DNA from: Chloroflexota bacterium
GTDB taxonomy: Bacteria > Chloroflexota > Anaerolineae > Aggregatilineales > Phototrophicaceae
Length of the DNA: 64,000 nt
Direction: 5' to 3'
Assembly (NCBI GenBank): GCA_026709625.1
Contig: JAPOSR010000051.1
Coordinates: 105,147 to 169,146, forward strand
The notes beneath the pieces are model-generated. The model was not told the origin of the DNA. It was given only the letters and a program-made list of their open reading frames with translations, and did no database searches. Shown one piece after another: positions 1-64,000 of the stretch; positions within the stretch are counted from its first letter, which is position 1; the number at the start of each line of letters is the position of its first letter. A program made the position numbers and the translations under genes.

Positions 1-43
1 TCGCACGTTGCCTTTATGCAAGAAAGCTTTGGCCTTTGCGTGA

Positions 44-79
44 CCCCCCCCCGCCCCGCCTCCCCCCCCCCCCCCCCCC
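44..79. repeat. Poly-C low-complexity tract
   Basis: An almost pure cytosine stretch on the plus strand, broken by two G and one T, ending in a run of about 18 C. The first 142 bases of the window contain no supported gene; this tract and two AAGCTT sites (24-29 and 125-130) are the only features I see there. It may be a genuine homopolymer, a decayed copy of the C-rich dispersed element found elsewhere in the window, or an assembly or sequencing artefact. Confidence 0.6.
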
Positions 80-142
80 ACAGCAAGCTAGGGGGGAAGC
101 AAGCTCCATCTGCCTGGCTGCTCTAAGCTTCCTTCCGCGCGG

Positions 143-586
143 CTAGATATCGACGGGTTGCGTGTGTTCGTTGACGTGGATGCGGTAGCTGCCGGCTGCA
201 AATGCGCCGTCCAGTTGGATCGTGTCCTGGTAGGGGCGCAAGATCATCGGGCAGACGATGTCGACAGGCAGCTCGCGGTAGATTTCTACCCGGACAGCGC
301 TGCCCTCGCGTGATTGCGCCACATGCACCGGCAGCTCGCAGCCATCGGGGTGTTCGCCCGCCACATTCAGCGTGACTCGCCTGGGGTCATCTTCGGTCAC
401 GCTGACATCAACACGGAAGATATGGGTCATGACTTTTTCGATTTCGCGCACTTCGTCCCCCTCGCTCGGTTGGGTGGGTATTGTGGTCTTGGCGGCCTGC
501 TGGCTGATTGGCGACTCCGCTCCATGCAGCCCCAGCAAGCCCAGCGCCAGCAGCAGCAGCGCCAACAACATATCGACTCGGAACAC
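143..586 (-). CDS. Small secreted protein, unknown function
   Basis: A 147-residue protein with a hydrophobic N-terminus (MLLALLLLALGLLGLHGAES) that reads as a signal peptide or anchor, so it probably acts outside the membrane. The mature part holds two cysteines (in DGCELPV and DIVCPMI) about 27 residues apart, which could form a disulfide. I do not recognise a named family. The start is GTG, chosen because a strong AGGAGG lies five bases upstream; the alternative ATG five codons in lacks such a site. It follows the 644-1210 gene on the same strand after 57 bases, so the two may be co-transcribed. Confidence 0.7.
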   Translation of the reverse strand: MFRVDMLLALLLLALGLLGLHGAESPISQQAAKTTIPTQPSEGDEVREIEKVMTHIFRVDVSVTEDDPRRVTLNVAGEHPDGCELPVHVAQSREGSAVRVEIYRELPVDIVCPMILRPYQDTIQLDGAFAAGSYRIHVNEHTQPVDI

Positions 587-643
587 AACCGCCTCCTACG
601 CTGCCGCTACAGTATTCTGTACGCAAAGCCCTGCCCGCCAGTT

Positions 644-1210
644 TCATGCCAGCGCGCGCCACTCCCCAGCCTGCAGCTGCCAGACAGCCGGCGCTTCATG
701 CGCGTCATCCCATTCAGTCGGGTGCGGCAGCATAGCCAGGCAATGCGCTTCGCCGGTGAATGCCCCCTTCAGCATGTCTCGCAGGCCAGCGTCGCCGCGC
801 TTGGGTCGCGCCAGCGCCAGCAGCTTGCTCTGCGCCGCGCCCATGTTCAGCCGATTGACTGCCCGCAGCGCGCTTGCTGTTTCGCGCGTGAAATCAATGG
901 CGGCGAAGCAAACTGCCTCCGCCACGAATTGAACGGGCTGTGGCTGGCGTCCGTCCGTTTCGGCTTGGCTTATGCGGCAGACGCGGATATCGCCGGCAGG
1001 CCCCGCCGCGCCGAAGACCGTCCGCCAGTCATCTGTAAAGGCATGGAAGACGCGCGCGTTTTCGTCCCCGCAGCTCGCCAATAGCCGCGCCGCCAGCGCC
1101 TTGATAAAAACCCGTTCTCGCGCTCTCGCCAACGCCGCGGGCGATGTGCCCATGACCAGCGCTCGCAAGGCATCGTGATAGCTGCTGTCCAGGACGCGCT
1201 TGATGTCCAC
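644..1210 (-). CDS. Hypothetical protein (188 aa)
   Basis: An intact reading frame with no signal peptide or membrane segment and a composition typical of a soluble cytoplasmic protein. I recognise no catalytic motif or family. The frame is supported by codon usage like the neighbours and by lying just upstream of the secreted protein at 143-586 on the same strand. The plus-strand frames over the same bases look like shadows. The start ATG at 1210 is the first in frame and has no strong ribosome binding site, so the true start could be slightly further in. Confidence 0.55.
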   Translation of the reverse strand: MDIKRVLDSSYHDALRALVMGTSPAALARARERVFIKALAARLLASCGDENARVFHAFTDDWRTVFGAAGPAGDIRVCRISQAETDGRQPQPVQFVAEAVCFAAIDFTRETASALRAVNRLNMGAAQSKLLALARPKRGDAGLRDMLKGAFTGEAHCLAMLPHPTEWDDAHEAPAVWQLQAGEWRALA

Positions 1211-1317
1211 CTGCGTAGAGCCTGTTTCCAGTTGAAAAATGCGGTTGCAGCGCGCGAGATAGAGACGGAGACCGTATCCCCTTGGATGTCCTTTGTTTTA
1301 AGAGATACCCTGACTAG

Positions 1318-2085
1318 CTAAAACTCCAGCGTCAAGCTGATCGGACAGTGGTCGCTGCCCATGACATCGGCGTGAATCTCGGCAGTGGCGACTCGCTCCA
1401 GCAGGTCGGGCGAGATGAAGAAATAATCGATCCGCCAGCCAACATTTTTCGCGCGCGCCCCACTCCGCAGCGACCACCAGGAGTATGCGCCTTCTTTTTC
1501 GGGATTGCGGTGGCGGTAGATGTCGATGTAGCCCTGTTCCACCACTTTGTCGATCCAGTCGCGCTCTTCGCGCAGGAAGCCCGAAACCTTCGAGTTCGGT
1601 TTGGGGTGCGTCAGGTCAATCTCATTGTGCGCGGTGTTGATGTCGCCGCAAAAGACCACCGACTTGCCCGCCGCCCGCAAGCCATTCGCATAATCGAGAA
1701 AAGCCTCTTTGTATTCCATTTTGTAGCGCAGGCGTTCCGCGCTCGCCTTGCCATTGGGCAGGTAGGTCGTCATCAGGGTGAAGTCGCCATAATCGGCGAT
1801 GATGGTGCGCCCTTCGCTGTCGAACTTCTCGATGCCCAAGCCGATCTGCACATCGCGCGGCTGTGATTTGCTGTACAAGCCGACGCCGCTGTAGCCCTTG
1901 CGTTCGGCGCTCGCCCACCAGCTGCGGTAGCCATCGGGCTGGCGCAATTTGGCCGGGAGCTGTTCAGGGTGCGCCTTGGTCTCTTGCACGGTCAGCACAT
2001 CGGGGGCTTCCGCATGCAGCCAATCGAGAAAGCCTTTGCGATGCGCGGCGCGGATGCCATTGACATTCCAGGAAACTACCTTCAT
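1318..2085 (-). CDS. xth: Exodeoxyribonuclease III (AP endonuclease)
   Basis: A 255-residue member of the endonuclease/exonuclease/phosphatase fold that cleaves abasic sites and acts 3' to 5' in base excision repair. Family motifs occur in order: SWNVNGIRA at the N-terminus, VQETK carrying the metal-binding Glu, TYLPNG in the middle, CGDINTAHNEID with the catalytic Asp/Asn, and GSDHCPISL with the terminal Asp-His pair. The frame extends further upstream, but the start is set at ATG 2085 because GAGGAGGG lies just before it and the product then begins MKVVSWNVNG, as usual for the family. It diverges from the M20 hydrolase at 2203, leaving about 117 bases for both promoters. Confidence 0.93.
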   Translation of the reverse strand: MKVVSWNVNGIRAAHRKGFLDWLHAEAPDVLTVQETKAHPEQLPAKLRQPDGYRSWWASAERKGYSGVGLYSKSQPRDVQIGLGIEKFDSEGRTIIADYGDFTLMTTYLPNGKASAERLRYKMEYKEAFLDYANGLRAAGKSVVFCGDINTAHNEIDLTHPKPNSKVSGFLREERDWIDKVVEQGYIDIYRHRNPEKEGAYSWWSLRSGARAKNVGWRIDYFFISPDLLERVATAEIHADVMGSDHCPISLTLEF

Positions 2086-2202
2086 CGCGCCCTCCTCTAT
2101 GTTGTTCCTTGTATCATTATAGGTCGTAATGGCGCGCCGGTGTAGCCCACAAACGCTACAATGACGCTGCAAGCGAGCGGGTTAACGAGGTATAGACAGA
2201 TT

Positions 2203-3438
2203 ATGACCCACACAATCCATGCAGACCGATTTTTGTCTGACCTGCGCGAATTGGCGCAGATCGGCGCGACGCCCGCTGGCGGTGTATCGCGCCCAGCGCT
2301 GACTGCTGTTGATCGCGAAGCGCGCGAATGGTTTCGCCGCAAAGTTGTCGAAGCCGGGCTGGAGTATGCGGTCGACGGCGCGGGCAATCAGTCCGCCATC
2401 CTGCACAGCGATCCGCCCAGCCCCAAGCGCATCCTGGCTGGCTCGCATCTGGACAGCGTGCCCAATGGCGGACGTTTTGATGGCGCGCTGGGCGTGCTCG
2501 TCGTCCTGGAGGCTTTGCGCGCGCTCAAAGAAAACGACTATAGTCCGCCAGTCTCGATTGAAGCGATCAATTTTACCGATGAAGAAAGCGCCATCATGGG
2601 GTTGATGGGCAGCCGCGCCATGAGCGGACAGCTGTCTGCCAGCGACCTCGCCAGCGCCAGATTACCGCAATCGGAACTCGACAGCCGTCTGGCCGCCGCC
2701 GGCCTCAGCCGCGAATCCATGTTAAGTGCGCGGCGCGATAATGTGCTGGCTTTTGTGGAGCTGCACATTGAACAAGGGACGCGCCTGGAAACCGCGGGCG
2801 TCCCTATCGGAGTCGTCAATGCCATCGTAGGCATCCGCGCGCTGCAAGTGCGGCTTTTTGGCGAGGCGGCGCATGCTGGCACGATGCCGATGCAGCTGCG
2901 GCGCGATGCTTTGTGGGGAGCCGCCCAATTTGTGCTGCGGGCGCGCGAACTGGTCATGCGCCAATTCACGCCGGGCGTCTGCAATGTTGGCATCATTCAC
3001 GCCGAGCCAGGTGCCTACAACATCGTGCCCGCGCAAGTGACCTTCGCGTTGGAATTTCGCCACGGCTCAGAAGCGGAAATGGACAATATGCAAAGCGAAC
3101 TGATGCGCCTGCTGGACGATTGCGCGCGGGACTATGACCTGCGCGCCGAAGTCGAAGCCACGCCGCCGGTTGTCTCTGCGCAGATGGACGAGGCGGTGAT
3201 GCAGGCGATCGAGCGGGCTGCGGACAAGCTGGGCCTGTCACGCCAGCGCATGCTCAGCTTCGCCGGGCACGATACGCAGAATATGGCGCGCATTGCCCCA
3301 TCCGCAATGTACTTCGTGCCGTCTGTGGCGGGCATCAGCCACAATCCCAACGAGCTCACCAGCGATGCCGACTGCGTGAATGGCGCGAACATGATGCTGG
3401 GCACGCTGTTGGAGTTGACAAAACAGTGCCAGCAGTGA
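2203..3438 (+). CDS. M20 amidohydrolase, N-carbamoylase/allantoate amidohydrolase type
   Basis: A 411-residue zinc hydrolase of the M20 carbamoylase branch, which hydrolyses N-carbamoyl amino acids, allantoate, ureidoglycolate or related amides. Visible metal-site motifs are GSHLDSVPNGGRFDGALG, the TDEES pair that supplies general base and bridging ligand, ELHIEQGTRLE, and the late SFAGHDTQNMA His ligand. The central RVRLFGEAAHAGTMPM-like stretch is the dimerisation lid. I chose the ATG at 2203, which gives a product starting MTHTIHADRF; an upstream ATG at 2161 is possible but adds a non-homologous tail. Substrate cannot be assigned from sequence, and no other purine or hydantoin gene lies nearby. 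Confidence 0.85.
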   Translation: MTHTIHADRFLSDLRELAQIGATPAGGVSRPALTAVDREAREWFRRKVVEAGLEYAVDGAGNQSAILHSDPPSPKRILAGSHLDSVPNGGRFDGALGVLVVLEALRALKENDYSPPVSIEAINFTDEESAIMGLMGSRAMSGQLSASDLASARLPQSELDSRLAAAGLSRESMLSARRDNVLAFVELHIEQGTRLETAGVPIGVVNAIVGIRALQVRLFGEAAHAGTMPMQLRRDALWGAAQFVLRARELVMRQFTPGVCNVGIIHAEPGAYNIVPAQVTFALEFRHGSEAEMDNMQSELMRLLDDCARDYDLRAEVEATPPVVSAQMDEAVMQAIERAADKLGLSRQRMLSFAGHDTQNMARIAPSAMYFVPSVAGISHNPNELTSDADCVNGANMMLGTLLELTKQCQQ

Positions 3439-3488
3439 GCTTGGGTCTGTAGAGAATCACATCTGCTGGTGTTGAACGCGCCCGGCGC

Positions 3489-5909
3489 TCAAAATCCGGT
3501 CGGCACCCAGATGTTCTTGACCTCGACCGACTCGCGCAGGAACTCTTCGCCAGCGCCTTGCTGCGCATCGCTCCAGTCGCGCGCTATGCCATAGTTCACC
3601 CAGGCGCGCTTGATATTGTGCCGGCTGCGCGCCTCGACTTGGCGGCTGCCTTCTGCATCGCCAAAGTACCACAGGCTATCGACATCGTCGTGCTCGACCA
3701 AGGTTTTGACCAGGTGGTCGCGGTCGCCCGTGACGATATTGACCACGCCAGCCGGCAGGTCAGAGGTGTCCAGCACCTGGTAGAGATCGGTCGCGCACAG
3801 CGGAAAGCGCTGCGACGGGATACAAACGACCGTATTGCCGCGGGCGATGGCTGGCGCGACCAGCGAGACGAATGCCAGCAGCGGCGCTTCGTTGGGGCAG
3901 GCGATGCCGATGACGCCAACTGGCTCGTGAATCGCCGCGACTAGCCCGCGCAATGTCGTCTCTTGCAGGTTGCCGCCGGCTTTGTCTGCCAGCGCCGCCC
4001 AGTGAAACAGCCGCTCAATCGACAAGGCGACTTCGTCACGAGCAGCCGCCTCGGCAACTTCGGTCATATCGGCGATGCGCCTGGTGAATTCGCCCTGCCG
4101 CGCCGACAGGTTTTCGGCGATGTAGTAGAGAATCTGCGCGCGATTGTGCGGAGAATAACACGCCCAGTCCTTGGCCTTATGCGCCGCTTCGACGGCATTG
4201 CGAATATCTTTGCGGCTGCCATCGCCGACCTGCCCCGCCAGTTGACCCGTTGCCGAAAGCGCCGCGCGCGTATAATTGCCGTCGGGCCGTTTCTGCGCGC
4301 CGCCGATATAGAGCTTGGCTGTCCGGTCTAGCGCAGTCTCGCTTAGCCTGCCCGAAGAGTCGCGCATGGCTGTGGGCGCGGGCGGGGTGTGCGCCCCCCA
4401 GTCGGCCGGCGCATCGCTCAGCTCGGGCCTCGCGCGTTTCTGCCAGCGTGGTCGCAGGTAGGCAAAGAGCCCTTCCTTGCCGCCTTCACGACCAACCCCG
4501 CTCTCGCGATACCCGCCGAATCCCGCCGCCGCGTCAAACAGATTCGCGCTGTTGACCCACACGCTGCCAGCTTTGATGCCACGCGCCGTTTCCAGCGCCA
4601 GGCTGATATTTTCGCTCCATACTGATGCCGCCAAGCCATAGCGCGTGTTGTTGGCCAGTTCAATGGCTTCGGCGGGCGTGCGGAAGCTCATCGCTACCAG
4701 CACGGGCCCGAATATCTCTTCCTGCGCGGTGGCCGCGGCGGCTTCCAGCCCGGTCAGCAGGGTGGGTGGATAAAAGCAGCCTTGCGCAGGCAGGTCGAGG
4801 CTGGGCTGGAATATCGCTGCGCCTTCGCTGATGCCGCGCTGCACCCAGTTGTCGATTGTGGCGCGCTGAACGGGATCGACAACCGCGCCGATATCGATGC
4901 CCTTGTCCAGCGCATCACCCAGCCGCAAATGCGACATCCGCCGCTTCAGCCGCGCCAGAAATGCCTCGGCGATCGTCTCTTGAACCAGCAACCGCGAACC
5001 AGCGCAGCAGACCTCGCCTTGATTAAAAAATATGGCATCGACCAGTCCTTCGACCGCGCCATCCAGATCGGCATCGTCATAGACCACATAAGGTGACTTT
5101 CCGCCGAGCTCCAGCGTGAGTTTGATACCTGTGCCGGCTGTGACGCGCCGAATCTCCCGCCCCGCCGCTGTCGATCCCGTGAAGGCCACCTTGTCTAGAT
5201 CTTTGTGCGCCACCAGCGCAGCGCCCGCTGCATCGCCGCCCGTGAGGATATTGACCACGCCAACCGGCAGGCCGGCTTCGGCGATGATCTCGGCAAACAG
5301 CAGCGCGCTCAATGGCGTATAGGGCGCGGGTTTGATGACCACCGTGTTGCCCATGGCCAGCGCCGGAGCGATCTTCCACGCGAGCATCAACAGCGGGAAG
5401 TTCCAAGGGATGACCTGCCCGACTACGCCCAGCGGCTGATAATCGCGCAAGTCGCTTTCCAGCAGCTGCGCCCAGCCGGCATGATAATAAAAGTGGCGGG
5501 CGGCCAGCGGCACATCGACATCGCGGGCTTCGCGGATCGGCTTGCCATTATCGATGCTTTCCACCACAGCCAGCAGCCGGGCGTGTTTTTGGATGTTGCG
5601 GGCGATGGCGTAGAGATGACGGGCGCGCTGATGCGGGCGCAGCGTCGACCAGCTTGCAAATGCGCTGCGGGCTGCGCAGACGGCGACATCGATGTCGGCG
5701 GGGCTAGCGTCTGCGACTCGCGCCAAAGGCTGCTCGCGCGCTGGGTTGCGCACAGACAGACAGCCGCCAGCCGCAGACGGCAGCCAAGCGTTGTTGATGA
5801 ACAAGCCGAACTGGCGATCATGCGCGTCCAGCCAAGCATCGGCAGCCGCATCAGCTTCAGGCGCGGGTCCGTAAGCCATAGATTGGAAGAGGTCAGCGAC
5901 AGTCAGCAT
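3489..5909 (-). CDS. ALDH16-like double-domain aldehyde dehydrogenase
   Basis: At 806 residues this is far longer than a standard 480-500 residue aldehyde dehydrogenase and contains two ALDH-fold modules. Domain 1 (about 30-490) has a complete active site: IPWNFPL with Asn170, VIKPAP with Lys193, FTGST cofactor loop, LELGGK with Glu267 and NQGEVCCAG with catalytic Cys301. Domain 2 (about 530-806) keeps the fold signature (ACPNEAPLLAF, ARGNTVVCIPS, LPAGVVNIVTGD) but has no GQxC cysteine motif; that position reads AWVNYGIARDW. This intact-plus-degenerate layout matches the ALDH16 family. It converges with the M20 hydrolase. The aldehyde substrate is unknown; NAD(P)-dependent oxidation is inferred from domain 1. 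Confidence 0.88.
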   Translation of the reverse strand: MLTVADLFQSMAYGPAPEADAAADAWLDAHDRQFGLFINNAWLPSAAGGCLSVRNPAREQPLARVADASPADIDVAVCAARSAFASWSTLRPHQRARHLYAIARNIQKHARLLAVVESIDNGKPIREARDVDVPLAARHFYYHAGWAQLLESDLRDYQPLGVVGQVIPWNFPLLMLAWKIAPALAMGNTVVIKPAPYTPLSALLFAEIIAEAGLPVGVVNILTGGDAAGAALVAHKDLDKVAFTGSTAAGREIRRVTAGTGIKLTLELGGKSPYVVYDDADLDGAVEGLVDAIFFNQGEVCCAGSRLLVQETIAEAFLARLKRRMSHLRLGDALDKGIDIGAVVDPVQRATIDNWVQRGISEGAAIFQPSLDLPAQGCFYPPTLLTGLEAAAATAQEEIFGPVLVAMSFRTPAEAIELANNTRYGLAASVWSENISLALETARGIKAGSVWVNSANLFDAAAGFGGYRESGVGREGGKEGLFAYLRPRWQKRARPELSDAPADWGAHTPPAPTAMRDSSGRLSETALDRTAKLYIGGAQKRPDGNYTRAALSATGQLAGQVGDGSRKDIRNAVEAAHKAKDWACYSPHNRAQILYYIAENLSARQGEFTRRIADMTEVAEAAARDEVALSIERLFHWAALADKAGGNLQETTLRGLVAAIHEPVGVIGIACPNEAPLLAFVSLVAPAIARGNTVVCIPSQRFPLCATDLYQVLDTSDLPAGVVNIVTGDRDHLVKTLVEHDDVDSLWYFGDAEGSRQVEARSRHNIKRAWVNYGIARDWSDAQQGAGEEFLRESVEVKNIWVPTGF

Positions 5910-5980
5910 CAGACGAGTACCCTTTTCAACCCATTATAGTTTTGCGGTTGCTTCTTGCCAATTGCTCTGGCGACTGCCGG

Positions 5981-6134
5981 GCGTGGTGAATGCGTGGATA
6001 GGGCAACCATCCCCAGGCACCTTGCCCCCAGAACGAGGGAAGGGGTTTTGCCAGCGCCTCCGCAGCATGGTAGCCCTCCCTCATTTTTGGGGTGGGGGCA
6101 AAGCAACGCTTACCCAGCAAAATCACCACTCCCG
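5981..6134 (-). repeat. Dispersed palindromic intergenic element, copy 1
   Basis: Starts GTGGTGAATGCGTGGATA and ends ATCACCACTCCC, so the ends are inverted repeats. Inside are the family's two paired G/C blocks, AGAACGAGGGAAGGGG and CCTCCCTCATTTTTGGGG, flanking a short GCGCCTCCGCAGC centre. It lies between the ALDH16 start and the cyclophilin gene, in reverse orientation relative to copies 2-5. Confidence 0.8.
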
Positions 6135-6215
6135 CCTGCCCCGACACTACCCCTGCGGCGCTGTGTCTGCTACCCTCTCTCGTTAACCTCGCCCAAACCC
6201 AACAGGAGACCTCCA

Positions 6216-6740
6216 ATGCCCAAGCAATACGCCCGCCCGCCCGCTATGCAGATCAACCCCAAGAAGACCTATTCCGCCACCATGCGCACCAGCAAAGGCG
6301 ACATCGCCATTGACCTGTTTGCCGACCGCGCGCCCCTCACCGTCAACAATTTTGTCTTTTTGGCGAATGATGGCTTCTATGACGGCGTCATCTTTCACCG
6401 CGTGCTAGAGGGCTTCATGGCACAGGGTGGCGACCCGACTGGCAGCGGGCGCGGCGGGCCTGGCTACCGATGGGACGACGAGCCAGCGGCTTTGCAGATT
6501 CGTCATGACGCGCCGGGCACGTTGAGCATGGCAAATGCTGGACCCAACACCAACGGCTCGCAGTTCTTCATCACTTTCGTGCCAACGCCGCACCTGAATG
6601 GCAATCACGCTGTCTTTGGGCGCGTCGCCGATGCCGACAGCCTGCAAGTGCTGCAGAGCTTGCAGCGCATCGACCCGCAGCGCCCGGCCCGCGGCATCAT
6701 CGCCGACCGGATTCTCTCTGTCGATATCGAGGCGAGCTGA
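6216..6740 (+). CDS. Peptidyl-prolyl cis-trans isomerase, cyclophilin type
   Basis: A 174-residue single-domain cyclophilin that catalyses proline isomerisation during protein folding. The family core is present: VNNFVFLANDGFYDGVIFHRV, GFMAQGGDPTGSGRGGPGY with the catalytic Gln, GTLSMANAGPNTNGSQFFIT, and HLNGNHAVFGRV. No signal peptide is present, so it is probably cytoplasmic. A longer frame extends upstream through the dispersed repeat, but the start at ATG 6216 is supported by AGGAG nine bases before it and by where the conserved region begins. Confidence 0.93.
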   Translation: MPKQYARPPAMQINPKKTYSATMRTSKGDIAIDLFADRAPLTVNNFVFLANDGFYDGVIFHRVLEGFMAQGGDPTGSGRGGPGYRWDDEPAALQIRHDAPGTLSMANAGPNTNGSQFFITFVPTPHLNGNHAVFGRVADADSLQVLQSLQRIDPQRPARGIIADRILSVDIEAS

Positions 6741-6799
6741 CTGGCTCGGCAGCGCGTTTCTGCATACACTGGCGCTACGAGCGACTGGACAAATAGCCA

Positions 6800-7228
6800 A
6801 TGATAAACCGCCGCGGCGAGCGCATCGCACAGACTTCTTCTCCGCTGGCAGGCGGCGAAGGCCGTGGCGTGCTGCTGGCGGCGCTGGGAATGATGCTGGT
6901 TGGCTGGGCAGGGCTGGCTGCCTTGGTCGCCACGACCCGCCCGCGCATCGGCGGTGAAATCTGGCTTTTTTTCATCTTGCTGCAGATCGCTGTCACTGGC
7001 AGCGCCATCCCCTTCTTTCGCATGCTCAGCCAATATCTCGCGCCCAGCCGCCCGACATTGACCGGCGTGGTCGTGCGGCGCAGCGTTTTGCTCGGCATCT
7101 TGGCGGTGCTTTGCGCTTGGCTGATGATCCCTCGCTATCTGACTCTGCCGATTGCCTGCATGCTCGCCTTGCTCTTTCTCGTTCTGGAGCTATTTCTGCG
7201 CAGCCGCGAATTGGCGAATGAATCCTGA
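6800..7228 (+). CDS. Four-helix membrane protein, unknown function
   Basis: A 142-residue protein with about four hydrophobic segments: LLAALGMMLVGWAGLAALVA, IWLFFILLQIAVTGSAIPFF, LLGILAVLCAWLMI and ACMLALLFLVLELFL. No catalytic motif is visible. Its last eleven bases overlap the start of selA at 7218, so the two are almost certainly translated from one message. Its job is unknown; the tight coupling to selA and the M24 peptidase points to co-expression rather than to a known partnership. Confidence 0.7.
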   Translation: MINRRGERIAQTSSPLAGGEGRGVLLAALGMMLVGWAGLAALVATTRPRIGGEIWLFFILLQIAVTGSAIPFFRMLSQYLAPSRPTLTGVVVRRSVLLGILAVLCAWLMIPRYLTLPIACMLALLFLVLELFLRSRELANES

Positions 7229-8630
7229 ACGCGCCCGCCTGCGCCACTTGCCAGCCATAGGCGCGCTGCTGTCTGATGATGCTGCCCAAGAATTAATTCA
7301 GCAGCACAGCCGCGACCTGCTTGTGACGGCGCTGCGCGCTGAATTGGCTGCTGCCCGCCAGGCAATTTTGGCAAGCCACGACATCGACACGGTGCCGACC
7401 GCCATCATCCAGCGCGCCGCTGCTGCCCTGTTTCGTCAGCAGCAGCCCAGCCTGCGCCCGGTCATCAACGCGACCGGCGTAATCATTCATACCAACCTGG
7501 GGCGCGCTCCTTTGTCGGTGGCGGCGATTGCTGCCATGCGCGCGGCCGCTATCGGCTACAGCACATTGGAATTCGACCTGCAGAGCGGTGGACGGGGCAG
7601 CCGCCTCGCCCATGCCGCCGCTGCGCTGCGTGACTTGACCGGCGCGGAAGCTGCGCTGGTTGTCAACAACAATGCCGCGGCGCTGGTGCTGATTCTATCT
7701 GCGCTGGCACGCGATAAAGAAGTCATTATCTCGCGCGGACAACTGGTGGAGATTGGGGGCGGCTTTCGCATCCCGGCCATCATGCAGCAGAGCGGCGCGC
7801 GCTTGGTCGAAGTCGGCGCCACCAACCGAACGTCTCTGGACGATTTTGCGGACGCGCTCTCCGACCGCACAGCCATGCTGCTGCGCGCCCACAGCTCCAA
7901 CTTCAAGCAGATTGGCTTTGTTCAACAGCCGGCTTTGTCTGATCTGGCTTCGCTGGCGCAGGAGCGCGGCATGCTGATGGTGGATGACCTGGGCAGCGGC
8001 GCGTTGATCAATACAGCGCAATTTGGGCTGGATTATGAACCGACTGTGCAAGACAGCCTGGCGGCGGGCGTCGACCTGGTCTGCTTCAGCGGCGACAAGC
8101 TGTTGGGCGGGCCGCAAGCGGGCATTATCCTGGGCCGGGACGAGGCGGTCGGGCAGCTACAGGCGCATCCTCTGGCGCGGGCGCTGCGGGTCGACAAGCT
8201 AACCTACGCGGCGCTGCTGGCGACGCTGCAACACTATCGGCGCGGCGAGGCTTTGGCGCGAATCCCCATCTGGCAGATGATTTCGCGCCCACTCGCTGAT
8301 ATTGCCGAGACAGCCCACCGCTGGGCAAAAGCGAGCGGCGGCAGCGTGATAAAAGGCGAGTCGACAGCTGGCGGCGGCAGCTTGCCCGGCGCGACATTGC
8401 CGACCTGGCTGCTGGCTTTGGGCAGCGCAGATCCAGAAGCGCTCAAAGCGGCGCTGCGTCGTGCCGACCCGCCCGTCATCGCGCGCATCGCTGGTGGACA
8501 AGTTTTGCTTGACCCGCGCACAGTCCTGGCCGAGCAAGAGCGCGACCTGCTGCAAACCCTGCAAAGGGCGAGGGCCGACCTCGCCCCTAGAGCCGACTCA
8601 TTAAGCGCCAGGAGCGATTCACAGCTATGA
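7218..8630 (+). CDS. selA: L-seryl-tRNA(Sec) selenium transferase
   Basis: A 470-residue PLP enzyme, normal length for SelA, which converts seryl-tRNA(Sec) to selenocysteinyl-tRNA(Sec) using selenophosphate. Motifs include RPVINATGVIIHTNLGRAPL at the N-terminal side, VVNNNAAALVLIL, SRGQLVEIGGGFRIP, VGATNRT, HSSNFKQIGF, VDDLGSGALI and the PLP-lysine segment FSGDKLLGGPQAG. The start at ATG 7218 overlaps the membrane protein gene; the frame runs further upstream, but the product then lacks family similarity. The stop overlaps the M24 peptidase start by four bases (ATGA). No selB, selD or tRNA-Sec lies in this window, so whether the organism makes selenoproteins cannot be judged here. Confidence 0.9.
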   Translation: MNPERARLRHLPAIGALLSDDAAQELIQQHSRDLLVTALRAELAAARQAILASHDIDTVPTAIIQRAAAALFRQQQPSLRPVINATGVIIHTNLGRAPLSVAAIAAMRAAAIGYSTLEFDLQSGGRGSRLAHAAAALRDLTGAEAALVVNNNAAALVLILSALARDKEVIISRGQLVEIGGGFRIPAIMQQSGARLVEVGATNRTSLDDFADALSDRTAMLLRAHSSNFKQIGFVQQPALSDLASLAQERGMLMVDDLGSGALINTAQFGLDYEPTVQDSLAAGVDLVCFSGDKLLGGPQAGIILGRDEAVGQLQAHPLARALRVDKLTYAALLATLQHYRRGEALARIPIWQMISRPLADIAETAHRWAKASGGSVIKGESTAGGGSLPGATLPTWLLALGSADPEALKAALRRADPPVIARIAGGQVLLDPRTVLAEQERDLLQTLQRARADLAPRADSLSARSDSQL

Positions 8631-9859
8631 AATCAGACATCAACCGCTTGATGCGCGAGCGCGATTTAGACGCGTTCATCGTCTTCGGCGGCGAAGAATT
8701 CAACAGCGCCCGTTATTACCTCAGCAATGGCGCGAAGATCACGCATGGCACCATTCTCAAAGCGCGCGACGGCGAGATGCTGCTGGTTTGCGGCGGGATC
8801 GAATTCGCCGAAGCCCAAAAAAGTGGCTTGCCAGTGAAGACATCCGCTGAACTGGGTTACAACGATCGCCTGAAGCAGTCCGAGAACAGCGCGACAGAAG
8901 CGACTGCGCTCTTCTTTGGCGACCTGCTGCGCGAGATCGGCCTGCGCAGCGGACGGGTCGGGCTATATGGCGCGTGGCAGGTCAACAAGACCATCGCGCT
9001 CTATCAACTGCTTGCCGCGCAATCGCAATACGAGTTCGTGGCAGAAGGCTCGCCAACTGTCATCGAAACCGCCATGCTGACCAAAGATGATGAAGAGATC
9101 GCGCGGATGAAATCGGTGGCGCGACGCTGCAACGAAGTCATGCAAGCCGTCTGGGATTTCATCGCGAGCCTGCGGCGGTCTGGCGATCTTCTGATCGATG
9201 CGGCGGGGCGGCGCGCAACCATCGGCGTGGTCAAAGATTTGGCGCGGCGCGAGTTGATGGCGCGCGGCTTGGAAGACACCGGCATGATCTTCGCGCAGGG
9301 GGCGGATGGCGGCTCGCCACACAGCCGCGGCGAGGCGGATATGCCCTTGCAGATCGGGCAAGCCATCGTGTTCGATCTATTTCCGCGTGAACTGGGCGGC
9401 GGCTATCATCATGACATGACGCGCACCTGGTGCATCGGTTTTGCTCCGCCCGCAGTGCAAGCCGCTTATGACACGGTCATGGACGCCTTCGATATCGCTG
9501 TCGAGACTTATGGGCTCGACAAACCGACGCATATCATGCAAGAAGCTGTGCAAGATCATTTTGAAGCGCGCGGACACGCCACTTCACGCAGCGCCCCCAA
9601 GACTCTTTGCGGCTATATGCACAGCCTGGGTCATGGCGTCGGCATCGACATTCACGAGCGCCCGTCCATAAGCCACCTGGCGCGCAAGGATACCTTCCAG
9701 ATCGGCAATGTCTTTAGCATCGAGCCGGGCTTGTATTATCCGGAACTCGGTTTTGGCATGCGCGTGGAAGATCTCTTTGTCATCGACAGCGCGGGCGAGC
9801 TGGTTTCGCTGACGACATTTCGCAAAGACCTGGTCATACCGCTGCGGGACGAGGCATAG
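8627..9859 (+). CDS. M24 family metallopeptidase (Xaa-Pro aminopeptidase-like)
   Basis: A 410-residue pita-bread-fold peptidase, with an N-terminal creatinase-like domain (about 1-150) and a C-terminal catalytic domain. The five metal ligands are visible in order: Asp in IVFDLFPRE, Asp in YHHDMTRTW, His in HSLGHGVGID, Glu in FSIEPGLYY and Glu in GMRVEDLF. It probably removes N-terminal residues before proline in cytoplasmic peptides, though prolidase or creatinase-like activity cannot be excluded. It is translationally coupled to selA by a four-base overlap. Confidence 0.88.
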   Translation: MKSDINRLMRERDLDAFIVFGGEEFNSARYYLSNGAKITHGTILKARDGEMLLVCGGIEFAEAQKSGLPVKTSAELGYNDRLKQSENSATEATALFFGDLLREIGLRSGRVGLYGAWQVNKTIALYQLLAAQSQYEFVAEGSPTVIETAMLTKDDEEIARMKSVARRCNEVMQAVWDFIASLRRSGDLLIDAAGRRATIGVVKDLARRELMARGLEDTGMIFAQGADGGSPHSRGEADMPLQIGQAIVFDLFPRELGGGYHHDMTRTWCIGFAPPAVQAAYDTVMDAFDIAVETYGLDKPTHIMQEAVQDHFEARGHATSRSAPKTLCGYMHSLGHGVGIDIHERPSISHLARKDTFQIGNVFSIEPGLYYPELGFGMRVEDLFVIDSAGELVSLTTFRKDLVIPLRDEA

Positions 9860-9972
9860 GCGCTGGCGATGTCTTGCCAAAGCGCGCATGGCGCATTCTC
9901 ACGCAGACGAAGCGGTATGCTTCATCATGAAAAATTGTCGGTCATTCACAACTTGCGAAACAGGGGGCGGTC

Positions 9973-11394
9973 ATGGACGCTGCGCAGATAATCCTGCAGC
10001 ACATCAACGAGCGGGACGAAGAACTTTCCACCATCGCCAAGCAAATCTGGGACAACCCACAAGTCGCTTTGCAAGAAACGTATGCCGCGCGGTTGTTGGC
10101 GGATACACTGGCGGCGGCTGGCTTCGATATTAGCTGGGGCGCGGGCGGCATGTCCACGGCTTTCATCGCCGAATGGGGCGGCGGCGGCAGCCCGACAATT
10201 GGCTTTTTGGGCGAATACGATGCCTTGCCGGGCTTGTCGCAGGAACTTTCTAGCACAAAGTCGCCAATCGAGAGCGGCGGGCCCGGGCACGGCTGCGGAC
10301 ACAACCTGTATGGCACGGCTTGTCTGGGCGCTGTGCTGGCGCTGCAAAAAGCCATGCAGTCCCTGGCAATCCCGGGCACCATCCGCTTTTATGGCTGCCC
10401 AGCCGAAGAGACTCTTGTCGGCAAGACGTTTATGGCGCGCGATGGCGTCTTTGACGACCTGGACGCCGCCCTCACCTGGCACCCGGGCGCTAGCAATGTC
10501 GTTTGGAATGGCTCGTCGCTGGCGATGAATTCTTTCCGCGTCAATTTTTATGGCGTGGCTGCCCATGCTGGCGGCTTGCCCTGGCTGGGCCGCAGCGCTC
10601 TCGATGGCGTCATGCTGATGGATGCCGGCGTCAATTATATGCGCGAACATGTCCCGCCCGAATCACGGATTCACAGCGTGGTCACCCGTGGCGGCGACGC
10701 GCCGAATGTCGTGCCGGCCTATGCGCAGGTCTGGTATTTTGCGCGCGCGCCCAAACGAGCGCAGGTCGAGGAGATCTATCGCTGGATGCAGGATATCGCC
10801 CAGGGCGCGGCGTTGATGACCGGCACTCGCTGCGAAATCGAGTTTCTTACCGGCTGCTATGACCTGCTGCCCAACCAGGTGATTTCTGACCTGCTCTATG
10901 AAAAGATGGCGGCGGTGGACGACATGCGCTTCACCGAAAAAGAGCGGGACTATGCGCGTGAGCTGCAAGCCAGCTTCCCGCCGGGCTCGGTGCAGCGCGG
11001 CTTCGACTGGATGCAGCAATCGACCAGCCAGACACTGGGCAAAGCGGCAATGGCCGACCCGCTGTGGGAGGGCGTTTTTCACCATTCGCCGACGCCGCCA
11101 TTGCTGGGCGGCTCTACCGAAGTCGCTGATGTCAGCTGGATCACGCCGACAGCGCAGATGATCACAACCTGCTGGCCCCTGGGCACGCCTGCGCACAGTT
11201 GGCAGGCTGTCGCTTCGACTGGCTCCAGCATCGGCGCGAAAGGCATGCTCTTTGCCGCAAAGACCATGGCGCTGGCTGGCTGCGAATTGCTCGTCGACGC
11301 CGACTTGCTGGCGGCGGCAAAGGCAGAGTTCTTGGCTGCGCGGGGCGATTCGCCGTATGTGACGCCGCTGCCACCCGAAGCGAGTCCCAAATGA
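9973..11394 (+). CDS. AbgB-like M20 amidohydrolase
   Basis: A 473-residue M20D-type hydrolase resembling the B subunit of p-aminobenzoyl-glutamate hydrolase. Visible motifs are FLGEYDALPGLSQ, GPGHGCGHNLYGT with metal-binding Cys/His, PAEETLVGK with the catalytic Glu pair, ALTWHPG, and GVAAHAGGLPWLGRSALD in the lid domain. The last metal region, PLLGGSTEVADVSW, is also typical. It probably cleaves an amide bond in an N-acylated amino acid or folate breakdown product. It follows the M24 gene after about 110 bases and precedes an aminotransferase gene, suggesting a peptide or amino acid salvage group. Confidence 0.85.
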   Translation: MDAAQIILQHINERDEELSTIAKQIWDNPQVALQETYAARLLADTLAAAGFDISWGAGGMSTAFIAEWGGGGSPTIGFLGEYDALPGLSQELSSTKSPIESGGPGHGCGHNLYGTACLGAVLALQKAMQSLAIPGTIRFYGCPAEETLVGKTFMARDGVFDDLDAALTWHPGASNVVWNGSSLAMNSFRVNFYGVAAHAGGLPWLGRSALDGVMLMDAGVNYMREHVPPESRIHSVVTRGGDAPNVVPAYAQVWYFARAPKRAQVEEIYRWMQDIAQGAALMTGTRCEIEFLTGCYDLLPNQVISDLLYEKMAAVDDMRFTEKERDYARELQASFPPGSVQRGFDWMQQSTSQTLGKAAMADPLWEGVFHHSPTPPLLGGSTEVADVSWITPTAQMITTCWPLGTPAHSWQAVASTGSSIGAKGMLFAAKTMALAGCELLVDADLLAAAKAEFLAARGDSPYVTPLPPEASPK

Positions 11395-11419
11395 TCGCCG
11401 AAACGGCAGGGACGAGGCG

Positions 11420-12583
11420 ATGACTGGCCCGCAAAGCGCGCCGCAGGGCATCGTCGCTGGCAGCATTCCGCTCTTTGCCGGGCATCCCGCGCCCGAATTG
11501 CTGCCTGTGCGCGGCATCCGCCATGCGCTGGCTGCCTGGGACGGGCGTCTGCCCCTGCGCGCATTCAATTATGGCGACGAACAAGGCGATCCACAGCTGC
11601 TGGATTTTTTGCTGGCGCGCCTGAATGCTGCCGAGCAGTTGGGAATCGGGCGCGAGAATCTGATGATCGTGCCTGGCTCGGCCGGCGGCTTGGCGATGAT
11701 CACGCGCCTGCTGACGAAAGCTGGCGATACTGTGCTGGTCGACGCGCCGAGCTACCGAGATGCGCTGCACATCTTCCGCGACCAGGGGCTTGCGCTGCGT
11801 GCCTTGCCCATTGATGACGAGGGTCCCAGGCTGGACGCGCTGGCTGCCGAGCTCGAGCGTCTGGCTGCTAAGCAAATGCCGCCGCGCTTTTATTATGTCG
11901 TGCCCAACTTTCAAAATCCCAGCGGCATCACCGTCAGCGAAGCCCGCCGCCGCGCCATCATTGAGCTGAGCAACCGATATGACTTCTGCATTGTCGAGGA
12001 CGATGTCTATAGCGATTTGCGCTTTGCTGACTGGGCTCCGCCGAGTTTCTATGCGCTGGCTGGCGGCGAGAATGTCTTGCGTCTGGGCAGTTTTTCCAAG
12101 ACATTGGCGCCGGGTCTGCGTCTGGGCTGGCTGCTGGGCGGCTCGCGGCAGATCGCCGAGTTTGTCAAAAGCGGCGTGTTGCGCATGGGCGGCGGGGCGA
12201 ACCCCTTCAATGCGGCGCTGGTGGCGGAGTATTGTCAAAGCGGCGCATGGCAAGCGCATGTCGATTGGCTGCTCGGTCAATATCGGGCGCGGCGCGATGT
12301 GGCGCTGACGGCGCTGGCTGCAAGTATGCCCGGCGGCCTCAGTTGGACGCGTCCCGCTGGTGGCTACTTCATCTGGTTGCGGCTGCCCGACGCGGTGGAT
12401 GTCGATGAACTGGAGCGAAGGGCGCAGGCGCAGCAGGTTTATTTCGCCAACGGACGCGGCTTCTTCCCAGAGCCGGCCAAGGGCGCGCATTTTCTACGGC
12501 TGTCCTACAGCTACCTGCCGCCTGACGATTTGCGCACAGGCATCGCCATCCTGGGCAGTCTGATCGCCCAGTTGGCTGCCTAG
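11420..12583 (+). CDS. PLP-dependent aminotransferase, 2-aminoadipate/MocR-like fold type I
   Basis: A 387-residue class I/II aminotransferase without the DNA-binding domain of MocR regulators. Motifs include FNYGDEQGDPQL, VPGSAGGLAMI for the PLP phosphate loop, YVVPNFQNPSGITVS with the ring-stacking region, VEDDVYSDLRF with the PLP Asp, and FSKTLAPGLRLGWL with the Schiff-base Lys. The C-terminal FLRLSYSY carries the substrate-carboxylate Arg. The closest known group is the LysN/2-aminoadipate type, but substrate range in this group is broad. It is 25 bases downstream of the AbgB-like gene and probably in its operon. Confidence 0.88.
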   Translation: MTGPQSAPQGIVAGSIPLFAGHPAPELLPVRGIRHALAAWDGRLPLRAFNYGDEQGDPQLLDFLLARLNAAEQLGIGRENLMIVPGSAGGLAMITRLLTKAGDTVLVDAPSYRDALHIFRDQGLALRALPIDDEGPRLDALAAELERLAAKQMPPRFYYVVPNFQNPSGITVSEARRRAIIELSNRYDFCIVEDDVYSDLRFADWAPPSFYALAGGENVLRLGSFSKTLAPGLRLGWLLGGSRQIAEFVKSGVLRMGGGANPFNAALVAEYCQSGAWQAHVDWLLGQYRARRDVALTALAASMPGGLSWTRPAGGYFIWLRLPDAVDVDELERRAQAQQVYFANGRGFFPEPAKGAHFLRLSYSYLPPDDLRTGIAILGSLIAQLAA

Positions 12584-12589
12584 ACAACA

Positions 12590-12620
12590 AGAGAAATCCC
12601 GCGGGGCGGGCTCTCTTTCT
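12590..12620. terminator. Possible bidirectional terminator
   Basis: AGAG, then CCCGC/GCGGG, then CTCTCTTTCT form a GC-rich hairpin between the convergent aminotransferase gene and tRNA-Gln. The T-rich tail is short, so activity is uncertain. Confidence 0.45.
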
Positions 12621-12628
12621 GCTGCGAA

Positions 12629-12701
12629 CAGCGAGGAAAGGACTCGAACCTTTAACCTTGTGCTCCAAAGGCACCTGCTCTGCCAATTGAGCTACCTCGC
12701 T
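12629..12701 (-). tRNA. tRNA-Gln (anticodon TTG)
   Basis: Read on the minus strand, this 73-nt gene folds with acceptor AGCGAGG/CCTCGCT, D stem GCTC/GAGC, anticodon loop CTTTGGA (anticodon TTG) and T arm AAAGG-TTCGAGT-CCTTT. The outermost anticodon-stem pair (G27-A43) is a mismatch; the other four pair. CCA is not encoded. It converges with the aminotransferase gene. Confidence 0.88.
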
Positions 12702-12861
12702 AACTAGACACGATTTTAGCAGAGATGCGCCGCTGCTCAAGGTTGAATCCTGCGCGCAAGATATTGTCCTCCGCCATCTTCAGAAAAATCACGCTGACCG
12801 GCCGGCACAGTATCAGCGATTTTCTTTGTCTGTTGGTTATGATAACATTAAGCAAATGTAG

Positions 12862-13005
12862 CGAGTGGTGATTTTGGTGGGTACCCGTTGCTCTGCCTCC
12901 ACCCCAAAAATGAGGGAGGGGCTGGCAAACCCCCTTCCCTCGTTCTAGGGGCAAGGGGCCGGGGATGGGAGTCTTGGTTGCCATATCCACGCATTCACGA
13001 CTCCC
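12862..13005 (+). repeat. Dispersed palindromic intergenic element, copy 2
   Basis: Begins CGAGTGGTGATTTTGGTGGG and ends CCACGCATTCACGACTCCC. It carries the CCAAAAATGAGGGAGGGG and CCCTTCCCTCGTTCTAGGGG blocks. It fills most of the gap between tRNA-Gln and the SH3b/HExxH gene; nothing else is seen between 12702 and 13040. Confidence 0.8.
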
Positions 13006-13040
13006 AATGTAGCTTTTTCTTGACAGGAAGGCGCTGACCG

Positions 13041-13994
13041 ATGTACTCAAAATACTTTGCTTTGCTTGTGCTGAGCGTGCTGTTCATGGGCGGCGCTTCT
13101 GCGCAGGAGTATTCCATTCGCGTCAATCGAGGCTTAAACCTGCGAGCCGCGCCCAGCCTCAATGCCGACATCACCGACACAGTCACATCAGGCAGCATTC
13201 TGCAAGTTGTGGGCAAGACAAATCGCTGGCTGCAGATCAACCGCAATGGCCGGCAGGTTTGGCTGGCGGACTGGGTCAATTTCAGCCGCGTCGACAGCAG
13301 CCAGCCGGCAACGCCCATCGACAACTGCTGTTTTGTTGATCGGCAATGCCAAAGCGAGGCGGAATGGGAAGCTGGCTACTGGGCCTTTCAAAACAAGCAA
13401 TGCGCCGCGCCCAGCCAACCCAAGCCAGCGACATCCGCGAATGCGCCTTCGGGTTCCTCGCCCAGTATAGAGGGCTCGCAACAATTTGTTCGCCACATTG
13501 CGGCGACGCTCAATTGGATGCAGCAGGCAGCGCCGGAGTGGCACCACTATGTGATAAGCGGAATGGATGTAATCGCCGAAGTCCCCGTTCCCATTCCCGA
13601 TGTGGGAGGGAGGGTGATAACTTGCACTGCTGCCGCTTATGACCGCCAAAGAAAGGTCACCCTCGAAACTTGCTTTATGACCTGGACTATCTGGGGGACT
13701 GGTCCCGTTGAGCTCGACCAAGTCAACACAGCTGCGGCGCTAGCCCATGAGGCTTGTCACATACACCTGCATGAAGCAGGTATCAACTTTGCGACCCAAG
13801 AACTCGAGGAACTGGAATGCAGGAAATACGGAACGGGCGGAATGGCATCTCTTGCCCTCGCTTTTGAACAGAGTCTTGGGTCAACGTTCACCTGGTTTCG
13901 AGAAGGCGCATTGAGCTTGATCAGACGTTACTGCTCCGAAGGGCTTAGGCCAGAGCTGTTTTGCCCACTCATTCAAAGGTTGCCAGGCGGATAA
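13041..13994 (+). CDS. Secreted SH3b-domain protein with HExxH site (putative metallopeptidase)
   Basis: A 317-residue protein with a signal peptide (about 1-21, ending GGASAQ), a bacterial SH3 domain (about 24-84, containing NLRAAPSLNADI), a cysteine-rich stretch (NCCFVDRQC, about 95-121), a Ser/Pro linker and a C-terminal domain. The latter has AALAHEACHIHLHEAG, with HExxH at 236-240, and acidic residues at 254-259 that could give the third zinc ligand. A secreted zinc peptidase possibly bound to cell wall or glycans is inferred; the family is not one I recognise by name. About eight cysteines suggest disulfides. The ATG is preceded by AGGAAGG. Confidence 0.75.
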   Translation: MYSKYFALLVLSVLFMGGASAQEYSIRVNRGLNLRAAPSLNADITDTVTSGSILQVVGKTNRWLQINRNGRQVWLADWVNFSRVDSSQPATPIDNCCFVDRQCQSEAEWEAGYWAFQNKQCAAPSQPKPATSANAPSGSSPSIEGSQQFVRHIAATLNWMQQAAPEWHHYVISGMDVIAEVPVPIPDVGGRVITCTAAAYDRQRKVTLETCFMTWTIWGTGPVELDQVNTAAALAHEACHIHLHEAGINFATQELEELECRKYGTGGMASLALAFEQSLGSTFTWFREGALSLIRRYCSEGLRPELFCPLIQRLPGG

Positions 13995-14025
13995 ATCTGT
14001 TCTGCGCGGCGCTTCCGCCGACGCA

Positions 14026-14409
14026 TTAGCTATCGCCGCTCTCGGGATTGCGGACGCCAATCGCTTCGTCGAGCGGCACGACGAAGGCGACGCCGTGATT
14101 CGGCTCCAGCAAGTCGCCCATGACCGCTCGTGCTTCATCCAGCAGCGTCGGCACCAGTTCTTTTGGCACGACCGACAGCAGCACATGGTTGGTTTGTTCC
14201 ATTTCACGCAGCACATAAGCCATCATGCTGGTCATTGAGCTGGCGATATGCAGCGGCACTTCCAAGCTGTCGCCCCGTATCTTGCGCTGCAGGCTGTGCA
14301 GGCCGAAGCTCTTGAGCACAGTCACGCCTGGCGCGCCCGCTTCTTGCCAGCGGACTGCGACGTCCAGCCCGTTTTCCACATTCGATGTGATGAGGATAAT
14401 CAACTTCAC
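14026..14409 (-). CDS. PII-like signalling protein
   Basis: A 127-residue protein starting MKLIILITSNVENGLDVAVRW and ending in a segment (FVVPLDEAIGV) that fits the small alpha-beta PII-like fold seen beside many transporters. It lacks the classical PII T-loop uridylylation motif. Its start overlaps the antiporter stop by four bases, so the two are translationally coupled, and it probably regulates antiporter activity at the membrane in response to a nucleotide or ion. The assignment rests on size, the N-terminal strand pattern and context. Confidence 0.65.
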   Translation of the reverse strand: MKLIILITSNVENGLDVAVRWQEAGAPGVTVLKSFGLHSLQRKIRGDSLEVPLHIASSMTSMMAYVLREMEQTNHVLLSVVPKELVPTLLDEARAVMGDLLEPNHGVAFVVPLDEAIGVRNPESGDS

Positions 14410-15809
14410 TTTTGCAAGTCTCCTGTCGCTGCGCTCGCGAGCGTGGGGTTGGCGCTTGCGTCTCGTTTCTTGCCTTGGAAGACCCAGCGCACCAGCGGCG
14501 GGGTCAGCACTGTGGTCAACAAGATCACCATGAATAGCGAGGCGTACAATTCGCTGCCGCTATCGAGCAAACCGCTGGACAAGCCGATTGAAATGATGAT
14601 CAGCCCGACTTCGCCGCGCGAAACCATGCAAACGCCCACCCGCAGCGATTCCCACAGGTCGAAGCCGCCCATTCGCGCGCCGATGCCAGCCCCAAACACC
14701 TTGCTGATCACCGCCACCAGCAGCAGAGCCAGCATGAATGGCAGCGCTGCGAGCGGGAAGGCGCTGAGGTCGGTTTCCAAGCCCACATCGATGAAAAAGA
14801 TGGGCACGAGGAAAACATAGGCCAGGTGTGTCATCGCCTGCTCGATTTCCTGCTTGGTGCCTTGCCCTTGCAGATGGCTTAAGCCGACGCCTGCGATAAA
14901 TGCGCCGGTGATGGCTGCCACGCCGCCAAAATACTCAGCCGACCAGCCGAAGAACAGCGCCGACGCCAGCGCAAACATGGGGATGCCATAGGCTTGCGCA
15001 AGCTGTGGCCGTGAGCGGATCCAGCGAAATGCCCGAGGCAAGCCATACCAAGCCAGCGCGAAAGCTACGGCGAGGTAGCCAGCCATCTGCAAGACGATCA
15101 CCAGCAGTTGGCTGAGGTCTGCGCCGTCCCCGTTGGCGCCCGCGCTCGCCAGCACCAGCGTAAGCGACACCGCCAAAATCGCCAGCACATCGTCTATCAA
15201 GGCTGTCGCCAGCAGCGCATTGCCTTCTTTTGTGTGCAGATAACCCAGCTCCAGCAAGACCTGCGCCGAGATGCTCACCGATGTCGCCGCCAGCGTCACC
15301 CCTGCGAAGAGCGCCGGAAACATGTCATAGCCAGCCGCCAGCGCCACCAGCACCGTCAGCGCAATGGGCACGGCAACGCCCAGCGCGCCGCCCAAGACCG
15401 CCACCCTGCCCACCTTTGCCAGCTCGCTGAGATGCACCTCCAAGCCGATGTTGAACATCAGCAGCAGCACGCCCAACTCGGCCAGTTCCTTTAGCGTGTG
15501 CTGCAAGTCGACGCCCTGCAAGATGCCCCAATGCAGCATATCCAGCACGGTGGGACCAAGCAAGACGCCCACCAGCAGCTGCCCCAGCACACGAGGCTGT
15601 CCCAGGCGTCTGGCAACCGCCCCACCAGCGCGCGATGCCAGCAAGATGATGCCCAAGGCGAACATCAGCGGGATAAAAGCCTTGACTGCGCCAGCCTCGC
15701 CTTCGGTGGAAGCAGCCAAAGCCGGTCGCGCACCTTGCGCGAAGAGCCAGGCGAAAGCCAGCATCACAAACAGCATGCGCCGGCGCAGCAGCGCGGCCAG
15801 TTGCTCCAA
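14406..15809 (-). CDS. CPA2-family cation:proton antiporter
   Basis: A 467-residue integral membrane protein with about 12-13 hydrophobic segments and no C-terminal RCK/TrkA-N domain. Family marks include GQPRVLGQLLVGVLLGPTVL, LLMFNIGLEVHLSEL, and ATALIDDVLAILAVSLTL with the paired Asp residues needed for ion binding. A hydrophobic N-terminal segment (LFVMLAFAWLFAQGARPALA) could be a cleaved signal. It exchanges Na+ or K+ for protons; which ion is unclear. It overlaps the PII-like gene downstream. In CPA2 transporters lacking an RCK domain, a separate soluble regulator is common, which fits that gene. Confidence 0.9.
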   Translation of the reverse strand: MEQLAALLRRRMLFVMLAFAWLFAQGARPALAASTEGEAGAVKAFIPLMFALGIILLASRAGGAVARRLGQPRVLGQLLVGVLLGPTVLDMLHWGILQGVDLQHTLKELAELGVLLLMFNIGLEVHLSELAKVGRVAVLGGALGVAVPIALTVLVALAAGYDMFPALFAGVTLAATSVSISAQVLLELGYLHTKEGNALLATALIDDVLAILAVSLTLVLASAGANGDGADLSQLLVIVLQMAGYLAVAFALAWYGLPRAFRWIRSRPQLAQAYGIPMFALASALFFGWSAEYFGGVAAITGAFIAGVGLSHLQGQGTKQEIEQAMTHLAYVFLVPIFFIDVGLETDLSAFPLAALPFMLALLLVAVISKVFGAGIGARMGGFDLWESLRVGVCMVSRGEVGLIIISIGLSSGLLDSGSELYASLFMVILLTTVLTPPLVRWVFQGKKRDASANPTLASAATGDLQK

Positions 15810-15903
15810 GTCGTCCCGCCTTTCCGGTCATTTTGATCAACGCTGTCCACCTATTATACTGGCGGTATGAAAATTGGGGGAAACCCGCTGAAAAGGTGCT
15901 GCC

Positions 15904-17052
15904 ATGAAAATCACCGCGTTGGAATTGTTCACGCTAAAGCCCCGTTGGCTCTTTTTGAAGGTATCCACAGATGACGGCTGTTTTGGCTGGGGCGAGCCGA
16001 TCGTGGAAGGGCAGGCGGGCACGGTGCGCGGCGCTGTCGAGGACATGGCGGATTATCTGCTGGGGCGCGATCCGCGGCAGATTGAAGATATCTGGCAGAC
16101 GCTCTTTCGGGGTCGCTTTTATCGTGGCGGACCAGTCATGATGAGCGCGATTGCCGGCGTCAACCAGGCGCTTTGGGATATCAAAGGCAAGGTTCATGGC
16201 GCGCCGGCCTATGAGCTGCTGGGCGGCAAGGTGCGCGACCGGGTGCAGGTCTATGCGCATGTGGGCGGAGAGTCGCCCGCGGAGGCTGCGCAGGCGGCGC
16301 AAAAACTCACAGACGCGGGGCTGCGCGCGCTAAAAATGGGCGCGGTCGGCAATGTGCATTTCATGGACAGTTTCGCGCATATCGACGCGGCAGTGGCGCG
16401 GGTCGCGGCGGTGCGCGAACAGGTCGGCGGCGCGGTCAGCATCGCGGTCGATTTTCATGGGCGCGTGCACAAACCCCTGGCAAAAATGCTCATCCGCGAG
16501 CTCGAGCCCTATCACCTCATGTTCGTTGAAGAGCCGGTCTTGCCCATGCACAACGAGAGTCTGCTGGATATCAAGCGTTCGACCTGCATACCGATCGCCA
16601 CGGGCGAGCGCATGTATTCGCGGTGGGATTTCAAGGACATCCTGGCACAAGGCAGCGTGGATATTATCCAGCCCGATGTCTCGCATGCCGGCGGCATATC
16701 GGAAGTCTTCAAAATCGCCGCTATGGCCGAAGCCTACGATGTCGCGCTGGCGCCGCATTGTCCGCTGGGTCCCATCGCCCTGGCCAGCTGCCTGCAGGTC
16801 GATGCAGTCGCCTACAATGCGCTAATCCAAGAGCAGAGTTTGGGCATCCACTACAATGAAGGCGTCGATTTGTTAGACTATCTGGTCGACCGTAGCGTCT
16901 TTGATTATGAGAATGGCTTTGTCAAGGTGCCGACTGCGCCTGGCTTGGGCATCGACATAGACGAAGGCAAGGTGCGCGCCGCCAGCGACCATAATTTCCG
17001 CTGGCGCAACCCGCAGTGGCGCAGGACTGATGGCTCTGTGGCGGAGTGGTAG
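15904..17052 (+). CDS. dgoD: D-galactonate dehydratase or close enolase-superfamily acid-sugar dehydratase
   Basis: A 382-residue mandelate racemase-type enolase superfamily protein, matching the usual DgoD length. Metal and catalytic residues are visible: VDFHGR (Asp plus catalytic His), MFVEEP (Glu), IATGER (Glu), the catalytic His in LAPHCPLGPIAL, and the Glu in ALIQEQS. The C-terminal EYENGF-like segment is also typical. It would dehydrate D-galactonate to the 2-keto-3-deoxy acid. No aldolase or kinase of the De Ley-Doudoroff pathway lies nearby, so another acid sugar is possible. ATG 15904 follows a weak site and lies about 95 bases from the divergent antiporter. Confidence 0.85.
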   Translation: MKITALELFTLKPRWLFLKVSTDDGCFGWGEPIVEGQAGTVRGAVEDMADYLLGRDPRQIEDIWQTLFRGRFYRGGPVMMSAIAGVNQALWDIKGKVHGAPAYELLGGKVRDRVQVYAHVGGESPAEAAQAAQKLTDAGLRALKMGAVGNVHFMDSFAHIDAAVARVAAVREQVGGAVSIAVDFHGRVHKPLAKMLIRELEPYHLMFVEEPVLPMHNESLLDIKRSTCIPIATGERMYSRWDFKDILAQGSVDIIQPDVSHAGGISEVFKIAAMAEAYDVALAPHCPLGPIALASCLQVDAVAYNALIQEQSLGIHYNEGVDLLDYLVDRSVFDYENGFVKVPTAPGLGIDIDEGKVRAASDHNFRWRNPQWRRTDGSVAEW

Positions 17053-17060
17053 CGGGCTGC

Positions 17061-18206
17061 CTATCCCCAGCGCATCACATCAACCGCTCCAGCGCTCGCG
17101 CCATGCAGCAGTTTGTCCACCGCGCGCTCGGCTGAGGCCGCGCCCAGCGCCAAGCCATGGCCGCTGAAGCCGACCGCGAAGCCCACTCGCGGCTTGCCTG
17201 GCAGTGTCCCCACCAGTGGCAGGCCATCACAGCTGAAGCCCATGATGCCGCTCCAGCGCTGCGCGACCGGCGCTGTAACATCGGGGAAGTACTTTTTGAG
17301 GTAGCTATCCAGATATGCCTGTACATTGGGATTTAGACGGTCTTCGCTGGTGTTGTTTTCTTCGCTGCGAAAGTGTTTGCGTCCGCCGCCCAGCAAAAAT
17401 CGCCCGTCAAAGGTGCTACGATAATACATATAGCCATAATCGCTGTAGCCGCACCAGGGCAGAGGCGGTTTTTCCAGTGGCTCGGTGACCAGGCATTGCG
17501 CGCGCGTCGGCAGGACCTTGCCGCGAAACCAGGGGTCAATCTGCGGTGACCAGGCATTTGTGCACAGCAGCACATACTGCGCCAGGAAGCGATAGCGCCG
17601 CGTGTATATCGTGACTCGCTCGCCCGCGCATTCGATTGCGTAGACCTCGTTGTTGGCGATGAGTTCCGCGCCGCTCTGCGCCATGATGCTGCGCGTCAGC
17701 AGGTAGGGCTGCACACCGGCGTCCAGCGGCTGTTCGATACCCGCGTGATAACCGCGTCCCAGCGGATCGCGACTGTGATAGTTGATGTCGATGCCATCTT
17801 TGTCGAGCGCCCGCGCCGCGCATTCCAGCTCTTTCGCTTCTTCGGGTGATTCCGCCAGCAGCAGCGAGCCACATTCGTCAAGCGGCACGGCAAAGTCGCT
17901 GCTGTGCACAAAGCGCCGCCACAGATCCATGCTGCGCGCCGAAAGCGCCCACATCTCGCGGGCGACTGAGTGTCCATACCGCTCGATGGCGCGATGATAG
18001 AAGGTATCCAGCCCGCTGATCATAAAGCCGGCGTTGCGGCCGCTCGCGCCCAAGCCAGCATCGCGCGCATCGGTCACCACGACATCGCGTCCATGCGCCT
18101 GCTTGGCGAAGAATGCCGCTGCCCCGCCCACTAGCCCGGCGCCCACAACCAGAAAGTCGACTTCGCGTTCTTGCTGCTGCGCTCGTTGCCAGTGTGATAC
18201 GGTCAT
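17061..18206 (-). CDS. FAD-dependent amine/amino acid oxidoreductase (DAO fold)
   Basis: A 381-residue flavoprotein of the D-amino acid oxidase superfamily. The dinucleotide-binding VVGAGLVGGAAAF and the family fingerprint GLGASGRNAGFMISG are near the N-terminus; the C-terminal GFSGHGLALG closes the FAD site. It resembles PuuB/glycine-oxidase-like enzymes that oxidise secondary amines or amino acids. The substrate cannot be read from sequence. It lies next to the DgoD gene on the opposite strand, nine bases past its stop, and downstream of the R-M pair. Confidence 0.85.
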   Translation of the reverse strand: MTVSHWQRAQQQEREVDFLVVGAGLVGGAAAFFAKQAHGRDVVVTDARDAGLGASGRNAGFMISGLDTFYHRAIERYGHSVAREMWALSARSMDLWRRFVHSSDFAVPLDECGSLLLAESPEEAKELECAARALDKDGIDINYHSRDPLGRGYHAGIEQPLDAGVQPYLLTRSIMAQSGAELIANNEVYAIECAGERVTIYTRRYRFLAQYVLLCTNAWSPQIDPWFRGKVLPTRAQCLVTEPLEKPPLPWCGYSDYGYMYYRSTFDGRFLLGGGRKHFRSEENNTSEDRLNPNVQAYLDSYLKKYFPDVTAPVAQRWSGIMGFSCDGLPLVGTLPGKPRVGFAVGFSGHGLALGAASAERAVDKLLHGASAGAVDVMRWG

Positions 18207-18214
18207 AGAAGTTA

Positions 18215-19174
18215 CTAACCTGGCACTTTGGATTTTTCAAACATATTGGACTGCCTGGGTTCATTGCCGATGAGCTTACGGCTTGTAGCAGAAATCGGAT
18301 GCAAGCGTGATTTCGCAAGTTCCACGTAAGCTTCGTTTATCTCAATGCCAATGAACTGTCTGTTCAGTTTTTGACAAGCGACGGCAGTAGAGCCACTGCC
18401 TGCAAACGGATCTAGCACTATCTGTCCTTCAAGAGTGGATAGCCTGATAAGAAATTCCAACACTGCTATCGGTTTCTGTGCTTCATGGAATCGTTCTTCA
18501 TTCTCGTGAAACCAACCTTTGATAAGATTCTTCGGTTGCTTGCCATTTGTCATCACGGCTGATGAATTTACTGCCCCGACTTCGTTTTCGAGAACAACGT
18601 CAGTAATCGTTTTTGGATATGGCTTAAACAGCCAGGCGATTGGTTCCCATATGGGCGCTAGGTTTCCTAGGCGCCAGCCCGACCATTTTTCCGCTTCTGT
18701 TTGCAAACCACGCCGAGACAAGACAACTGACAGGCGTTGGGCACGGTGGTGTGCAATCGGTTTTTCCCATGCAAGAATGTCTTTAAGCAAAAACCCGCTA
18801 TCCTCCAAAGCGACGATTGCCCGATGCAGTGTTCGCCGTGCGCCAAAGACAAATAAACTTCCCCCATCTTTGACCTTTGGATACAGAGCGGATGCCCAAC
18901 GATAGCACCACTCTTGATATTCTCTAGGAATTTGGCGGTCGGACATGCTCCAGCCACGAATTGGTTTGCCACGCCGCTTAAATCCGCTCTTGCCTTCTTG
19001 GGCGGGAGATGTACCCAAAAGCGCAGAGTTGGCATTATTGTGCAGTACATCCCAGTGATCCAAACTAATGCCGTAGGGGATATCCGTGATGCAACAATGA
19101 ACGGAGTCGTTGTCCAAATTGGGAATAAGCGCTATTGCGTCCCCTACAGTGATTTCGTTTATCAATTCAGTCAT
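18215..19174 (-). CDS. Beta-class DNA adenine/cytosine-N4 methyltransferase, partner of HindIII-like endonuclease
   Basis: A 319-residue methyltransferase. The catalytic motif IV reads TDIPYG near residue 30, and the AdoMet motif DPFAGSGST follows near residue 255; this IV-before-I order is the beta class, to which HindIII methylase belongs. Start ATG 19174 was chosen because it overlaps the endonuclease stop by eight bases, a common R-M coupling; a further ATG 14 codons upstream lies inside the endonuclease gene. It should methylate the site cut by the partner, predicted AAGCTT. An AAGCTT site lies inside the gene at 18328. Base composition is visibly more AT-rich than the neighbours. Confidence 0.88.
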   Translation of the reverse strand: MTELINEITVGDAIALIPNLDNDSVHCCITDIPYGISLDHWDVLHNNANSALLGTSPAQEGKSGFKRRGKPIRGWSMSDRQIPREYQEWCYRWASALYPKVKDGGSLFVFGARRTLHRAIVALEDSGFLLKDILAWEKPIAHHRAQRLSVVLSRRGLQTEAEKWSGWRLGNLAPIWEPIAWLFKPYPKTITDVVLENEVGAVNSSAVMTNGKQPKNLIKGWFHENEERFHEAQKPIAVLEFLIRLSTLEGQIVLDPFAGSGSTAVACQKLNRQFIGIEINEAYVELAKSRLHPISATSRKLIGNEPRQSNMFEKSKVPG

Positions 19175-20018
19175 TGAGTGTTTGGCTCGCTCTCTGAATT
19201 GTCTTGCGTATAACATCTATCTTCTGGTCGATTTTCTCCGAGCGAATCAGCCTACGAATGGCTTCTTCTTTGGACAAACTATGATAACTTCGTTTTACAG
19301 ACTCCCAATAGACTATACCTTCCTGCGCTGCTTCACTTGTCGACTGAATTGCCGTTTGTTTGTATTGTCTCAGCATTTGAAAACTCGTTTCCGTTATAGA
19401 AACAATGTTGTCGTCAACTGCTTCCCAATATCGACGAGCGTCTTTGGAAGGCTCAAGATATCCGGCGGTGTTCCAAAGCAATTCGAGGGATTGAATTGGT
19501 GGATGATCGAGCAAATACTTCATATGTACATATGATAGCAAAGTCACATTTCGTTGTTCAGCTTGTACGTAAATCTGGCTGGAGCGGCTTGGAAATTGAT
19601 ACCATGGTGCTACCAGACAAGCGTAAGTGTCGCTACGCCGCCAATCATCCAGCGCAGTGATTTTGAAGTCCTTCTGATTCTTGGCTGTTCTGCTCAAGCG
19701 GAACGCCTTCGCGTCGGCAACTATCGAGTAGTCCTTGGATACTCCGCGAACATCTGCCGAGTCTCCGCGCACACGGATTACTTCCGATGGAATATCCAGT
19801 GAATTGAACCACCGTTTCAAGAGGATATCGCAGTATTTTGCCCACAGTTTCTCATGTGACGAATCGTGGGCGAATTGTTCCGGAATAACGCCACACTGAA
19901 GCATGGACGGACCAATTGCATTGGACGAAAGCAACTCCACTTTCTGTTCCAAATGGTCAAATGCCCCACTTGTTTGGGCGATTTCCTCGATAATGGAAAT
20001 GATAGAATATCGAGTCAT
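19167..20018 (-). CDS. HindIII-family type II restriction endonuclease
   Basis: A 283-residue protein, close to the 300 residues of HindIII. It shares with HindIII, as I recall that sequence, a striking central block VADAKAFRLSRTAKNQKDFK at 100-119, holding the Asp-Ala-Lys catalytic core of the PD-(D/E)XK fold at 102-104. Further matches are an ALxxWR motif just after it, an APWYQFPSRSSQIY segment and a C-terminal KEEAIRRLI helix. The predicted target is AAGCTT. It is followed by its methyltransferase with an eight-base overlap. The gene is AT-rich relative to its surroundings and sits between metabolic genes, so recent transfer is likely. Confidence 0.9.
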   Translation of the reverse strand: MTRYSIISIIEEIAQTSGAFDHLEQKVELLSSNAIGPSMLQCGVIPEQFAHDSSHEKLWAKYCDILLKRWFNSLDIPSEVIRVRGDSADVRGVSKDYSIVADAKAFRLSRTAKNQKDFKITALDDWRRSDTYACLVAPWYQFPSRSSQIYVQAEQRNVTLLSYVHMKYLLDHPPIQSLELLWNTAGYLEPSKDARRYWEAVDDNIVSITETSFQMLRQYKQTAIQSTSEAAQEGIVYWESVKRSYHSLSKEEAIRRLIRSEKIDQKIDVIRKTIQRASQTLND

Positions 20019-20036
20019 AGCGGCTGCTCTCCGCTG

Positions 20037-20867
20037 TTAGCCGGCGCGCATCAATTCGCGCTCGACATGATCTTTAAGCACGAGCGTCTTGCGCCATTCG
20101 TCGTCTGTGCCATCGCAGATGAGCGCGATATGCCCGCTGAAGCCAGCTGCCTTCACCAATGCTAGCGCCCGTGTGAACTCGGCTGCATCCAGCTCGTCGC
20201 CAGTGAAGATACCCTTGCAGTGCAGGGAGGTCGCCCGTGGCAGCAGCGCGCGCATGGTGGCGTATTTGTCGGCGGTCTTGGCGGCATTGCCAAAATCGAC
20301 GCATAGCTGCAGCGAGCGCCCCACGCCGTCCATGATTCGCAGCAAATTGTCGCTTTCCACGCTGGTTGCGCGCCAATTTTCTGTGGTGGTATGCAAGCCC
20401 AGCTCCGCGCCAAAATCAGCCAATTCACGCAGCGCGTCGCAACTGCGTTGGATAGCGGCTGGGCTGGGCGCATCGCTGCCACAATCCAGTCGCACGCCTT
20501 TCGCCCCCAGTTTGACCGCGACTCGCTGCCAGCGCTTGGCTGCTGCGATATCCCGCCGCCAGACCGCATTGTCCGCTGCCGACAAATTGCCGGTGTCGAT
20601 CAACAGGTTGACCAAGGTTACGCCCGCCGCCTCGATCTTGGCGAGCAGTCGGGCGAGGTAGCCATCGTCAATAGCTGGCAGATGAAAATTGCAGATCTCC
20701 AGCAGGTGGATGCCTTCGGCAGCGATGAAAGCCGGCAGTTCCAGCAGGCTTAATTCGGCTGGCTGGCTGGCTGCGCGGTTGACCATCGCGCCGCTTTCGT
20801 CCGGCTCATACCAGGGCGCTCCCAGCGCGCCATGCAGCGTCCAGGAAGAAATCGCCAATTTGATCAT
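20037..20867 (-). CDS. Sugar phosphate isomerase/epimerase-like TIM-barrel protein
   Basis: A 276-residue AP-endonuclease-2/xylose isomerase-like barrel. Features of the family are ISSWTLHG at strand 1, IHLLEICNFHLP, VNLLIDTGNLS, VRLDCGSDAP, TTENWRATS with a metal-binding Glu, LCVDFGNA with an Asp, and ATSLHCKGIF with a His. It may isomerise or epimerise a sugar or sugar acid. Its stop lies only 18 bases before the R-M endonuclease start, so the R-M pair might be read from this gene's promoter. Confidence 0.78.
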   Translation of the reverse strand: MIKLAISSWTLHGALGAPWYEPDESGAMVNRAASQPAELSLLELPAFIAAEGIHLLEICNFHLPAIDDGYLARLLAKIEAAGVTLVNLLIDTGNLSAADNAVWRRDIAAAKRWQRVAVKLGAKGVRLDCGSDAPSPAAIQRSCDALRELADFGAELGLHTTTENWRATSVESDNLLRIMDGVGRSLQLCVDFGNAAKTADKYATMRALLPRATSLHCKGIFTGDELDAAEFTRALALVKAAGFSGHIALICDGTDDEWRKTLVLKDHVERELMRAG

Positions 20868-20931
20868 TTTCCACTACCCTTCAGGCTGATTGCCACCAGG
20901 CGAATGATAATCGGCAATGCGCCAATGTCCA

Positions 20932-21103
20932 AATCGGGGGGTGGTGATTTTGATGGATATGCTTTGCTTTGCCCCTCCCCCAAAAAAATGAGGGAGGGGC
21001 TACCATGCTGCGGAAACGCAGGCAAAACGCCCCTTCCCTCGTTCTGGGGGCAAGGGGCCGGGGGCTTGGTTGCCATATCCACGCATTCACCACTCCCCAA
21101 ATC
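20932..21103 (+). repeat. Dispersed palindromic intergenic element, copy 3
   Basis: The best preserved copy. The left end AAATCGGGGGGTGGTGATTTT pairs with the right end TTCACCACTCCCCAAAT. Inside are CAAAAAAATGAGGGAGGGG, a small hairpin CTGCGGAAACGCAG, and CCCCTTCCCTCGTTCTGGGG. It lies between the divergent isomerase and amino acid binding-protein genes. Confidence 0.85.
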
Positions 21104-21193
21104 GCGCGCTTTTGCCGGTGCCGCTTTTTGCGTGATAGAATAGGTGAAGTCACGGTATCGACCTGGCTTTTCTGAACAACGGGAGGAACGACA

Positions 21194-22678
21194 ATGAGAA
21201 CCACCAAGTATTTGTTGTTGCTGGGGCTTTTGCTGCTGGCGCTGCCCCTTGCATTCGCGGATGGACACTTGCCCGACCTGGATGGTCGCGCGGTGACTGT
21301 CGCTGTTGAAAATGCCTATCCGCCCTTCAACACGTTAAATCCCGATACTGGCGAGCCAGAAGGCTGGGATTATGACACGTTGGGCGAGATTTGCGCGCGT
21401 TTGAACTGCGTGCCGGAATACATTGAGACGAGTTGGGAAGGGCTGATCGTGGCGGTGTCGAATGGCGAGTTCGACATGGCGGCTGATGGCATCACCATCA
21501 CCGAGGAGCGTGCTGAGATAGTGGACTATTCGGATGGCTATATCGATGTCATTCAGCGGCTGATGGTGCGTCTTGAGGAAGATCGGTTTGACAGCGCGGC
21601 GGCCTTCGTTGCTGGCGATTTTGTGGTGGGCGTGCAGGTAGCGACGACAAACTACATTGCGGCTGAGGAGTTGTTGGGCGAGGGCAGCGACCGCATTGTT
21701 GCCTATGGCGAGTTTGGTTTGGCGGTGCAGGCTTTGATTACTGGCGACATCGATGCGGTTGTGATAGACGATGTGGCGGGTCAAGGCTATGTGGGTTTGA
21801 ACGCGGATAGGATCAAATTGCTGTCGGATGATTTGATTACGCAGCAGTTGGGTTTCATCTATCCGCAGGGCAGCGACTTGGTCGAGCCTGTCAATATGGC
21901 GCTGGCTAGCATGCGCGAGGATGGCACGCTGGCTGCTATCAACGCCAAGTGGCTGGGCGACACGGCAGATGCCATGATGCTGCCCGACCTGGATGGTCGC
22001 GCGGTGACTGTCGCTGTTGAAAATGCCTATCCGCCCTTCAACACGTTAAATCCCGATACTGGCGAGCCAGAAGGCTGGGATTATGACACGTTGGGCGAGA
22101 TTTGCGCGCGTTTGAACTGCGTGCCGGAATACATTGAGACGAGTTGGGAAGGGCTGATCGTGGCGGTGTCGAATGGCGAGTTCGACATGGCGGCTGATGG
22201 CATCACCATCACCGAGGAGCGTGCTGAGATAGTGGACTATTCGGATGGCTATATCGATGTCATTCAGCGGCTGATGGTGCGTCTTGAGGAAGATCGGTTT
22301 GACAGCGCGGCGGCCTTCGTTGCTGGCGATTTTGTGGTGGGCGTGCAGGTAGCGACGACAAACTACATTGCGGCTGAGGAGTTGTTGGGCGAGGGCAGCG
22401 ACCGCATTGTTGCCTATGGCGAGTTTGGTTTGGCGGTGCAGGCTTTGATTACTGGCGACATCGATGCGGTTGTGATAGACGATGTGGCGGGTCAAGGCTA
22501 TGTGGGTTTGAACGCGGATAGGATCAAATTGCTGTCGGATGATTTGATTACGCAGCAGTTGGGTTTCATCTATCCGCAGGGCAGCGACTTGGTCGAGCCT
22601 GTCAATATGGCGCTGGCTAGCATGCGCGAGGATGGCACGCTGGCTGCTATCAACGCCAAGTGGCTGGGTGATAACTAG
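21194..22678 (+). CDS. Amino acid ABC transporter binding protein with exactly duplicated domain
   Basis: A 494-residue secreted protein made of one signal peptide (about 1-23) and two identical binding-protein domains (about 27-255 and 264-492). Each is a family 3 polar amino acid/opine solute-binding domain with [37 protein letters not shown] and the [19 protein letters not shown] hinge region. No lipobox Cys is seen. The domains are separated by only eight residues. A GGGAGG site precedes the ATG by seven bases. A permease gene follows at 23188; no ATPase gene is nearby, so that subunit must be elsewhere. Confidence 0.88.
21271..21957 (+). repeat. Exact tandem duplication, unit 1
   Basis: This 687-base stretch recurs at 21982-22668 with a period of 711 bases and no difference that I could find by eye. 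The units encode complete binding-protein domains. The 24-base junction at 21958-21981 is unique. Confidence 0.92.
21982..22668 (+). repeat. Exact tandem duplication, unit 2
   Basis: Second copy of the 687-base unit. Identity stops one codon before the end of the gene: unit 1 continues GGGCGACACGG and unit 2 GGGTGATAACTAG. Confidence 0.92.
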
Positions 22679-22760
22679 CTGACCTGGCGTGGCGATTTCT
22701 GGCTCAAACGCAGTGCTTGCAACACAGCGCTGCGTTTGTCCATCTTTTTTGCTAGCACAG

Positions 22761-23072
22761 TTAACGACATGTCTTTGTCGCAAGCAGTCTTGCGCTCTGG
22801 TAGTTAGGACCTGTGAAGATCGAAAGCCGGAGCATGGTTCTGCTGGCGTTCACACTCATTTTGTACAGATGATCCGGGTTATGTTTCACAATGCGCAGCC
22901 ATTCCCACGAGATTTTGCCGAACAGATTCGACCAGCGCGCTTCAATCCGAGAGCCGTCTGTGGCAAGTTGGCATGAAACATAATAGTGTGCTTCATAGTC
23001 ACCCGCAAAGACGAGCATAGCCAGGTGGCTGACCAATACAATAACAAGTACAACGAGCGCGATTTTTTTCAT
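22761..23072 (-). CDS. Small secreted protein, unknown function
   Basis: A 103-residue protein with a clear signal peptide (MKKIALVVLVIVLVSHLAMLVFAG) and a short mature part containing two cysteines (in YVSCQLA and at KTCR at the end). No family recognised. It is supported by a very strong ribosome binding site, GGAGGTGAGCC directly before the ATG at 23072. It lies on the opposite strand between the binding-protein and permease genes, splitting what would otherwise be an operon. Confidence 0.65.
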   Translation of the reverse strand: MKKIALVVLVIVLVSHLAMLVFAGDYEAHYYVSCQLATDGSRIEARWSNLFGKISWEWLRIVKHNPDHLYKMSVNASRTMLRLSIFTGPNYQSARLLATKTCR

Positions 23073-23187
23073 GGCTCACCTCCGCAGGATATTGATCGCT
23101 AATGCGTTTACACGAATGCTGTATGAAATGCGCAATGTTCTGGAAATGGAATTTTTTCGCGCTGTTTGACAATCTTGGAACGGCAGC

Positions 23188-24204
23188 ATGAACACATCAG
23201 CCCCGCAAGGCGCGAATGAGCCCGACCTGCAAGAAATCATCGCCGAGTCGCGTGGGCGGGCGATGCGCTTTGCTCGGCTGTATACATTTCCGTATTGGAT
23301 TGTGTTTTTGGTGATTTTGGGCATCTTGCTGGCCATCAGCATTTTGACCGACAAAGTCTATTCCGATATTTTTACGCAGCTGATGGATGGCGTCGATATG
23401 ACCTTGTTTGTCAGTGGCGCGAGTTATCTCTTGGCGCTGACCATCGCGATCATCGTCGGCATCATCCGCTCCAACCCGCCCGAAGCGCCCCAGACTCGCC
23501 AGATTCTGCGCAAGGCTCTCCTCCGCTGGCTGCGCATCGCTACCTACAATGTCTGTACTGTTTATGTCAGCGTCATGCGCGGCATTCCCATTTTGGTGGT
23601 GCTGCTGGTCACCGCTTTCATCGTCGTGCCGGCGCTGCGCGATCTGATCAATACCAATGTGGTCGGCGGCATTCGCGATCTGCTGGACGACCCCGACATC
23701 CCCGACTTGATTTGGCGCGGCAGTTCGGCTGGCACAGCGATCGTTGCACTGGCTATCACCTATGGCGCTTATATGTCGGAGACAGTGCGCGCGGGCATTC
23801 AATCTATCCCCAAAGGGCAATTTGAAGCCGCCTATTCGGTGGGCATGACCTATTGGCAGACGATGCGCTCGATCGTGCTGCCGCAGGCATTTCGCAATGT
23901 GCTGCCGCCGCTGGGCAACGACTTTGTGGCGATGATTAAGGATTCATCTTTGTTGGCATTTTTGGGCATCCGCGATATCACGCAGATTGCCAAGACCACC
24001 TCGGGGCGCAGCTTTCGTTATGTCGAGACCTATGCTGTTGTGGCGTATCTGTATTTGACCTTGGTCATCCTGGCGACCACTTTGGTCAACATGTTGGAAG
24101 ACACGGTCAACATCGAGCGCGAAACGCCGCGTCTGGTGAAACGTTTGGGCGGGCTGCTGCCGGGCCGGCGCAAGCGCAAAGCCATCCCCGAGACTTTCGG
24201 CTAG
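23188..24204 (+). CDS. Polar amino acid ABC transporter permease
   Basis: A 338-residue HisM/GlnP-type permease. After a cytoplasmic N-terminus it has about six membrane segments, an MRGIPILVVLL segment typical of the amino acid family, YGAYMSETVRAGIQSIPKGQFEAA, and the EAA loop region AAYSVGMTYWQTMRSIVLPQA. It forms the membrane channel for the uptake system whose binding protein is encoded upstream. A long loop between the third and fourth segments (about 150-180) is larger than usual. The C-terminus is basic. No ATP-binding protein gene follows; the next gene is convergent. Confidence 0.88.
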   Translation: MNTSAPQGANEPDLQEIIAESRGRAMRFARLYTFPYWIVFLVILGILLAISILTDKVYSDIFTQLMDGVDMTLFVSGASYLLALTIAIIVGIIRSNPPEAPQTRQILRKALLRWLRIATYNVCTVYVSVMRGIPILVVLLVTAFIVVPALRDLINTNVVGGIRDLLDDPDIPDLIWRGSSAGTAIVALAITYGAYMSETVRAGIQSIPKGQFEAAYSVGMTYWQTMRSIVLPQAFRNVLPPLGNDFVAMIKDSSLLAFLGIRDITQIAKTTSGRSFRYVETYAVVAYLYLTLVILATTLVNMLEDTVNIERETPRLVKRLGGLLPGRRKRKAIPETFG

Positions 24205-24219
24205 CGGCTGTTCGCTTTC

Positions 24220-25206
24220 CTAGCGCGCTGTTTGGCGGATGCCTTCATCTTCGTCTTGCAGCATATCTTCGGGCAAGGGCTCGTCTGCGCTGGCGGTGTC
24301 GCCGCGGAGTCGCTGGGCGGTGTTTTGCTCGCGCTGCTCGACCAAGCTGTTGTCGAGTCCGCTCAGCGCCGCCGCCATATTTTCGCTTAAGTGATGCCCA
24401 TGAAAGTGCACTTCGTCCATGGCGTCGATGGTGTCTTGCAGCTTGTCGATTTCGTCTTTGATCTCGATGCTGAGTCGTTGTCCGCGCGCGCCATCGCTGT
24501 CCTTTGCGCCCAGCAGCGACATCTGCGCGTAGACTGTGCCCAGCGCCGACAACGTGCTTTCCAACTGGATCTCGGCGCGTTTGATGATGCTGGCGCTGGC
24601 TTCCAGGCTGACCAACTGCCGCTGCAGCAACTTGAGCTGCTGTTCGAGGTCGCGGCGGGTGTGCGCGTCGCTTTCACTGCCGATGCGGCGGCGCACATTG
24701 GCGATTTTGCGCGGCACTCGCTGCAGGTCGCGCGCGGCCAGGTCGTTGTTTTCGAAGTGGTCGATCCGCGATGCCAGGTTGTACATGTGGACGATCCAGT
24801 CGTTGATGCCCGCAATCAACGTGCGCTGGCGGGTGCGCATGGCGCCGCGCGCCACATCAGCCAACTTCAACATGTTTCGGCGGTATTCAAAGGCATCGCG
24901 CAGCCGCTCGCGGGAGATGCGATTGTGAATGTTGCGCAGGTCATATTCGCGTTCAAAGTCTTCCGCCAACGCTTGCTCGGTGGCTTCGGGGTCGTTAAGC
25001 GTTGCCGCGACCAGCACAGCCTGAGCCACTCCCCCCAGCGCCAGCCAATACCAAGGCTGCCATTCCATAAATGGCAAACTGACATCTTGCACGAAGAGGA
25101 AGAGGATGGCGGTAACCATCAGGGTTACCAGCGTCTCCCAACGCAGCACGGCGCTGGCGAGCAACGTGCCAAAAACCTTCTGCCGCGCTTCGGTGTCCGT
25201 TGTCAT
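24220..25206 (-). CDS. Membrane-anchored coiled-coil protein linked to PspA
   Basis: A 328-residue protein with two N-terminal hydrophobic segments (about 22-40 and 50-68), then a long charged helical region (about 85-290) rich in Leu/Ala/Glu/Arg heptad-like patterns, and an acidic tail. No enzyme motif is visible. It follows the PspA gene by 31 bases on the same strand, so it is probably co-expressed and may act with PspA at the membrane. I know no formal family name. Confidence 0.72.
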   Translation of the reverse strand: MTTDTEARQKVFGTLLASAVLRWETLVTLMVTAILFLFVQDVSLPFMEWQPWYWLALGGVAQAVLVAATLNDPEATEQALAEDFEREYDLRNIHNRISRERLRDAFEYRRNMLKLADVARGAMRTRQRTLIAGINDWIVHMYNLASRIDHFENNDLAARDLQRVPRKIANVRRRIGSESDAHTRRDLEQQLKLLQRQLVSLEASASIIKRAEIQLESTLSALGTVYAQMSLLGAKDSDGARGQRLSIEIKDEIDKLQDTIDAMDEVHFHGHHLSENMAAALSGLDNSLVEQREQNTAQRLRGDTASADEPLPEDMLQDEDEGIRQTAR

Positions 25207-25237
25207 GATCCCGCTGCCGTCAGATTATGCGCCCGCT

Positions 25238-25918
25238 TTATTCCGTGCTCAGCAGCCGCTGCCGGCGTTCTTCCAGCTGCAATTCGACTTGACCAATGCC
25301 GACTGTGTCTTCAATCTGGTCGGACAGCTTGCGGCTGGCCAGGTCGGCGCGGGCGTCTTCTTGGTCGATCTGCGAATAAATCGAATCGAGCAGGCTGTCG
25401 ATTTCTTGGTCGCCCGAGGTATCTAGCTTGTCCATGCTGCGCAGGGTCTTGGTCATGACTTTTTTGGTTTCTGCCAGCTCGAGCAGCGAGCGCATCTTCT
25501 CGCGTTCTTGCTTGATTGTAGTCAGCCGCCCTTCCAGCTTCATGCGCATATTCAGCATGCCTTGATACTGCTCTTGCTGCGACTGCCACTGCTCGTAGTA
25601 TTCTTGCGCCAGCTCTTGTTTGGTATTCATTTCAGCTTGGGCGGCGGCAGCCAAATCATTCTTGCCACGCAGAATCAAGGTATCGATATCGCGGTCCAGC
25701 TTGTCGGTCTGGTTGGAAAATTCTTCATATTTGCGCTTGAGCGTGCGCACTGACCCGCCCACGGTCGCCGCAGAATCCTCGAGCGCGTCGAGGTTGCGTT
25801 CCACCTGGCGGATGTACTCGTCCATGACCTTGAGGGAGTTGGTTTCCAGGGCGCGGTCAATCATGCCATGCAGGTTGGCGCTGAATAATGTGCGGACCTT
25901 CTGTATTATCGATGGCAT
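25238..25918 (-). CDS. pspA: PspA/IM30 family protein
   Basis: A 226-residue almost wholly helical protein with the PspA signature: start MPSIIQKVRTLFSANLHGMIDRA, a conserved helix MDEYIRQVERNLDALE, and long coiled-coil helices after it. Such proteins polymerise on membranes under envelope stress and maintain proton motive force. The start was placed at ATG 25918, preceded by AAGGA, because the upstream extension is not family-like. Immediately downstream is the membrane coiled-coil gene; no pspF or pspBC homologue is in view. Confidence 0.85.
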   Translation of the reverse strand: MPSIIQKVRTLFSANLHGMIDRALETNSLKVMDEYIRQVERNLDALEDSAATVGGSVRTLKRKYEEFSNQTDKLDRDIDTLILRGKNDLAAAAQAEMNTKQELAQEYYEQWQSQQEQYQGMLNMRMKLEGRLTTIKQEREKMRSLLELAETKKVMTKTLRSMDKLDTSGDQEIDSLLDSIYSQIDQEDARADLASRKLSDQIEDTVGIGQVELQLEERRQRLLSTE

Positions 25919-26024
25919 CTTTAGGCATTCCTTTGCTGAATTGGCTTGTCTGCGCCTTGGCTGGCTGCGAGTATAACACAAGACGCGGGCTGCGCATTAT
26001 AGTGGCTTGCCGCGCTTATCAGGA

Positions 26025-27065
26025 TTACGCAGAAGCGCCCGCCTGGTTGCATGCGCCGCGGTGAATCGCCAGCAGGTCCGCCAGCAGCGCAGCGCCCGTC
26101 TCGCGGCTGCCAGCCCCCGCGCCGATCAACGTGACCGCGCCCAGCAAATCAGTTTCCAGCGTGATGGCGTTTGTTGTGCCGGCGACGCTGGCCAGGGGGT
26201 CGGTCGCGGGCAGGCGCTGCGCTTTGACTGTGCCGCCACTGGGCGAGGCTTGGGCGACCAGCTTATAATGCTGGTTTTGCTCGCGCGCCAGGTGGATATC
26301 GTCTGCGCTGATGCCGCTGATGCCGCTGACTTGCAAGTCGCTCATCGTCAGGCGGCTGCCAAAGAGCGCGTTCGCCAGGATAAGCAGCTTGCCGGCCGCA
26401 TCCCAGCCATCGACATCGCCACTCGGGTCGGCTTCGGCATACCCCAGCGCCTGGGCTTTCTCCAGCGCGGCCTGATAACTCGCGCCGCTTTCCATCTGCG
26501 TCAGGATATAATTTGTCGTCCCGTTGAGGATGCCGCGCGCGCCGGTAATCTGGCAGCCAGCCAAGGCTTCCTGCGCCAACTGCATGGTGGGCGTGCCAGC
26601 CATTACGGTCGCTTCGCAGCGCATCTGCACGCCACGAGCCGCCGCCTGCGCTTGCAAATCGGCATAATGCAGGGCGACGGGTCCTTTGTTCGCCAGCGCC
26701 AGGTGCAATCCGGCGTCCAGCGCGCGATAGCAGGTTTCCAGCGCCGGCTGGGCAGTTTTCAGGTTGGTCGGGCTGAGCTCGAGCAGCGCATCGGCAGCCC
26801 CCAATTTGATCATGTCGGAGCCAGACAAGCCGCGCCGCAGCCCCGCGCTGGCTGAATAACTGGCAAAGCTGCCCGCCTTCGCAGCGCTCAGCAGGGCGGG
26901 GATATCTAAGCCATCGGCGCAATACAGGCTGCCGCGCGTGGCTGTCACGACGCCGATGATGCTGGCTGCAAAATCATGTTTCGCGCGCAGGTCTTTCGCC
27001 TTGTCGCGCAAGATTTCGGCGAATCCCCGCCCGACCGCTCCAAAGCCAATCAGTATCAGTCTCAT
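26025..27065 (-). CDS. hom: Homoserine dehydrogenase
   Basis: A 346-residue NAD(P)-dependent enzyme that reduces aspartate semialdehyde to homoserine for threonine and methionine synthesis. Seen: GFGAVGRGF for cofactor binding, LALANKGPVALH with the catalytic Lys region, GTTNYILTQM, and EADPSGDVDGWDAAGKL with the substrate-binding acidic residues. It lacks the C-terminal ACT domain, so feedback by threonine via that domain is unlikely. The start overlaps the stop of the upstream peroxiredoxin gene by four bases. Confidence 0.9.
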   Translation of the reverse strand: MRLILIGFGAVGRGFAEILRDKAKDLRAKHDFAASIIGVVTATRGSLYCADGLDIPALLSAAKAGSFASYSASAGLRRGLSGSDMIKLGAADALLELSPTNLKTAQPALETCYRALDAGLHLALANKGPVALHYADLQAQAAARGVQMRCEATVMAGTPTMQLAQEALAGCQITGARGILNGTTNYILTQMESGASYQAALEKAQALGYAEADPSGDVDGWDAAGKLLILANALFGSRLTMSDLQVSGISGISADDIHLAREQNQHYKLVAQASPSGGTVKAQRLPATDPLASVAGTTNAITLETDLLGAVTLIGAGAGSRETGAALLADLLAIHRGACNQAGASA

Positions 27066-27544
27066 GATTGCGCCTGTTTGCTTTGCGCCAGCTGTTCGAC
27101 AGCAGCCAGGGCTTTTTCGATGCTGGCTTGCGCGCCGATGCCGATCTGCTGATCGACCAGGATGCCGTCTTCGTCAATGACCCAGTACGAGCGTGTGGGC
27201 ATCGGCAGCTTGATTAACCGCATATCCAAGCCCCAAGCCCCCCATTCGTCCAGCATGTTGTGATCGGGGTCGGAAAGCAGGTCGTATTGCAGGTTGCGCG
27301 AGGCTTTCCATTTTGCCAGGGTGCGTTCGCTGTCGTTGCTGACGCCAAAAACCACCGCGTCGTTCGCTTTGATCTGCGGCAAAGCATCGCGGAAGCCACA
27401 AGCCTGATTGTTGCAGATCATCGTATTGGCTATGAGGAAAGAGAAAATGATGACGCGCTGCCCACGCAGGTCGCTGAGCCGCACAAGCTCTCCGTCTTGA
27501 TTGCGCAGCGCGAATTCTGGGGCTGGCTGTCCCTTTTCTGGCAT
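27062..27544 (-). CDS. BCP-type peroxiredoxin with an altered active-site loop
   Basis: A 160-residue thioredoxin-fold peroxidase with two cysteines four residues apart (CNNQAC), as in BCP/PrxQ. The usual Pro-x3-Thr-x2-Cys loop reads LIANTMIC: Thr and Cys are kept but the Pro is Leu. It should reduce hydroperoxides using a thiol donor, though the missing Pro makes its activity less certain. The start at ATG 27544 is preceded by a strong AGGAGGAA; a longer frame upstream is rejected. The stop overlaps hom by four bases. A second, canonical BCP is encoded at 30513. Confidence 0.82.
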   Translation of the reverse strand: MPEKGQPAPEFALRNQDGELVRLSDLRGQRVIIFSFLIANTMICNNQACGFRDALPQIKANDAVVFGVSNDSERTLAKWKASRNLQYDLLSDPDHNMLDEWGAWGLDMRLIKLPMPTRSYWVIDEDGILVDQQIGIGAQASIEKALAAVEQLAQSKQAQS

Positions 27545-27713
27545 ATCTTTCCTCCTCGCGCATTGGCGGTCCACGATCAGGCTGGGTTCGGACGCTCTTG
27601 TCTGGTCAAGGCGCTGCCCACCGCAATCTTCACCAAGTCAACGATCAAAAGACCGATGCTCGAATTGAGCGGAAAATTCCAAAGATGATGATGCCATAGA
27701 CGAGCGGCGAAAG

Positions 27714-27775
27714 CAAAGCCTCGAAGTGGCGAGCAATCGTTTCAAACGATAGGCCACAGAGGCGCTGAGGCTTTG
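27714..27775. other. Long hairpin in intergenic region
   Basis: Nested inverted repeats: CAAAGCCTC at 27714 pairs with GAGGCTTTG at 27767, GTGGC with GCCAC inside, and ATCGTTT-C-AAACGAT at the tip. It lies in the 300-base gap between the peroxiredoxin and a membrane protein gene, where I see no reading frame with support. It could be a transcribed structural element, a terminator without a strong T tract, or a remnant repeat. Confidence 0.55.
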
Positions 27776-27852
27776 TCTTTGCCGGCTAAAGCGGAGCGGC
27801 GAATATGCTGAATATGATTGATTAGGCGAAAGCCTTGCTGTAGGCTGTGCGC

Positions 27853-28959
27853 ATGCTTCAGACACGCGACCTCCATCCCGGCCTATTTCTGACTCTGGCG
27901 CTGACTGTTTTTGTGGCGCTGCCAACCTGGCCCGCCGTGGCCTCGCTGCCGGGCATGATGCTAGCGAGCGGCGGGATGTACCTGTTTTGTCATCGGCGCT
28001 ATGGACGGCTGGGCGCGCTGCTGGCGGGGCTGGTCTATGCCTACAGCCCGCACTTGCTGGTGGCGCGGGGTGATTGGCGCGACATGCTGGCGCTGGCGCT
28101 GCTGCCGCTCTTGCTGTGGCGCATCGATGCGCTGCGCGACAACCCCGGCGCTGGCAGTTTTATATCCGTTTGCCTGCTGCAAGCCGCTCTGCTGGCCGCG
28201 CATGCGTCGGCGATTTGGCTGACACTGCTGGCATTTGCCTGGGTCGGCTTCGAAACGACGATCCAGCATATCAATCGCAGGGCGAGCCAGCTGCGCGCGC
28301 GGCCTGGCTTGATTGCGCTGCTGGCGATGCTGCTGGGCTTGGCGCTGGGCGCGCCCTTCGCCTCGGCGCAAACAGCAGTCGCCATGCAAGAATTTGTTCC
28401 GCTTGACATGCTGCTGTCGACTGGCGCGGGCTTGGCGCTGCTTGGCGCTGCCATTGCCTTTGCTTTGTATCTTCGCGGCTACCGTACGCGCCATCCTAAT
28501 GCCTTCCTAGGGGCAGCTTTCTTCGCGCTCGCTGCCTTGGGATTGCTGGCTTGGGCGCAGCCGCCGGCTTCTGCGGGCATCGCTGTCTGTTTGGCTTGCA
28601 CAGCTGGCGCGAGCGGCATCGGGTTGACGCGGCTGCCAGCGCGTTATCAACCGAGCCTCATCGCTTTGTTGGTGGCGCTGCCCATCATCATCAGCATTCC
28701 CGCGTTGGCGCTGCCCGCAAGCGAAGATCGTCCGGCTGATTCGCTGGAGATGCCGCTGTCGCTGGATGCGGCTCTTGGCTTGCCCACCTTGGCGCTGGCT
28801 GGCGCGTTGATTGTGGCGAGGCGCAGGGGCGCTGCGCAGTTGCCGCCACGCGCCTACTCGACATCGCTGCCTTTGACGCGCTCGGCCGTCATCGGGGCAC
28901 TGGCTGGCGGCGCGCTGGCGCTGTTGATGTGGCTGATTACCCATTCGTTTTATGCATGA
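27853..28959 (+). CDS. Multi-pass membrane protein, unknown function
   Basis: About 368 residues, with roughly ten hydrophobic segments from the N-terminus to ITHSFYA at the end, and very high Leu and Ala content. A motif GALLAGLVYAYSPHLLVARGDWRDMLAL early on resembles the region after the second segment in large YfhO/6-pyruvoyl-like bacterial membrane proteins, so this may be a short relative or fragment. No catalytic residue is clear. Start is ATG 27853; a GTG two codons earlier is equally possible. Confidence 0.6.
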   Translation: MLQTRDLHPGLFLTLALTVFVALPTWPAVASLPGMMLASGGMYLFCHRRYGRLGALLAGLVYAYSPHLLVARGDWRDMLALALLPLLLWRIDALRDNPGAGSFISVCLLQAALLAAHASAIWLTLLAFAWVGFETTIQHINRRASQLRARPGLIALLAMLLGLALGAPFASAQTAVAMQEFVPLDMLLSTGAGLALLGAAIAFALYLRGYRTRHPNAFLGAAFFALAALGLLAWAQPPASAGIAVCLACTAGASGIGLTRLPARYQPSLIALLVALPIIISIPALALPASEDRPADSLEMPLSLDAALGLPTLALAGALIVARRRGAAQLPPRAYSTSLPLTRSAVIGALAGGALALLMWLITHSFYA

Positions 28960-29041
28960 AGCCGCAGCAGGCCAAGCGGGGAATGCGACCAATCAAAGGG
29001 CAGGGCGACATAACCGCCAGGCAGACGCGGCGACGGGCAGG

Positions 29042-30490
29042 TTAATAGCCGCCGCTGGGGTCGGGGTAGGCGTGGCCGCCCCCAAAGCTGAAAGATGGCG
29101 TGGGCGTGGCGCGAGTGGGCAGCGGCACCTGATAGTCGATGGGCAGCGAGCTGATGACGGATTGCGTCGTCAGCGTAAACAGCGCCATCCAGCCGATATC
29201 ATCAGCCGCCTGCACCTTGACCCAGGGGCTATAAGGGCTGCGCGCCAGCAGCTTGGTTTCTGTGCCGACTGGCAGCGTGCGCAAAACTTGAAAGGCTGTA
29301 TCGGGAGCTGCGCGCAGATTCCCGCCGGCCGGCACATTGACGACCGCGAGGTTGGCATGGACGCCGAGTCGCTGCGGTGGCGGTGGCGCATCATCATAGA
29401 CATGCGTGATTTCGCCCAGGCTCTTCGCCAGCAAACCCGCGCTCATCCAGCCCATTTCGCCATTGCCCAGCCGGATATGCAGCCATTCGCCATCGCTGCT
29501 GATGCCCAGCACGCTCATGGTTTCGCCAGCTGGCACCAGGTAGAGCAGCCGTCCATTGATACTTGGCGCGGCTCGCATATTGACGCCGCCCCGCGTTTGC
29601 GCATAGCCGGGCTGCGGGATGGGCAGGGGGCGGGCAAACAGCGCAATGGGCAGGTCTTGCAAGACCGCATAGTCCAGCAGACTCGCTTCAGCGGGCAGGT
29701 CGGCCGGCGCAGTCCAATCGCCAGTTGGATACGCCAGGCTGGCTTGCGTGCCCACGACCAATGACAGGCTGCGCGCGCCGACGCTCAGGCGGACGCTCCC
29801 CTCGATGACGACAAAATGGCTGGTTTGCGCTTGCGTCATCACAATTAGCGTGCCATCAATCGCGGCGGCCACGCCATTGATGTCGAGTCGCGCCGTTTGT
29901 CCATAGCGGCTCTGCGCGACCAGCGCGCCAACTGGCGGCACAGCGGCGCACTCGGCATTTGCCTGTCCGCTTTCGATGGTCAATGCGCGCCACGGCTCGC
30001 CGCTGGACAGGCTGCCCAGCTCAGCCTCGCCGATGACCAAAGCATCCGCCAGCAGAGTCTGCGCCATCCGCAGCCATACCAAGCCCATGCCCGCATCCAG
30101 CGAAAAAGGCAGTGTGCGCAGCCGGTCGATGCTGTCGACGGCGATCTGCGCTCCCGACGCGATATCCACAGATTGCCCGCCACTGCAAATCATGCCGTCT
30201 GCTGACGCTAGACAAGAGTCGCTGGCTGCCGTGTAATGCTTCAGCAGCGCCGCCTGGCAGGCAGCGTCGTCAGGGCTGATTTCCTCTGTGGCTGCGCTTG
30301 CTGTTTGCGCGGTTGGCGTGGCGCGCGCAACCGTCGGCACACGCGTCATCAAGGCGGTCGGCGTAACCACGATAATGCGTGGAACAGTTGTCGGGATGGG
30401 GCTTGCCGAAGGCGCCGCACAGCCGACCAGCGCCAGCGCGAGCAGCCACAAGCAAGCAAAACGCGAGGCGCCGCGCCAATCAGGTGCCAT
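29042..30490 (-). CDS. Lipoprotein with FecR-like and two SH3b domains
   Basis: About 482 residues. A lipobox LALVGC at the end of the hydrophobic N-terminus indicates a lipid anchor. After a Thr/Pro-rich spacer comes an N-terminal domain, then a FecR-like segment (GQTARLDINGVAAAIDGTL to LVVGTQASLAYP), and two SH3b domains (first with NMRAAPSINGRLLYLVPAGE, second with NLRAAPDTAFQVL). The tail ends SFGGGHAYPDPSGGY. An external, perhaps wall- or glycan-binding role is inferred. The start is uncertain: ATG 30490 gives a good signal peptide, but GTG 30523 overlapping the bcp stop is possible. Confidence 0.75.
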   Translation of the reverse strand: MAPDWRGASRFACLWLLALALVGCAAPSASPIPTTVPRIIVVTPTALMTRVPTVARATPTAQTASAATEEISPDDAACQAALLKHYTAASDSCLASADGMICSGGQSVDIASGAQIAVDSIDRLRTLPFSLDAGMGLVWLRMAQTLLADALVIGEAELGSLSSGEPWRALTIESGQANAECAAVPPVGALVAQSRYGQTARLDINGVAAAIDGTLIVMTQAQTSHFVVIEGSVRLSVGARSLSLVVGTQASLAYPTGDWTAPADLPAEASLLDYAVLQDLPIALFARPLPIPQPGYAQTRGGVNMRAAPSINGRLLYLVPAGETMSVLGISSDGEWLHIRLGNGEMGWMSAGLLAKSLGEITHVYDDAPPPPQRLGVHANLAVVNVPAGGNLRAAPDTAFQVLRTLPVGTETKLLARSPYSPWVKVQAADDIGWMALFTLTTQSVISSLPIDYQVPLPTRATPTPSFSFGGGHAYPDPSGGY

Positions 30491-30512
30491 GCAAAGCTTG
30501 CGGCAAGACCGG

Positions 30513-30980
30513 CTAGCTGCCACTGCGCGCCAGGAACTTCAGCGCCTTTTCGATGCTTTTCTTGGGGCTGACCTTCACCTGCGCGTCCAGCACCGCGCCA
30601 TCTGCGCCGATGATCCAATGCGAGCGGATGACGCCCATGTATGTCTTGCCGTACATCGACTTTTCGCCCCAAGCCCCCCATGCTTCCAGGACCTGGTGGT
30701 CGGGGTCGGAAAGCAGGTCATAGCCCAGTTTCTCTTTGTCGATCCACTTCGTCAGCGCGGCTGGTTCGTCTGGGCTGATCCCCAGCACAACCGCGCCAGC
30801 TGTTTTGATCTGGGCAAAGTTGTCGCGGAAGCCGCAAGCCTGCGTCGTACAGCCTGATGTGCCGGCGCGTGGATAGGCGAAGAGTACAACTTTTTTGCCG
30901 CGATAGTCGCTGAGTCTGACAGTCTCGCCATGTTGATTCTTCAGTGCAAAGTCGGGCGCTGTTTCGCCTGCGCTAGGCAT
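30513..30980 (-). CDS. bcp: Thioredoxin-dependent thiol peroxidase (BCP)
   Basis: A 155-residue PrxQ/BCP peroxiredoxin with the canonical active site YPRAGTSGCTTQACGF: peroxidatic and resolving Cys four residues apart, with the Pro and Thr conserved. It reduces hydroperoxides with thioredoxin as donor and acts in the cytoplasm. It has no signal peptide. It sits upstream of the FecR/SH3b lipoprotein gene, and the two may overlap depending on the lipoprotein start. It differs from the 27062 paralogue by keeping the Pro in the loop. Confidence 0.92.
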   Translation of the reverse strand: MPSAGETAPDFALKNQHGETVRLSDYRGKKVVLFAYPRAGTSGCTTQACGFRDNFAQIKTAGAVVLGISPDEPAALTKWIDKEKLGYDLLSDPDHQVLEAWGAWGEKSMYGKTYMGVIRSHWIIGADGAVLDAQVKVSPKKSIEKALKFLARSGS

Positions 30981-31013
30981 ACCGCTGTCCTTTCGCCATA
31001 ATGTTGGATACGC

Positions 31014-32120
31014 TCATTCTAGCGCAGAATCTCGCGCCACGGGTATAGCGCTGTCTTGTCGCTGCTGGATGAGTTGCCGCGCCATATCCATGCCCAGCCA
31101 CATGGTCGCGGTGGCTTGCGCTGGCATACGCAGATGCAGCTTGGGCGGGAAGTGAGACAGAAAAGCTTCGTCAGTGGCGATCGGCGCGCGAACGATGCTG
31201 CCTTCTAACGTCTCGGCGGCTGTTCGCAAAGGCATATCGCTATCGGGAGCGGTGACTCGCGCATGCCAGGCTGGGTCGTGTATCAAGAGCAGTGTGCCGA
31301 CCTCTGGGCGCAGGGTCAGCAAGTTGATGATGATGCCGGTGGCATACAAGGCAGCTTTGCCCGCCGCTAGCAGCTCGTTGAGGTATTGCAGCGCCGGCGC
31401 TTCATAGAAGAAATCCCAACTTGCTGGCTGGCGCTCTTCGGGCAGGCCAAACAATTCCTCGAGAAACTCGCGAGTGATCTGGTGTCGCAGGCTCCATTCG
31501 CGGGCGTCGTGGAAGCCGCGGGTAGTCGGGCAAAACATCATGGCGGGCAGCACATGAAGCATGCCGCTGTCGTAGGCGGTGTGCTGCGAGCGGCGCGCCA
31601 TGATGGCTTTGTAGACGCCGGCATCGTTGCAGACTGTCAATGTGCCGATGCCGATGGCGGCGCTGCGTTTTATGCCGCGCAGCAGGGCGTCTTCGGGCGG
31701 GACCTGCCGATGATAGGCGCTGCGCGATGGCGCGCGCATCCAGCCTTGCTCGGCTGCATGACGCAGTTCGCGTTCCAGCGCGGCGCAGGTGGCCAGCATG
31801 TCGAAATAACTGCCCAGCGCTCCGCGCAGACGCAGCGGCTGCTGGCGGATCTGCTTCAAAGTAAAGGTCGCGCCATTGAACAGACGCGGCTTGCTGTTCT
31901 GCAAATCGTGCAGGTATGCATAATCGTACATGGCGAAGTCGCGCGCCTCGGGCTTTGGCAAGGGCGGCGCAAGCAGGCTGTCGACATCGTCAACCTGCCA
32001 GATTTCGGGGTATAGAACCGTCACAGGATGCTCGATGCCGCCGCGTTCAAACGGCTGACATTGATACAAGTGTTGCAGATAATCGGTCAGATTCTTGTAG
32101 TCGCGGCTGTCGATTGGCAT
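31014..32120 (-). CDS. Conserved protein of unknown function (Nudix-box-like motif)
   Basis: A 368-residue soluble protein. No signal or membrane segment. A central block, HVLPAMMFCPTTRGFHDAREWSLRHQITREFLEELFGLPEE, contains REFLEELFG, which resembles the RExxEE of a Nudix box but lacks the full 23-residue signature, so hydrolase activity is not claimed. Similar blocks occur in uncharacterised proteins of actinobacteria and other phyla, as I recall. It lies 36 bases downstream of the addA stop on the same strand and may be the last gene of the AddAB operon. Confidence 0.6.
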   Translation of the reverse strand: MPIDSRDYKNLTDYLQHLYQCQPFERGGIEHPVTVLYPEIWQVDDVDSLLAPPLPKPEARDFAMYDYAYLHDLQNSKPRLFNGATFTLKQIRQQPLRLRGALGSYFDMLATCAALERELRHAAEQGWMRAPSRSAYHRQVPPEDALLRGIKRSAAIGIGTLTVCNDAGVYKAIMARRSQHTAYDSGMLHVLPAMMFCPTTRGFHDAREWSLRHQITREFLEELFGLPEERQPASWDFFYEAPALQYLNELLAAGKAALYATGIIINLLTLRPEVGTLLLIHDPAWHARVTAPDSDMPLRTAAETLEGSIVRAPIATDEAFLSHFPPKLHLRMPAQATATMWLGMDMARQLIQQRQDSAIPVARDSALE

Positions 32121-32156
32121 AAATTGTCACCTTCCCCGCGCCAGCCGCGCAGGATC

Positions 32157-35100
32157 TTATCCATCAGCGCCGATTGCTTCGCCCAACGTGGCTTCCAGGC
32201 GCGCCAATTCATCTTGGCAATCCGCATAGTCCAACTGGACCGTGCGATTATGCCGCAGATAATGCACATAGATCCGCGGCGGTTCAGCCAGCGTCAACTG
32301 CTCTTGCGCCGCCACGGCATAGACACCCAGCTGCAGGCGATATTGGCGCGCGTGCCCCAGCCAATCGCCGCCGGCATCGCCCGTCTTGTAGTCAATGATG
32401 CGCCAGACGCCGTCCGCTCCCTCCAGCAATACATCCATTGCGCCATGAATCACGCGTTCATGGCGCAGCAGGATGAACGGTGCCTCTGTGAAAACGGACT
32501 GGCCTGCGGCCTGCGCTTGTTTGATCCAGCCGCAGACATCGCTTCGGGCATAATTGTCCAGCAAGCGCCGAACTTGCTTTAGGACGCTAGGCAGCGCCGC
32601 GGCATCGGTCGCGCCGGCCTGCCAGGCGATCGTTTCAATTAACGCGTCGGGCAGGTCGCTCTCCAGCTGGAAAGCCTGAACGCGCAGCAGTTCATGCACG
32701 ATCGCGCCGATCTGCCGCTGCGATACGCGCCCAGGTCGCGGGTCGAGCGGATAGGCTTGCTCTGGTCGGTCGTGAAGCGCTGTTTCGCGAAAGCGCAAAG
32801 CTGCTTCGCGCCGCTTTTTTGCATCTGCGCCGAAACGGACTTCGCCGAGGTCCGCCAACTGCGTAACCGAGATGTGTCTGAGCTGCGTGGAGAATTCGGG
32901 CATGGTTTGCAGCAAGGGTGGCGGCAGCGCTGGACAGGCGCTGGCTTCGGCATTCAGATCCCACAAATCGGCCTCAGCTCGCAGGTTGCGGTACAAGAAC
33001 GCTTCGTCAGTCGGCTTGTCGGGCATGGCGATGCGCAGTGGATGCCCGGCTAGGGGTACGACCTGGGTTTCTTCGCGCGGGAGCTCGGCCAGACCAAGTG
33101 TCTTGAGCAGTGTTCCCAGCCAGCCGCGCGCATTCCAAGCGCCTTTTTTGTCTTGCGAAACCGCGCCGCTGATGAGCAGATAATCTTGCGCTCGCGTCGC
33201 CGCGACATACAAAAGGCGCTTGGCTTCGGCTGCTTCTTTCGATCGCTGCAAGGCGATATTGCGCTTGTGCGCAAAGCCGCTTTCATAGCTGTTGCCGGTG
33301 GGCCAGAAGACCTTGCAGCTAAGCCCGCGCTGGGAATCGGCGAGCAGCAAGGGCGAGGCGGGCCGGCCCGACCACGCGGCGTCAGCCAGGATGACCATGG
33401 GAAATTCCAAACCTTTGCTGGCATGCACAGTCAGCAAACGGACGGAGTTGTCCGCTTCCAGCAGCGCCTCGCCCTCGCGCGCCTCGCGGGTCGTCAGGTC
33501 GCTCAGATATTGAGAGAATTCGCCCAGCGCGTTCTTGCCGCTGTCGTCCGCCAGCTGCAGCAGTTTTTCGATATTGCCGCGCCGCCGGTCGCCATCGGGC
33601 AGGCTGGTCAAGATCGCCAGGTAACGAGTCGCCGCCAGCGCCTGACGCAGCAGCCTGGATATCGAAACGCGGCCAGCCATCCGCCTCAATTCGTCAAGCG
33701 CAGCCCGCGCATGCTGCAGCCGCGGCAGGTCGTCCGCCGATACGCCAAAGCAGTCCGCATCCGCCTGTTGCAGCGCCGTCCACAGCGGCAGTGGCTCAGC
33801 GCCGTCATCGGACATCAGGCGCAGCGCCAGCAGCAGGTCATCGCTAAAGGCGAACATGGGCGAGCGCAGCGCAGCCGCCAGCGCCAGGTTGTCGGCCGGG
33901 TTGTGCAGCGCGCGCAGCAGAGCCAGCATATCCCACACTTCTTGACGGCCGAAGTAGCCGCGGCCGGCCACGGTCAAAAAAGGGATGCCGCTGGCTTTGA
34001 AGACATCTTCGTACAGGGTGACTTTGCTCAATGCGCGGAAAAGAATCGCGATATCGTCATAACGAATGGGACGCCAGCAGTCCCGCTGCCGGTCGTAGAC
34101 TCCCCGCTCTTGCGCGACGATTTTGTGGATGCGCCCGGCGATCTCCTGGGCTTCCCAGACGCGCATGGCATCAGTCTGGCGATGTTGTTCGCGCCCGTTT
34201 CTGTCGCGCGCAAGCTCGCCATTTTCATCGCGGACAGCCTTGTCCAGCAGCAGCAACTCCAGCGCGGCGCTGTCTGGCGCAGCCATCCGAAAGGCGCGCA
34301 TGGGTTGGTCGAACATAACCTCATACTGGCGCGCCGGGCTGTCTTCATCGCGCGTGAGCAGGCGGCTGAAGAGCGCGTTGAACTGCTCGACCAATCCATG
34401 ATGCGCCCGAAAGGAAGTCGCCAGCGGCAATGCCAATCCCTGCGCTTGTCCGGCGATTTGCCCCCGCGCCCGCTCGAAGACGCTGACATCCGCGCCACGA
34501 AATTGATAGACGCTCTGTTTGGGATCACCCACCACAAAGAGCGAGCCGCCGTGATTCACATCCGCCAGCGACTGGATGATCTGCCATTGCGCGCGGTTGA
34601 TGTCTTGAAATTCGTCCACCAGCAGATGCTTGAATTCCGCCCCGCGATAGCGCTTCCGCACTTGGTCATTTTGCAGCAGTTTTGCCGCCAGCCACTCCAG
34701 ATCGCTGAAATCGAGCAGCGCCCGAGCGCGTTTCGCGGCTGCATACCCTTGCCGCGCCCGTTGAAGCAGCCCATCCCACAGCACGAGCGCTTCGGCGCTG
34801 GCGCGGTCCAGTTCGCCTGGCGGGTTGCCGGCAGCTTCCAATGCCTGCTTGATTCGCTCGCGCAAGTTTCGCAGTGTTTGCGCCGCTCGCTGTTTGGCTG
34901 CTTTGCCGCCCCAGGCTTTTGCTGCGCCTTTGCTGCCGACAGCGCCTGAACGATAGCATTCTCTCATCAGCCGCTGCGCAGTTTGCGCGTCTTCCGCAGC
35001 TTTGATGTGGCGCAGGCAGTCTTTGTATCGCCATGCCAGGTCGGCGAGCTTGTCGGTGGCTCGCGGTATGGGCAGCTCGGCCAGGGCGGTTATTTCGGCG

Positions 35101-35714
35101 GCGCGCAGCAGTTGGTCGCGAGCTGCCAAAGCCGTCTCGCTCCATTGCGCCTGCCATTGTGTGAAGATCTGCGCGGGATCGGCTGGCAGGGGCGGCGTAT
35201 CGACTTGCACGAGCGCCATGTCTTGCAGCGAGCTTTTGATGTGAAAGGCGTCTGCCTGGGCGAAGAGCTTCGCCAGCGGCGCGTCGATATCCGCCAGGAC
35301 ATCATCGACCGCATCGCTGAGCAAGATGGCGCCATCGGTTTCAGCCAGCACTTCAAAGAGCGGGTCAACACCAGCCTGAGCCGCGTTCGCCCGCAGCAGG
35401 TCGGCGCACAAGCCATGAATCGTATCGATGCGCGCGCTGTCCAAAGCTGCCAGGCGTCGCGCCCAGCGGTCGCCGGCGGCCGATTGCGCCCGCTCTTGCA
35501 ATGCTGTGCGCAGCCTCTCGCGCATTTCCCAAGCGGCTGCCTTGGTGAAGGTGATGGCGACCAGCGCATGAATGGGCCAGCGCGGATTGGCATCCAGCAG
35601 CTGCAAATAGCGCTCGACAAGGATGCGCGTTTTGCCCGAACCAGCGCCAGCCACGACAATCAGATTCTTGTCATGGGTGTGGATGGCGGCGCGCTGTTCG
35701 GATGTCGGCTGCAT
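32157..35714 (-). CDS. addA: AddA-type helicase-nuclease subunit
   Basis: A 1185-residue UvrD-family helicase joined to a C-terminal RecB-type nuclease. Helicase motifs: VVAGAGSGKT (Walker A), AITFTKAAA, LLVDEFQDINRAQ (Walker B), GDPKQSVYQFRGADV, RLLTVHASKGLEFPMV and YVAATRAQDYL. The nuclease part has IGAIVHELL, GAMDVLL and IIDYKTGD with the Asp and Lys of the PD-(D/E)XK site, then QYRLQLGVYA. With AddB it would resect double-strand breaks for RecA. The stop of the AddB gene lies nine bases before its start, so they share an operon. Confidence 0.92.
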   Translation of the reverse strand: MQPTSEQRAAIHTHDKNLIVVAGAGSGKTRILVERYLQLLDANPRWPIHALVAITFTKAAAWEMRERLRTALQERAQSAAGDRWARRLAALDSARIDTIHGLCADLLRANAAQAGVDPLFEVLAETDGAILLSDAVDDVLADIDAPLAKLFAQADAFHIKSSLQDMALVQVDTPPLPADPAQIFTQWQAQWSETALAARDQLLRAAEITALAELPIPRATDKLADLAWRYKDCLRHIKAAEDAQTAQRLMRECYRSGAVGSKGAAKAWGGKAAKQRAAQTLRNLRERIKQALEAAGNPPGELDRASAEALVLWDGLLQRARQGYAAAKRARALLDFSDLEWLAAKLLQNDQVRKRYRGAEFKHLLVDEFQDINRAQWQIIQSLADVNHGGSLFVVGDPKQSVYQFRGADVSVFERARGQIAGQAQGLALPLATSFRAHHGLVEQFNALFSRLLTRDEDSPARQYEVMFDQPMRAFRMAAPDSAALELLLLDKAVRDENGELARDRNGREQHRQTDAMRVWEAQEIAGRIHKIVAQERGVYDRQRDCWRPIRYDDIAILFRALSKVTLYEDVFKASGIPFLTVAGRGYFGRQEVWDMLALLRALHNPADNLALAAALRSPMFAFSDDLLLALRLMSDDGAEPLPLWTALQQADADCFGVSADDLPRLQHARAALDELRRMAGRVSISRLLRQALAATRYLAILTSLPDGDRRRGNIEKLLQLADDSGKNALGEFSQYLSDLTTREAREGEALLEADNSVRLLTVHASKGLEFPMVILADAAWSGRPASPLLLADSQRGLSCKVFWPTGNSYESGFAHKRNIALQRSKEAAEAKRLLYVAATRAQDYLLISGAVSQDKKGAWNARGWLGTLLKTLGLAELPREETQVVPLAGHPLRIAMPDKPTDEAFLYRNLRAEADLWDLNAEASACPALPPPLLQTMPEFSTQLRHISVTQLADLGEVRFGADAKKRREAALRFRETALHDRPEQAYPLDPRPGRVSQRQIGAIVHELLRVQAFQLESDLPDALIETIAWQAGATDAAALPSVLKQVRRLLDNYARSDVCGWIKQAQAAGQSVFTEAPFILLRHERVIHGAMDVLLEGADGVWRIIDYKTGDAGGDWLGHARQYRLQLGVYAVAAQEQLTLAEPPRIYVHYLRHNRTVQLDYADCQDELARLEATLGEAIGADG

Positions 35715-35723
35715 GCGCTTGCC

Positions 35724-38700
35724 TCAAGCCCGCCTGTTTTTGAAGCGGCTGGTGTTGCTGCGCCGGCACAAATGCGCAAATTCGCAATAGCGGACACATT
35801 TGCCATGGTCAAGCGCTGTCGGCTGCACGGGAAAGATGCCCGCGCGCGCTTGCTGCAAGTTGCTGGCGATATGCCGGCGCGCTTTTTCAAGCATTTCCTG
35901 GTGCTCTTCGTCTTCGGAATGGACGCGACCGCTGACTTTCAAATTGCGCAGGTGCCAAAACAGCCCGCCGGCAACGTCTGCGCCTGCGCCCCGCGCCATA
36001 TCGTCCAGCGCCAGCAGGTAGAGCAGCATCTGGAAGTCGCGCCCAGTTTCCATTTCACTGTGTGGGATAGCTGTGCTGCCGGTCTTATAATCCACCAGCG
36101 CCAGCTTGCCATCGACGCGGTCGATCCGGTCGATGATGCCCCGCGCCCGCAGCGAATCCCCGCCCCCCAGCGCCACTTCCAGGTCAGCAAATTCATGCTC
36201 CAGCCGCTCAATATGCCGGCTGCCGCCAAAGGCCTGCAGAGGGGCTTCATCAGAAAAATCTTGACGGACGAGCGCAGCCAACCGCGCCCGGATGAGCTGT
36301 TTTTCTCCGTCCCAGGCGCTGCCCGCGCGGAAGTTAAAGAGTTCGGGGGCGCGTTCCAGCAGGTCATCAGCCACTTCGTCAAAGATAGCCAGCGCCCGCT
36401 CGCGACTGGATGAGCTGACCGCCAAGTCTTCGTCCGCGATGCGCCGATAAGCTTCTTCCAGAATGCGGTGGCGCAAACTGCCCATTTGCCGTAGATCCGC
36501 GCCTGGCTGCGCTTCCTTGAGCTCGTCCAGCTTGAGCAGGCGCTTGGCGAAAAAACGAAAGCCACAGACGCCATAATCTTTCAGCTGCGAGGCGCTCCAG
36601 ACGCGCTGGCGCCCCAGCAGTCGCGCGACTTCTGCCAAGAGTTCGGGATTTGCGAGGCTGCCGCTGTAGTGGTTGGCTGGCTGGTTGGATAGCCGCCCCA
36701 GTTCGACTGTCCGCCCGATTTTGATATGCTGCCAGGCTGCTGGCATCTCGGCGCGCAGCCAGTTCAAATGCCGCAATGTTTTGTTGGCAGTCCAGCTTTC
36801 TGGCTGGGGCAGCGCTCTCGCCAGCGCCAGCATCAGCTCATCGCAGCTGGCGGCTTCTGACGAGTTTGCGATCTCGCCCAATGACCGCTTGTGTATGGGC
36901 TGCTGGGGGTAGATGCGGCGCACTGCCCGCCAAAGCTGGCTTTCGAGCCAGGGTTTGCCGGCTTTGAACGCAGGCCGCGACAAAACAAGCGTTCGCTGTG
37001 GCAGCGCCAGCAACTCGTAAAACAGCCCTGTGTCATCGCTGCGCTCGGCGCGCGAATCCAGCGAGATGCCACGCGCCCGCATCGCTGCCCGCTCAGAATC
37101 CAGATAAAAAGGCTCTTCGCGGGCTTCGGCTGGAAAGACGCCTTCCGACAGCCCCAGAATGTAGACATGCTTATGCGGCAAGCCACGCGCCTGGCTGGCA
37201 ATTGTCACCAGCGCTTTGCCACGCCGCGGCTGATTGCCTTGCGGCCAGAGCGGCGAATCCAGCGCATGCCGCAGATCGCCAAGAAACTGCGCCCAGCTGA
37301 TTTGCCGTTGTCGCCCGATTTGCCGCAGCGCATCGTCGGTTGCCAATAGGTCGCGCAGGCTGGCATCCAGGCTGCTCAAAGCCCGGCTGTCTCGCTGCGA
37401 ATGCGCATTGTCGTCCGCGCGCGCCAGTTTTCGGACATGCAGGCTATAGCCGCTGTTGTGGCGGGTCTCGGCTTCACTTTGCTCATGCGGATCTTCGCCC
37501 AGAATGCCATCCAGCCAGCGCACATACGCGCGCGGGCCGGCTTGGGCGGGCGGCGTTAGGCAATCCATGAAGGCGCTCAGTTTTTTGCCCAGCGCATCCG
37601 CCTGCGCTTGCGACAGCATCGTGCCACTTTCTTCGCTGGAGGCAGGTTTGGGCTGGCTGGCGCGGCGAATGACCTCCAGCCATTCACGCTTGCTCCCGCC
37701 GACGATTTGCCGCTCGCGACTGATGCGATCCAGCAGATCGATCCATTCATCGTCCAAGCCCGAGTCGATGTAAGGCGAGCGCAGTCCATCCAGCAGGTCG
37801 CGCCGGCGGAAGCGCGGCGAAAGCCCCAGCACAGCCAGCAGCGCGGCGATCGCTGGCGCATGGCTGCCTGGTCGCTCAATCTGCATCAGCAGGGGCAGTT
37901 GAAATTCTTCGCTGACAGTCTGCAAACCTTCCGCATACAGTTCCCAATCGCGCAGGATAATCAGCACATCATCGGGCGCCGCTCCATCGAGCAAAAGGCG
38001 CTTTACATCGCGCAGGACTTCCCTTGCTTCATGAGCTGGGTTGGGCGCGGCGATTAGTTTGATGGCTGCGCTGCTGCCACCGCCTTCAGAACCAGCATAG
38101 AAATGCTGGCTCAGCCGCTGCAAGCCGGCGGGACGCTGCAACTGCGGGACGATTTTCTCGATCTCCAGCGAGACGCCAGCCCGCGCGAATGCGCCCTCGA
38201 GTCGCTGCCTGGCGATGCAGCTGCGGCTGGTCGGTGGCGCAGCGGGCGCTTGCGTGAGGCTGATGCGCAGCTGCGGGACTGTCTTCGCCAGCACCGCCAA
38301 AAGCTGCGCTTGCAGGCGCGTGAATTGATCGAAGCCATCGACCAGCAGCCATTTGACACCTGCCACGATTTGCGGCTGCTCTTGCAATGTCGCCAGCGCC
38401 AGCCAGCCCTCTCCCTCAGTATCCGCCAGGCGATGTTCGCGCAGTCGTTGCTGATAGCGCGCATAGATCGCGGCGAGCTCGCGATCTTTATGGTTTTGCG
38501 CTGCTTCGTTATAGATTTTGGCGTTGATGCCGCTCTGCTTTAATTCGTCAAAGAGCTGCGCCAACGTTGTCACAAATCCGCGCATGTCGGCGATGTTGTG
38601 GAATACGCGCAGTTCATCCGCTTCACGCATATCTTGCAGCAGGCGGCGCAAAAAGCTGAAGCGCGCTGTCTCATTCAGGCGACGCGCAGGCGCTCGAGCC

Positions 38701-38942
38701 AAGCGCAGCAAATGAGCGTTCAATCTATAAAAGTTGAAGAAGTCGATATGAAAATGCACCCGTTGGCGATCGTCATCCAGCGCCAGCCGCTCGCGAAAAT
38801 ACAATTCTTGACGGCGCGTCGCCAGCAGCATCCAAATGCGCGGAGGAAGCCTGTCGCCTTGCCGCACGTCCTGCCGCAGCAGCGACAGCATTGTTTGTGT
38901 TTTGCCGGTGCCGGCTGGCGCAAGGCGCAAGACGCTCGCCAT
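35724..38942 (-). CDS. addB: AddB-type nuclease subunit with iron-sulfur cysteines
   Basis: A 1072-residue partner of AddA. It has a Walker A near the N-terminus (APAGTGKTQTM) and a C-terminal nuclease with RHRILEEAY, GIIDRIDRVDGKLALVDYKTGST and QMLLYLLAL. Four cysteines expected for a 4Fe-4S cluster are seen: one in YGVCGFRFF ahead of the nuclease core and three in KCVRYCEFAHLC at the end. The frame extends well upstream, but the start is ATG 38942, with AGGAGCGG just before it and the family-like sequence beginning there. The NERD-like gene stops eight bases upstream. Confidence 0.88.
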   Translation of the reverse strand: MASVLRLAPAGTGKTQTMLSLLRQDVRQGDRLPPRIWMLLATRRQELYFRERLALDDDRQRVHFHIDFFNFYRLNAHLLRLARAPARRLNETARFSFLRRLLQDMREADELRVFHNIADMRGFVTTLAQLFDELKQSGINAKIYNEAAQNHKDRELAAIYARYQQRLREHRLADTEGEGWLALATLQEQPQIVAGVKWLLVDGFDQFTRLQAQLLAVLAKTVPQLRISLTQAPAAPPTSRSCIARQRLEGAFARAGVSLEIEKIVPQLQRPAGLQRLSQHFYAGSEGGGSSAAIKLIAAPNPAHEAREVLRDVKRLLLDGAAPDDVLIILRDWELYAEGLQTVSEEFQLPLLMQIERPGSHAPAIAALLAVLGLSPRFRRRDLLDGLRSPYIDSGLDDEWIDLLDRISRERQIVGGSKREWLEVIRRASQPKPASSEESGTMLSQAQADALGKKLSAFMDCLTPPAQAGPRAYVRWLDGILGEDPHEQSEAETRHNSGYSLHVRKLARADDNAHSQRDSRALSSLDASLRDLLATDDALRQIGRQRQISWAQFLGDLRHALDSPLWPQGNQPRRGKALVTIASQARGLPHKHVYILGLSEGVFPAEAREEPFYLDSERAAMRARGISLDSRAERSDDTGLFYELLALPQRTLVLSRPAFKAGKPWLESQLWRAVRRIYPQQPIHKRSLGEIANSSEAASCDELMLALARALPQPESWTANKTLRHLNWLRAEMPAAWQHIKIGRTVELGRLSNQPANHYSGSLANPELLAEVARLLGRQRVWSASQLKDYGVCGFRFFAKRLLKLDELKEAQPGADLRQMGSLRHRILEEAYRRIADEDLAVSSSSRERALAIFDEVADDLLERAPELFNFRAGSAWDGEKQLIRARLAALVRQDFSDEAPLQAFGGSRHIERLEHEFADLEVALGGGDSLRARGIIDRIDRVDGKLALVDYKTGSTAIPHSEMETGRDFQMLLYLLALDDMARGAGADVAGGLFWHLRNLKVSGRVHSEDEEHQEMLEKARRHIASNLQQARAGIFPVQPTALDHGKCVRYCEFAHLCRRSNTSRFKNRRA

Positions 38943-38950
38943 TGCCGCTC

Positions 38951-39691
38951 CTAATGGTAAAGCAGATCGACAGCTTGCTGGGTTGTGCGCGCGTCCAGCC
39001 GCCAAGCTGCAAAATAACTGTCGCGCAGCCCCGACACGAGCGCGCTGGCGTGCACCACCGGCACAGCTGGCTGCCGGGCGTGGATCTGCGCCGCTGGCTC
39101 TTCGCGCATAAAGACCACAGCAGCGAATATGGGCACGCCGCCCAGCCCCCGCGCTTGCATGGTCGATTCGACTCGCAGGGCGCTTGCCACCACTTCTCGC
39201 GTGGGGCTCCAGCGCAGCGTCCGCCATCTGCCATCACGCCCTCGCCGCAGCCAACTGCCGCCTTCGTTGCGATATTCGCCGCGCCGCTGGGTGATGCGCA
39301 GCAGCAAGACGCCGTGCCGGCTGACCAGCGCCGCGTCCACATAGCCGATGCCGCGTTGGCTGATATTGCGGATGAAGACGAAGCGCTGATCCAGCTCCGC
39401 CGCCAGCCCTTCGCCCAATTCCCAAGCCAGGGCATTGTCGGTCCGCCAGCTTGCCGCCCGCAGCGCCAGCGGCATCGAGGCGATGCACAGCAGCGCGCCC
39501 ACCGCCGGCATGCTCTTGCGCGCGAGATCATACAGAGCGAATGCGCTGTTGCCGGGCACAGCCAGATTTACGATATGCAAGCCGATGCCCGCCACCAGCA
39601 GCGCCGCGCCCAGCAGAAACAGCAGCGCCGCCGCCAGCAGGACATCGCGCGAGCGGCGATTTAACCGTCGCGTCGGGGCGACATTTTGCAT
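38951..39691 (-). CDS. Membrane protein with NERD-like nuclease-related domain
   Basis: About 246 residues. Two N-terminal membrane segments (LLAAALLFLLGAALLVAGIGLHIVNLAV and VGALLCIASMPLAL) precede a cytoplasmic domain with FIRNISQRGIGYVDAALVSRHGVLLLRI and GSWLRR, a pattern like the NERD nuclease-related domain. The catalytic residues usual for NERD are not all clear, so activity is uncertain. Start ATG 39691 is chosen because AGAGG lies upstream and the longer frame overlaps the kinase promoter region. It is the first gene of the addBA group. Confidence 0.65.
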   Translation of the reverse strand: MQNVAPTRRLNRRSRDVLLAAALLFLLGAALLVAGIGLHIVNLAVPGNSAFALYDLARKSMPAVGALLCIASMPLALRAASWRTDNALAWELGEGLAAELDQRFVFIRNISQRGIGYVDAALVSRHGVLLLRITQRRGEYRNEGGSWLRRGRDGRWRTLRWSPTREVVASALRVESTMQARGLGGVPIFAAVVFMREEPAAQIHARQPAVPVVHASALVSGLRDSYFAAWRLDARTTQQAVDLLYH

Positions 39692-39847
39692 TGCCAGCCT
39701 CTGGCCAACCTGTCTCGCCCAAGTGTAGCCCATTGCGGCGAGCTGACAATCTGCGCCTGCATTGCCGCGCGTGCCTGGACGGTCGCTACTATAATGGCTG
39801 CTACTTGGCGGCAGCGACATCAGCTGGCCAGACCGCGGAATACGAAT

Positions 39848-41074
39848 ATGAACCACTTGCCACGCGAAATTTCCAGCGAAGCCGAAACGGGTTTGGGCAG
39901 CATACACCGCTTTGGCAGCGCCAGCGAATCGCTCTTCCGCCGTTTGTACCTGCGTCTCAGCCGCCAGCGGGCTGCGCGGCAGGTTGATGCGCAAGCTAAT
40001 CCGTCCACCCCTCGGCAGCGGCAAAGCAGCCAGCTCGAGCGCCTGCATGCCATCTTCGCCAGCCTCGAAGAAGGCATCGTCGTGCAAGACATCAACGGCA
40101 AAGTCACCATGATGAACCGCACGGGCGAAGCCATGCTGGGCGGCAAGCGCAACTTCTGGGGCAGCGCGCTGGGCACGCTATTTGAACAATATCGGCATGT
40201 GCAGACAACCAGCGCGGAGCTGGTGCCCCTGGGCGAATCGGCCGAGATGCCGCTGAACAACCGCGTCGTTCGCGCGCAGTTGAGCGCCATCGGCGACGAA
40301 AGCAATCGGCGCATCGGCACGGTGATGATCCTGCGCGATGTGACGCATGATGCCCTGGCGCTGCGTTTGAAAGATGGCTTTGTGGCGCATATCGCTCGTG
40401 AATTGGGCAGTCCTGTCAGCGTCATCAAATTGGCGGGCGAGCTGCTCAGCGCCCAGCCCGAAGATACCGCCGTCAACCAGCGCCTGCTCGACAAGCTGCT
40501 GCGCAATGTCGATATGCTGGATCAACTGGCGCTAGAGTTGTTGGATATCGCGCAGTTGCAGACTGGCAGCCTGGATGTTCTTCGCCAGCCGCTGCAGATC
40601 GAACAGGTGGTTTGGTCGGTGGTCAATGGCATGGACTCAGCGCTTTCCAGCCGCGGCGTCGACCTGCTGGTGATGACGCGGGGCATCCAGGGCCTGCAAG
40701 TGCGCGGCGATGATTCGCGGCTGCAATGGGCGCTGGGGCATTTGGTGCGCAACGGCGCGGATTATGCCCGCGATGGCGGTTATGTGGCGGTCGCTGCGCG
40801 GGACGAGCTGCGCGCAGACAAGCGATATGCGCTCGTTAGCGTCAGCGACAATGGCATCGGCATCAAGCCGGCTGATCTGCCGCATATTTTTGAGCGATTT
40901 TATCGGGGCGATGCCAGCGCCGCTTCCAAAACACCGCGCGGACTCGGACAGGGCTTGTATGTTGCGCGCGCCATTGCCCAGGCGCATGGCGGTTTCTTGC
41001 ATGCCGAAAGCCGCGAGGGCGTCGGCAGCCTGTTCACACTGGGCATCCCGCAATTTCCAATCGCGACCGGCTAG
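39848..41074 (+). CDS. PAS-domain sensor histidine kinase with non-canonical H-box
   Basis: A 408-residue soluble kinase: PAS-like domain (about 63-168, with EEGIVVQDINGKVTMMN), DHp-like region (about 175-240) and HATPase domain (about 270-400). The ATP-binding boxes are intact: HLVRNGADYA (N box), DNGIGI (G1), FERFYRGD (F) and GLGQGLYVAR (G2). The H-box reads FVAHIARELGSP; the position normally His is Arg184, with a His three residues earlier at 181. So it may phosphorylate another residue or act without autophosphorylation. No receiver-domain regulator lies nearby. A divergent promoter region of about 155 bases separates it from the NERD gene. Confidence 0.85.
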   Translation: MNHLPREISSEAETGLGSIHRFGSASESLFRRLYLRLSRQRAARQVDAQANPSTPRQRQSSQLERLHAIFASLEEGIVVQDINGKVTMMNRTGEAMLGGKRNFWGSALGTLFEQYRHVQTTSAELVPLGESAEMPLNNRVVRAQLSAIGDESNRRIGTVMILRDVTHDALALRLKDGFVAHIARELGSPVSVIKLAGELLSAQPEDTAVNQRLLDKLLRNVDMLDQLALELLDIAQLQTGSLDVLRQPLQIEQVVWSVVNGMDSALSSRGVDLLVMTRGIQGLQVRGDDSRLQWALGHLVRNGADYARDGGYVAVAARDELRADKRYALVSVSDNGIGIKPADLPHIFERFYRGDASAASKTPRGLGQGLYVARAIAQAHGGFLHAESREGVGSLFTLGIPQFPIATG

Positions 41075-41117
41075 GCGCTGCCCCCCCCCTGCCACAGCAC
41101 GCGCAGGACAGAACTGT

Positions 41118-41597
41118 ATGCCGCACTTGATTGATGGACACAACTTGATCGCCAGCCTGCCCGATATCGGCATGGACGATCCGCACAAAGAAGCCAAGCT
41201 CGTTAACAAACTGAAAAGCTGGGCGGCTGCCACGCGCAAGAGGTGCACGATCATCTTTGACCGCGGCCTGCCCGGTGGCGCATCCAAAATGGGCACCAGC
41301 GCCGTCGCCGTCCGCTTCGCCGCCGACCAACAAAGCGATGCCGATACACTAATCAAGCGCCGCATCAGCCGCGCCCGCGACCGCCGCGCCTTTACTGTCG
41401 TCTCGTCCGACAGCGATATCCGCGCCTTTGCCCAGCGCCATGGCGTCAAAGTCATCACATCCGCCGCCTTCTCTGGCGAATTGCAGCGTAGAACGCGCTC
41501 GCAAGCTGCCCGCGGCGAAGAGATCAATCCGGTCGTCAGCGAATCTGAAATTGACGAGCTGCTTGACATGTTCCGCGCCGACAGCAATGGATCGTGA
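41118..41597 (+). CDS. NYN/PIN-like domain protein (YacP-type)
   Basis: A 159-residue protein beginning MPHLIDGHNLIASLPDI, with the N-terminal Asp-Gly-His-Asn of the NYN family, a middle TIIFDRGLPG and a late TVVSSDSDIRAFA with acidic residues that would bind metal. Family members such as YacP (Rae1) cut RNA on ribosomes; that role here is inferred. It follows the kinase gene by 43 bases and probably shares its message. Confidence 0.82.
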   Translation: MPHLIDGHNLIASLPDIGMDDPHKEAKLVNKLKSWAAATRKRCTIIFDRGLPGGASKMGTSAVAVRFAADQQSDADTLIKRRISRARDRRAFTVVSSDSDIRAFAQRHGVKVITSAAFSGELQRRTRSQAARGEEINPVVSESEIDELLDMFRADSNGS

Positions 41598-41729
41598 AAC
41601 AACCCTGCAACACAGGAGCGAGTCCTAGCTTGTCATGCGCATCCAGCCGATTCGCCACTGCCTAACGATTTCGAGTCTTGTTTCTTGCGGCTTTACGCGC
41701 TTGCCCAAGTCCAGTATTATCTTGGGTGG

Positions 41730-41806
41730 CGGGGCGTGGCGCAGTCCGGTAGCGCGCGCGGTTTGGGTCCGCGAGGTCCTCGGTTCAAATCCGGGCGCCC
41801 CGACCA
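41730..41806 (+). tRNA. tRNA-Pro (anticodon TGG)
   Basis: A 77-nt gene with acceptor CGGGGCG/CGCCCCG, anticodon stem CGCGG/CCGCG, loop TTTGGGT (anticodon TGG) and T arm CTCGG-TTCAAAT-CCGGG. The 3' CCA is encoded. First of three tRNAs in tandem. Confidence 0.95.
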
Positions 41807-41807
41807 G

Positions 41808-41878
41808 GCGGGTATGGTGTAACGGTAGCACTCCACCCTTCCAAGGTGTCAGTACGGGTTCGAATCCCGTTACCCGCT
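41808..41878 (+). tRNA. tRNA-Gly (anticodon TCC)
   Basis: A 71-nt gene with acceptor GCGGGTA/TACCCGC, loop CTTCCAA giving anticodon TCC, and T arm ACGGG-TTCGAAT-CCCGT. It starts one base after tRNA-Pro. CCA is not encoded. Confidence 0.95.
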
Positions 41879-41893
41879 TTTGGCAGCGAAACC

Positions 41894-41966
<73 letters not shown>

Positions 41967-42767
41967 TCATCGCCAGCGCCGGTGCATCCGGATGCGGTCA
42001 TAGGCGCGTTTGACTTCTTTGAAGCGCCGCTCAGCTTCGGGTTTGTCGTGTTCGCTGACATCGGGATGATATTCGCGCGCCAGCTTGCGGAAGGCTTCTT
42101 TGACGGCGGCTTGCCCCGCGCCCACTTCAATCTCCAAAGCCAGATACGCCGCGTTGATGGGCTCGCCATCGCTCGGTTGGCTGCCTTGCGTGTGATACTG
42201 AAAGCGCTGGCGGGCTCGTTCTTCGCTGATGCGGCGCTTGAATTGTGGTGATGCGATATCGCCCACAAACCAGCGGCCACGGATATTCGTCTGAAATTCA
42301 CGCCGCCGCACAGAAACAGCATCGCAGGGAAAGTCGCCGCTGCGCCAAACGATGAATTCGCCGCGCTGGATCGTTTCATCCAAGTTGACCTGGACGAGCC
42401 GCAGCCCGTCTCGGCCTTGGCTGTAGGCATAAATCGCGCCCAGGGTCATCACGCGCAGGTCATCTTGCCAATCGCGCAGGCGTCCGCAAAAGCCATCGCC
42501 GGGCAGCAGCGCTTCATCCACCAGAAAGAGCGTGCCGATGCCGCCGCTGGTGTTCTGCTTGAGGATGCTCTTTAGCTGGCGTGGTTTGGGCGCTTTGGCG
42601 AGCAGATAGATGTGCAGGCGACTGTTCATCCAGGTTTCGACCACGATATCAGGTTCCTGTGCTCGCGCGGTCAAGGCGGGGTCGGGGCGCGCGCTGGCGA
42701 ACTTGACATCTTGGATAAGGCGGAAGCGCTGGCGGATTTGCTCGCTGATCGTCTGAAGCACGGACAA
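41967..42767 (-). CDS. Protein with C-terminal J domain
   Basis: A 266-residue protein. The last 65 residues are a J domain (AYLALEIEVGAGQ to RAYDRIRMH) with the HPD motif in REYHPDVSE needed to stimulate DnaK. The first 190 residues form an unknown domain with a strand-rich pattern (ETWMNSRLHIYLLA, GTLFLVDEALLPG, LRLVQVNLDE). A J domain at the C-terminus with no Gly/Phe linker or zinc finger makes this a specialised co-chaperone rather than DnaJ itself. Its stop abuts the tRNA-CAT gene. Confidence 0.82.
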   Translation of the reverse strand: MSVLQTISEQIRQRFRLIQDVKFASARPDPALTARAQEPDIVVETWMNSRLHIYLLAKAPKPRQLKSILKQNTSGGIGTLFLVDEALLPGDGFCGRLRDWQDDLRVMTLGAIYAYSQGRDGLRLVQVNLDETIQRGEFIVWRSGDFPCDAVSVRRREFQTNIRGRWFVGDIASPQFKRRISEERARQRFQYHTQGSQPSDGEPINAAYLALEIEVGAGQAAVKEAFRKLAREYHPDVSEHDKPEAERRFKEVKRAYDRIRMHRRWR

Positions 42768-42854
42768 CTGCTTTCAACTGTGACGAACAGATTATATTGA
42801 AAACAACATTGCCGGGCAATCGCGGCGTTGTCACGACAGGGCTACAGCGGACAG

Positions 42855-43021
42855 GAGGGAGTGGCGACTCTGCTGGATGCGCGTTGCCTTGCCCCCTCCC
42901 CCCAAACTCCTCCCGCAAAAATGAGAGGGGCTTACATGCTGTGGAAGCGCAGGGACCCCCTTCGTTCTGGGCAAGGGGCCGGGGGCTTGGTTGCCATATC
43001 CACGCAAATAGCCACTCCCGA
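42855..43021 (+). repeat. Dispersed palindromic intergenic element, copy 4
   Basis: Starts AGGGAGTGGCGACTCTGCTGG and ends GCCACTCCCG, with the GCAAAAATGAGAGGGG block and a shortened CCCCTTCGTTCTGGGC block. It lies between the J-domain gene and tRNA-Val; nothing else is apparent in 42768-43081. Confidence 0.75.
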
Positions 43022-43081
43022 CCGCAGGAAAGACTTGCATGCTACACAGAACGCGTTATACTTGAATGATAAAGATGTGGG

Positions 43082-43154
43082 GGGCCGTTAGCTCAACTGG
43101 CAGAGCGCCTCGTTGACGTCGAGGAGGTTACAGGTTCGAGTCCTGTACAGCCCA
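43082..43154 (+). tRNA. tRNA-Val (anticodon GAC)
   Basis: A 73-nt gene with D stem GCTC/GAGC, anticodon stem CCTCG/CGAGG, loop TTGACGT (anticodon GAC), and T arm ACAGG-TTCGAGT-CCTGT. The acceptor GGGCCGT/ACAGCCC has one C-A mismatch at pair 5-68. A terminator follows. Confidence 0.93.
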
Positions 43155-43164
43155 CAGCCAAGCT

Positions 43165-43190
43165 GACCGTCCTGCGTGACGGTCTTTTTC
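43165..43190 (+). terminator. Rho-independent terminator of tRNA-Val
   Basis: GACCGTC and GACGGTC form a seven-pair stem with a CTGCGT loop, followed directly by TTTTTC. It ends ten bases after the tRNA. Confidence 0.82.
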
Positions 43191-43226
43191 TTGTGACGGG
43201 CTGGCTTCGCCGCGCCTTGCTATCCA

Positions 43227-43763
43227 TCAAAACTCGATGCCAGCTCGCGCTTTGATGCCAGCGTCATACGCGTGCTTGACCTTGACCATCTCGGTGACGG
43301 TATCGGCATAGTCGATCAAGGCGGCTGGCGCATTCCGACCGGTGATGAGCAGATGCTGCCGCTGCGGTTTGTTGGCTCGCAGCCAGGCGATCACTTCATC
43401 TGCATCCAGCCAGCCGAAATCCAGCAGGTAAGTGAATTCGTCCAAAACGACGAGTTCATGCTCATCGGCGGTGATGATTGCCTGCGCCTTTTGCCAGCCA
43501 TGCAGCGCGCGCGCCTGTGTCTCGTCCAGGTCTTTGCTCGTCCAGGTAAAGCCATCGCCCGTCTTGATCGGCTGCAGGCCCAGTTGACGCAGGGCTCGAA
43601 CTTCGCCCCATTGCCCGGTCTCGTGTTTGAGGAATTGTATGAGCGCAACCGGCTTTTTTCTGCCCAGCATGCGCAAGACAACCCCGAAAGCAGATGTTGA
43701 TTTTCCTCGCCCATGGCCGGTATTGACCAGCACCAAGCCGCGTCTGGGCATTCGCTCTTTCAT
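43227..43763 (-). CDS. cobO: Cob(I)yrinic acid a,c-diamide adenosyltransferase
   Basis: A 178-residue BtuR/CobO-type enzyme that transfers the adenosyl group of ATP to reduced corrinoid. It has a P-loop NTGHGRGKSTSAFG, VLDEFTYLLDFGWLD and the C-terminal TEMVKVKHAYDAGIKARAGIEF typical of this family. The frame runs upstream, but start ATG 43763 overlaps the ATPase stop by four bases and gives the family-like N-terminus. It is the last gene of the riboswitch-headed corrinoid operon, so imported corrinoid would be adenosylated at once. Confidence 0.92.
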   Translation of the reverse strand: MKERMPRRGLVLVNTGHGRGKSTSAFGVVLRMLGRKKPVALIQFLKHETGQWGEVRALRQLGLQPIKTGDGFTWTSKDLDETQARALHGWQKAQAIITADEHELVVLDEFTYLLDFGWLDADEVIAWLRANKPQRQHLLITGRNAPAALIDYADTVTEMVKVKHAYDAGIKARAGIEF

Positions 43764-44581
43764 AAGCTGCCACCTTCCTGGCTTTCCAACGACTGCGAGA
43801 GCTCTGCGCCACCTGGGACGAGGCTGCCGCCATCGCCAGCAAAGCCGAATCCATCGATGCCAAAGGCTTCGTTTAGGCTGCCATCGCGCAGTATGGCGGC
43901 CGGCGCGCCAATTTTCATCCCGCTTTCGCTCATCAGCCACAATTCATCACAATAACGCAGCGCCAGATCCAGTTCGTGCGTACAGACCAGAATGGCGCGG
44001 TCGGCCGCCCGGGTCAGCCGCCGCAGCAGGCGCAATGTTTCCAGTCGGCGCGGATAATCCAAGAAGGCGGTCGGCTCGTCCAGCAAAATCAGCGGACAAT
44101 CTTGCGTCAATGCGCGCGCGATCATCAACTTTTGCCGCTGCCCATCGCTAAGCTCGGAAACGCGCCGCTCTGCTAGATCTGCCGCGCCCACCGCCTGCAA
44201 TGCCCAGACGACCTGCGCATGGTCGGATTTGCTCAGCCGGCCCAGCCAGTCGCTGTGCGGGTATCGGCCCAATGCCACGAGCGCATAGCCAGTGAGCAGG
44301 CTGTCTTGGGGCGCAGCTGTCAACACGATGCACAGCCGCCGCGCCACATCGAGTGGCAGCATGTGCGCTGTGTCTTCGCCATCGAGCAGCACCTGTCCCG
44401 CCAGCGGCGCTTGCATGCGCGCCAGCGTGCGCAGCAGAGTCGATTTGCCGACGCCGTTCGCGCCCAGTATGCCGACCAGGCTGCCCCGCCGCAGCTGCAG
44501 ATCCAGGCCGCGCGCCAGCACGATGCTGCGCCGCCGCCGCCGATAACCGATTGCCAGCGCGCGCGTTTCCAGCGCCTTCAT
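43760..44581 (-). CDS. Corrinoid/siderophore-type ABC transporter ATP-binding protein
   Basis: A 273-residue ATPase of the FecE/BtuD branch. It shows GANGVGKSTLL (Walker A), LSDGQRQKLMIARAL (signature), PLILLDEPTAFLD (Walker B) and the switch His in CTHELDLA. In this operon it would power vitamin B12 or cobinamide uptake. The permease gene ends directly before its start, and the adenosyltransferase gene overlaps its stop. Confidence 0.9.
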   Translation of the reverse strand: MKALETRALAIGYRRRRRSIVLARGLDLQLRRGSLVGILGANGVGKSTLLRTLARMQAPLAGQVLLDGEDTAHMLPLDVARRLCIVLTAAPQDSLLTGYALVALGRYPHSDWLGRLSKSDHAQVVWALQAVGAADLAERRVSELSDGQRQKLMIARALTQDCPLILLDEPTAFLDYPRRLETLRLLRRLTRAADRAILVCTHELDLALRYCDELWLMSESGMKIGAPAAILRDGSLNEAFGIDGFGFAGDGGSLVPGGAELSQSLESQEGGSL

Positions 44582-45667
44582 CTAGGACAGGCCTCGCGCT
44601 CGCCGCAGCACAACCAGCATCACCACCGGCGCGCCCAGCAAAGCTGTCACCACATTCAGCGGCAGCACGATGTTGCTGCCCGGCAATTCGGCGATGATGC
44701 CAGCCGCCAGCGCCACGCAAGCCCCCGCCAGAATCGTGCCCGGCAGCAGCAAACGATGGTCAGAGCTGCCCAGCAAGCCGCGGCACATGTGCGGCACGGC
44801 GATGCCGATAAAAGCGATGGGTCCGCAAAATGCCGTGACCGCGCTGACCAGCAGAGCCGTCGCCAGCACGATGCCCAGCCGCGTCTGACGCATAGGCACG
44901 CCCAGACTGCGCGCATAGTCCTCGTTCAACAGCAGCGCATTGAGCGGTTTGGCCTGCGCCACCGCCAGCAGCAAGCCCGCCCCGACAATCAGCGCCAAAA
45001 TCGGCAGCTGCGCGCTGGTTACGCTGCTGAACGAGCCGAAGGTCCAGTTGATGTAGGCTTGGATGCGCTCGGGCAAGGCGAAGTAGAGCAGCAGGCTGAC
45101 CAGCGCCGAGACCAGGTAGCCGAACATCAGCCCGAGGATGAGCAGGGTAACGCCGTTGGGGATGCGCGCCGCCACCAGCAAGACCAACGTCATCGTCAAA
45201 GCCGCGCCCAGCCCAGCCGCCGCTGTCAGCAGCAGGTCTCCAGCCAGGTTTAGCCCGCCCAGCAGCAAACCGCCAGCCGCGCCAGCGCCCAGCACCACCA
45301 GCGCCACCCCCAGACTCGCGCCCGCCGACACGCCCAGCACAAAGGGCTCAGCCAATGGATTGCGAAAATATGTCTGCATCAGCAAACCACTGACTCCCAG
45401 CGCCATGCCCGCCAGCATCGCCGTCACTGTCTTGGGCAAGCGAAACTTAAGCACGATGTTCGTCCAGGCGGCGCTATCCGCTTCGCCACCCAGCAGCGTC
45501 GCGGCGATCTGCTCCAACGGGATGGATGCCGAGCCCAGCGCCAGGCTGGCCATCACCAACAGGCACAGCAGCAGCGCCAGCGCGACCAGCAGACCTGGTT
45601 TCGCGCCGGCATATTCGCGTCCCTGCCCGGCAACAAGAACGCCAGGCAAACTTGCCAGGCGCAGCAT
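44582..45667 (-). CDS. FecCD-family ABC transporter permease
   Basis: A 361-residue permease with about nine to ten membrane segments. Family motifs seen: RLPKTVTAMLAGMALGVSGLLMQTYFRNPLAEPFVLGVSAGA and the FCGPIAFIGIAVPHMCRGLLG near the C-terminus, with ATPase-contacting PLNVVTALLGAPVVMLVVLRR at the end. As the only permease gene it would form a homodimer. It starts one base after the binding protein gene's stop. Confidence 0.92.
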   Translation of the reverse strand: MLRLASLPGVLVAGQGREYAGAKPGLLVALALLLCLLVMASLALGSASIPLEQIAATLLGGEADSAAWTNIVLKFRLPKTVTAMLAGMALGVSGLLMQTYFRNPLAEPFVLGVSAGASLGVALVVLGAGAAGGLLLGGLNLAGDLLLTAAAGLGAALTMTLVLLVAARIPNGVTLLILGLMFGYLVSALVSLLLYFALPERIQAYINWTFGSFSSVTSAQLPILALIVGAGLLLAVAQAKPLNALLLNEDYARSLGVPMRQTRLGIVLATALLVSAVTAFCGPIAFIGIAVPHMCRGLLGSSDHRLLLPGTILAGACVALAAGIIAELPGSNIVLPLNVVTALLGAPVVMLVVLRRARGLS

Positions 45668-45668
45668 A

Positions 45669-46862
45669 TCACGCCTCGCTCAAACGGCGATAATAGGTGA
45701 ATTCGTGGTCGGGCAGCAGCTGCGGATGAAAGATCGCCAGCAGGTCCGCCAGCACCAGATGCGGGTTGACGACCCCCCATTCGTAGTAATTGTTGCCGCC
45801 GTTGGGGTTCACATCGCGATTGTTGTTCCACAGCGAGCCCGACTCGAAGGCGGCGAAATCGGCGAAGCGGCTGTCCAGCGCCAGCAAGTCGGCGGCTGAA
45901 GCGACGCCAAAGGTATCCACCAGCCAGATATCGGCACCCAAGCCTTGCTCGTAGGCGGCTTCGAAGCTGTAGGGCTGGCTGCCGGCTGGGTCATCGCTGG
46001 GCAGCGCCAGCTCTGCGCCGGCATCGTGAATCAACTTCCCGACATAGGTGTCTGCGCCTGGGCTGAACCAGGCATCTGAATATGACGAGTACGAATTCTT
46101 CAGCACGCGCGGCTGTTCTTCGTCGGCTATGCTCGCAGCCAGGTCGCTCATCGCCGCGTACTGGGCGCGGATTTCGGCATAAACTTCGTTGGCGCGGGCT
46201 TCTTGATTATAAAACAGCGCCGGCAGCTTCAGCCATTCCGCCCGTCCCAATGGCGAATTTTCCCGCCAGCTGGCGTTGAGCGCCGTGAAAATGCCGGCTT
46301 CCAGCAAGACTGGGTGCGCATCTGTATCGGGGTTGTAGCCATAGCTCAACACCAGGTCGGGGTCAAGTTCCAGCGCCAGTTCGATATTGACCTCCGCGCC
46401 GAAGCCGATCTCGGCAATCGCGCCAGATTCGATCTTCTCGATCACTTCGGGCGTGCTGATGTAAAAGCCGCTGTCTACCGCCACCAGGTGGTCGAGGATG
46501 TCCAGCAGGGACAGGGCGGGCAGCTGGGTGGTCGAAAGCGCGATCATCTTGCCAGCTGGGACTTCGATGAATTGCGCGTTTGCGGCGAAGTCTTCGCCAG
46601 ACGGAGCCGGCGCGCCGCACTGCACCAGCACATAGTCAAATGCCGGCGCGCCATCGTAGGCATCGCCGACCTGGACGAGCTTGTAATGACCATGATACGA
46701 AATGGTCAAATTGTCGGCATCGACCACTTCGGTTTTCTGCGGGAAGTAATCGATGGCGGCGTCAAAATCAGTGATGCAGCCATCAGTCAGGTTGCTGTCT
46801 TGCGCGGTCGACGGGGCGATGATGATGAGCAGCAGAATGACTGTCAGCAGTGCGGTTTTCAT
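45669..46862 (-). CDS. Corrinoid ABC transporter substrate-binding protein
   Basis: A 397-residue secreted protein of the BtuF/FepB helical-backbone class. A signal peptide (MKTALLTVILLLIIIAPSTA) precedes a domain with ALSTTQLPALSLLDILDHLVAVD and LDPDLVLSYGYNPDTDAHPVLLEAG typical of metal-chelate binding proteins. There is no lipobox Cys. Specificity for corrinoid is inferred from the cobalamin riboswitch and the adenosyltransferase gene in the operon. Its SD, AAGGAGGG, is five bases from the ATG and is covered by a hairpin (46868-46889). Confidence 0.88.
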   Translation of the reverse strand: MKTALLTVILLLIIIAPSTAQDSNLTDGCITDFDAAIDYFPQKTEVVDADNLTISYHGHYKLVQVGDAYDGAPAFDYVLVQCGAPAPSGEDFAANAQFIEVPAGKMIALSTTQLPALSLLDILDHLVAVDSGFYISTPEVIEKIESGAIAEIGFGAEVNIELALELDPDLVLSYGYNPDTDAHPVLLEAGIFTALNASWRENSPLGRAEWLKLPALFYNQEARANEVYAEIRAQYAAMSDLAASIADEEQPRVLKNSYSSYSDAWFSPGADTYVGKLIHDAGAELALPSDDPAGSQPYSFEAAYEQGLGADIWLVDTFGVASAADLLALDSRFADFAAFESGSLWNNNRDVNPNGGNNYYEWGVVNPHLVLADLLAIFHPQLLPDHEFTYYRRLSEA

Positions 46863-46867
46863 GGTGT

Positions 46868-46889
46868 CCCTCCTTAGGACGAAGGAGGG
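46868..46889 (-). promoter_or_regulatory. SD-sequestering hairpin of the B12 operon
   Basis: On the minus strand CCCTCCTT and AAGGAGGG form a perfect eight-pair stem around a CGTCC-type loop. The second arm is the ribosome binding site of the binding-protein gene. Folding would block translation start, as in the expression platform of many cobalamin riboswitches. Confidence 0.75.
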
Positions 46890-46980
46890 CGCGCGCAGAC
46901 AGCAACAAAGCCCATGGTCTTGGGCGGAGTTTGCTTCGGGTGTCCATGCTCGTCTCCTTCTTTACGCGGAAAGTAGACAG

Positions 46981-47103
46981 AGCTAAGCCTTGGTCTGGCA
47001 TTCGGACTTCTGGCAATAAGCCAGTCACCGTTGCGCGACAGCGTCGGATTCTCACCGACTTCCCCAGTTGCGCGCCCAGATTATGGACGCCCCCAAGGCT
47101 TAG
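46981..47103 (-). promoter_or_regulatory. Cobalamin riboswitch aptamer
   Basis: On the minus strand an 11-base closing stem (CTAAGCCTTGG at the start, CCAAGGCTTAG at the end) encloses the conserved core GGGGAAGTCGGTGAGAATCC, GACGCTGTCGCGCAACGGTG, matching the cobalamin family core. It lies about 120 bases upstream of the binding-protein start, leaving room for an expression platform. Binding of adenosylcobalamin is expected to repress the uptake operon. Confidence 0.92.
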
Positions 47104-47159
47104 ATATGTAATGTGGAGCCACTATGGCGGAAAAAGCGCGCGTTGTCAAGCCGGTCTTT

Positions 47160-47286
47160 TTGTCGGGCGTGACTAGTTGCGTGGATACCCGTTGCTTTGC
47201 CCCCACCCCAACCCCCTCCCCCAAAAATGAGGGAAGCGCAGCACCCCCCCTTCCCTCGTTCTGGGGCAAGGGGCCGGGGGATGGAG
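47160..47286 (+). repeat. Dispersed palindromic intergenic element, copy 5 (truncated)
   Basis: The left arm (GCGTGACTAGTTGCGTGGAT) and both G/C blocks (CCAAAAATGAGGGAAG, CCCTTCCCTCGTTCTGGGGC) are present, but the right arm is cut where the oxidoreductase gene ends at 47295. It lies just beyond the riboswitch. Confidence 0.75.
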
Positions 47287-47294
47287 CAGCCCGG

Positions 47295-48284
47295 CTAACT
47301 CTCAAATGGATAGCGCAAACCCCATTGGGCGCGCAGGCGATCCAGCGTCTGCAGGATGGCCAGAGTCTCGTCCAGCGGCATGATGTCGCTTTCGGTCTCC
47401 CCCGCGCGGATGCACTCGCCCACAGCCGCCGCTTCATAGTTAAAGCCATTGCCCACATTATCAAAGCGAATCGTCTCGGGCTCTTCCCCGCCGACCGCCA
47501 CTGTCAGTTGGCTGGGCCTCCACCAGTTGGGGATGGATATCGTGCCGCCCGTGCCCATGATGCGCGCTTCGTGCGGCGTATTCAAGCGAATGGAGGTTGT
47601 CAGAGTCGCCATCTCATAGTCGCTGTATTTGAATACCGAGACGGACAGCTCGTCCACGCCGGTTGGTCCGATGGTGACCTGGCTGCTGATGTCGGTGGGC
47701 TGCTTGCCATAGACCATCGAAGCCAGCTGCACGCAATACGAGCCGACATCCAGCAGCGCGCCGCCCGCCAGCGCCGGATTGTAGATGCGGCTTGCCGGGA
47801 CGACCTGCCCGCTGCGATAGCCAAAATCGGCTTGCGTCACCATAACATCGCCGATGACCTTGTCCGCGAACAGCTGGCGCAGTTTGACCATGCCTGGGAA
47901 GAAGCGCGTCCAAAAAGCGTCCATCAAGAAACGGTTGTGTCTGCGCGCGCAGTCGATCATGGTCTTGGCTTCGTCCGCGTTGACGGCGAAGGGTTTTTCG
48001 CAGAGCACATGCTTGCCGGCTTCCAGGCAGAGTACGGTGTTGGGCATGTGGTAGTTGTGGGGCGTGCCGATATACACAACATCGACATCGGGGTCAGCCG
48101 CCAGCGCTTCATAGCTGCCATAGGCTTTGGTCGCGCCGCAACGCGCCCCGAATTCATCGGCTTTTTCTTGTGAGCGCGAACCGACCGCATAGATCTCAGC
48201 ATCGGGCAGGAAGCGCAAGCCGGCCGCGAACCGGCTCGAGATCGCACCCAAGCCCAGCAAGCCCCATCTGATTTTGTCGCTCAT
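47295..48284 (-). CDS. Gfo/Idh/MocA family NAD(P)-dependent oxidoreductase
   Basis: A 329-residue enzyme with the Rossmann GLLGLGAISSRFA, VVYIGTPHNYHMPNTVLCLEAGKHVLCEKPFAVN with the catalytic Lys of CEKP, and a C-terminal alpha/beta domain. It likely oxidises a sugar, sugar alcohol or dihydrodiol. Its start overlaps the aldo/keto reductase gene stop by four bases, so the two probably work on related carbonyl compounds. Confidence 0.9.
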   Translation of the reverse strand: MSDKIRWGLLGLGAISSRFAAGLRFLPDAEIYAVGSRSQEKADEFGARCGATKAYGSYEALAADPDVDVVYIGTPHNYHMPNTVLCLEAGKHVLCEKPFAVNADEAKTMIDCARRHNRFLMDAFWTRFFPGMVKLRQLFADKVIGDVMVTQADFGYRSGQVVPASRIYNPALAGGALLDVGSYCVQLASMVYGKQPTDISSQVTIGPTGVDELSVSVFKYSDYEMATLTTSIRLNTPHEARIMGTGGTISIPNWWRPSQLTVAVGGEEPETIRFDNVGNGFNYEAAAVGECIRAGETESDIMPLDETLAILQTLDRLRAQWGLRYPFES

Positions 48285-49258
48285 TGCGGCTTGTCCTCCG
48301 TTTTCAGTTCCAGCCAGGCGATTTCGTCGGGGGATAGCTGGATATCGGTCGCCGCGGCGTTTTCGGGGATTTGCTCGGTTTCCCAGTTGGCGACAATGGC
48401 ATGGTAGCGGGCATTGTTGGACAGCACATAGGCAACGCCGATCTGCGCCGGGCTCGCGCCTTTGTCCGCCGCCAGCTCAAGCGCGCGGTCGAGGCGCTGG
48501 AAGTTGCTTTCATAGGCGTAGGCACCAATCGGGTTGGTGTCCCAGTAATCGCTGAACTCGGTGAGGTTGTCGCGCGTGAACTTGCCGGTCATGAAGCCGC
48601 CAGCCAGGCTCGACCAGGTGAAGAGCGAGATTTCCTCATCATGATACCAGCGCCGGTCGGCTTCGCCCTGCGCGCCACTGACGCTGATGCAGCCAGCCCA
48701 GGGCGGCTCAATCATCTCGGCGATGCTGAATTGTGGACTGCTGACAGCAAAGGGTGTTTTGCCATTGTCAGCTGCATAGGCATTTGCCGCCGCCACTCGC
48801 TCTGCCAGCCAGTTCGAGCCGCCGTAAACGCCGATATAGCCTTTTTCTTTGGATTCATGCAGCACATCGACAATCTCACCGACCGGCGTATCGCGGCTGT
48901 CGCGGTGCAGCAGGTAAAGCTCGACAGTATCAGTCCCCAGCCGTTCCAGCGATTCTTCCAGGTCGCGGCGGATGAACTCCGGGGCGACGCGGTCGGGTTC
49001 GCCGGCATACGGGTGCGCGCCTTTGGTGAGGATGACGACCTGGTCGCGGATGCCACGCGCGCTGATCCAAGCGCCCAGCTCGCGCTCGCAGACGCCGCCA
49101 CCATACCCATGCGCGGTATCGAAAGTATTGAATCCGTTTTCAAAGCAGGCGTCCAGCAAGCGGAAGTTGCTATCGCGGGCATCGGCGCTGAGCATGACTG
49201 TGCCCTGCAGCAGGCGCGCTACCGGCTTGCCGACGCCGGGAATCTTCGCATAGTTCAT
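48281..49258 (-). CDS. Aldo/keto reductase
   Basis: A 325-residue (alpha/beta)8 enzyme. Seen: FNTFDTAHGYGGG with the catalytic Tyr, ILTKGAHP with the Lys, LYLLHRDSRDTP with the His region, and GVYGGSNW. NADPH-dependent reduction of an aldehyde or ketose is expected. Start ATG 49258 is preceded by AAAGGA; an in-frame ATG seven codons earlier is less likely. It is coupled to the Gfo/Idh/MocA gene by a four-base overlap. Confidence 0.9.
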   Translation of the reverse strand: MNYAKIPGVGKPVARLLQGTVMLSADARDSNFRLLDACFENGFNTFDTAHGYGGGVCERELGAWISARGIRDQVVILTKGAHPYAGEPDRVAPEFIRRDLEESLERLGTDTVELYLLHRDSRDTPVGEIVDVLHESKEKGYIGVYGGSNWLAERVAAANAYAADNGKTPFAVSSPQFSIAEMIEPPWAGCISVSGAQGEADRRWYHDEEISLFTWSSLAGGFMTGKFTRDNLTEFSDYWDTNPIGAYAYESNFQRLDRALELAADKGASPAQIGVAYVLSNNARYHAIVANWETEQIPENAAATDIQLSPDEIAWLELKTEDKPQ

Positions 49259-49354
49259 TGAGCAGCATCCTTTCAGCAACGGCGCAGTGGGCTAGTTTTA
49301 CCACAATTGCGCGCGCCTGGTTAGTCGGCTGTTGCCGCAAATTAGGTTGAGCAC

Positions 49355-49510
49355 ATGGATTGGCGATTTTTGTGGAAGCCCCCGTCCCCTTGCCCTCAGA
49401 ACGAGGGAAGGGGTGTTTTCCTGCGCTTCCGCAGCATGCTAGCCCCTCTCTCATCGTTGGGGTGGGGTGGGGGTAAAGCAGCACGTATCCAGCAGATTCG
49501 CCACTCCCGC
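49355..49510 (-). repeat. Dispersed palindromic intergenic element, copy 6
   Basis: Begins GATTGGCGATTTTTGTGG and ends GATTCGCCACTCCCGC, with AGAACGAGGGAAGGGG and CCTCTCTCATCGTTGGGG in reverse orientation. It fills most of the gap between the aldo/keto reductase and ftsK; no gene is seen in 49259-49597. Confidence 0.78.
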
Positions 49511-49597
49511 GCACATGTTTTGACACCGCGGTCTTTTGCCATAGAGACGCTGAGTCGCCGGGAATTCGTGTAGAGGCGAGGCGCCGACTCGCCCACC

Positions 49598-52500
49598 TCA
49601 AGCCAGTGGCAGCACATCGCGCGGCTTGGAGCTGCCTTCTTTGGCTGGCCCGACCACGCCGCGTTCTTCCATCATGTCCATCAGGCGCGCCGCCCGCCCA
49701 TAGCCGATGCGCATCTTCCGCTGCAGCAGCGATATCGACGCCCGGTCCAGCCGCCGCACCATCTCTACAGCTGTCTGATACAGATCGTCTTCTGTCGTGC
49801 TGGCTTGACGGTCGGCATCGGGCTTGGACATCTCCCAGAAAGCCGCTTGTTCGCCCAAATTGTCTGGGGCTGCGGCTGGCGGCAGCGCAGAGGTGGACGC
49901 GCCCGAATGCTGGGGCGGCGCGATGGGCTCCACTGGCTCGATGCCTGCGCTGCGGATGCGCCAAAATTTGCCGATGCGCTGTTTCTCGTCTTCAGAAACG
50001 AAAACGCCTTGCATGCGTCTGGGCGCAGGCGCGTCCCCCGACAAATACAGCATATCGCCCTTGCCCAGCAGCCGTTCCGCGCCGGGCACGCCCAGAATAA
50101 CGCGGCTGTCGACCCCGCTGGCCACCGAAAAAGCGATGCGCGCGGGGCAATTTGCCTTGATTACGCCTGTGACCACATCGACCGATGGCCGCTGGGTCGC
50201 CAGGATCATGTGAATGCCGGTCGCGCGCGCCACCGCCACGATGCGGCGAACAATCAACTCAATCTCTTTCGGCGCCAGCATCATCAGGTCCGCCAGTTCG
50301 TCGATGATGACAACGATGTAGGACATGGGCGGCAAATCGGGGTCGAGGGTCTTGTTGTAGTCGATGATGTTAAGCATGCCAGCCTGGTAAAGCGTCTGAT
50401 AGCGCTTTTCCATCTCGGCAGTGACCCAGCGCAGCACGCCGATCGCGCGTTCCAGCTCCACCACCACGGGCGCCACCAGATGCGGCAAGCCATTGTAGCT
50501 GGTCAGCTCGACGCGCTTGGGGTCGATCATGATGAACTTGGCTGTTTCTGGCGAGTTGCGCAGCAAGATGCTGTTGATGATGGCGTTGACGCAAACCGAC
50601 TTGCCGGCACCTGTCGCCCCGGCGATGAGCAGATGCGGCATCTGCGCCAGGTCGGCGGCGACCGGCGTGCCATCCACTGTCATGCCCAAGGCGACCGCCA
50701 ACGGCGATTCCAGCTTGCGGTAACTTGCCGATTCCAGCACATCGCGCAGGCTGACTCGCGCCGAAAGCGGGTTGGGCACTTCAATGCCGACATAGCCTTT
50801 GCCGGGCACGGGGGCTTCCATGCGAATGGACTTTGCGCCCAGCGCCAGCTGCAAATCCTTGTCCAATTTGGCGATATCGCCCACTTTGACGCGGCTGCGT
50901 TTGCCTGTGCTGGCGGTTTGCTGCAGCGGTTCCACGCCATATTGCGTGATGACCGGCCCGCTGTTGATCTCGATGACATTGCCCGGCGCGCCAAAAGCCG
51001 CCAGCGTATCTTCAATAATCCGGGCTTGCTGCATCAGCGGCTCTTGCTCCAGGTCCTTGGCGCTGACGCTGTCGAGCAGGCTTTGATAATTCGGCAATTC
51101 CCATTCCAGGCGTGTTTGCGCTGGGGCAGCTGGAAGGGGCGGGGGCGGCTCGGCAGGTTTTGCTGTCGCAGGCGGCGCTGGTTTTGGGCGTGGCGTGGCG
51201 GGCTGTGGGCGATTGACTGGCGCAGCGCTCGCTGGCGGCTTGGGCAGATCATCGCTCAGCTTCCGAAATCGCTGCAATGCGCCGCTTGTTGCCCCTGTTC
51301 GCCCCGCTGGTGGTTTCTGACGCGCGGCTGGTGGCGCGGCATACGGACTGGCAACGCGCGATGGGTAAGGGGCGGGCGCTTGCGGCGCTTCGGCGACTAC
51401 TTTTTCGGGGGGTGGAGCGGCTGTTTGGCGGCGACCGAAAAATGCCCGCAAACGAGTCGGTATCGGCATCCAGTCGCTGCGCGGCTCGGGCAGGGCTGGC
51501 GCTGCTCGCGCGGTACGATCCAAGCGGGGGGCATCGGGCTTGCGAATATGCAGCGGCGGCTTGACAGGCGTTTGAGCCAGTGGCTGCTGCGCCTGCATGC
51601 GGGCAGCGCGTCGGACAGCGGCATATTGCCCGAGGCGGGTGCGCGCGCCGCGCCACAGACTGATGCCCGCCAGCGCCAGCTCGGTCGCGCTGGAGCGTGT
51701 AATCAACATCGCGCCGACAGTCAGCAGCATGCTCACAGCGACCAGCCCGCCCAGCTCAGTCAGCGCGTTGACGAGCGCGCTGTACAGCCAGCCGCCAACT
51801 ACGCCGCCGCCGCGCGCCTGTTGATAGGCCTCTCGCACCAGCGCTTCCACGCAGGCGGACGAAGTCGCATCCACGCAAGCGGGAATGGTCGGCATGACGG
51901 CTGCATAGCCCAGGCTGTCCAGGTATTGCAACAGCGCCAGAGCGCCCAAAAATGCCATGACAGCGCCAGCCATGCGCAGCGGATCGATGATCGGCGGCTC
52001 GTCGCCAAAATGGCGAACGATCAACCACAGGCCGATGGCGAACATGGCGAGAGGCAATGCCACCGCGCCCCAGCCCAGCGATTGCCCTACAAACATATGC
52101 AGCGCGCCGATCGCTGCCTGTTCCGCAGAAAGCGCGCTGATGGCGTAAAGGATCGCCCCGAAGACCAGCGCCACCCCGACCAGGTCGAGTTTGCGGTCGA
52201 GGTCGAGCCAGTCGCTGGAGCCGAGCTTTGGCGCGCGGTTTGGTCGCTTAGATTGGGGCTGCTGGCGTGGCGCTGGCCGCTGCGGCTCGCTTGCGGAAGT
52301 GGCGGCCTTGTCAAAGCGCGAGCGCAGACCGCCAAGCGCTGCCAAACCGGCTGTTCGCCTGGATTGCGCGGGCAGTTCCTTGGGCTCTGTTTCGTCTGGG
52401 CTACGGCGCAATCGGGCGCGCAGCTTGCCAAACCGTCCCGTTTCGGCCTGCGAATCGGCGGAAGCTGGCGGCTCTTCACGACGGCTGGGCGGGGCTTTTT

Positions 52501-52774
52501 TATGTGCATTGTGCTTGCCAGCCAGGCGGTCGCGGCGTTCCTGGTCGCTGGCTGAGGAAGGCGATGGATTGCGCGCTTTTTTCGGGATAGTTTGGGGGCG
52601 CGGTCGGTTATTCGGCTGGCGCGCGGCCGCGACATCTTCTGGCGGCTGGTCAAATTCGCGTGGCTGGCGCGACCCGCTGCCACCCAATACCCGCGAGCGG
52701 CCGCCGCCCGCCTCGGAGTCGAAGAAGTCATCATCCTCAATGTATTCCGATTCGTCATCGCGCCGATACGCCAT
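49598..52774 (-). CDS. ftsK: DNA translocase FtsK/SpoIIIE
   Basis: A 1058-residue septal motor that pumps chromosome DNA during division. A charged, disordered N-terminus (about 1-190) precedes about four membrane segments (200-370), a proline-rich linker, and the motor with IAGATGAGKSVCVN (Walker A) and YIVVIIDELADLMM (Walker B). The C-terminal gamma winged helix (DDLYQTAVEMVRRLDRASIS to GRAARLMDMMEERGVVGPA) would read KOPS-type polar sequences. The long reading frame opposite this gene is a shadow. Confidence 0.95.
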   Translation of the reverse strand: MAYRRDDESEYIEDDDFFDSEAGGGRSRVLGGSGSRQPREFDQPPEDVAAARQPNNRPRPQTIPKKARNPSPSSASDQERRDRLAGKHNAHKKAPPSRREEPPASADSQAETGRFGKLRARLRRSPDETEPKELPAQSRRTAGLAALGGLRSRFDKAATSASEPQRPAPRQQPQSKRPNRAPKLGSSDWLDLDRKLDLVGVALVFGAILYAISALSAEQAAIGALHMFVGQSLGWGAVALPLAMFAIGLWLIVRHFGDEPPIIDPLRMAGAVMAFLGALALLQYLDSLGYAAVMPTIPACVDATSSACVEALVREAYQQARGGGVVGGWLYSALVNALTELGGLVAVSMLLTVGAMLITRSSATELALAGISLWRGARTRLGQYAAVRRAARMQAQQPLAQTPVKPPLHIRKPDAPRLDRTARAAPALPEPRSDWMPIPTRLRAFFGRRQTAAPPPEKVVAEAPQAPAPYPSRVASPYAAPPAARQKPPAGRTGATSGALQRFRKLSDDLPKPPASAAPVNRPQPATPRPKPAPPATAKPAEPPPPLPAAPAQTRLEWELPNYQSLLDSVSAKDLEQEPLMQQARIIEDTLAAFGAPGNVIEINSGPVITQYGVEPLQQTASTGKRSRVKVGDIAKLDKDLQLALGAKSIRMEAPVPGKGYVGIEVPNPLSARVSLRDVLESASYRKLESPLAVALGMTVDGTPVAADLAQMPHLLIAGATGAGKSVCVNAIINSILLRNSPETAKFIMIDPKRVELTSYNGLPHLVAPVVVELERAIGVLRWVTAEMEKRYQTLYQAGMLNIIDYNKTLDPDLPPMSYIVVIIDELADLMMLAPKEIELIVRRIVAVARATGIHMILATQRPSVDVVTGVIKANCPARIAFSVASGVDSRVILGVPGAERLLGKGDMLYLSGDAPAPRRMQGVFVSEDEKQRIGKFWRIRSAGIEPVEPIAPPQHSGASTSALPPAAAPDNLGEQAAFWEMSKPDADRQASTTEDDLYQTAVEMVRRLDRASISLLQRKMRIGYGRAARLMDMMEERGVVGPAKEGSSKPRDVLPLA

Positions 52775-52911
52775 AGGCTACCCTGTTGGCTGTGTGTGCC
52801 GGCTGTCTCATGAGCATAGCACAATCTGCCGCAGCGGGCGCTTCGATTAGAACATATTTGCGCTATGAAACCAGCGCCGCCTGGACAGTCACGGTGATTT
52901 TGCCTTGCGCG

Positions 52912-54234
52912 CTAGAGCGCAATCGGGTTGGCGAGCAAGCCAGCCAGCAAGTCGATGCAGGCCTGCACATCGCGCAGATCGACTGTCTCGCTGGTGGTGT
53001 GCAGGTAGCGAGTCGGGATGGATATGCAGCCACTGGGCACGCCGGTCTGGGTCAGCTGAATGGCGGAGGCGTCTGTCGTGCCGCCCGCCAGCAATTCCAA
53101 CTGATAGGGAATGCCATCGGCTTCACAGCGCGCGACCATCCAGTTTTTGATGGCGACGGGCACGACCAAGCCAGGATCATGCACTTTGATGGCTGCGCCA
53201 TCGCCCAGTTTGATGCGCATCTTGTGTCCGCGGATCTGGTCGCCGCTGCCTGTCACATCAATGGCGATGCCGATATCAGGCTGCACACCCTGCGCAGCGG
53301 TTTTGGCGCCGCGCAAGCCGACTTCTTCCTGCACGGTGAAAGCAAAGTAGCATTCATTTGGCGTCGTTCTGGCGAGCTTGCGCATCGCTTCAATCGCGAC
53401 CACGCAGCCGATGCGGTCGTCCAAAGACTTGGCGATGATGCGTTCGCCACGCAGCTGCATCTCGCGCATGAAGCCGGCTGGCTGTCCGACTCGCGTGGCG
53501 CTGCCATTGCCATCTTGCACATCGATATAAAAGTCGCCGAGCGATTTGCCGCCACCGGCATGCGCCGCGATGACGCCGATTGTGCCGTCTTCAAAGAGGA
53601 CGCGATTGCCATTCAGCGTGTCGTTGCGCAAGCCACCCAGGCTGCTGAAGCGCAGGTAGCCGCTTTCTGGCTCTTGATAATTGGCCATCAAGCCGATCTC
53701 GTCCATGTGCGCCGCGACCAGCGCTTTTGTCCCGCCGCTGCCCACGCGGCAGATCAAGTTGCCCAAGCCATCCGTCCAGATTTCGTCCGCCAGCCCGCGC
53801 ACCTCATCATGGATCAACTCGCGGATACGATGCTCATAACCAGGCGGCCCCCAGCATTCGACCAGTTTCTTCGTCAGCCCGCATAGATCGGTTTCGACTG
53901 TCGGCACCGGCGGCTCTATGATTTTTTCCTTCGATTTTTTCGCATCGCGCATATTTATGTGCAAAGCCCATATATTGACGCCAGCCAATTCTTCGAGCCG
54001 CGCGTCTGCATCTGGCTCTAGGCTCCACAGACCGCGTCTGGGGTGCGAAACGACGCCAGCGCTTTTCAAGGCGGTGCGGAAGGTAAGCAGTTGGATGTGC
54101 GCAGATCGCTTGTACCTGTCGCCGAGCCTGTCCATGACTTCCTGGTCAAATTGGCGGGTCGAGATAGGCTCGCCGGCCTCGCGCAGTATCTTGACGATGA
54201 GTCTGATGTGGGAATGAGTCGTTAGCAGACGCAT
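52912..54234 (-). CDS. M42 aminopeptidase with N-terminal winged-helix-like domain
   Basis: A 440-residue protein, about 90 residues longer than usual M42 peptidases. The catalytic part begins near 110 and has AAHMDEIGLM (His176, Asp178), LDDRIGCVVAI, VQEEVGLRGA with the catalytic Glu pair, IDVTGSGD and PTRYLHTTSE with a His ligand. The N-terminus (about 5-90; SHIRLIVKILREAGEPIS, then KSAGVVSHPRRGLWSL) resembles a Mrr_N-like winged helix. The peptidase part should make a large tetrahedral aminopeptidase or endoglucanase-like assembly. Start ATG 54234 follows GAGAGGAA. Confidence 0.85.
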   Translation of the reverse strand: MRLLTTHSHIRLIVKILREAGEPISTRQFDQEVMDRLGDRYKRSAHIQLLTFRTALKSAGVVSHPRRGLWSLEPDADARLEELAGVNIWALHINMRDAKKSKEKIIEPPVPTVETDLCGLTKKLVECWGPPGYEHRIRELIHDEVRGLADEIWTDGLGNLICRVGSGGTKALVAAHMDEIGLMANYQEPESGYLRFSSLGGLRNDTLNGNRVLFEDGTIGVIAAHAGGGKSLGDFYIDVQDGNGSATRVGQPAGFMREMQLRGERIIAKSLDDRIGCVVAIEAMRKLARTTPNECYFAFTVQEEVGLRGAKTAAQGVQPDIGIAIDVTGSGDQIRGHKMRIKLGDGAAIKVHDPGLVVPVAIKNWMVARCEADGIPYQLELLAGGTTDASAIQLTQTGVPSGCISIPTRYLHTTSETVDLRDVQACIDLLAGLLANPIAL

Positions 54235-54256
54235 GGGTTTCCTCTCAATATTAAGA

Positions 54257-55657
54257 TTAAGGCAAGGGGCTGGCTTCGGGGGCGGTCGCTGTGCAAGCGG
54301 CCCGCTTCTCCAATCGCATGGGCAAGCCATCGCGCGGGTACATGGTAATCAGCGCCGCAGGCTCGATGTCTGTGTCGGGCAGCAGCCGCAGCCGATAGCG
54401 CTGGGCGATCGCCGCCAGCAGCAAATTGGCTTCCATGGTGGCAAAGCTGTTGCCAATGCAAATGCGCGGACCCGCGGCGAAAGGCAGATAGGCATATTTG
54501 TGCCGGTTTTCGATCGCCGGCTCCGCCCAGCGTTCGGGCAAGAAATCCTTGGGCTGCTTCCAGTGTGCTGGGTGACGATGCAGCAGATAAATCATGATCT
54601 GGGCATCGGTGCCGCGCGGCATGGGATACCCGCAAACTTCGGTATCTTCGCTGGCGGTGCGGCTGACCGACCAAACCGCCGGCATAAGGCGCAGGGCTTC
54701 TTTGATGACCATGTCGGTGTAGGGCAGGCTGCGCATGTCGTCCAGCCTGGGCGCGCGTCCAGCCAATACTGAGTCGAGCTCGGCGTGCAATTTGGCTTCG
54801 ACCTCGCGGTGCTGTGCCAGCAGCCACCAAGTCCAGTTGAGCGTATTGGCGGTGGTTTCGTGTCCGGCCAAAAAGAGCGTAACTGCTTCGTCGCGCGCTT
54901 GCAGGTCGGTCATCCGCTCGCCATCGGCATCTTCTGCCAGCAGCAGCATAGACAGCAGGTCGCCGCGGTCTTCGCCGGTTTTGCGGCGATCGTTGATGAA
55001 GTCATAGACGATCTTGTCGAGCGCCGCGTTGGCGCGCCACGAGCGGATTCGCAGCGGCGTGGGCAGCCAGTGCGGCAGGATGCTGGCGGTGTTATTGGCT
55101 TTCTGCACGACCGCGACGGCTCGTTTTACCTGGCTGACTGTGCGCGAGGCATCGGCGTCAAAGAGCGTGCGCGCCACAATGCTCAGCGTCAGTTCCATCA
55201 TCTCATCGTCGACATCGACAACCGCGCCATCATGCCAGCCATCCAGCCGTTTCAAGGTATAGTCGACCATCGTATCGGCATAGGCATGCACGCGCATGGC
55301 ATGAAAAGCCGGTGCCACGAGGCGTCGCTGCCGCTTCCAGAAGTCGCCGTTGCTGGTGACCAGCCCCTCGCCCATAAAGCGCGCCAGCCCCGACTGCCGG
55401 CTGGTATAAGCCGGCCCTTTGCGGAAGATCTTTGCCTGGCGCACAAAAAGCTCATAAATCATGTCAGGATTGGCAATCGAGTAATGGTGCCTTTCGCCAA
55501 TCTGGTGATGCCAGACATCGCCGTAGGTCTCCATCCAGCGCGTAACATGGCCCAAGGGGTCTTTGAAAAACCGGCGAAAGAAGAGGTAATTCTGCCATCT
55601 GCCTTCGCCCATCTCGGTGGGTCCAGGCGGGAACTCGCTGGGCATTTGCTCATCCAT
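54257..55657 (-). CDS. Cytochrome P450 monooxygenase
   Basis: A 466-residue soluble P450. It has the I-helix AGHETTAN with the oxygen-activating Thr, the K-helix KEALRLMP (ExxR), and the heme loop FAAGPRICIGNSFA with the Cys thiolate ligand. There is no membrane anchor, so it is cytoplasmic and needs a separate ferredoxin or reductase, none of which is nearby. It resembles CYP102/CYP4-like fatty-acid or terpenoid hydroxylases in layout, but the substrate is not predictable. It ends 22 bases upstream of the M42 gene start. Confidence 0.93.
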   Translation of the reverse strand: MDEQMPSEFPPGPTEMGEGRWQNYLFFRRFFKDPLGHVTRWMETYGDVWHHQIGERHHYSIANPDMIYELFVRQAKIFRKGPAYTSRQSGLARFMGEGLVTSNGDFWKRQRRLVAPAFHAMRVHAYADTMVDYTLKRLDGWHDGAVVDVDDEMMELTLSIVARTLFDADASRTVSQVKRAVAVVQKANNTASILPHWLPTPLRIRSWRANAALDKIVYDFINDRRKTGEDRGDLLSMLLLAEDADGERMTDLQARDEAVTLFLAGHETTANTLNWTWWLLAQHREVEAKLHAELDSVLAGRAPRLDDMRSLPYTDMVIKEALRLMPAVWSVSRTASEDTEVCGYPMPRGTDAQIMIYLLHRHPAHWKQPKDFLPERWAEPAIENRHKYAYLPFAAGPRICIGNSFATMEANLLLAAIAQRYRLRLLPDTDIEPAALITMYPRDGLPMRLEKRAACTATAPEASPLP

Positions 55658-55797
55658 AGCTCTCTGCGCTTGGCGGCATTATACACGATTTCTCTTTGCC
55701 CTCTGCGTCTCTGTGATGAATCAGGCTGCGCCATTTGCCATCCGCCGGCAGCTTCGGCATAATCGCCCCAGCAATCCACCCGGTGACAGGTGCGCGC

Positions 55798-57465
55798 ATG
55801 TATACGATCGGATTGGACTTTGGGACGCTTTCCGGGCGAGCCGTCGTGGTCGACGCGCGCGACGGCAGCGAGCTCGCCGCGGCGGTATTCGACTATCCCC
55901 ACGGCGTCATGGACAGCCAGCTGCCATCGGGTGTGAAGCTGCCACCGGATTGGGCGCTGCAGCATCCGGGTGATTATATCGAAGTCTTAAGGCGCACCGT
56001 GCCGGCTGCGCTGCGACAAAGCGGCATCGCCCCGGCGGATGTCTTGGGAATCGCCATCGACTTCACCGCCAGCACCCCCATGCCCACCACCAGCGATGGC
56101 AGGCCTCTATGCTGCTTGCCCGAGCTGGCCGACGAGCCACACGCCTACATCAAGCTATGGAAGCATCACGCTGCCCAGCCTCAAGCCGACCACATCAACG
56201 AAACTGCCCGCCAAATGGGCGAAAGCTGGCTGCCTCGTTATGGCGGCAAGATCTCTTCCGAATGGTTTTTCAGCAAGTTGCTGCAGATCTTGCAAGAGCG
56301 CCCGGATATCTATGCCAAAATCGACCGCTTTGTCGAAGCTGCCGATTGGGTCATCTGGCAGCTGACCGGTGCCGAAACGCGCAATGCCTGCACAGCCGGC
56401 TACAAAGCGATGGCGCAAGACGGCGACTTCCCCAGCCGCGCCTATTTCAAAGCGCTGGACCCAGCTTTTGAACATGTCGTTGACGAAAAAGTCGGCCGCG
56501 AATTGGCAGAACTGGGCGACAAAGCTGGCGAATTGACCCCAGAGATGGCGGCTTTGACGGGCTTGCGAGCCGGCATTGCCGTGGCTGTTGCCAATGTAGA
56601 CGCTCATGTCACCGCGCCGGCCGTCAAGGCGACCGACCCTGGCATCATGGTCATGGTCATGGGCACATCGTGCTGCCATATCCTGTCTGGCGCGCAGCTG
56701 GGTGTGGTGGACGGCATGTGCGGCGTGGTCAAAGGCGGCATCATCCCTGGCTTGTATGGCTATGAAGCGGGCCAGAGCGCTGTAGGCGATATCTTCGCGT
56801 GGTTTGTGGAACATGCGGTGCCGCCGGCTTATCACCGCGCGGCTGCCGACGCCAATCTCAATTTGCACAGTTTTTTGGAGCGAGAAGCCGCGCGGCAAGC
56901 TGTTGGGCAGCATGGCTTGATCGCGCTGGACTGGTGGAATGGCAACCGCAGCACCTTGGTCGATGGCGACTTGACGGGCTTGATGTTGGGCATGAACCTG
57001 GCGACGCGCGCGCCCGATATCTACCGCGCTTTGATCGAAGCGACCGCTTATGGCACGCGCGAGATTATTGACGCCTTTGCCGCGCAAGGCATCCCGGTGA
57101 ACGAGCTGGTCGCGGCGGGCGGCTTGCCAGAGAAAAACGCGCTGCTCTGCCAGATATTTGCCGATGTGACGGGCCGACCACTGAAGCTGGCGGGTTCAGC
57201 GCAAGCGCCGGCGCTGGGCGCGGCCATGCACGCCGCTGTCGCCGCCGGCATCTATCCAGATATTCATGCCGCCGCCGAGAAAATGGGCAAGCTCAAAGAC
57301 CAGATCGTGACGCCCATCGCCCACAACCAGCGTCAATATGACAAGCTGTTTGCTGAATACAAGACGCTTTATGACGATTTCGGGCGCGGCGCAAACGATG
57401 TGATGAAGCGCCTGAAAGCAATCAAACATGACGCATTGAGCGAAGCGCAAAGCTGGCAAAAATAG
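55798..57465 (+). CDS. araB: Ribulokinase
   Basis: A 555-residue FGGY kinase that phosphorylates L-ribulose in arabinose breakdown. It begins MYTIGLDFGTLSGRAVVVDA with the phosphate-binding loop; later DFTASTPMP, KLWKHHAAQPQAD typical of AraB, and AGGLPEKNALLCQIFADVTGRPL with the second ATP motif. Length and the KLWKHH block fit AraB rather than xylulokinase. Start ATG 55798 is chosen because the upstream frame extension is not family-like. No araA or araD is present nearby, so the pathway context is missing. Confidence 0.9.
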   Translation: MYTIGLDFGTLSGRAVVVDARDGSELAAAVFDYPHGVMDSQLPSGVKLPPDWALQHPGDYIEVLRRTVPAALRQSGIAPADVLGIAIDFTASTPMPTTSDGRPLCCLPELADEPHAYIKLWKHHAAQPQADHINETARQMGESWLPRYGGKISSEWFFSKLLQILQERPDIYAKIDRFVEAADWVIWQLTGAETRNACTAGYKAMAQDGDFPSRAYFKALDPAFEHVVDEKVGRELAELGDKAGELTPEMAALTGLRAGIAVAVANVDAHVTAPAVKATDPGIMVMVMGTSCCHILSGAQLGVVDGMCGVVKGGIIPGLYGYEAGQSAVGDIFAWFVEHAVPPAYHRAAADANLNLHSFLEREAARQAVGQHGLIALDWWNGNRSTLVDGDLTGLMLGMNLATRAPDIYRALIEATAYGTREIIDAFAAQGIPVNELVAAGGLPEKNALLCQIFADVTGRPLKLAGSAQAPALGAAMHAAVAAGIYPDIHAAAEKMGKLKDQIVTPIAHNQRQYDKLFAEYKTLYDDFGRGANDVMKRLKAIKHDALSEAQSWQK

Positions 57466-57503
57466 ACAAAGTTATTATTGACGGCAAGCCACAAACAAAT
57501 GCC

Positions 57504-57528
57504 CGACCAGCTCCGGTCGCTTTTGTCT
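57504..57528 (+). terminator. Possible terminator after araB
   Basis: CGACC-AGCTCC-GGTCG forms a short stem followed by CTTTTGTCTT, 38 bases beyond the araB stop and ahead of the amt promoter region. Confidence 0.5.
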
Positions 57529-57689
57529 TGGGGAAAAAGACCAGCGAACCCGCGCATTTTGTAAGAACTAGCCAAAACCAGCGCTGCAAATTGGGATACT
57601 ATTATTCTAACAGATTTCTTGCGGACAGCCGTAAACTGGGCGCACATCGCATTTAGCGGCGATTGCGGCCGCATGGGGAGGGGCTGATC

Positions 57690-59120
57690 GTGACCACGCG
57701 CAAGTTTGTATACCGCATGATTTCCATATTTATCGGAGCAAGCATTCTCTACAGCTTCGGCTTTGGCACGATCGCTCAAGATGACCCGCCTGCCGAAGAT
57801 GCCGCCGCGGCCGAGACAGTCGAGATGACAGCTGGAGATGCCTTCGCCAAGGCGGAAGAAGTCCAGTTCAATCTGGACCAAACTTGGATTCTGATTGCCG
57901 GTTTCATGGTGTTCTTTATGCAGGCTGGTTTCGCCATGCTGGAAGGTGGCATGATCCGCGAGACCGGGGTGGTGAACTCGCTCGCTGAAAACTTCATGGA
58001 CGCCTGTATCACGGGGCTTGTTTTCTTCCTCGTGGGATACGGCATCGCCTATGGCACATATGACGCGGGTCTTGAAGGCGGTGGATTGACGCCCAGCGCG
58101 ATCCCGATGATGCTCGGCGGGGCAGATGGCTCTGGCGCGGGCGATGGCGCGCTGTTCGTCGGCTTCTTCTTCCAGTTCGCCTTTGCTGGCGCAGCCGCGA
58201 CAATCGCGACTGGTGGCATGGCTGAGCGCACCAACTTCGTCGGCAAGCTGATCTACAGCGCGATTCTCGGCGCGATTATCTACCCGGTGGTTGTTTTTTG
58301 GACATGGGGCGGTGGCTGGATCGCCGCGCAAGGTTTCATCGACTTCGCCGGCTCGACCATTGTTCATATGACGGGTGGCGTGGTGGCGCTTGTTGGTGCA
58401 TATGTCTTGGGCCCGCGCGCCGGGCGTGTTTTTGGGCGGCCGCCGGCGGCATCCAACCTCGGGTTTGCGGCGCTGGGCACTTTCATCCTCTGGTTTGGCT
58501 GGTATGGCTTTAATGTCGGCTCGGCGCTGGGGGCGAATGATGTGAATGTGCTGGGCTTGGTGGCTGTGAACACGACGCTGGCGGCAACGGCTGGCGCGTT
58601 GGGGGCGATGTTCCACACCTATTTTCTCACCCGAAGCTGGAATGTCAGCTTTATTTTGAATGGTTCGCTGGCTGGCCTTGTCGCCATCACCGCGGGCTGC
58701 GCATCGGTCACGCCGATAAACGCGGTCATCATCGGCGTATTGGCGGGCGTCGTGCTGGTCATCTCGATCGGCGTGGTTGAATCGCTCAAGATCGACGATG
58801 CGGTGGGCGCGTTTTCTGTTCACGGCGCCTGTGGCGCGTTTGGCACTTTGATGATCGGCATCGTTGGCTCTGAGGCGCTCGGCGCGCCCAGCCTGCTCGA
58901 TGGCGGCAGCCTCGATCTACTTGGCGCTCAGGTCATCGGCGTGGTTGTGGTGGCGGTCTGGGCTGGCGCCGCTAGCTTTATCATGTTCCGCGCGCTCAAC
59001 GCGGTGAATATCCTGCATGTCGATCCTGAAGCGGATCGCATCGGCATTGACGCCTACGAACACCACGCGTCAGTGTGGCCCAATGTGCTGCCCCTGCGCG
59101 AAGCGGACGATGAAAACTAG
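57690..59120 (+). CDS. amt: Ammonium transporter
   Basis: A 476-residue Amt/MEP protein with a signal-like N-terminus and 11 membrane segments. Key residues lie in QAGFAMLEGGMIRETG, FAFAGAAATIATGGMAERTNF, WGGGWIAAQGFIDFAGSTIVHMTGG with the pore His, GWYGFNVGS and FSVHGACGAFGT with the second His. The start is GTG 57690, chosen because GAGGGG lies about eight bases upstream. No glnK follows, which is unusual since amt and glnK are often paired. The 57529-57689 region holds the likely promoter. Confidence 0.93.
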   Translation: MTTRKFVYRMISIFIGASILYSFGFGTIAQDDPPAEDAAAAETVEMTAGDAFAKAEEVQFNLDQTWILIAGFMVFFMQAGFAMLEGGMIRETGVVNSLAENFMDACITGLVFFLVGYGIAYGTYDAGLEGGGLTPSAIPMMLGGADGSGAGDGALFVGFFFQFAFAGAAATIATGGMAERTNFVGKLIYSAILGAIIYPVVVFWTWGGGWIAAQGFIDFAGSTIVHMTGGVVALVGAYVLGPRAGRVFGRPPAASNLGFAALGTFILWFGWYGFNVGSALGANDVNVLGLVAVNTTLAATAGALGAMFHTYFLTRSWNVSFILNGSLAGLVAITAGCASVTPINAVIIGVLAGVVLVISIGVVESLKIDDAVGAFSVHGACGAFGTLMIGIVGSEALGAPSLLDGGSLDLLGAQVIGVVVVAVWAGAASFIMFRALNAVNILHVDPEADRIGIDAYEHHASVWPNVLPLREADDEN

Positions 59121-59155
59121 CGCGACAAGGCAGGCAATCCCGCAAAACAACCAGC

Positions 59156-59188
59156 GCCTCTCCTCAATCGAGGAGAGGCATTTGTTTT
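59156..59188 (+). terminator. Rho-independent terminator of amt
   Basis: GCCTCTCCTC and GAGGAGAGGC form a perfect ten-pair stem with an AATC loop, followed by ATTTGTTTT. It separates amt from the convergent dtd gene. Confidence 0.85.
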
Positions 59189-59197
59189 GGTCACTGT

Positions 59198-59647
59198 CTA
59201 CAAATCAGCGCTGTCCAGCCAGATGGTCACGGGTCCATCATTGTGAATCGCTACTTGCATGTGCGCGCCAAACACGCCGTGCTGGACGGTCTGCGCCCCC
59301 GCTTGGCCCAGACAATCAGCAAAGTGGCGCACCAGCGGCTCAGCCAGGTTGGGTCGCGCGGCGGCAATATAGCTGGGGCGGCGGCCCTTTCGCGCATCGG
59401 CATACAGCGTGAATTGCGATACCACCAGCGCGCCGCCACCGACATCCAGCAGCGATAAGTTCATCTTGCCAGCCGCATCGCTAAAGACGCGCAGGTTGGC
59501 TGTCTTCTGCGCCAGTCGCTGGGCGATTTCTGTCGTGTCATCGTTCGTCACGCCGACCAGCGCCAACAGCCCAAGCCCGATCGCGCCTGTCACGCTGCCG
59601 TCAACCGTGACGGACGCGCTGCTGACGCGCTGCAAGAGGACTCGCAT
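59198..59647 (-). CDS. dtd: D-aminoacyl-tRNA deacylase
   Basis: A 149-residue enzyme that removes D-amino acids wrongly attached to tRNA. Family motifs are clear: [17 protein letters not shown] at the start, [19 protein letters not shown] with the SQFTLYA site, and [12 protein letters not shown] with the NxGPVT cross-subunit motif near the end. Its length is normal. It lies 14 bases past the hypothetical gene at 59662, in a minus-strand run of four small genes. Confidence 0.95.
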
Positions 59648-59661
59648 TGTCCAGCCTTTCT

Positions 59662-59952
59662 CTAGGCGCGTTGGTTGAGAATCTGCATGACGCGCAGCAG
59701 GAAGGCTTGGCAGCAGGCATCGACATGATATTGCAGATCCATCTGCTCTGTCGCGCGGTCATATACGCCGCTGATGGTGAATTTGGGCGCGCCGCCATGC
59801 TCGCCACAGGTGACAGCCGCAAACTTGCGCCGCAGCGAATCGCCAGTCGCGCGCCGCGTGCCGGCAAACATCAGCTCCAGCTCGGTCGCATCCAGAAAGG
59901 CGTCGGGCATTTCGTCCCCCGCCACGCGCAGGTCGAATTCGATCTGCGGCAT
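59662..59952 (-). CDS. Hypothetical protein (96 aa)
   Basis: A small soluble protein with no membrane segment, containing a central [27 protein letters not shown] and several cysteines. No known family recognised. It is packed between dtd and the VOC-domain gene: its start is one base past that gene's stop, which supports it as real. The opposite-strand frame is considered a shadow. Confidence 0.62.
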
Positions 59953-59953
59953 G

Positions 59954-60343
59954 TCAGTCGATCATCGTTTGGCGGCGCTGCACAAGTTGAATGGTGAAGC
60001 CCCAGGGGTCGCGCAGAAAAGCCAGACGGTCGCCATTCGCTCGGTTGTTGATGTCGCCATCCAGCGCCGCGCCAGCTGCTGTCAGTTCTTCGCGCTTCGC
60101 CTCAATGTCATCGGCGGCAAAAGCCAAATGAAAGGTTGCAGGATGGTGCTGCGCATAGTCGATCACGCTGCCGTCCGCATCGCTGTAGACCTCAATCAAG
60201 CTCTTGCCGGCGCTGTCAGCCAAGAAGTGAATGTAAGGCGGCTCGTCAACAGCGCGCAGGACCTGCATGTCGAGGTTAGCGACATACCATTTTGCCAGCG
60301 CCGGCGCATCGGGCACATTAAAGGCTATATGTTCCATCCGCAT
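59954..60343 (-). CDS. VOC-family (glyoxalase/bleomycin resistance-like) protein
   Basis: A 129-residue single VOC domain. It starts MRMEHIAFNVPDAPALAKWYV with a putative His metal ligand, has SLIEVYSD with an acidic residue and HLAFAADDIEA with a second His, and ends FLRDPWGFTIQLV in place of the usual Glu. Enzyme activity is plausible but not certain. Start ATG 60343 follows GCGAG. A longer upstream frame is rejected as not family-like. Confidence 0.82.
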   Translation of the reverse strand: MRMEHIAFNVPDAPALAKWYVANLDMQVLRAVDEPPYIHFLADSAGKSLIEVYSDADGSVIDYAQHHPATFHLAFAADDIEAKREELTAAGAALDGDINNRANGDRLAFLRDPWGFTIQLVQRRQTMID

Positions 60344-60377
60344 AATTATCTCGCTTTCGGCCGGATTGCCGCATTTT

Positions 60378-60563
60378 TTATTCCAATTCAAAGTGTTCGC
60401 CGTCGCTTTGCCGCGGGTCGAATTCGGCGTCTTCAATCTGCTGGCTGCGCAGCCAACTGATGCCCATCATACCCAGGAAGGCAACGGCGACGCCCAGGAA
60501 GATGAGTTCGTCGTAGGGTCCCAGTGCGCCATGCGCCAGTATCGGGGGCATCTGCACATCCAC
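60378..60563 (-). CDS. Small single-pass membrane protein
   Basis: A 61-residue protein with one hydrophobic segment (about 21-38, LIFLGVAVAFLGMMGISWL) and an acidic C-terminal tail. No function known. It stands at the head of the minus-strand dtd group, 34 bases before the VOC gene. The start may instead be ATG four codons in. Confidence is moderate because of its size. Confidence 0.55.
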   Translation of the reverse strand: MDVQMPPILAHGALGPYDELIFLGVAVAFLGMMGISWLRSQQIEDAEFDPRQSDGEHFELE

Positions 60564-60626
60564 TTGCTAAGGTGATAAAGTAAATTATAGGCGCAAAGCA
60601 GCCGCTCTGCACGGGGCGGCTTGGCA

Positions 60627-60792
60627 GAGAATGGCTCGTTGCGTGGGTATGGCAACCAAGCCCCCCCCATCCCCCGGCCCCTTGCCCCCCAGAACGAGGG
60701 AAGGGGAGTTTTTTCCTGCGTTCCCGCAGCATGGTAGCCCCTCTCTCATTTGGGGGGTAAAGCAACGGGTATCCACAAAAATCGCCACTGCC
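60627..60792 (-). repeat. Dispersed palindromic intergenic element, copy 7
   Basis: Begins GAGAATGGCTCGTTGCGTGGG and ends AAAATCGCCACTGCCC, with AGAACGAGGGAAGGGG and CCTCTCTCATTTGGGGG in reverse orientation and a central CTGCGTTCCCGCAG hairpin. It lies between the small membrane protein and the ABC-F gene; nothing else is seen in 60564-60880. Confidence 0.8.
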
Positions 60793-60880
60793 CTTGGCGC
60801 TGGCCTTGCTTGCCTCTGTGTCTGCTGCACCCACTGTGGTTTAATCGTTTTTCGATCCCTCAAGTACAGCAGCCTATCCC

Positions 60881-62527
60881 ATGCAGATCCTCCGCGCAAG
60901 CCAGTTGCAGAAGTATTATGGCGCAATGCTCATCCTCGACGAGGTGAGCTTGAGTTTGAGCCGCGGCGACCGGGCGGCGTTGGTTGGCGAAAACGGCGTG
61001 GGCAAGTCAACCTTGGCGCGGCTCATCTTGCAGCAGGAAGCGGCGGAGCGCGGCGAGGTTTGGCTGAGGCCCGGCGCGCAAGTCGCCTACCTGCCACAAG
61101 AAGTGCGCGTCCACGCCCAGCTCACTGTGAACAGCTATATCGAAGCGCGCATCGGCGATCTGCGCAACATGCGCGACCGCTTGCGCGAGCTGGAAAGGCA
61201 AATGGGCGCGGGTGGCGACTTAGAAGCCTTGCTGGACGAATATGGGCGGCTCCAAGAACGTTTCGAGGCGCGTGGCGGTTACACGCTGGATAGCCGACTC
61301 GCGCAGATCTTCGCCGGGCTGGCGCTGGAGCACATCGAGCCCGGGCGCAGCATGATGTCACTCAGCGGCGGCGAACAAACGCGCGTGGGCTTGGCTGCGC
61401 TGCTGCTGCAAGCGCCCGATCTGCTCATCCTCGACGAGCCGACCAACCACCTGGACTTCGCCGGCTTGACTTGGTTGGAAGACTACCTGCTAGATTATCC
61501 GCATGCCTTGCTGATGATCACGCATGACCGGCATCTCATCAACCGGCTGGCGACCTGCATATTGGACTTGTCGGCGGTTACGCGGAGGCTGACCGCTTAT
61601 TATGGCAACTACGCTGACTACCTGGCGCAGCGGCAAGCGCAGTATGAAAGCCAGGTCGCTGCCTATCACGCGCAGCTCAACCAGATGAAGGCGCTGCGGA
61701 CGCGCATCAAAAAAGAAACGCATGGACACCGCCGCCCAAAACGCCCCGATGACGGCGACAAATGGATCAAGTTCACCGCCCAGCAGCAGGTCGCGCGCAC
61801 TGTTGGCAAAGCGGTGCGCAGCGCCAAAACCCAGCTGCAGCAACTGGAGGCGAATCCGCTGGAGAACCCGCGCCATGTCTGGCATATCGAATTTGACTTC
61901 GACCCGCTGCCGCTGGCCAGCCAAGAGCCGCTGCGTCTGGACAGCCTGGCTTTGCGTTTTGGAGCGCGCGAGCTCTTTGCAGAGGCAAAAGCTGTGCTGC
62001 GCAAGGGCGAGCGCGTTGCTCTGGTCGCGCCCAATGGCGGCGGCAAAACCAGCTTGCTGCGCCTGATCACCGGCGAGCTAATGCCCAGCAGTGGCGCTGT
62101 CACGGTCAGTCCCGGCGCAGCGCTCGGTTACCTTGATCAAACCGGCGTGTCTTTTGATGAAAACCAAAATATCCTGGACCTGCTGCGCGAAATTGGCAGC
62201 GACACGCCCGACACCCTCTTGACATTGCTGCATCGGAGCGGGCTCTTTCGCGATGCGCACCTGGCTCGCAAATCTGTCGCCGAGCTAAGCCTCGGGCAGC
62301 GGCGCAAACTGGGACTGGCTTGCTTGATTCACAGCCGAGCCAATCTGCTGCTGCTGGACGAGCCGACCAATCACCTAGATCTGTTGAGTCTGGAAGCGCT
62401 GGAACGGGCGCTGCTGGCTTTTCCTGGCGCGATTCTGGCAGCTACGCACGACCGCGCGTTTATCGAAAAAGTCGCCACCACCATTTGGCGTCTGCGTGAT
62501 GGCCGGCTGATTATCGAGCCGGTCTAG
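60881..62527 (+). CDS. ABC-F type ATP-binding protein
   Basis: A 548-residue cytoplasmic protein with two ABC domains and no membrane part. Domain 1: GENGVGKSTLARL, MSLSGGEQTRVGLAAL, DLLILDEPTNHLDFAGL. Domain 2: APNGGGKTSLLRL, LSLGQRRKLGLA, LLLLDEPTNHLDLLS. The interdomain linker (about 245-350) is helical and basic and would enter the ribosome near the P site. Such proteins act in translation control or resistance to ribosome-binding antibiotics; which one cannot be told here. Its stop overlaps the convergent TPR gene by four bases. Confidence 0.9.
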   Translation: MQILRASQLQKYYGAMLILDEVSLSLSRGDRAALVGENGVGKSTLARLILQQEAAERGEVWLRPGAQVAYLPQEVRVHAQLTVNSYIEARIGDLRNMRDRLRELERQMGAGGDLEALLDEYGRLQERFEARGGYTLDSRLAQIFAGLALEHIEPGRSMMSLSGGEQTRVGLAALLLQAPDLLILDEPTNHLDFAGLTWLEDYLLDYPHALLMITHDRHLINRLATCILDLSAVTRRLTAYYGNYADYLAQRQAQYESQVAAYHAQLNQMKALRTRIKKETHGHRRPKRPDDGDKWIKFTAQQQVARTVGKAVRSAKTQLQQLEANPLENPRHVWHIEFDFDPLPLASQEPLRLDSLALRFGARELFAEAKAVLRKGERVALVAPNGGGKTSLLRLITGELMPSSGAVTVSPGAALGYLDQTGVSFDENQNILDLLREIGSDTPDTLLTLLHRSGLFRDAHLARKSVAELSLGQRRKLGLACLIHSRANLLLLDEPTNHLDLLSLEALERALLAFPGAILAATHDRAFIEKVATTIWRLRDGRLIIEPV

Positions 62528-63369
62528 TCGTCGATCGGGATTTTGACAGCGGCGGATGCGGGCGGATCGTCTGTGGCTGCCTTGTCATCCCCCGAGCTAA
62601 TATCAATCCGCACCGACCGTTTGCCCAACTGCGGCAAGCTGCGGCGGCGCGAGGGCTTCCTGGCGGGCGGGCGGACGACGACGGCGACCTCATGTTCGCC
62701 TGCGTCGGCCTCAGCTTCTTCCCCGCCACTCAGGTTGATGCGCTGTTTGCCACTCTGTTCGGGACTGTCTGGCTGCTGTTTTTTCTCCATTGTCGACTTG
62801 CTCACAGAATCCGCGCGCGCTTTGCCTGTCTTGGGCATCTCGGGGAGCGCCGCGGTCGGCGCGTTCTCCAGCCTGGCGCGCATCTGCCGCACCGCCTGCT
62901 TGATGTCCTCTTCAAAGATATCCCACCGCGAAGGCGCCAGCGACTCCAGCATCAATTCCAGCGCGTTCAGCACAGCCACTTGCTGCGCGCCAGAGGCATC
63001 CAGCGCGAAGATCTGCCAGGCGCGCAGCGGGCGATAATCCGGGTGCAGCTGGAGCCCCGCTTGGGCGATTTCCAAAGCCTCGGCATGTTCGCCCAGTTGG
63101 TGCAGAGTCGCGCAGAGCTGCGCATACAAACGCGGCATGTCTTTGGGCGGCAGGGTCTTTGTCTGGGGCAGCGCCAGCAGCTCACGATAATGCGGCAAGG
63201 CATTTTCGGGCGTGCCAAATGCCAGCCAGCAATTCGCCAACTCAAACTGAATGCGCGCGTTGTCTGGATACGTCGCATGCAACTGGCGGAAATGCTCAAT
63301 CGCGCCGCGCAACCTTCGCTGCCGCTTCAGACGCAGTCCACTGTCGATCAGTTCGCTGATGACCGCCAC
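62524..63369 (-). CDS. TPR-repeat protein with charged C-terminal tail
   Basis: A 281-residue protein. The first 130 residues hold three to four TPR-like helical pairs (for example LKRQRRLRGAIEHFRQLHATYPDNARIQFELAN and LGEHAEALEIAQAGLQLHPD). The rest is low-complexity and rich in Lys, Arg, Pro and Ser, likely disordered. It would mediate protein contacts; no partner is evident. The start is GTG 63369, with AAGGGA eight bases upstream; the longer frame reaches into the glycosyltransferase gene and is rejected. Confidence 0.68.
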   Translation of the reverse strand: MAVISELIDSGLRLKRQRRLRGAIEHFRQLHATYPDNARIQFELANCWLAFGTPENALPHYRELLALPQTKTLPPKDMPRLYAQLCATLHQLGEHAEALEIAQAGLQLHPDYRPLRAWQIFALDASGAQQVAVLNALELMLESLAPSRWDIFEEDIKQAVRQMRARLENAPTAALPEMPKTGKARADSVSKSTMEKKQQPDSPEQSGKQRINLSGGEEAEADAGEHEVAVVVRPPARKPSRRRSLPQLGKRSVRIDISSGDDKAATDDPPASAAVKIPIDD

Positions 63370-63412
63370 TTGGCCGATCCCTTCAATCAGTTTGTTATCA
63401 GTATACCACGCC

Positions 63413-64000
63413 TTATTTTGGCGGCTCTGCAGAATCGAGGTCTGGGACAGGCACGACAAACCCTTCGTCCAGCCAACTGCGCAAGCGCTGCGCAGCGACC
63501 GCCGCGCCGGCGAACCCATCGGGATGCTCTCGCGACAGCCGCAGCAAGATCTCGTCCCGCGTGTAATCGCTGTGGAAATCGTGAAATATGCCGCGCCGGG
63601 CGGATACAGAACACCAAGGCGCCAGCCGATAGCGCGTGGATTCGTCCAGCCGCGGCACGCGATACGCCAGTGGTGGCAGCTGACGCGCGTTCACGATGAC
63701 ATCGGCATAACGCGATACCATCCGCTCCTGCGAGAAATGCGCGCGCAGGTAAGCCTGTGTGGCGGCGGATGCGCGGCGGCGCGTGCGCAGCAGCTGATCA
63801 GCCAGGTCGGCGGCGGCATCGATATCGCCATAATCGACGCGGCTGATGTGTTCCTCAGGCAGCAGATCGCGATAAGTCGCCACCCGCGCGGCGATGACTG
63901 GCGTGCCGCAGCCCAGCGATTCAAAGACTGTGTTGCCAAATGTTTCTACGCAGTTGCCGATGCACAATGTCGCATCCGCCAGGCTGTAATACTCGGCGAT
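63413..64000 (-). CDS. Glycosyltransferase family 4-like protein, C-terminal part, runs off window
   Basis: Only the C-terminal 195 or so residues are in the window; the open frame continues past 64000. The start of the visible part, EYYSLADATLCIG, then VETFGNTVFESLGCGTPVIAA, is the nucleotide-sugar-binding end of GT-B glycosyltransferases, with the Glu of ETFG and E of FES. After that the C-terminus has an extra domain of about 80 residues (from RYRLAPWCSVSARRGIFHDF) outside the usual fold. It may act in envelope glycan synthesis. Confidence 0.82.
   Translation of the reverse strand: MAEYYSLADATLCIGNCVETFGNTVFESLGCGTPVIAARVATYRDLLPEEHISRVDYGDIDAAADLADQLLRTRRRASAATQAYLRAHFSQERMVSRYADVIVNARQLPPLAYRVPRLDESTRYRLAPWCSVSARRGIFHDFHSDYTRDEILLRLSREHPDGFAGAAVAAQRLRSWLDEGFVVPVPDLDSAEPPK

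Follow-up and report, generated by a model that had tools for sequence, protein, structure and literature searches.

The gene at positions 13041 to 13994 of the 64,000-nucleotide stretch of DNA analysed here (the window) belongs to an unnamed family that has multiplied into many diverging copies in one Chloroflexota genus, a genus that includes a sponge symbiont. Judging from sequences and from a structural model, we think it probable that the members of this family are exported gluzincin-like peptidases, in which the catalytic core is stapled by a disulphide and the protein is held at a surface by SH3b modules and by a cysteine-rich repeat, NCC. A first-pass annotation of the window had read the gene product as an exported zinc peptidase of a new type, and that reading is partly supported here. 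Going beyond it, we find that the cysteine-rich belt of the protein is one unit of a genus-restricted repeat, that the family is heavily expanded, and that two further, nearly invariant cysteines flank the metal motif.

The open reading frame of 317 codons is preceded by a Shine-Dalgarno-like AGGAAGG at 13025-13031, nine bases 5' of its ATG. The gene and the parts of its product are as follows.

13041..13994, + strand: coding sequence of the secreted SH3b - NCC repeat - HExCH protein, 317 aa; ATG start; homologues in 33/34 genomes of the genus
13041..13103, + strand: signal peptide, residues 1-21 (ending GGASA, followed by QEYSI), read by eye; similar N-termini in aligned homologues
13131..13265, + strand: SH3b domain, residues 31-75; Pfam SH3_3 (PF08239), E 4.1e-11; fold matches to bacterial SH3 domains
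13320..13409, + strand: NCC repeat unit, residues 94-123 (DNCCFVDRQC...EW..GYWAFQN.QC); alignment and genus-restricted repeat
13410..13460, + strand: Ser/Pro/Ala-rich linker, residues 124-140 (about); sequence and low pLDDT
13461..13991, + strand: predicted zincin-like catalytic domain, residues 141-317; family alignments and model (pLDDT 89.7, pTM 0.88)
13746..13760, + strand: putative metal motif H236-E237-A238-C239-H240; conservation in 107 domains
13809..13811, + strand: E257, proposed third metal ligand; Glu in 106/107 domains, His in 1
13818..13820, + strand: C260, proposed disulphide partner of C239; 104/107 domains and pairing counts

All parts of the domain order claimed in the first-pass annotation (signal peptide, SH3b, Cys-rich segment, Ser/Pro linker and C-terminal HEACH) could thus be located, and its claim of export is borne out by an N-terminal signal peptide that, read by eye, would end at ASA before Q. 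The SH3b domain is an ordinary member of the bacterial SH3 family SH3_3, scoring 43.3 bits against a Pfam gathering score of 27; its partner domains are new.

A scan of 84,980 species genomes returned nine homologues, which share 28-48% identity with the window protein over their best segment and which come without exception from Chloroflexota MAGs. Among the positions that are invariant in the ten-protein alignment are N95, C96, C97, R101, C103 and W109 in the Cys segment, and H236, E237, A238, C239, H240, G247, E257 and C260 in the C-terminal domain. With a profile of the C-terminal domain, 33 of the 34 genomes belonging to the window's genus are positive, as are 2 of 64 other genomes of the same family. 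Beyond that family the relatives are weak: five genomes are positive in another family of the class, in a scan with 18 positives among 396 genomes in all, and five of 300 are positive in the rest of the phylum. Within the genus the number of matches per genome ranges from 0 to 21 at E <= 0.01, 252 in all, the counts for the richest genomes being at least those given. The genes often stand in tandem. The window's own genome has a single family copy, together with one SH3b-NCC protein that lacks the catalytic domain.

One of the homologues, L020, sits on a contig of MPMG01, and G460, a genome of the window's genus, is very probably the Aplysina aerophoba symbiont bin20. In Table 2 of PMC5649159, MPMG01 appears as bin20, a genome assigned to Chloroflexi and obtained from the sponge Aplysina aerophoba. 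Searches of the openly accessible literature on HEACH or HExCH proteins, on metallopeptidases of sponge-symbiont Chloroflexota, on SH3b and on gene family expansion brought up no description of the family.

Some relatives have unusual forms. Two giant proteins (L079:4408-8142, 1245 aa, and L080:4620-10424, 1935 aa) each carry three zincin-like copies, only one of them with an intact or nearly intact motif, and also fibronectin type III domains. Elsewhere in the phylum, in genome G089, the distant relatives L191 and L196 have HNAVH or HNSAH in place of HExxH, together with EREA, and lack both of the cysteines discussed below; one of the two has a long repeat-containing N-terminus before the domain.

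Across 107 diverse domains, H236 is present in 106, E237 in 101 (with Asp in four and Tyr in two), C239 in 106 and H240 in all 107; in the same set G247 is kept in 99, E257 in 106 (His in one) and C260 in 104 (Ala in three). All six key residues (H236, E237, C239, H240, E257 and C260) are kept in 97 of 118 domains, and E257 in 115 of the 118, as counted from residue classes. The degenerate motifs comprise four HDACH and two HYACH, in which the catalytic Glu is lost, one KEACH, in which H236 is lost, and four decayed copies without both. Conservation on this scale, in 10 of 10 aligned homologues and in the 107 domains, rules out a chance HExxH, and the site noticed in the first-pass annotation is real.

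Since searches with the fold of the whole protein were filled by SH3 domains, the catalytic domain was folded and searched alone, apart from SH3b. The resulting model places H236 and H240 in a predicted helix at residues 223-245, and E257, together with C260, in the next helix at 253-279. As far as the helix positions show, the outcome named beforehand as refuting a zinc site, namely that H236, H240 and the later Glu lie too far apart, was not seen in this model. A Foldseek search against the PDB gave no strong match (best E 0.21), and its leading rows were mostly zincins; in VIA-align the M1, ACE, Wss1 and mini-zincin folds appear at Z 5-7. Gluzincins, which form MEROPS clan MA(E), have HExxH and a further Glu from the next helix, usually in ExxA or ExxxD. 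The window family shares with them the HExxH, a Glu in the following predicted helix and a model that resembles zincins. It differs in its two cysteines, one being the fourth residue of HExxH and the other the third residue after the Glu, and in being a very small domain on an SH3b-NCC carrier that reaches the cut-off of no named family.

This last point agrees with the earlier remark that no named peptidase family comes to mind: SH3b aside, no family is reached by sequence at a Pfam or NCBIfam cut-off. Peptidase_M78 (PF06114) gives the window protein 11.8 bits (E 0.22) against a gathering score of 22. SprT-like (PF10263) is not among its matches, and is matched by 3 of 58 members, at E >= 0.0032. 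The putative metallopeptidase family DUF6782 (PF20573, gathering score 27) does not match the window protein, and is touched by two distant Chloroflexota relatives, L195 (24.5 bits, E 1.9e-5) and L059 (18.3 bits, E 0.0015), both below 27. In Peptidase_M78, SprT-like and Peptidase_M91 (PF14891) the similarity is local to the surroundings of HExxH, beyond which the sequences differ, and the scores shown are all below cut-off. A sequence search of solved structures returned none that matches the catalytic domain.

The best fold matches are of a different kind. At the top of the VIA-align list stand 8s5f, the HExxH domain of ChlB (Z 9.2, rmsd 4.6, 163 residues aligned, TMq 0.53), and 22ob (SjiH-Ni, apparently an aKG-HExxH protein; Z 9.0, rmsd 3.8, 163 aligned), which outrank the peptidase rows, at about 7, by about two Z units. 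It is important to weigh whether the family consists of exported relatives of the aKG-HExxH peptide hydroxylases, which would use iron and oxidise their substrate instead of hydrolysing it. The corresponding NCBIfam model, TIGR04267 (IPR026337), weakly matches 13 of 58 diverse members, with a best E of 1.9e-5. In L018, the best of the members inspected closely, the alignment spans positions 1-74 of the 177 in the model, the half up to HExxH; its 23.3 bits fall short of the cut-off of 40, and the second half of the domain, with its E-x-x-C, differs. The window domain has no match to TIGR04267 and so falls outside its membership. (The same profile gave nothing over 41 and 201 Chloroflexota genomes, and nothing in the control genomes either, so that this result does not imply absence.) Among the 107 domains there is, moreover, no near-invariant Arg to anchor the second carboxylate of aKG, and aKG is not expected where exported, disulphide-rich proteins such as these reside. 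We therefore regard an oxygenase as improbable and read the likeness as common ancestry or a shared minimal zincin core, not as common chemistry. The known aKG-HExxH peptide beta-hydroxylases, as far as PMC12636437 describes them, act on RiPP precursors. The fold of the window family may be a hydrolytic relative of these oxygenases, whose origin is described as unusual; if the peptidase reading is right, such a relative would be a possible gain from it.

The degenerate members suggest another interpretation, in which the family is mixed and the majority of its copies do no catalysis, serving instead as binding proteins or decoys with a zincin fold that has gone dead. Such proteins would account for the Asp or Tyr that replaces E237 in 6 of 107 domains, for the decayed copies inside the 1245- and 1935-aa proteins, for the absence of the Glu from the distant G089 proteins, and for NCC and SH3b modules that occur without any HExxH domain. 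The Glu is nevertheless kept in 101 of 107 domains and all six key residues in 97 of 118, and omega is below 0.5 in 11 pairs (see below), all of which makes it quite unlikely that most copies are dead.

The cysteine-rich segment of the window protein (DNCCFVDRQC...QC, residues 94-121) is an instance of a 30-residue four-Cys repeat, D-N-C-C-x5-C-x5-W-x2-G-Y-W-A-F-Q-N-x-Q-C. According to our own models, and with some open reading frames truncated, at least one NCC unit, and up to five, is found in 103 of 114 family ORFs, and SH3b in 74 of the 114. The repeat occurs in 33 of the 34 genomes of the genus, with 1-58 matches each; in a sample of 201 genomes of the phylum, the window's own genome contained it, and the only other match was a single one, partial and weak. 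It is also present on exported proteins without an HExxH domain (e.g. L116, L122-L125 and L134). Because of its near confinement to the genus and its occurrence on such proteins, we conclude that NCC is a lineage-specific carrier module and not a part of the active site. Matches of the segment to snake phospholipase A2 (E >= 0.15) were taken as chance.

Several of the NCC proteins without a catalytic domain (L123, L116, L124 and L125) are small and exported, with varied, often Gln-rich C-termini, and are clustered in L123. Another, L134:204-1799, has two SH3b domains, one NCC repeat and a Cys tail, DRDKDGYGCDA, which we take to be excalibur-like.

The carrier bears upon a third alternative, that the protein is a peptidoglycan hydrolase or autolysin, targeted to the wall by SH3b and cutting cross-link peptides with its zincin domain. 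SH3b domains are indeed known in wall hydrolases, and several of the SH3b fold matches are wall-binding domains. Yet SH3b is absent from 40 of the 114 ORFs (by our own model, and with some ORFs truncated), the catalytic domain matches no wall-hydrolase family, and a copy number of 0-21 per genome with strong sequence diversity is ill-suited to one conserved wall target; we accordingly doubt strongly that the wall is the substrate.

We turn to the two cysteines near the metal motif. Among 118 domains, 109 have both C239 and C260, two have C239 only, none has C260 only, and seven have neither. Six of these seven are the most distant homologues (L054-L058 and L071), in which the count depends on the alignment and most of which have a Cys four residues before the Glu; with these six set aside, the counts become 109, 2, 0 and 1, of 112. 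Moreover, 98 of 102 proteins have an even number of cysteines between their last NCC repeat and the C-terminus, and in all 40 proteins with exactly two cysteines there, these are the HExC and ExxC cysteines. Finally, the four decayed copies in the 1245- and 1935-aa proteins have lost H236 and yet retain both C239 and C260. Co-occurrence, even counts, the proteins with only two cysteines and retention in decayed copies together provide good indirect evidence, at the level of sequence, for a disulphide that would tie the metal helix to the Glu helix. They also offer a simple structural rule: cysteines at the HExC and ExxC positions pair. That the two are instead metal ligands or free redox cysteines, as their positions might suggest (C239 within the metal motif, C260 a helix turn beyond E257), is very unlikely given the even counts, their persistence in the four copies without H236, and the independent conservation of H240 and E257.

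In order to see how the family evolves, we consider the place of the gene in the chromosome, which lies on the 5' side of a tRNA-Gln gene and between the following landmarks.

11420..12583, + strand: class I/II aminotransferase, left landmark of the variable slot; Pfam Aminotran_1_2; syntenic in relatives
12628..12702, - strand: tRNA-Gln(ttg), left-side landmark; also present in 15 empty slots
14026..14409, - strand: 127-aa protein, right landmark; no Pfam match
14406..15809, - strand: Na+/H+ exchanger, right landmark; Pfam Na_H_Exchanger; one match per genome in 33/34 genomes of the genus

The first-pass annotation had the gene sitting alone between a dispersed repeat and an antiporter pair. 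The repeat is real: a G+C-rich element at 12932-12960, just 5' of the gene, recurs at 6016-6044 (-), 21031-21059 (+) and 49384-49412 (-), giving four copies in the window at up to three mismatches, where none is expected. The gene is less isolated than was described, however, since the tRNA-Gln lies there too and 1-4 relatives occupy the same place in related genomes; and only one of the supposed pair is a Na+/H+ exchanger, the other being the 127-aa protein without a Pfam match.

Because the antiporter is single-copy in 33 of 34 genomes, the slot could be surveyed between the aminotransferase and tRNA-Gln on one side and the 127-aa gene and antiporter on the other; the survey was anchored on the antiporter, so that slots were not chosen for occupancy. 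The slot is fully spanned and occupied in 14 genomes, with 1-4 family genes each, as follows.

One gene: G000, G482, G485, G481, G466, G488, G478, G476
Two genes: G463, G465, G491, G484, G460
Four genes: G477

It is fully spanned and empty in 15 genomes, although in the empty slot of G462 the C-terminal end of a family gene survives as a remnant (27 aa at 74%, E 2.5e-10). Where an occupied slot runs off its contig, it holds at least two genes in G471, at least one in G492 and at least three on a second contig of G487, whose main contig is counted as empty; the slot could not be scored in G480, G461 and G489.

Compared with the nearest genome, G477, the flanking genes show 85-95% identity, with dS of 0.31-0.40 (0.64 for the 127-aa gene) and dN of 0.03-0.08, whereas the best pair of peptidase genes shows 61% identity, with dS 0.74 and dN 0.30. 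Likewise, in the comparison with G460 the slot gene is far more diverged than its flanks. Of 107 domains, 101 have their nearest relative outside their own genome, and the expansion can therefore not be due solely to copies made recently inside individual genomes. Since the slot gene has diverged beyond its flanks and the nearest relatives lie in other genomes, the sequences are best read as old paralogous lineages subject to gain, loss or exchange at one constant position, in birth-and-death turnover. Of 12 pairs run, L018/L098 was left out as out-of-frame; in the 11 usable pairs omega is 0.06-0.49, and thus the family proteins are under purifying selection.

With these elements we can state how the protein, secreted or exposed at the cell surface, may work. 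H236, H240 and E257 would bind zinc, and E237 would activate water for cleavage of a peptide bond; once the protein is exported, the C239-C260 disulphide would pin the helix of the metal motif to that of E257, and the SH3b and NCC modules would anchor the enzyme to a surface of glycan or protein. Purifying selection acts on the diversified paralogues that the genus keeps, and gain, loss and exchange of copies take place at fixed sites. The peptidase reading is weakened by the oxygenase folds that rank first, by the failure to reach any curated cut-off and by the dead members, and also by the half of the scored slots that are empty, the single copy in the window's genome and the two members that have C239 without C260.

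A diversified set of paralogues in turnover suggests that the copies divide many extracellular substrates, perhaps sponge-matrix proteins, among themselves, rather than filling a single housekeeping role. For sponge Chloroflexi of these classes, Bayer et al. (PMC6306507) describe genes for breaking down host-matrix glycosaminoglycans and sulphated polysaccharides; in the main text of that paper the strings 'protease', 'proteolyt', 'SH3' and 'secreted' do not occur. An exported peptidase set would fit the sponge-symbiont lifestyle that they describe. If our reading is right, an unnamed and expanded family of exported metallopeptidase-like proteins belongs to a lineage that counts among its members an abundant kind of sponge symbiont, about whose action on the host little is known. 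More speculatively, and with considerable doubt, we can imagine a sponge-associated genus whose secreted zincins form a repertoire in rapid turnover, in which a disulphide links the active-site helices, so that the enzyme becomes rigid or active only once exported, and in which paralogues are swapped on their SH3b-NCC carrier at fixed slots, like an effector arsenal against a variable host matrix or competitors.

One further observation concerns the empty slots. In L166, L167, L168 and most of the others, the space between the aminotransferase and tRNA-Gln contains a gene for a protein of about 245 aa, which the window's slot lacks; by eye this protein resembles a 2OG-dependent dioxygenase (HRDG motif).

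Follow-up and report, generated by a model that had tools for sequence, protein, structure and literature searches.

Two identical domains in an ancient tandem amino acid binding protein of Anaerolineae: a probable case of gene conversion within the gene

Main finding

The window analysed here, a stretch of 64,000 nucleotides from a sponge-type Chloroflexota bacterium, contains a gene for a solute-binding protein (SBP) whose two domains are identical in sequence. The explanation that we prefer, with a probability of about 0.8, is that the two-domain SBP is ancient, that its domains are subject to recurrent gene conversion and that, in the lineage of the window, domain 2 was copied over domain 1. 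This reading is carried by the exact repeat itself, the ancestral architecture of the protein, the change of type of domain 1, the flanks that this domain has kept and the conversion tracts present in relatives.

In the mechanism we propose, an ancient secreted two-domain SBP of family 3 (amino acids) would feed an adjacent permease in Anaerolineae, and its domains would have been homogenised repeatedly, in separate lineages, by non-reciprocal copying within the gene (gene conversion, concerted evolution). In the lineage of the window, a domain 2 of a type here called alpha would have been copied across the whole of a domain 1 of another type, beta, sparing the signal peptide, the first codon and the linker. 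A receptor with two specificities would have become one with two equal sites, the capture of one ligand going up and the other ligand losing out, and an ATPase encoded elsewhere would power the importer.

The repeat and the architecture of the protein

The source genome (G000) is an uncultured-type assembly of 3.24 Mb in 80 contigs. In its assembled sequence a direct repeat is exact over 688 bp at an offset of 711 (Table 1). It is the sole long repeat found within positions 20500-23500, its copies are separated by a unique junction of 23 bp (21958-21980), and no further copy of the 688-bp sequence was found in the 3.24-Mb assembly. A previous reading of the same DNA, made from the sequence only, had described base-identical copies lying 711 bp apart, with a repeat of 687 bp and a unique junction of 24 bp; spacing, exactness and uniqueness agree with our results, and both lengths were off by one base. 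It had also recognised two tethered amino-acid-binding domains under one signal peptide, joined by a linker of eight residues, and we likewise find a single open reading frame (ORF) with two matches to the PF00497 profile (SBP_bac_3; E 1.1e-66, 223 bits against a curated cut-off of 26.4), which assign the protein to SBP family 3.

The base differences closest to the repeat are, on the 5' side, the first codon of the domain (TTG in copy 1, CTG in copy 2) and, on the 3' side, CGACACGG versus TGATAACT. Apart from that first codon, itself outside the tract, the two domains show zero synonymous change. Since all four-fold sites agree between the copies (108 of 108), selection on the protein sequence was ruled out as the source of their identity.

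Table 1. Features of the tandem binding protein gene and its neighbouring permease gene (positions in the window)
Feature	Position	Strand	Basis
Tandem amino-acid-binding protein ORF, 494 aa, ATG start	21194..22678	+	ORF; two PF00497 matches; genus orthologues at the same place
Signal peptide, 22 aa	21194..21259	+	Sequence; nucleotide alignment with G007, G003, G027, G030
Binding domain 1, 229 aa, now alpha type, first codon TTG	21269..21955	+	Comparison with relatives
Exact repeat copy 1, putative recipient tract, 688 bp	21270..21957	+	Repeat search
Linker GDTADAMM, 8 aa	21956..21979	+	Alignment; GACACGGCAGATGCCATGATG part orthologous to GATTCGGCAGATGACATGATG of G007
Binding domain 2, 229 aa, alpha type, putative donor	21980..22666	+	Comparison with relatives
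Exact repeat copy 2, putative donor, 688 bp	21981..22668	+	Repeat search
Permease gene, 338 aa, BPD_transp_1, GlnP/EhuD/YecS-like	23188..24204	+	Profile match; genus-conserved neighbour of the binding protein

Replacement of domain 1 by domain 2

Across the loci of the genus, nucleotide identity between domain 1 and domain 2 goes from 0.68 to 1.00. In the nearest relatives (G007, G003, G027 and G030) the two domains are about 70% identical, and in the domain tree domain 1 belongs to the beta clade and domain 2 to the alpha clade. The beta domain 1 of these four genomes is also about 70% identical, at the nucleotide level, to domain 1 of the window. In the window both domains are alpha, nested among the second domains of G027, G007 and G003, the first domains of those genomes forming a separate clade. 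The permease tree places G000 as sister to G007 plus G003 (100/100), followed by G027 and then by G030. Because domain 1 of the window is closer to domain 2 of G007 (0.83 nucleotide identity) than to domain 1 of G007 (0.70), we conclude that it was replaced by domain 2 sequence; this resemblance spans its first 640 bases, the last 47 being uninformative.

The sequences around the copied domain have retained their own orthology. The signal peptide is orthologous to those of the relatives with a beta-type domain 1, TTG is the ancestral codon with which domain 1 of the relatives begins, and part of the linker is orthologous to that of G007 (Table 1). With ancestral flanks on both sides, the copied tract must therefore begin no more than a dozen bases into the homologous stretch and stop at KWLG, the point where homology between the domains ends. 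It fills the whole of this stretch, and no internal edge is seen there. A copied domain between kept flanks is the pattern that gene conversion would leave, and the comparison indicates clearly that domain 2 was copied over a previously beta domain 1 in the lineage of the window, after its split from G007 and G003. Since the copies differ only at the first codon and the permeases of the window and G007 are separated by a dS of 0.42, the event is recent relative to the split from G007. The sequence-only reading had already called the identity very recent and had listed ongoing gene conversion as one option; the kept flanks, together with the tracts in relatives described below, favour that option.

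For domain 2, dS between the window and G007 (L003 versus L009) is 0.97, twice the permease value (L048/L049), and the domain may have been imported from another strain. Such an excess, like the domain type shared by L016 and L019, whose permeases fall in different clades, could be produced if an alpha-alpha gene, homogenised beforehand in a related strain, had been acquired horizontally. However, the linker and the signal peptide match the local clade, domain 2 nests with the local second domains, and an import would merely move the homogenisation into the donor; we consider it improbable and keep conversion within the lineage as the preferred reading. As for L016 (G020) and L019 (G018) themselves, both have Cys-bearing linkers, GMATEPCGVVEEMA and GMTTGPCGVQEDMA, and an exchange of binding domains between their lineages is likely.

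Homogenisation in related loci

The relatives appear to show the same process at other stages, with identical central tracts of 300-630 bp and diverged ends. In G011, positions 73 to 491 of the 687 are the same in both domains, with divergence to either side, and clean tracts cover 85-599 in G018, 28-653 of 678 in L122 and 7-605 in L127, with similar patterns in L129, L116 and L109. Tracts with sharp edges inside the homologous region were seen in L004, L019, L122, L127, L129 and others, that of the window extending over the whole domain. When third-position differences were shuffled, the longest clean run had a p of about 0.0002 in nine loci. Nearly identical pairs of domains also occur (L120, 0.999; L119, 0.997; L156, 0.991). 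A tree of 149 domains pairs domain 1 with domain 2 of the same gene as exclusive sisters at 47 of the 64 two-domain loci, so paralogous domains are closer mutually than to their orthologues, the pattern of concerted evolution. Sister pairs within the genus, where synteny is kept, are evidently the product of homogenisation; more distant loci lacking clean tracts may go back to separate duplications.

A sequence indistinguishable from that left by conversion would also result from two successive unequal crossovers, from two domains to three and back to two, and three-domain forms that could represent the intermediate do exist, in frame in L105 and L132 and split by a TGA in four members of the genus. 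This route, however, demands two events and an intermediate for every tract, and the tracts are many; moreover, no three-domain allele was seen among the mapped loci of the window's clade. We regard it as unlikely, to much the same degree as import, and gene conversion is retained.

The three-domain loci deserve a description of their own. L105 and L132 encode three binding domains without an intervening stop, the first domain of L132 being cut by the end of the contig. In L006 (G016), L012 (G009), L014 (G032) and L015 (G021), which are the genomes of L080, L097, L088 and L087, a third binding domain lies directly past a conserved in-frame TGA (context GAGATG TGA CTG). This domain is open for 232 codons in all four loci and has no signal peptide of its own; its differences fall mostly on third codon positions (e.g. 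12, 15, 41), and its dN/dS is 0.16-0.24. Readthrough of the stop codon, adding a third domain, is a candidate in these four members of the genus.

Reliability of the assembly

We also evaluated whether the alpha-alpha pair could be an artefact, one domain having been assembled twice or two unlike or near-identical domains having been merged, in an assembly of uncultured type and 80 contigs. Contigs end inside the gene in seven of 33 same-genus assemblies (G004, G006, G013, G017, G023, G024 and G025) against 1.55 expected (P 0.0006). In G006 the copies are 97.8% identical, and in G017 two contigs share an overlap of 43 bp inside the domain. We did not accept the seven breaks as proof of collapsed repeats and take them as suggestive only; they agree with near-identical repeats being common in this gene, and therefore the exactness of the identity may be overstated. 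The merging of bubbles by a short-read assembler could turn an identity of about 98-99% into 100%.

That the pair itself was invented is nevertheless very unlikely. Copy 1 meets its domain-1-type flanks at unique joins that share only about a dozen bases, which is below k-mer length; near-identical pairs are found in independent assemblies, some of them on contigs of 0.6-1.5 Mb (L119, L120); and no leftover beta domain was found elsewhere in the G000 assembly. An assembly error, which the sequence-only reading had kept among its options, thus loses most of its appeal. It should be noted that breaks or blurring may occur in this tandem gene when it is assembled from short reads.

Age of the two-domain protein

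Homologues were searched for in 60 relatives. Most genomes of the same genus encode a protein with two full domains, as do one other genus of the family and further families of the order, and mapping of domains on the loci gave two domains, three in some. At least two full domains in a row occur in 64 of 80 loci from named genomes, and the titles of the two-domain loci belong nearly all to Chloroflexota/Anaerolineae. One two-domain protein (L140) is on a record titled Pleurocapsa minor, a cyanobacterium, and is probably explained by a mislabelled or mixed assembly, or by transfer.

Within the genus nearly all members have two (some three) domains between the same neighbours. The conserved gene order is mandelate racemase-like protein (MR_MLE), DAO-type oxidoreductase, SBP, permease, coiled-coil protein, PspA and homoserine dehydrogenase, and the set formed by MR_MLE, DAO, SBP, permease, PspA and homoserine dehydrogenase was found in at least 20 members. 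These loci firmly indicate that the ancestor of the genus already had the two-domain protein at this chromosomal position, and the protein is widespread across Anaerolineae. In the window, a type II restriction-modification pair (N6_N4_Mtase and a HindIII-family endonuclease, E 6.8e-75; 18215-20018, minus strand) is inserted between the DAO gene and the binding-protein gene; its presence at this place varies in the genus (L089, L092, L093 and L137 have it).

A fresh tandem duplication of a single-domain gene in the window's lineage, which exact identity with zero synonymous change and the single-domain homologues found elsewhere in Anaerolineae might suggest, is rejected as wholly improbable, since all the nearest relatives are already two-domain at the same place and the linker, orthologous to theirs as is the signal peptide, would need to have been re-created. 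The sequence-only reading had attributed the two-domain protein to recent duplication, and here it does not hold; the comparison of related loci that it had proposed gave two-domain and some three-domain alleles, and no one-domain allele in the nearest relatives. Taken as a whole, that interpretation is partly supported. More generally, the exactness of a repeat in a raw genome is no sure sign of recent duplication.

Predicted function and transport partners

In GlnBP an Arg and an Asp hold the carboxylate and the amine of the amino acid. The equivalents of these residues (R75 and D157 in GlnBP numbering) are invariant in both domains of all aligned members, and both domains are predicted to bind amino acids. 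Among PDB structures the closest matches were to amino acid binding proteins, namely GlnBP, ArtJ and ancestral Gln/Arg binding proteins, with identities near 30%. Neither the window protein nor the beta domain reached any curated cut-off of NCBIfam. At the positions that we take to be equivalent to pocket residues D10, V14, A67 and H156 of GlnBP (the positions were placed by motif alignment), the residues are D, I, G and mostly M in beta domains versus E, P, D and I in alpha domains, the P being replaced by M in one alpha subclade. The two types presumably differ in ligand preference and, since these four positions differ, two formerly unlike sites were probably made equal by the overwrite. 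The AlphaFold model (pLDDT 88, pTM 0.50) contains two well-formed domains, whose relative orientation is not firm at this pTM, and its top Foldseek match is 6h30 (GlnPQ SBD1-SBD2), aligned with both domains over 468 columns.

The adjacent permease is presumed to be the partner of the binding protein. No ATPase gene was found among the neighbours of the binding-protein gene. A single ATPase of GlnQ grade was found in the assembly (332 bits, the next scoring 180); it is encoded on the same contig about 71 kb upstream, outside the window, at G000:C54:48862-55923, where an SBP_bac_3 match, two permease matches and this ATPase stand together. With no ATPase nearby and the sole GlnQ-grade one at that distance, we infer that it possibly serves the orphan SBP-permease pair as well.

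It is tempting to see the tandem as a two-slot cassette, in which repeated copying within the gene, across Anaerolineae, would toggle between unlike sites with a broad range and equal sites that capture one amino acid efficiently; gene conversion, and not point mutation, would then set the substrate range of the importer; this extension is tentative, and we hold it to be rather doubtful. The genus in any case offers a natural series at one orthologous receptor, with two unlike sites, a mosaic, or two identical sites. The series makes it possible to test what advantage two sites, whether equal or unlike, give to a tandem binding protein, and whether gene conversion within a gene alters the specificity of a transporter.

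Comparison with known systems

The closest known system is GlnPQ of Lactococcus lactis (PDB 6h30), which, like the window protein, has two family-3 substrate-binding domains (SBDs) on a short linker, and both loci have a GlnP-type permease. A likeness to tandem GlnP domains had been pointed out by the sequence-only reading, and the best fold match bears it out, apart from the claim that the tandem arose by recent duplication. In GlnPQ, however, the tandem is fused to the permease, whereas in the window it is separate, the ORF ending at 22678 and the permease starting at 23188. The tandem SBDs of GlnPQ bind independently and have different specificity (PMC8025302); SBD1 and SBD2 differ in specificity and affinity, in contrast to the identical domains of the window. 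In the proteins of G007, G003, G027 and G030 the two domains differ in type.

Two equal sites serving one importer are known from OpuA, which has two identical SBDs per complex that act cooperatively during transport (PMC11065425). There the equal sites come from a homodimer, with one SBD per transmembrane domain (TMD), in the glycine betaine family, whereas in the window they lie on one polypeptide. GlnH, ArtJ, AncQR (4zv1) and ArgBP share the fold and the anchor residues of the window domains at about 30% identity, but each has one domain against two here, and the window protein falls short of the curated NCBIfam cut-off for all of them.

In the literature covered, mostly open-access papers, we found no report of gene conversion in solute-binding proteins. 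In PKS/NRPS genes concerted evolution is already established: through internal recombination, repeated domains of one gene or cluster are more alike than orthologues (PMC4256081, which cites Santoyo and Romero 2005). A cycle has been proposed there in which divergence is countered until domains escape (PMC4256081). The window gene resembles the PKS/NRPS genes in that domains within one gene would be homogenised by internal recombination, and differs from them in being a transport receptor with two domains, for which homogenised, mosaic and escaped (alpha/beta) states are found at one orthologous place.
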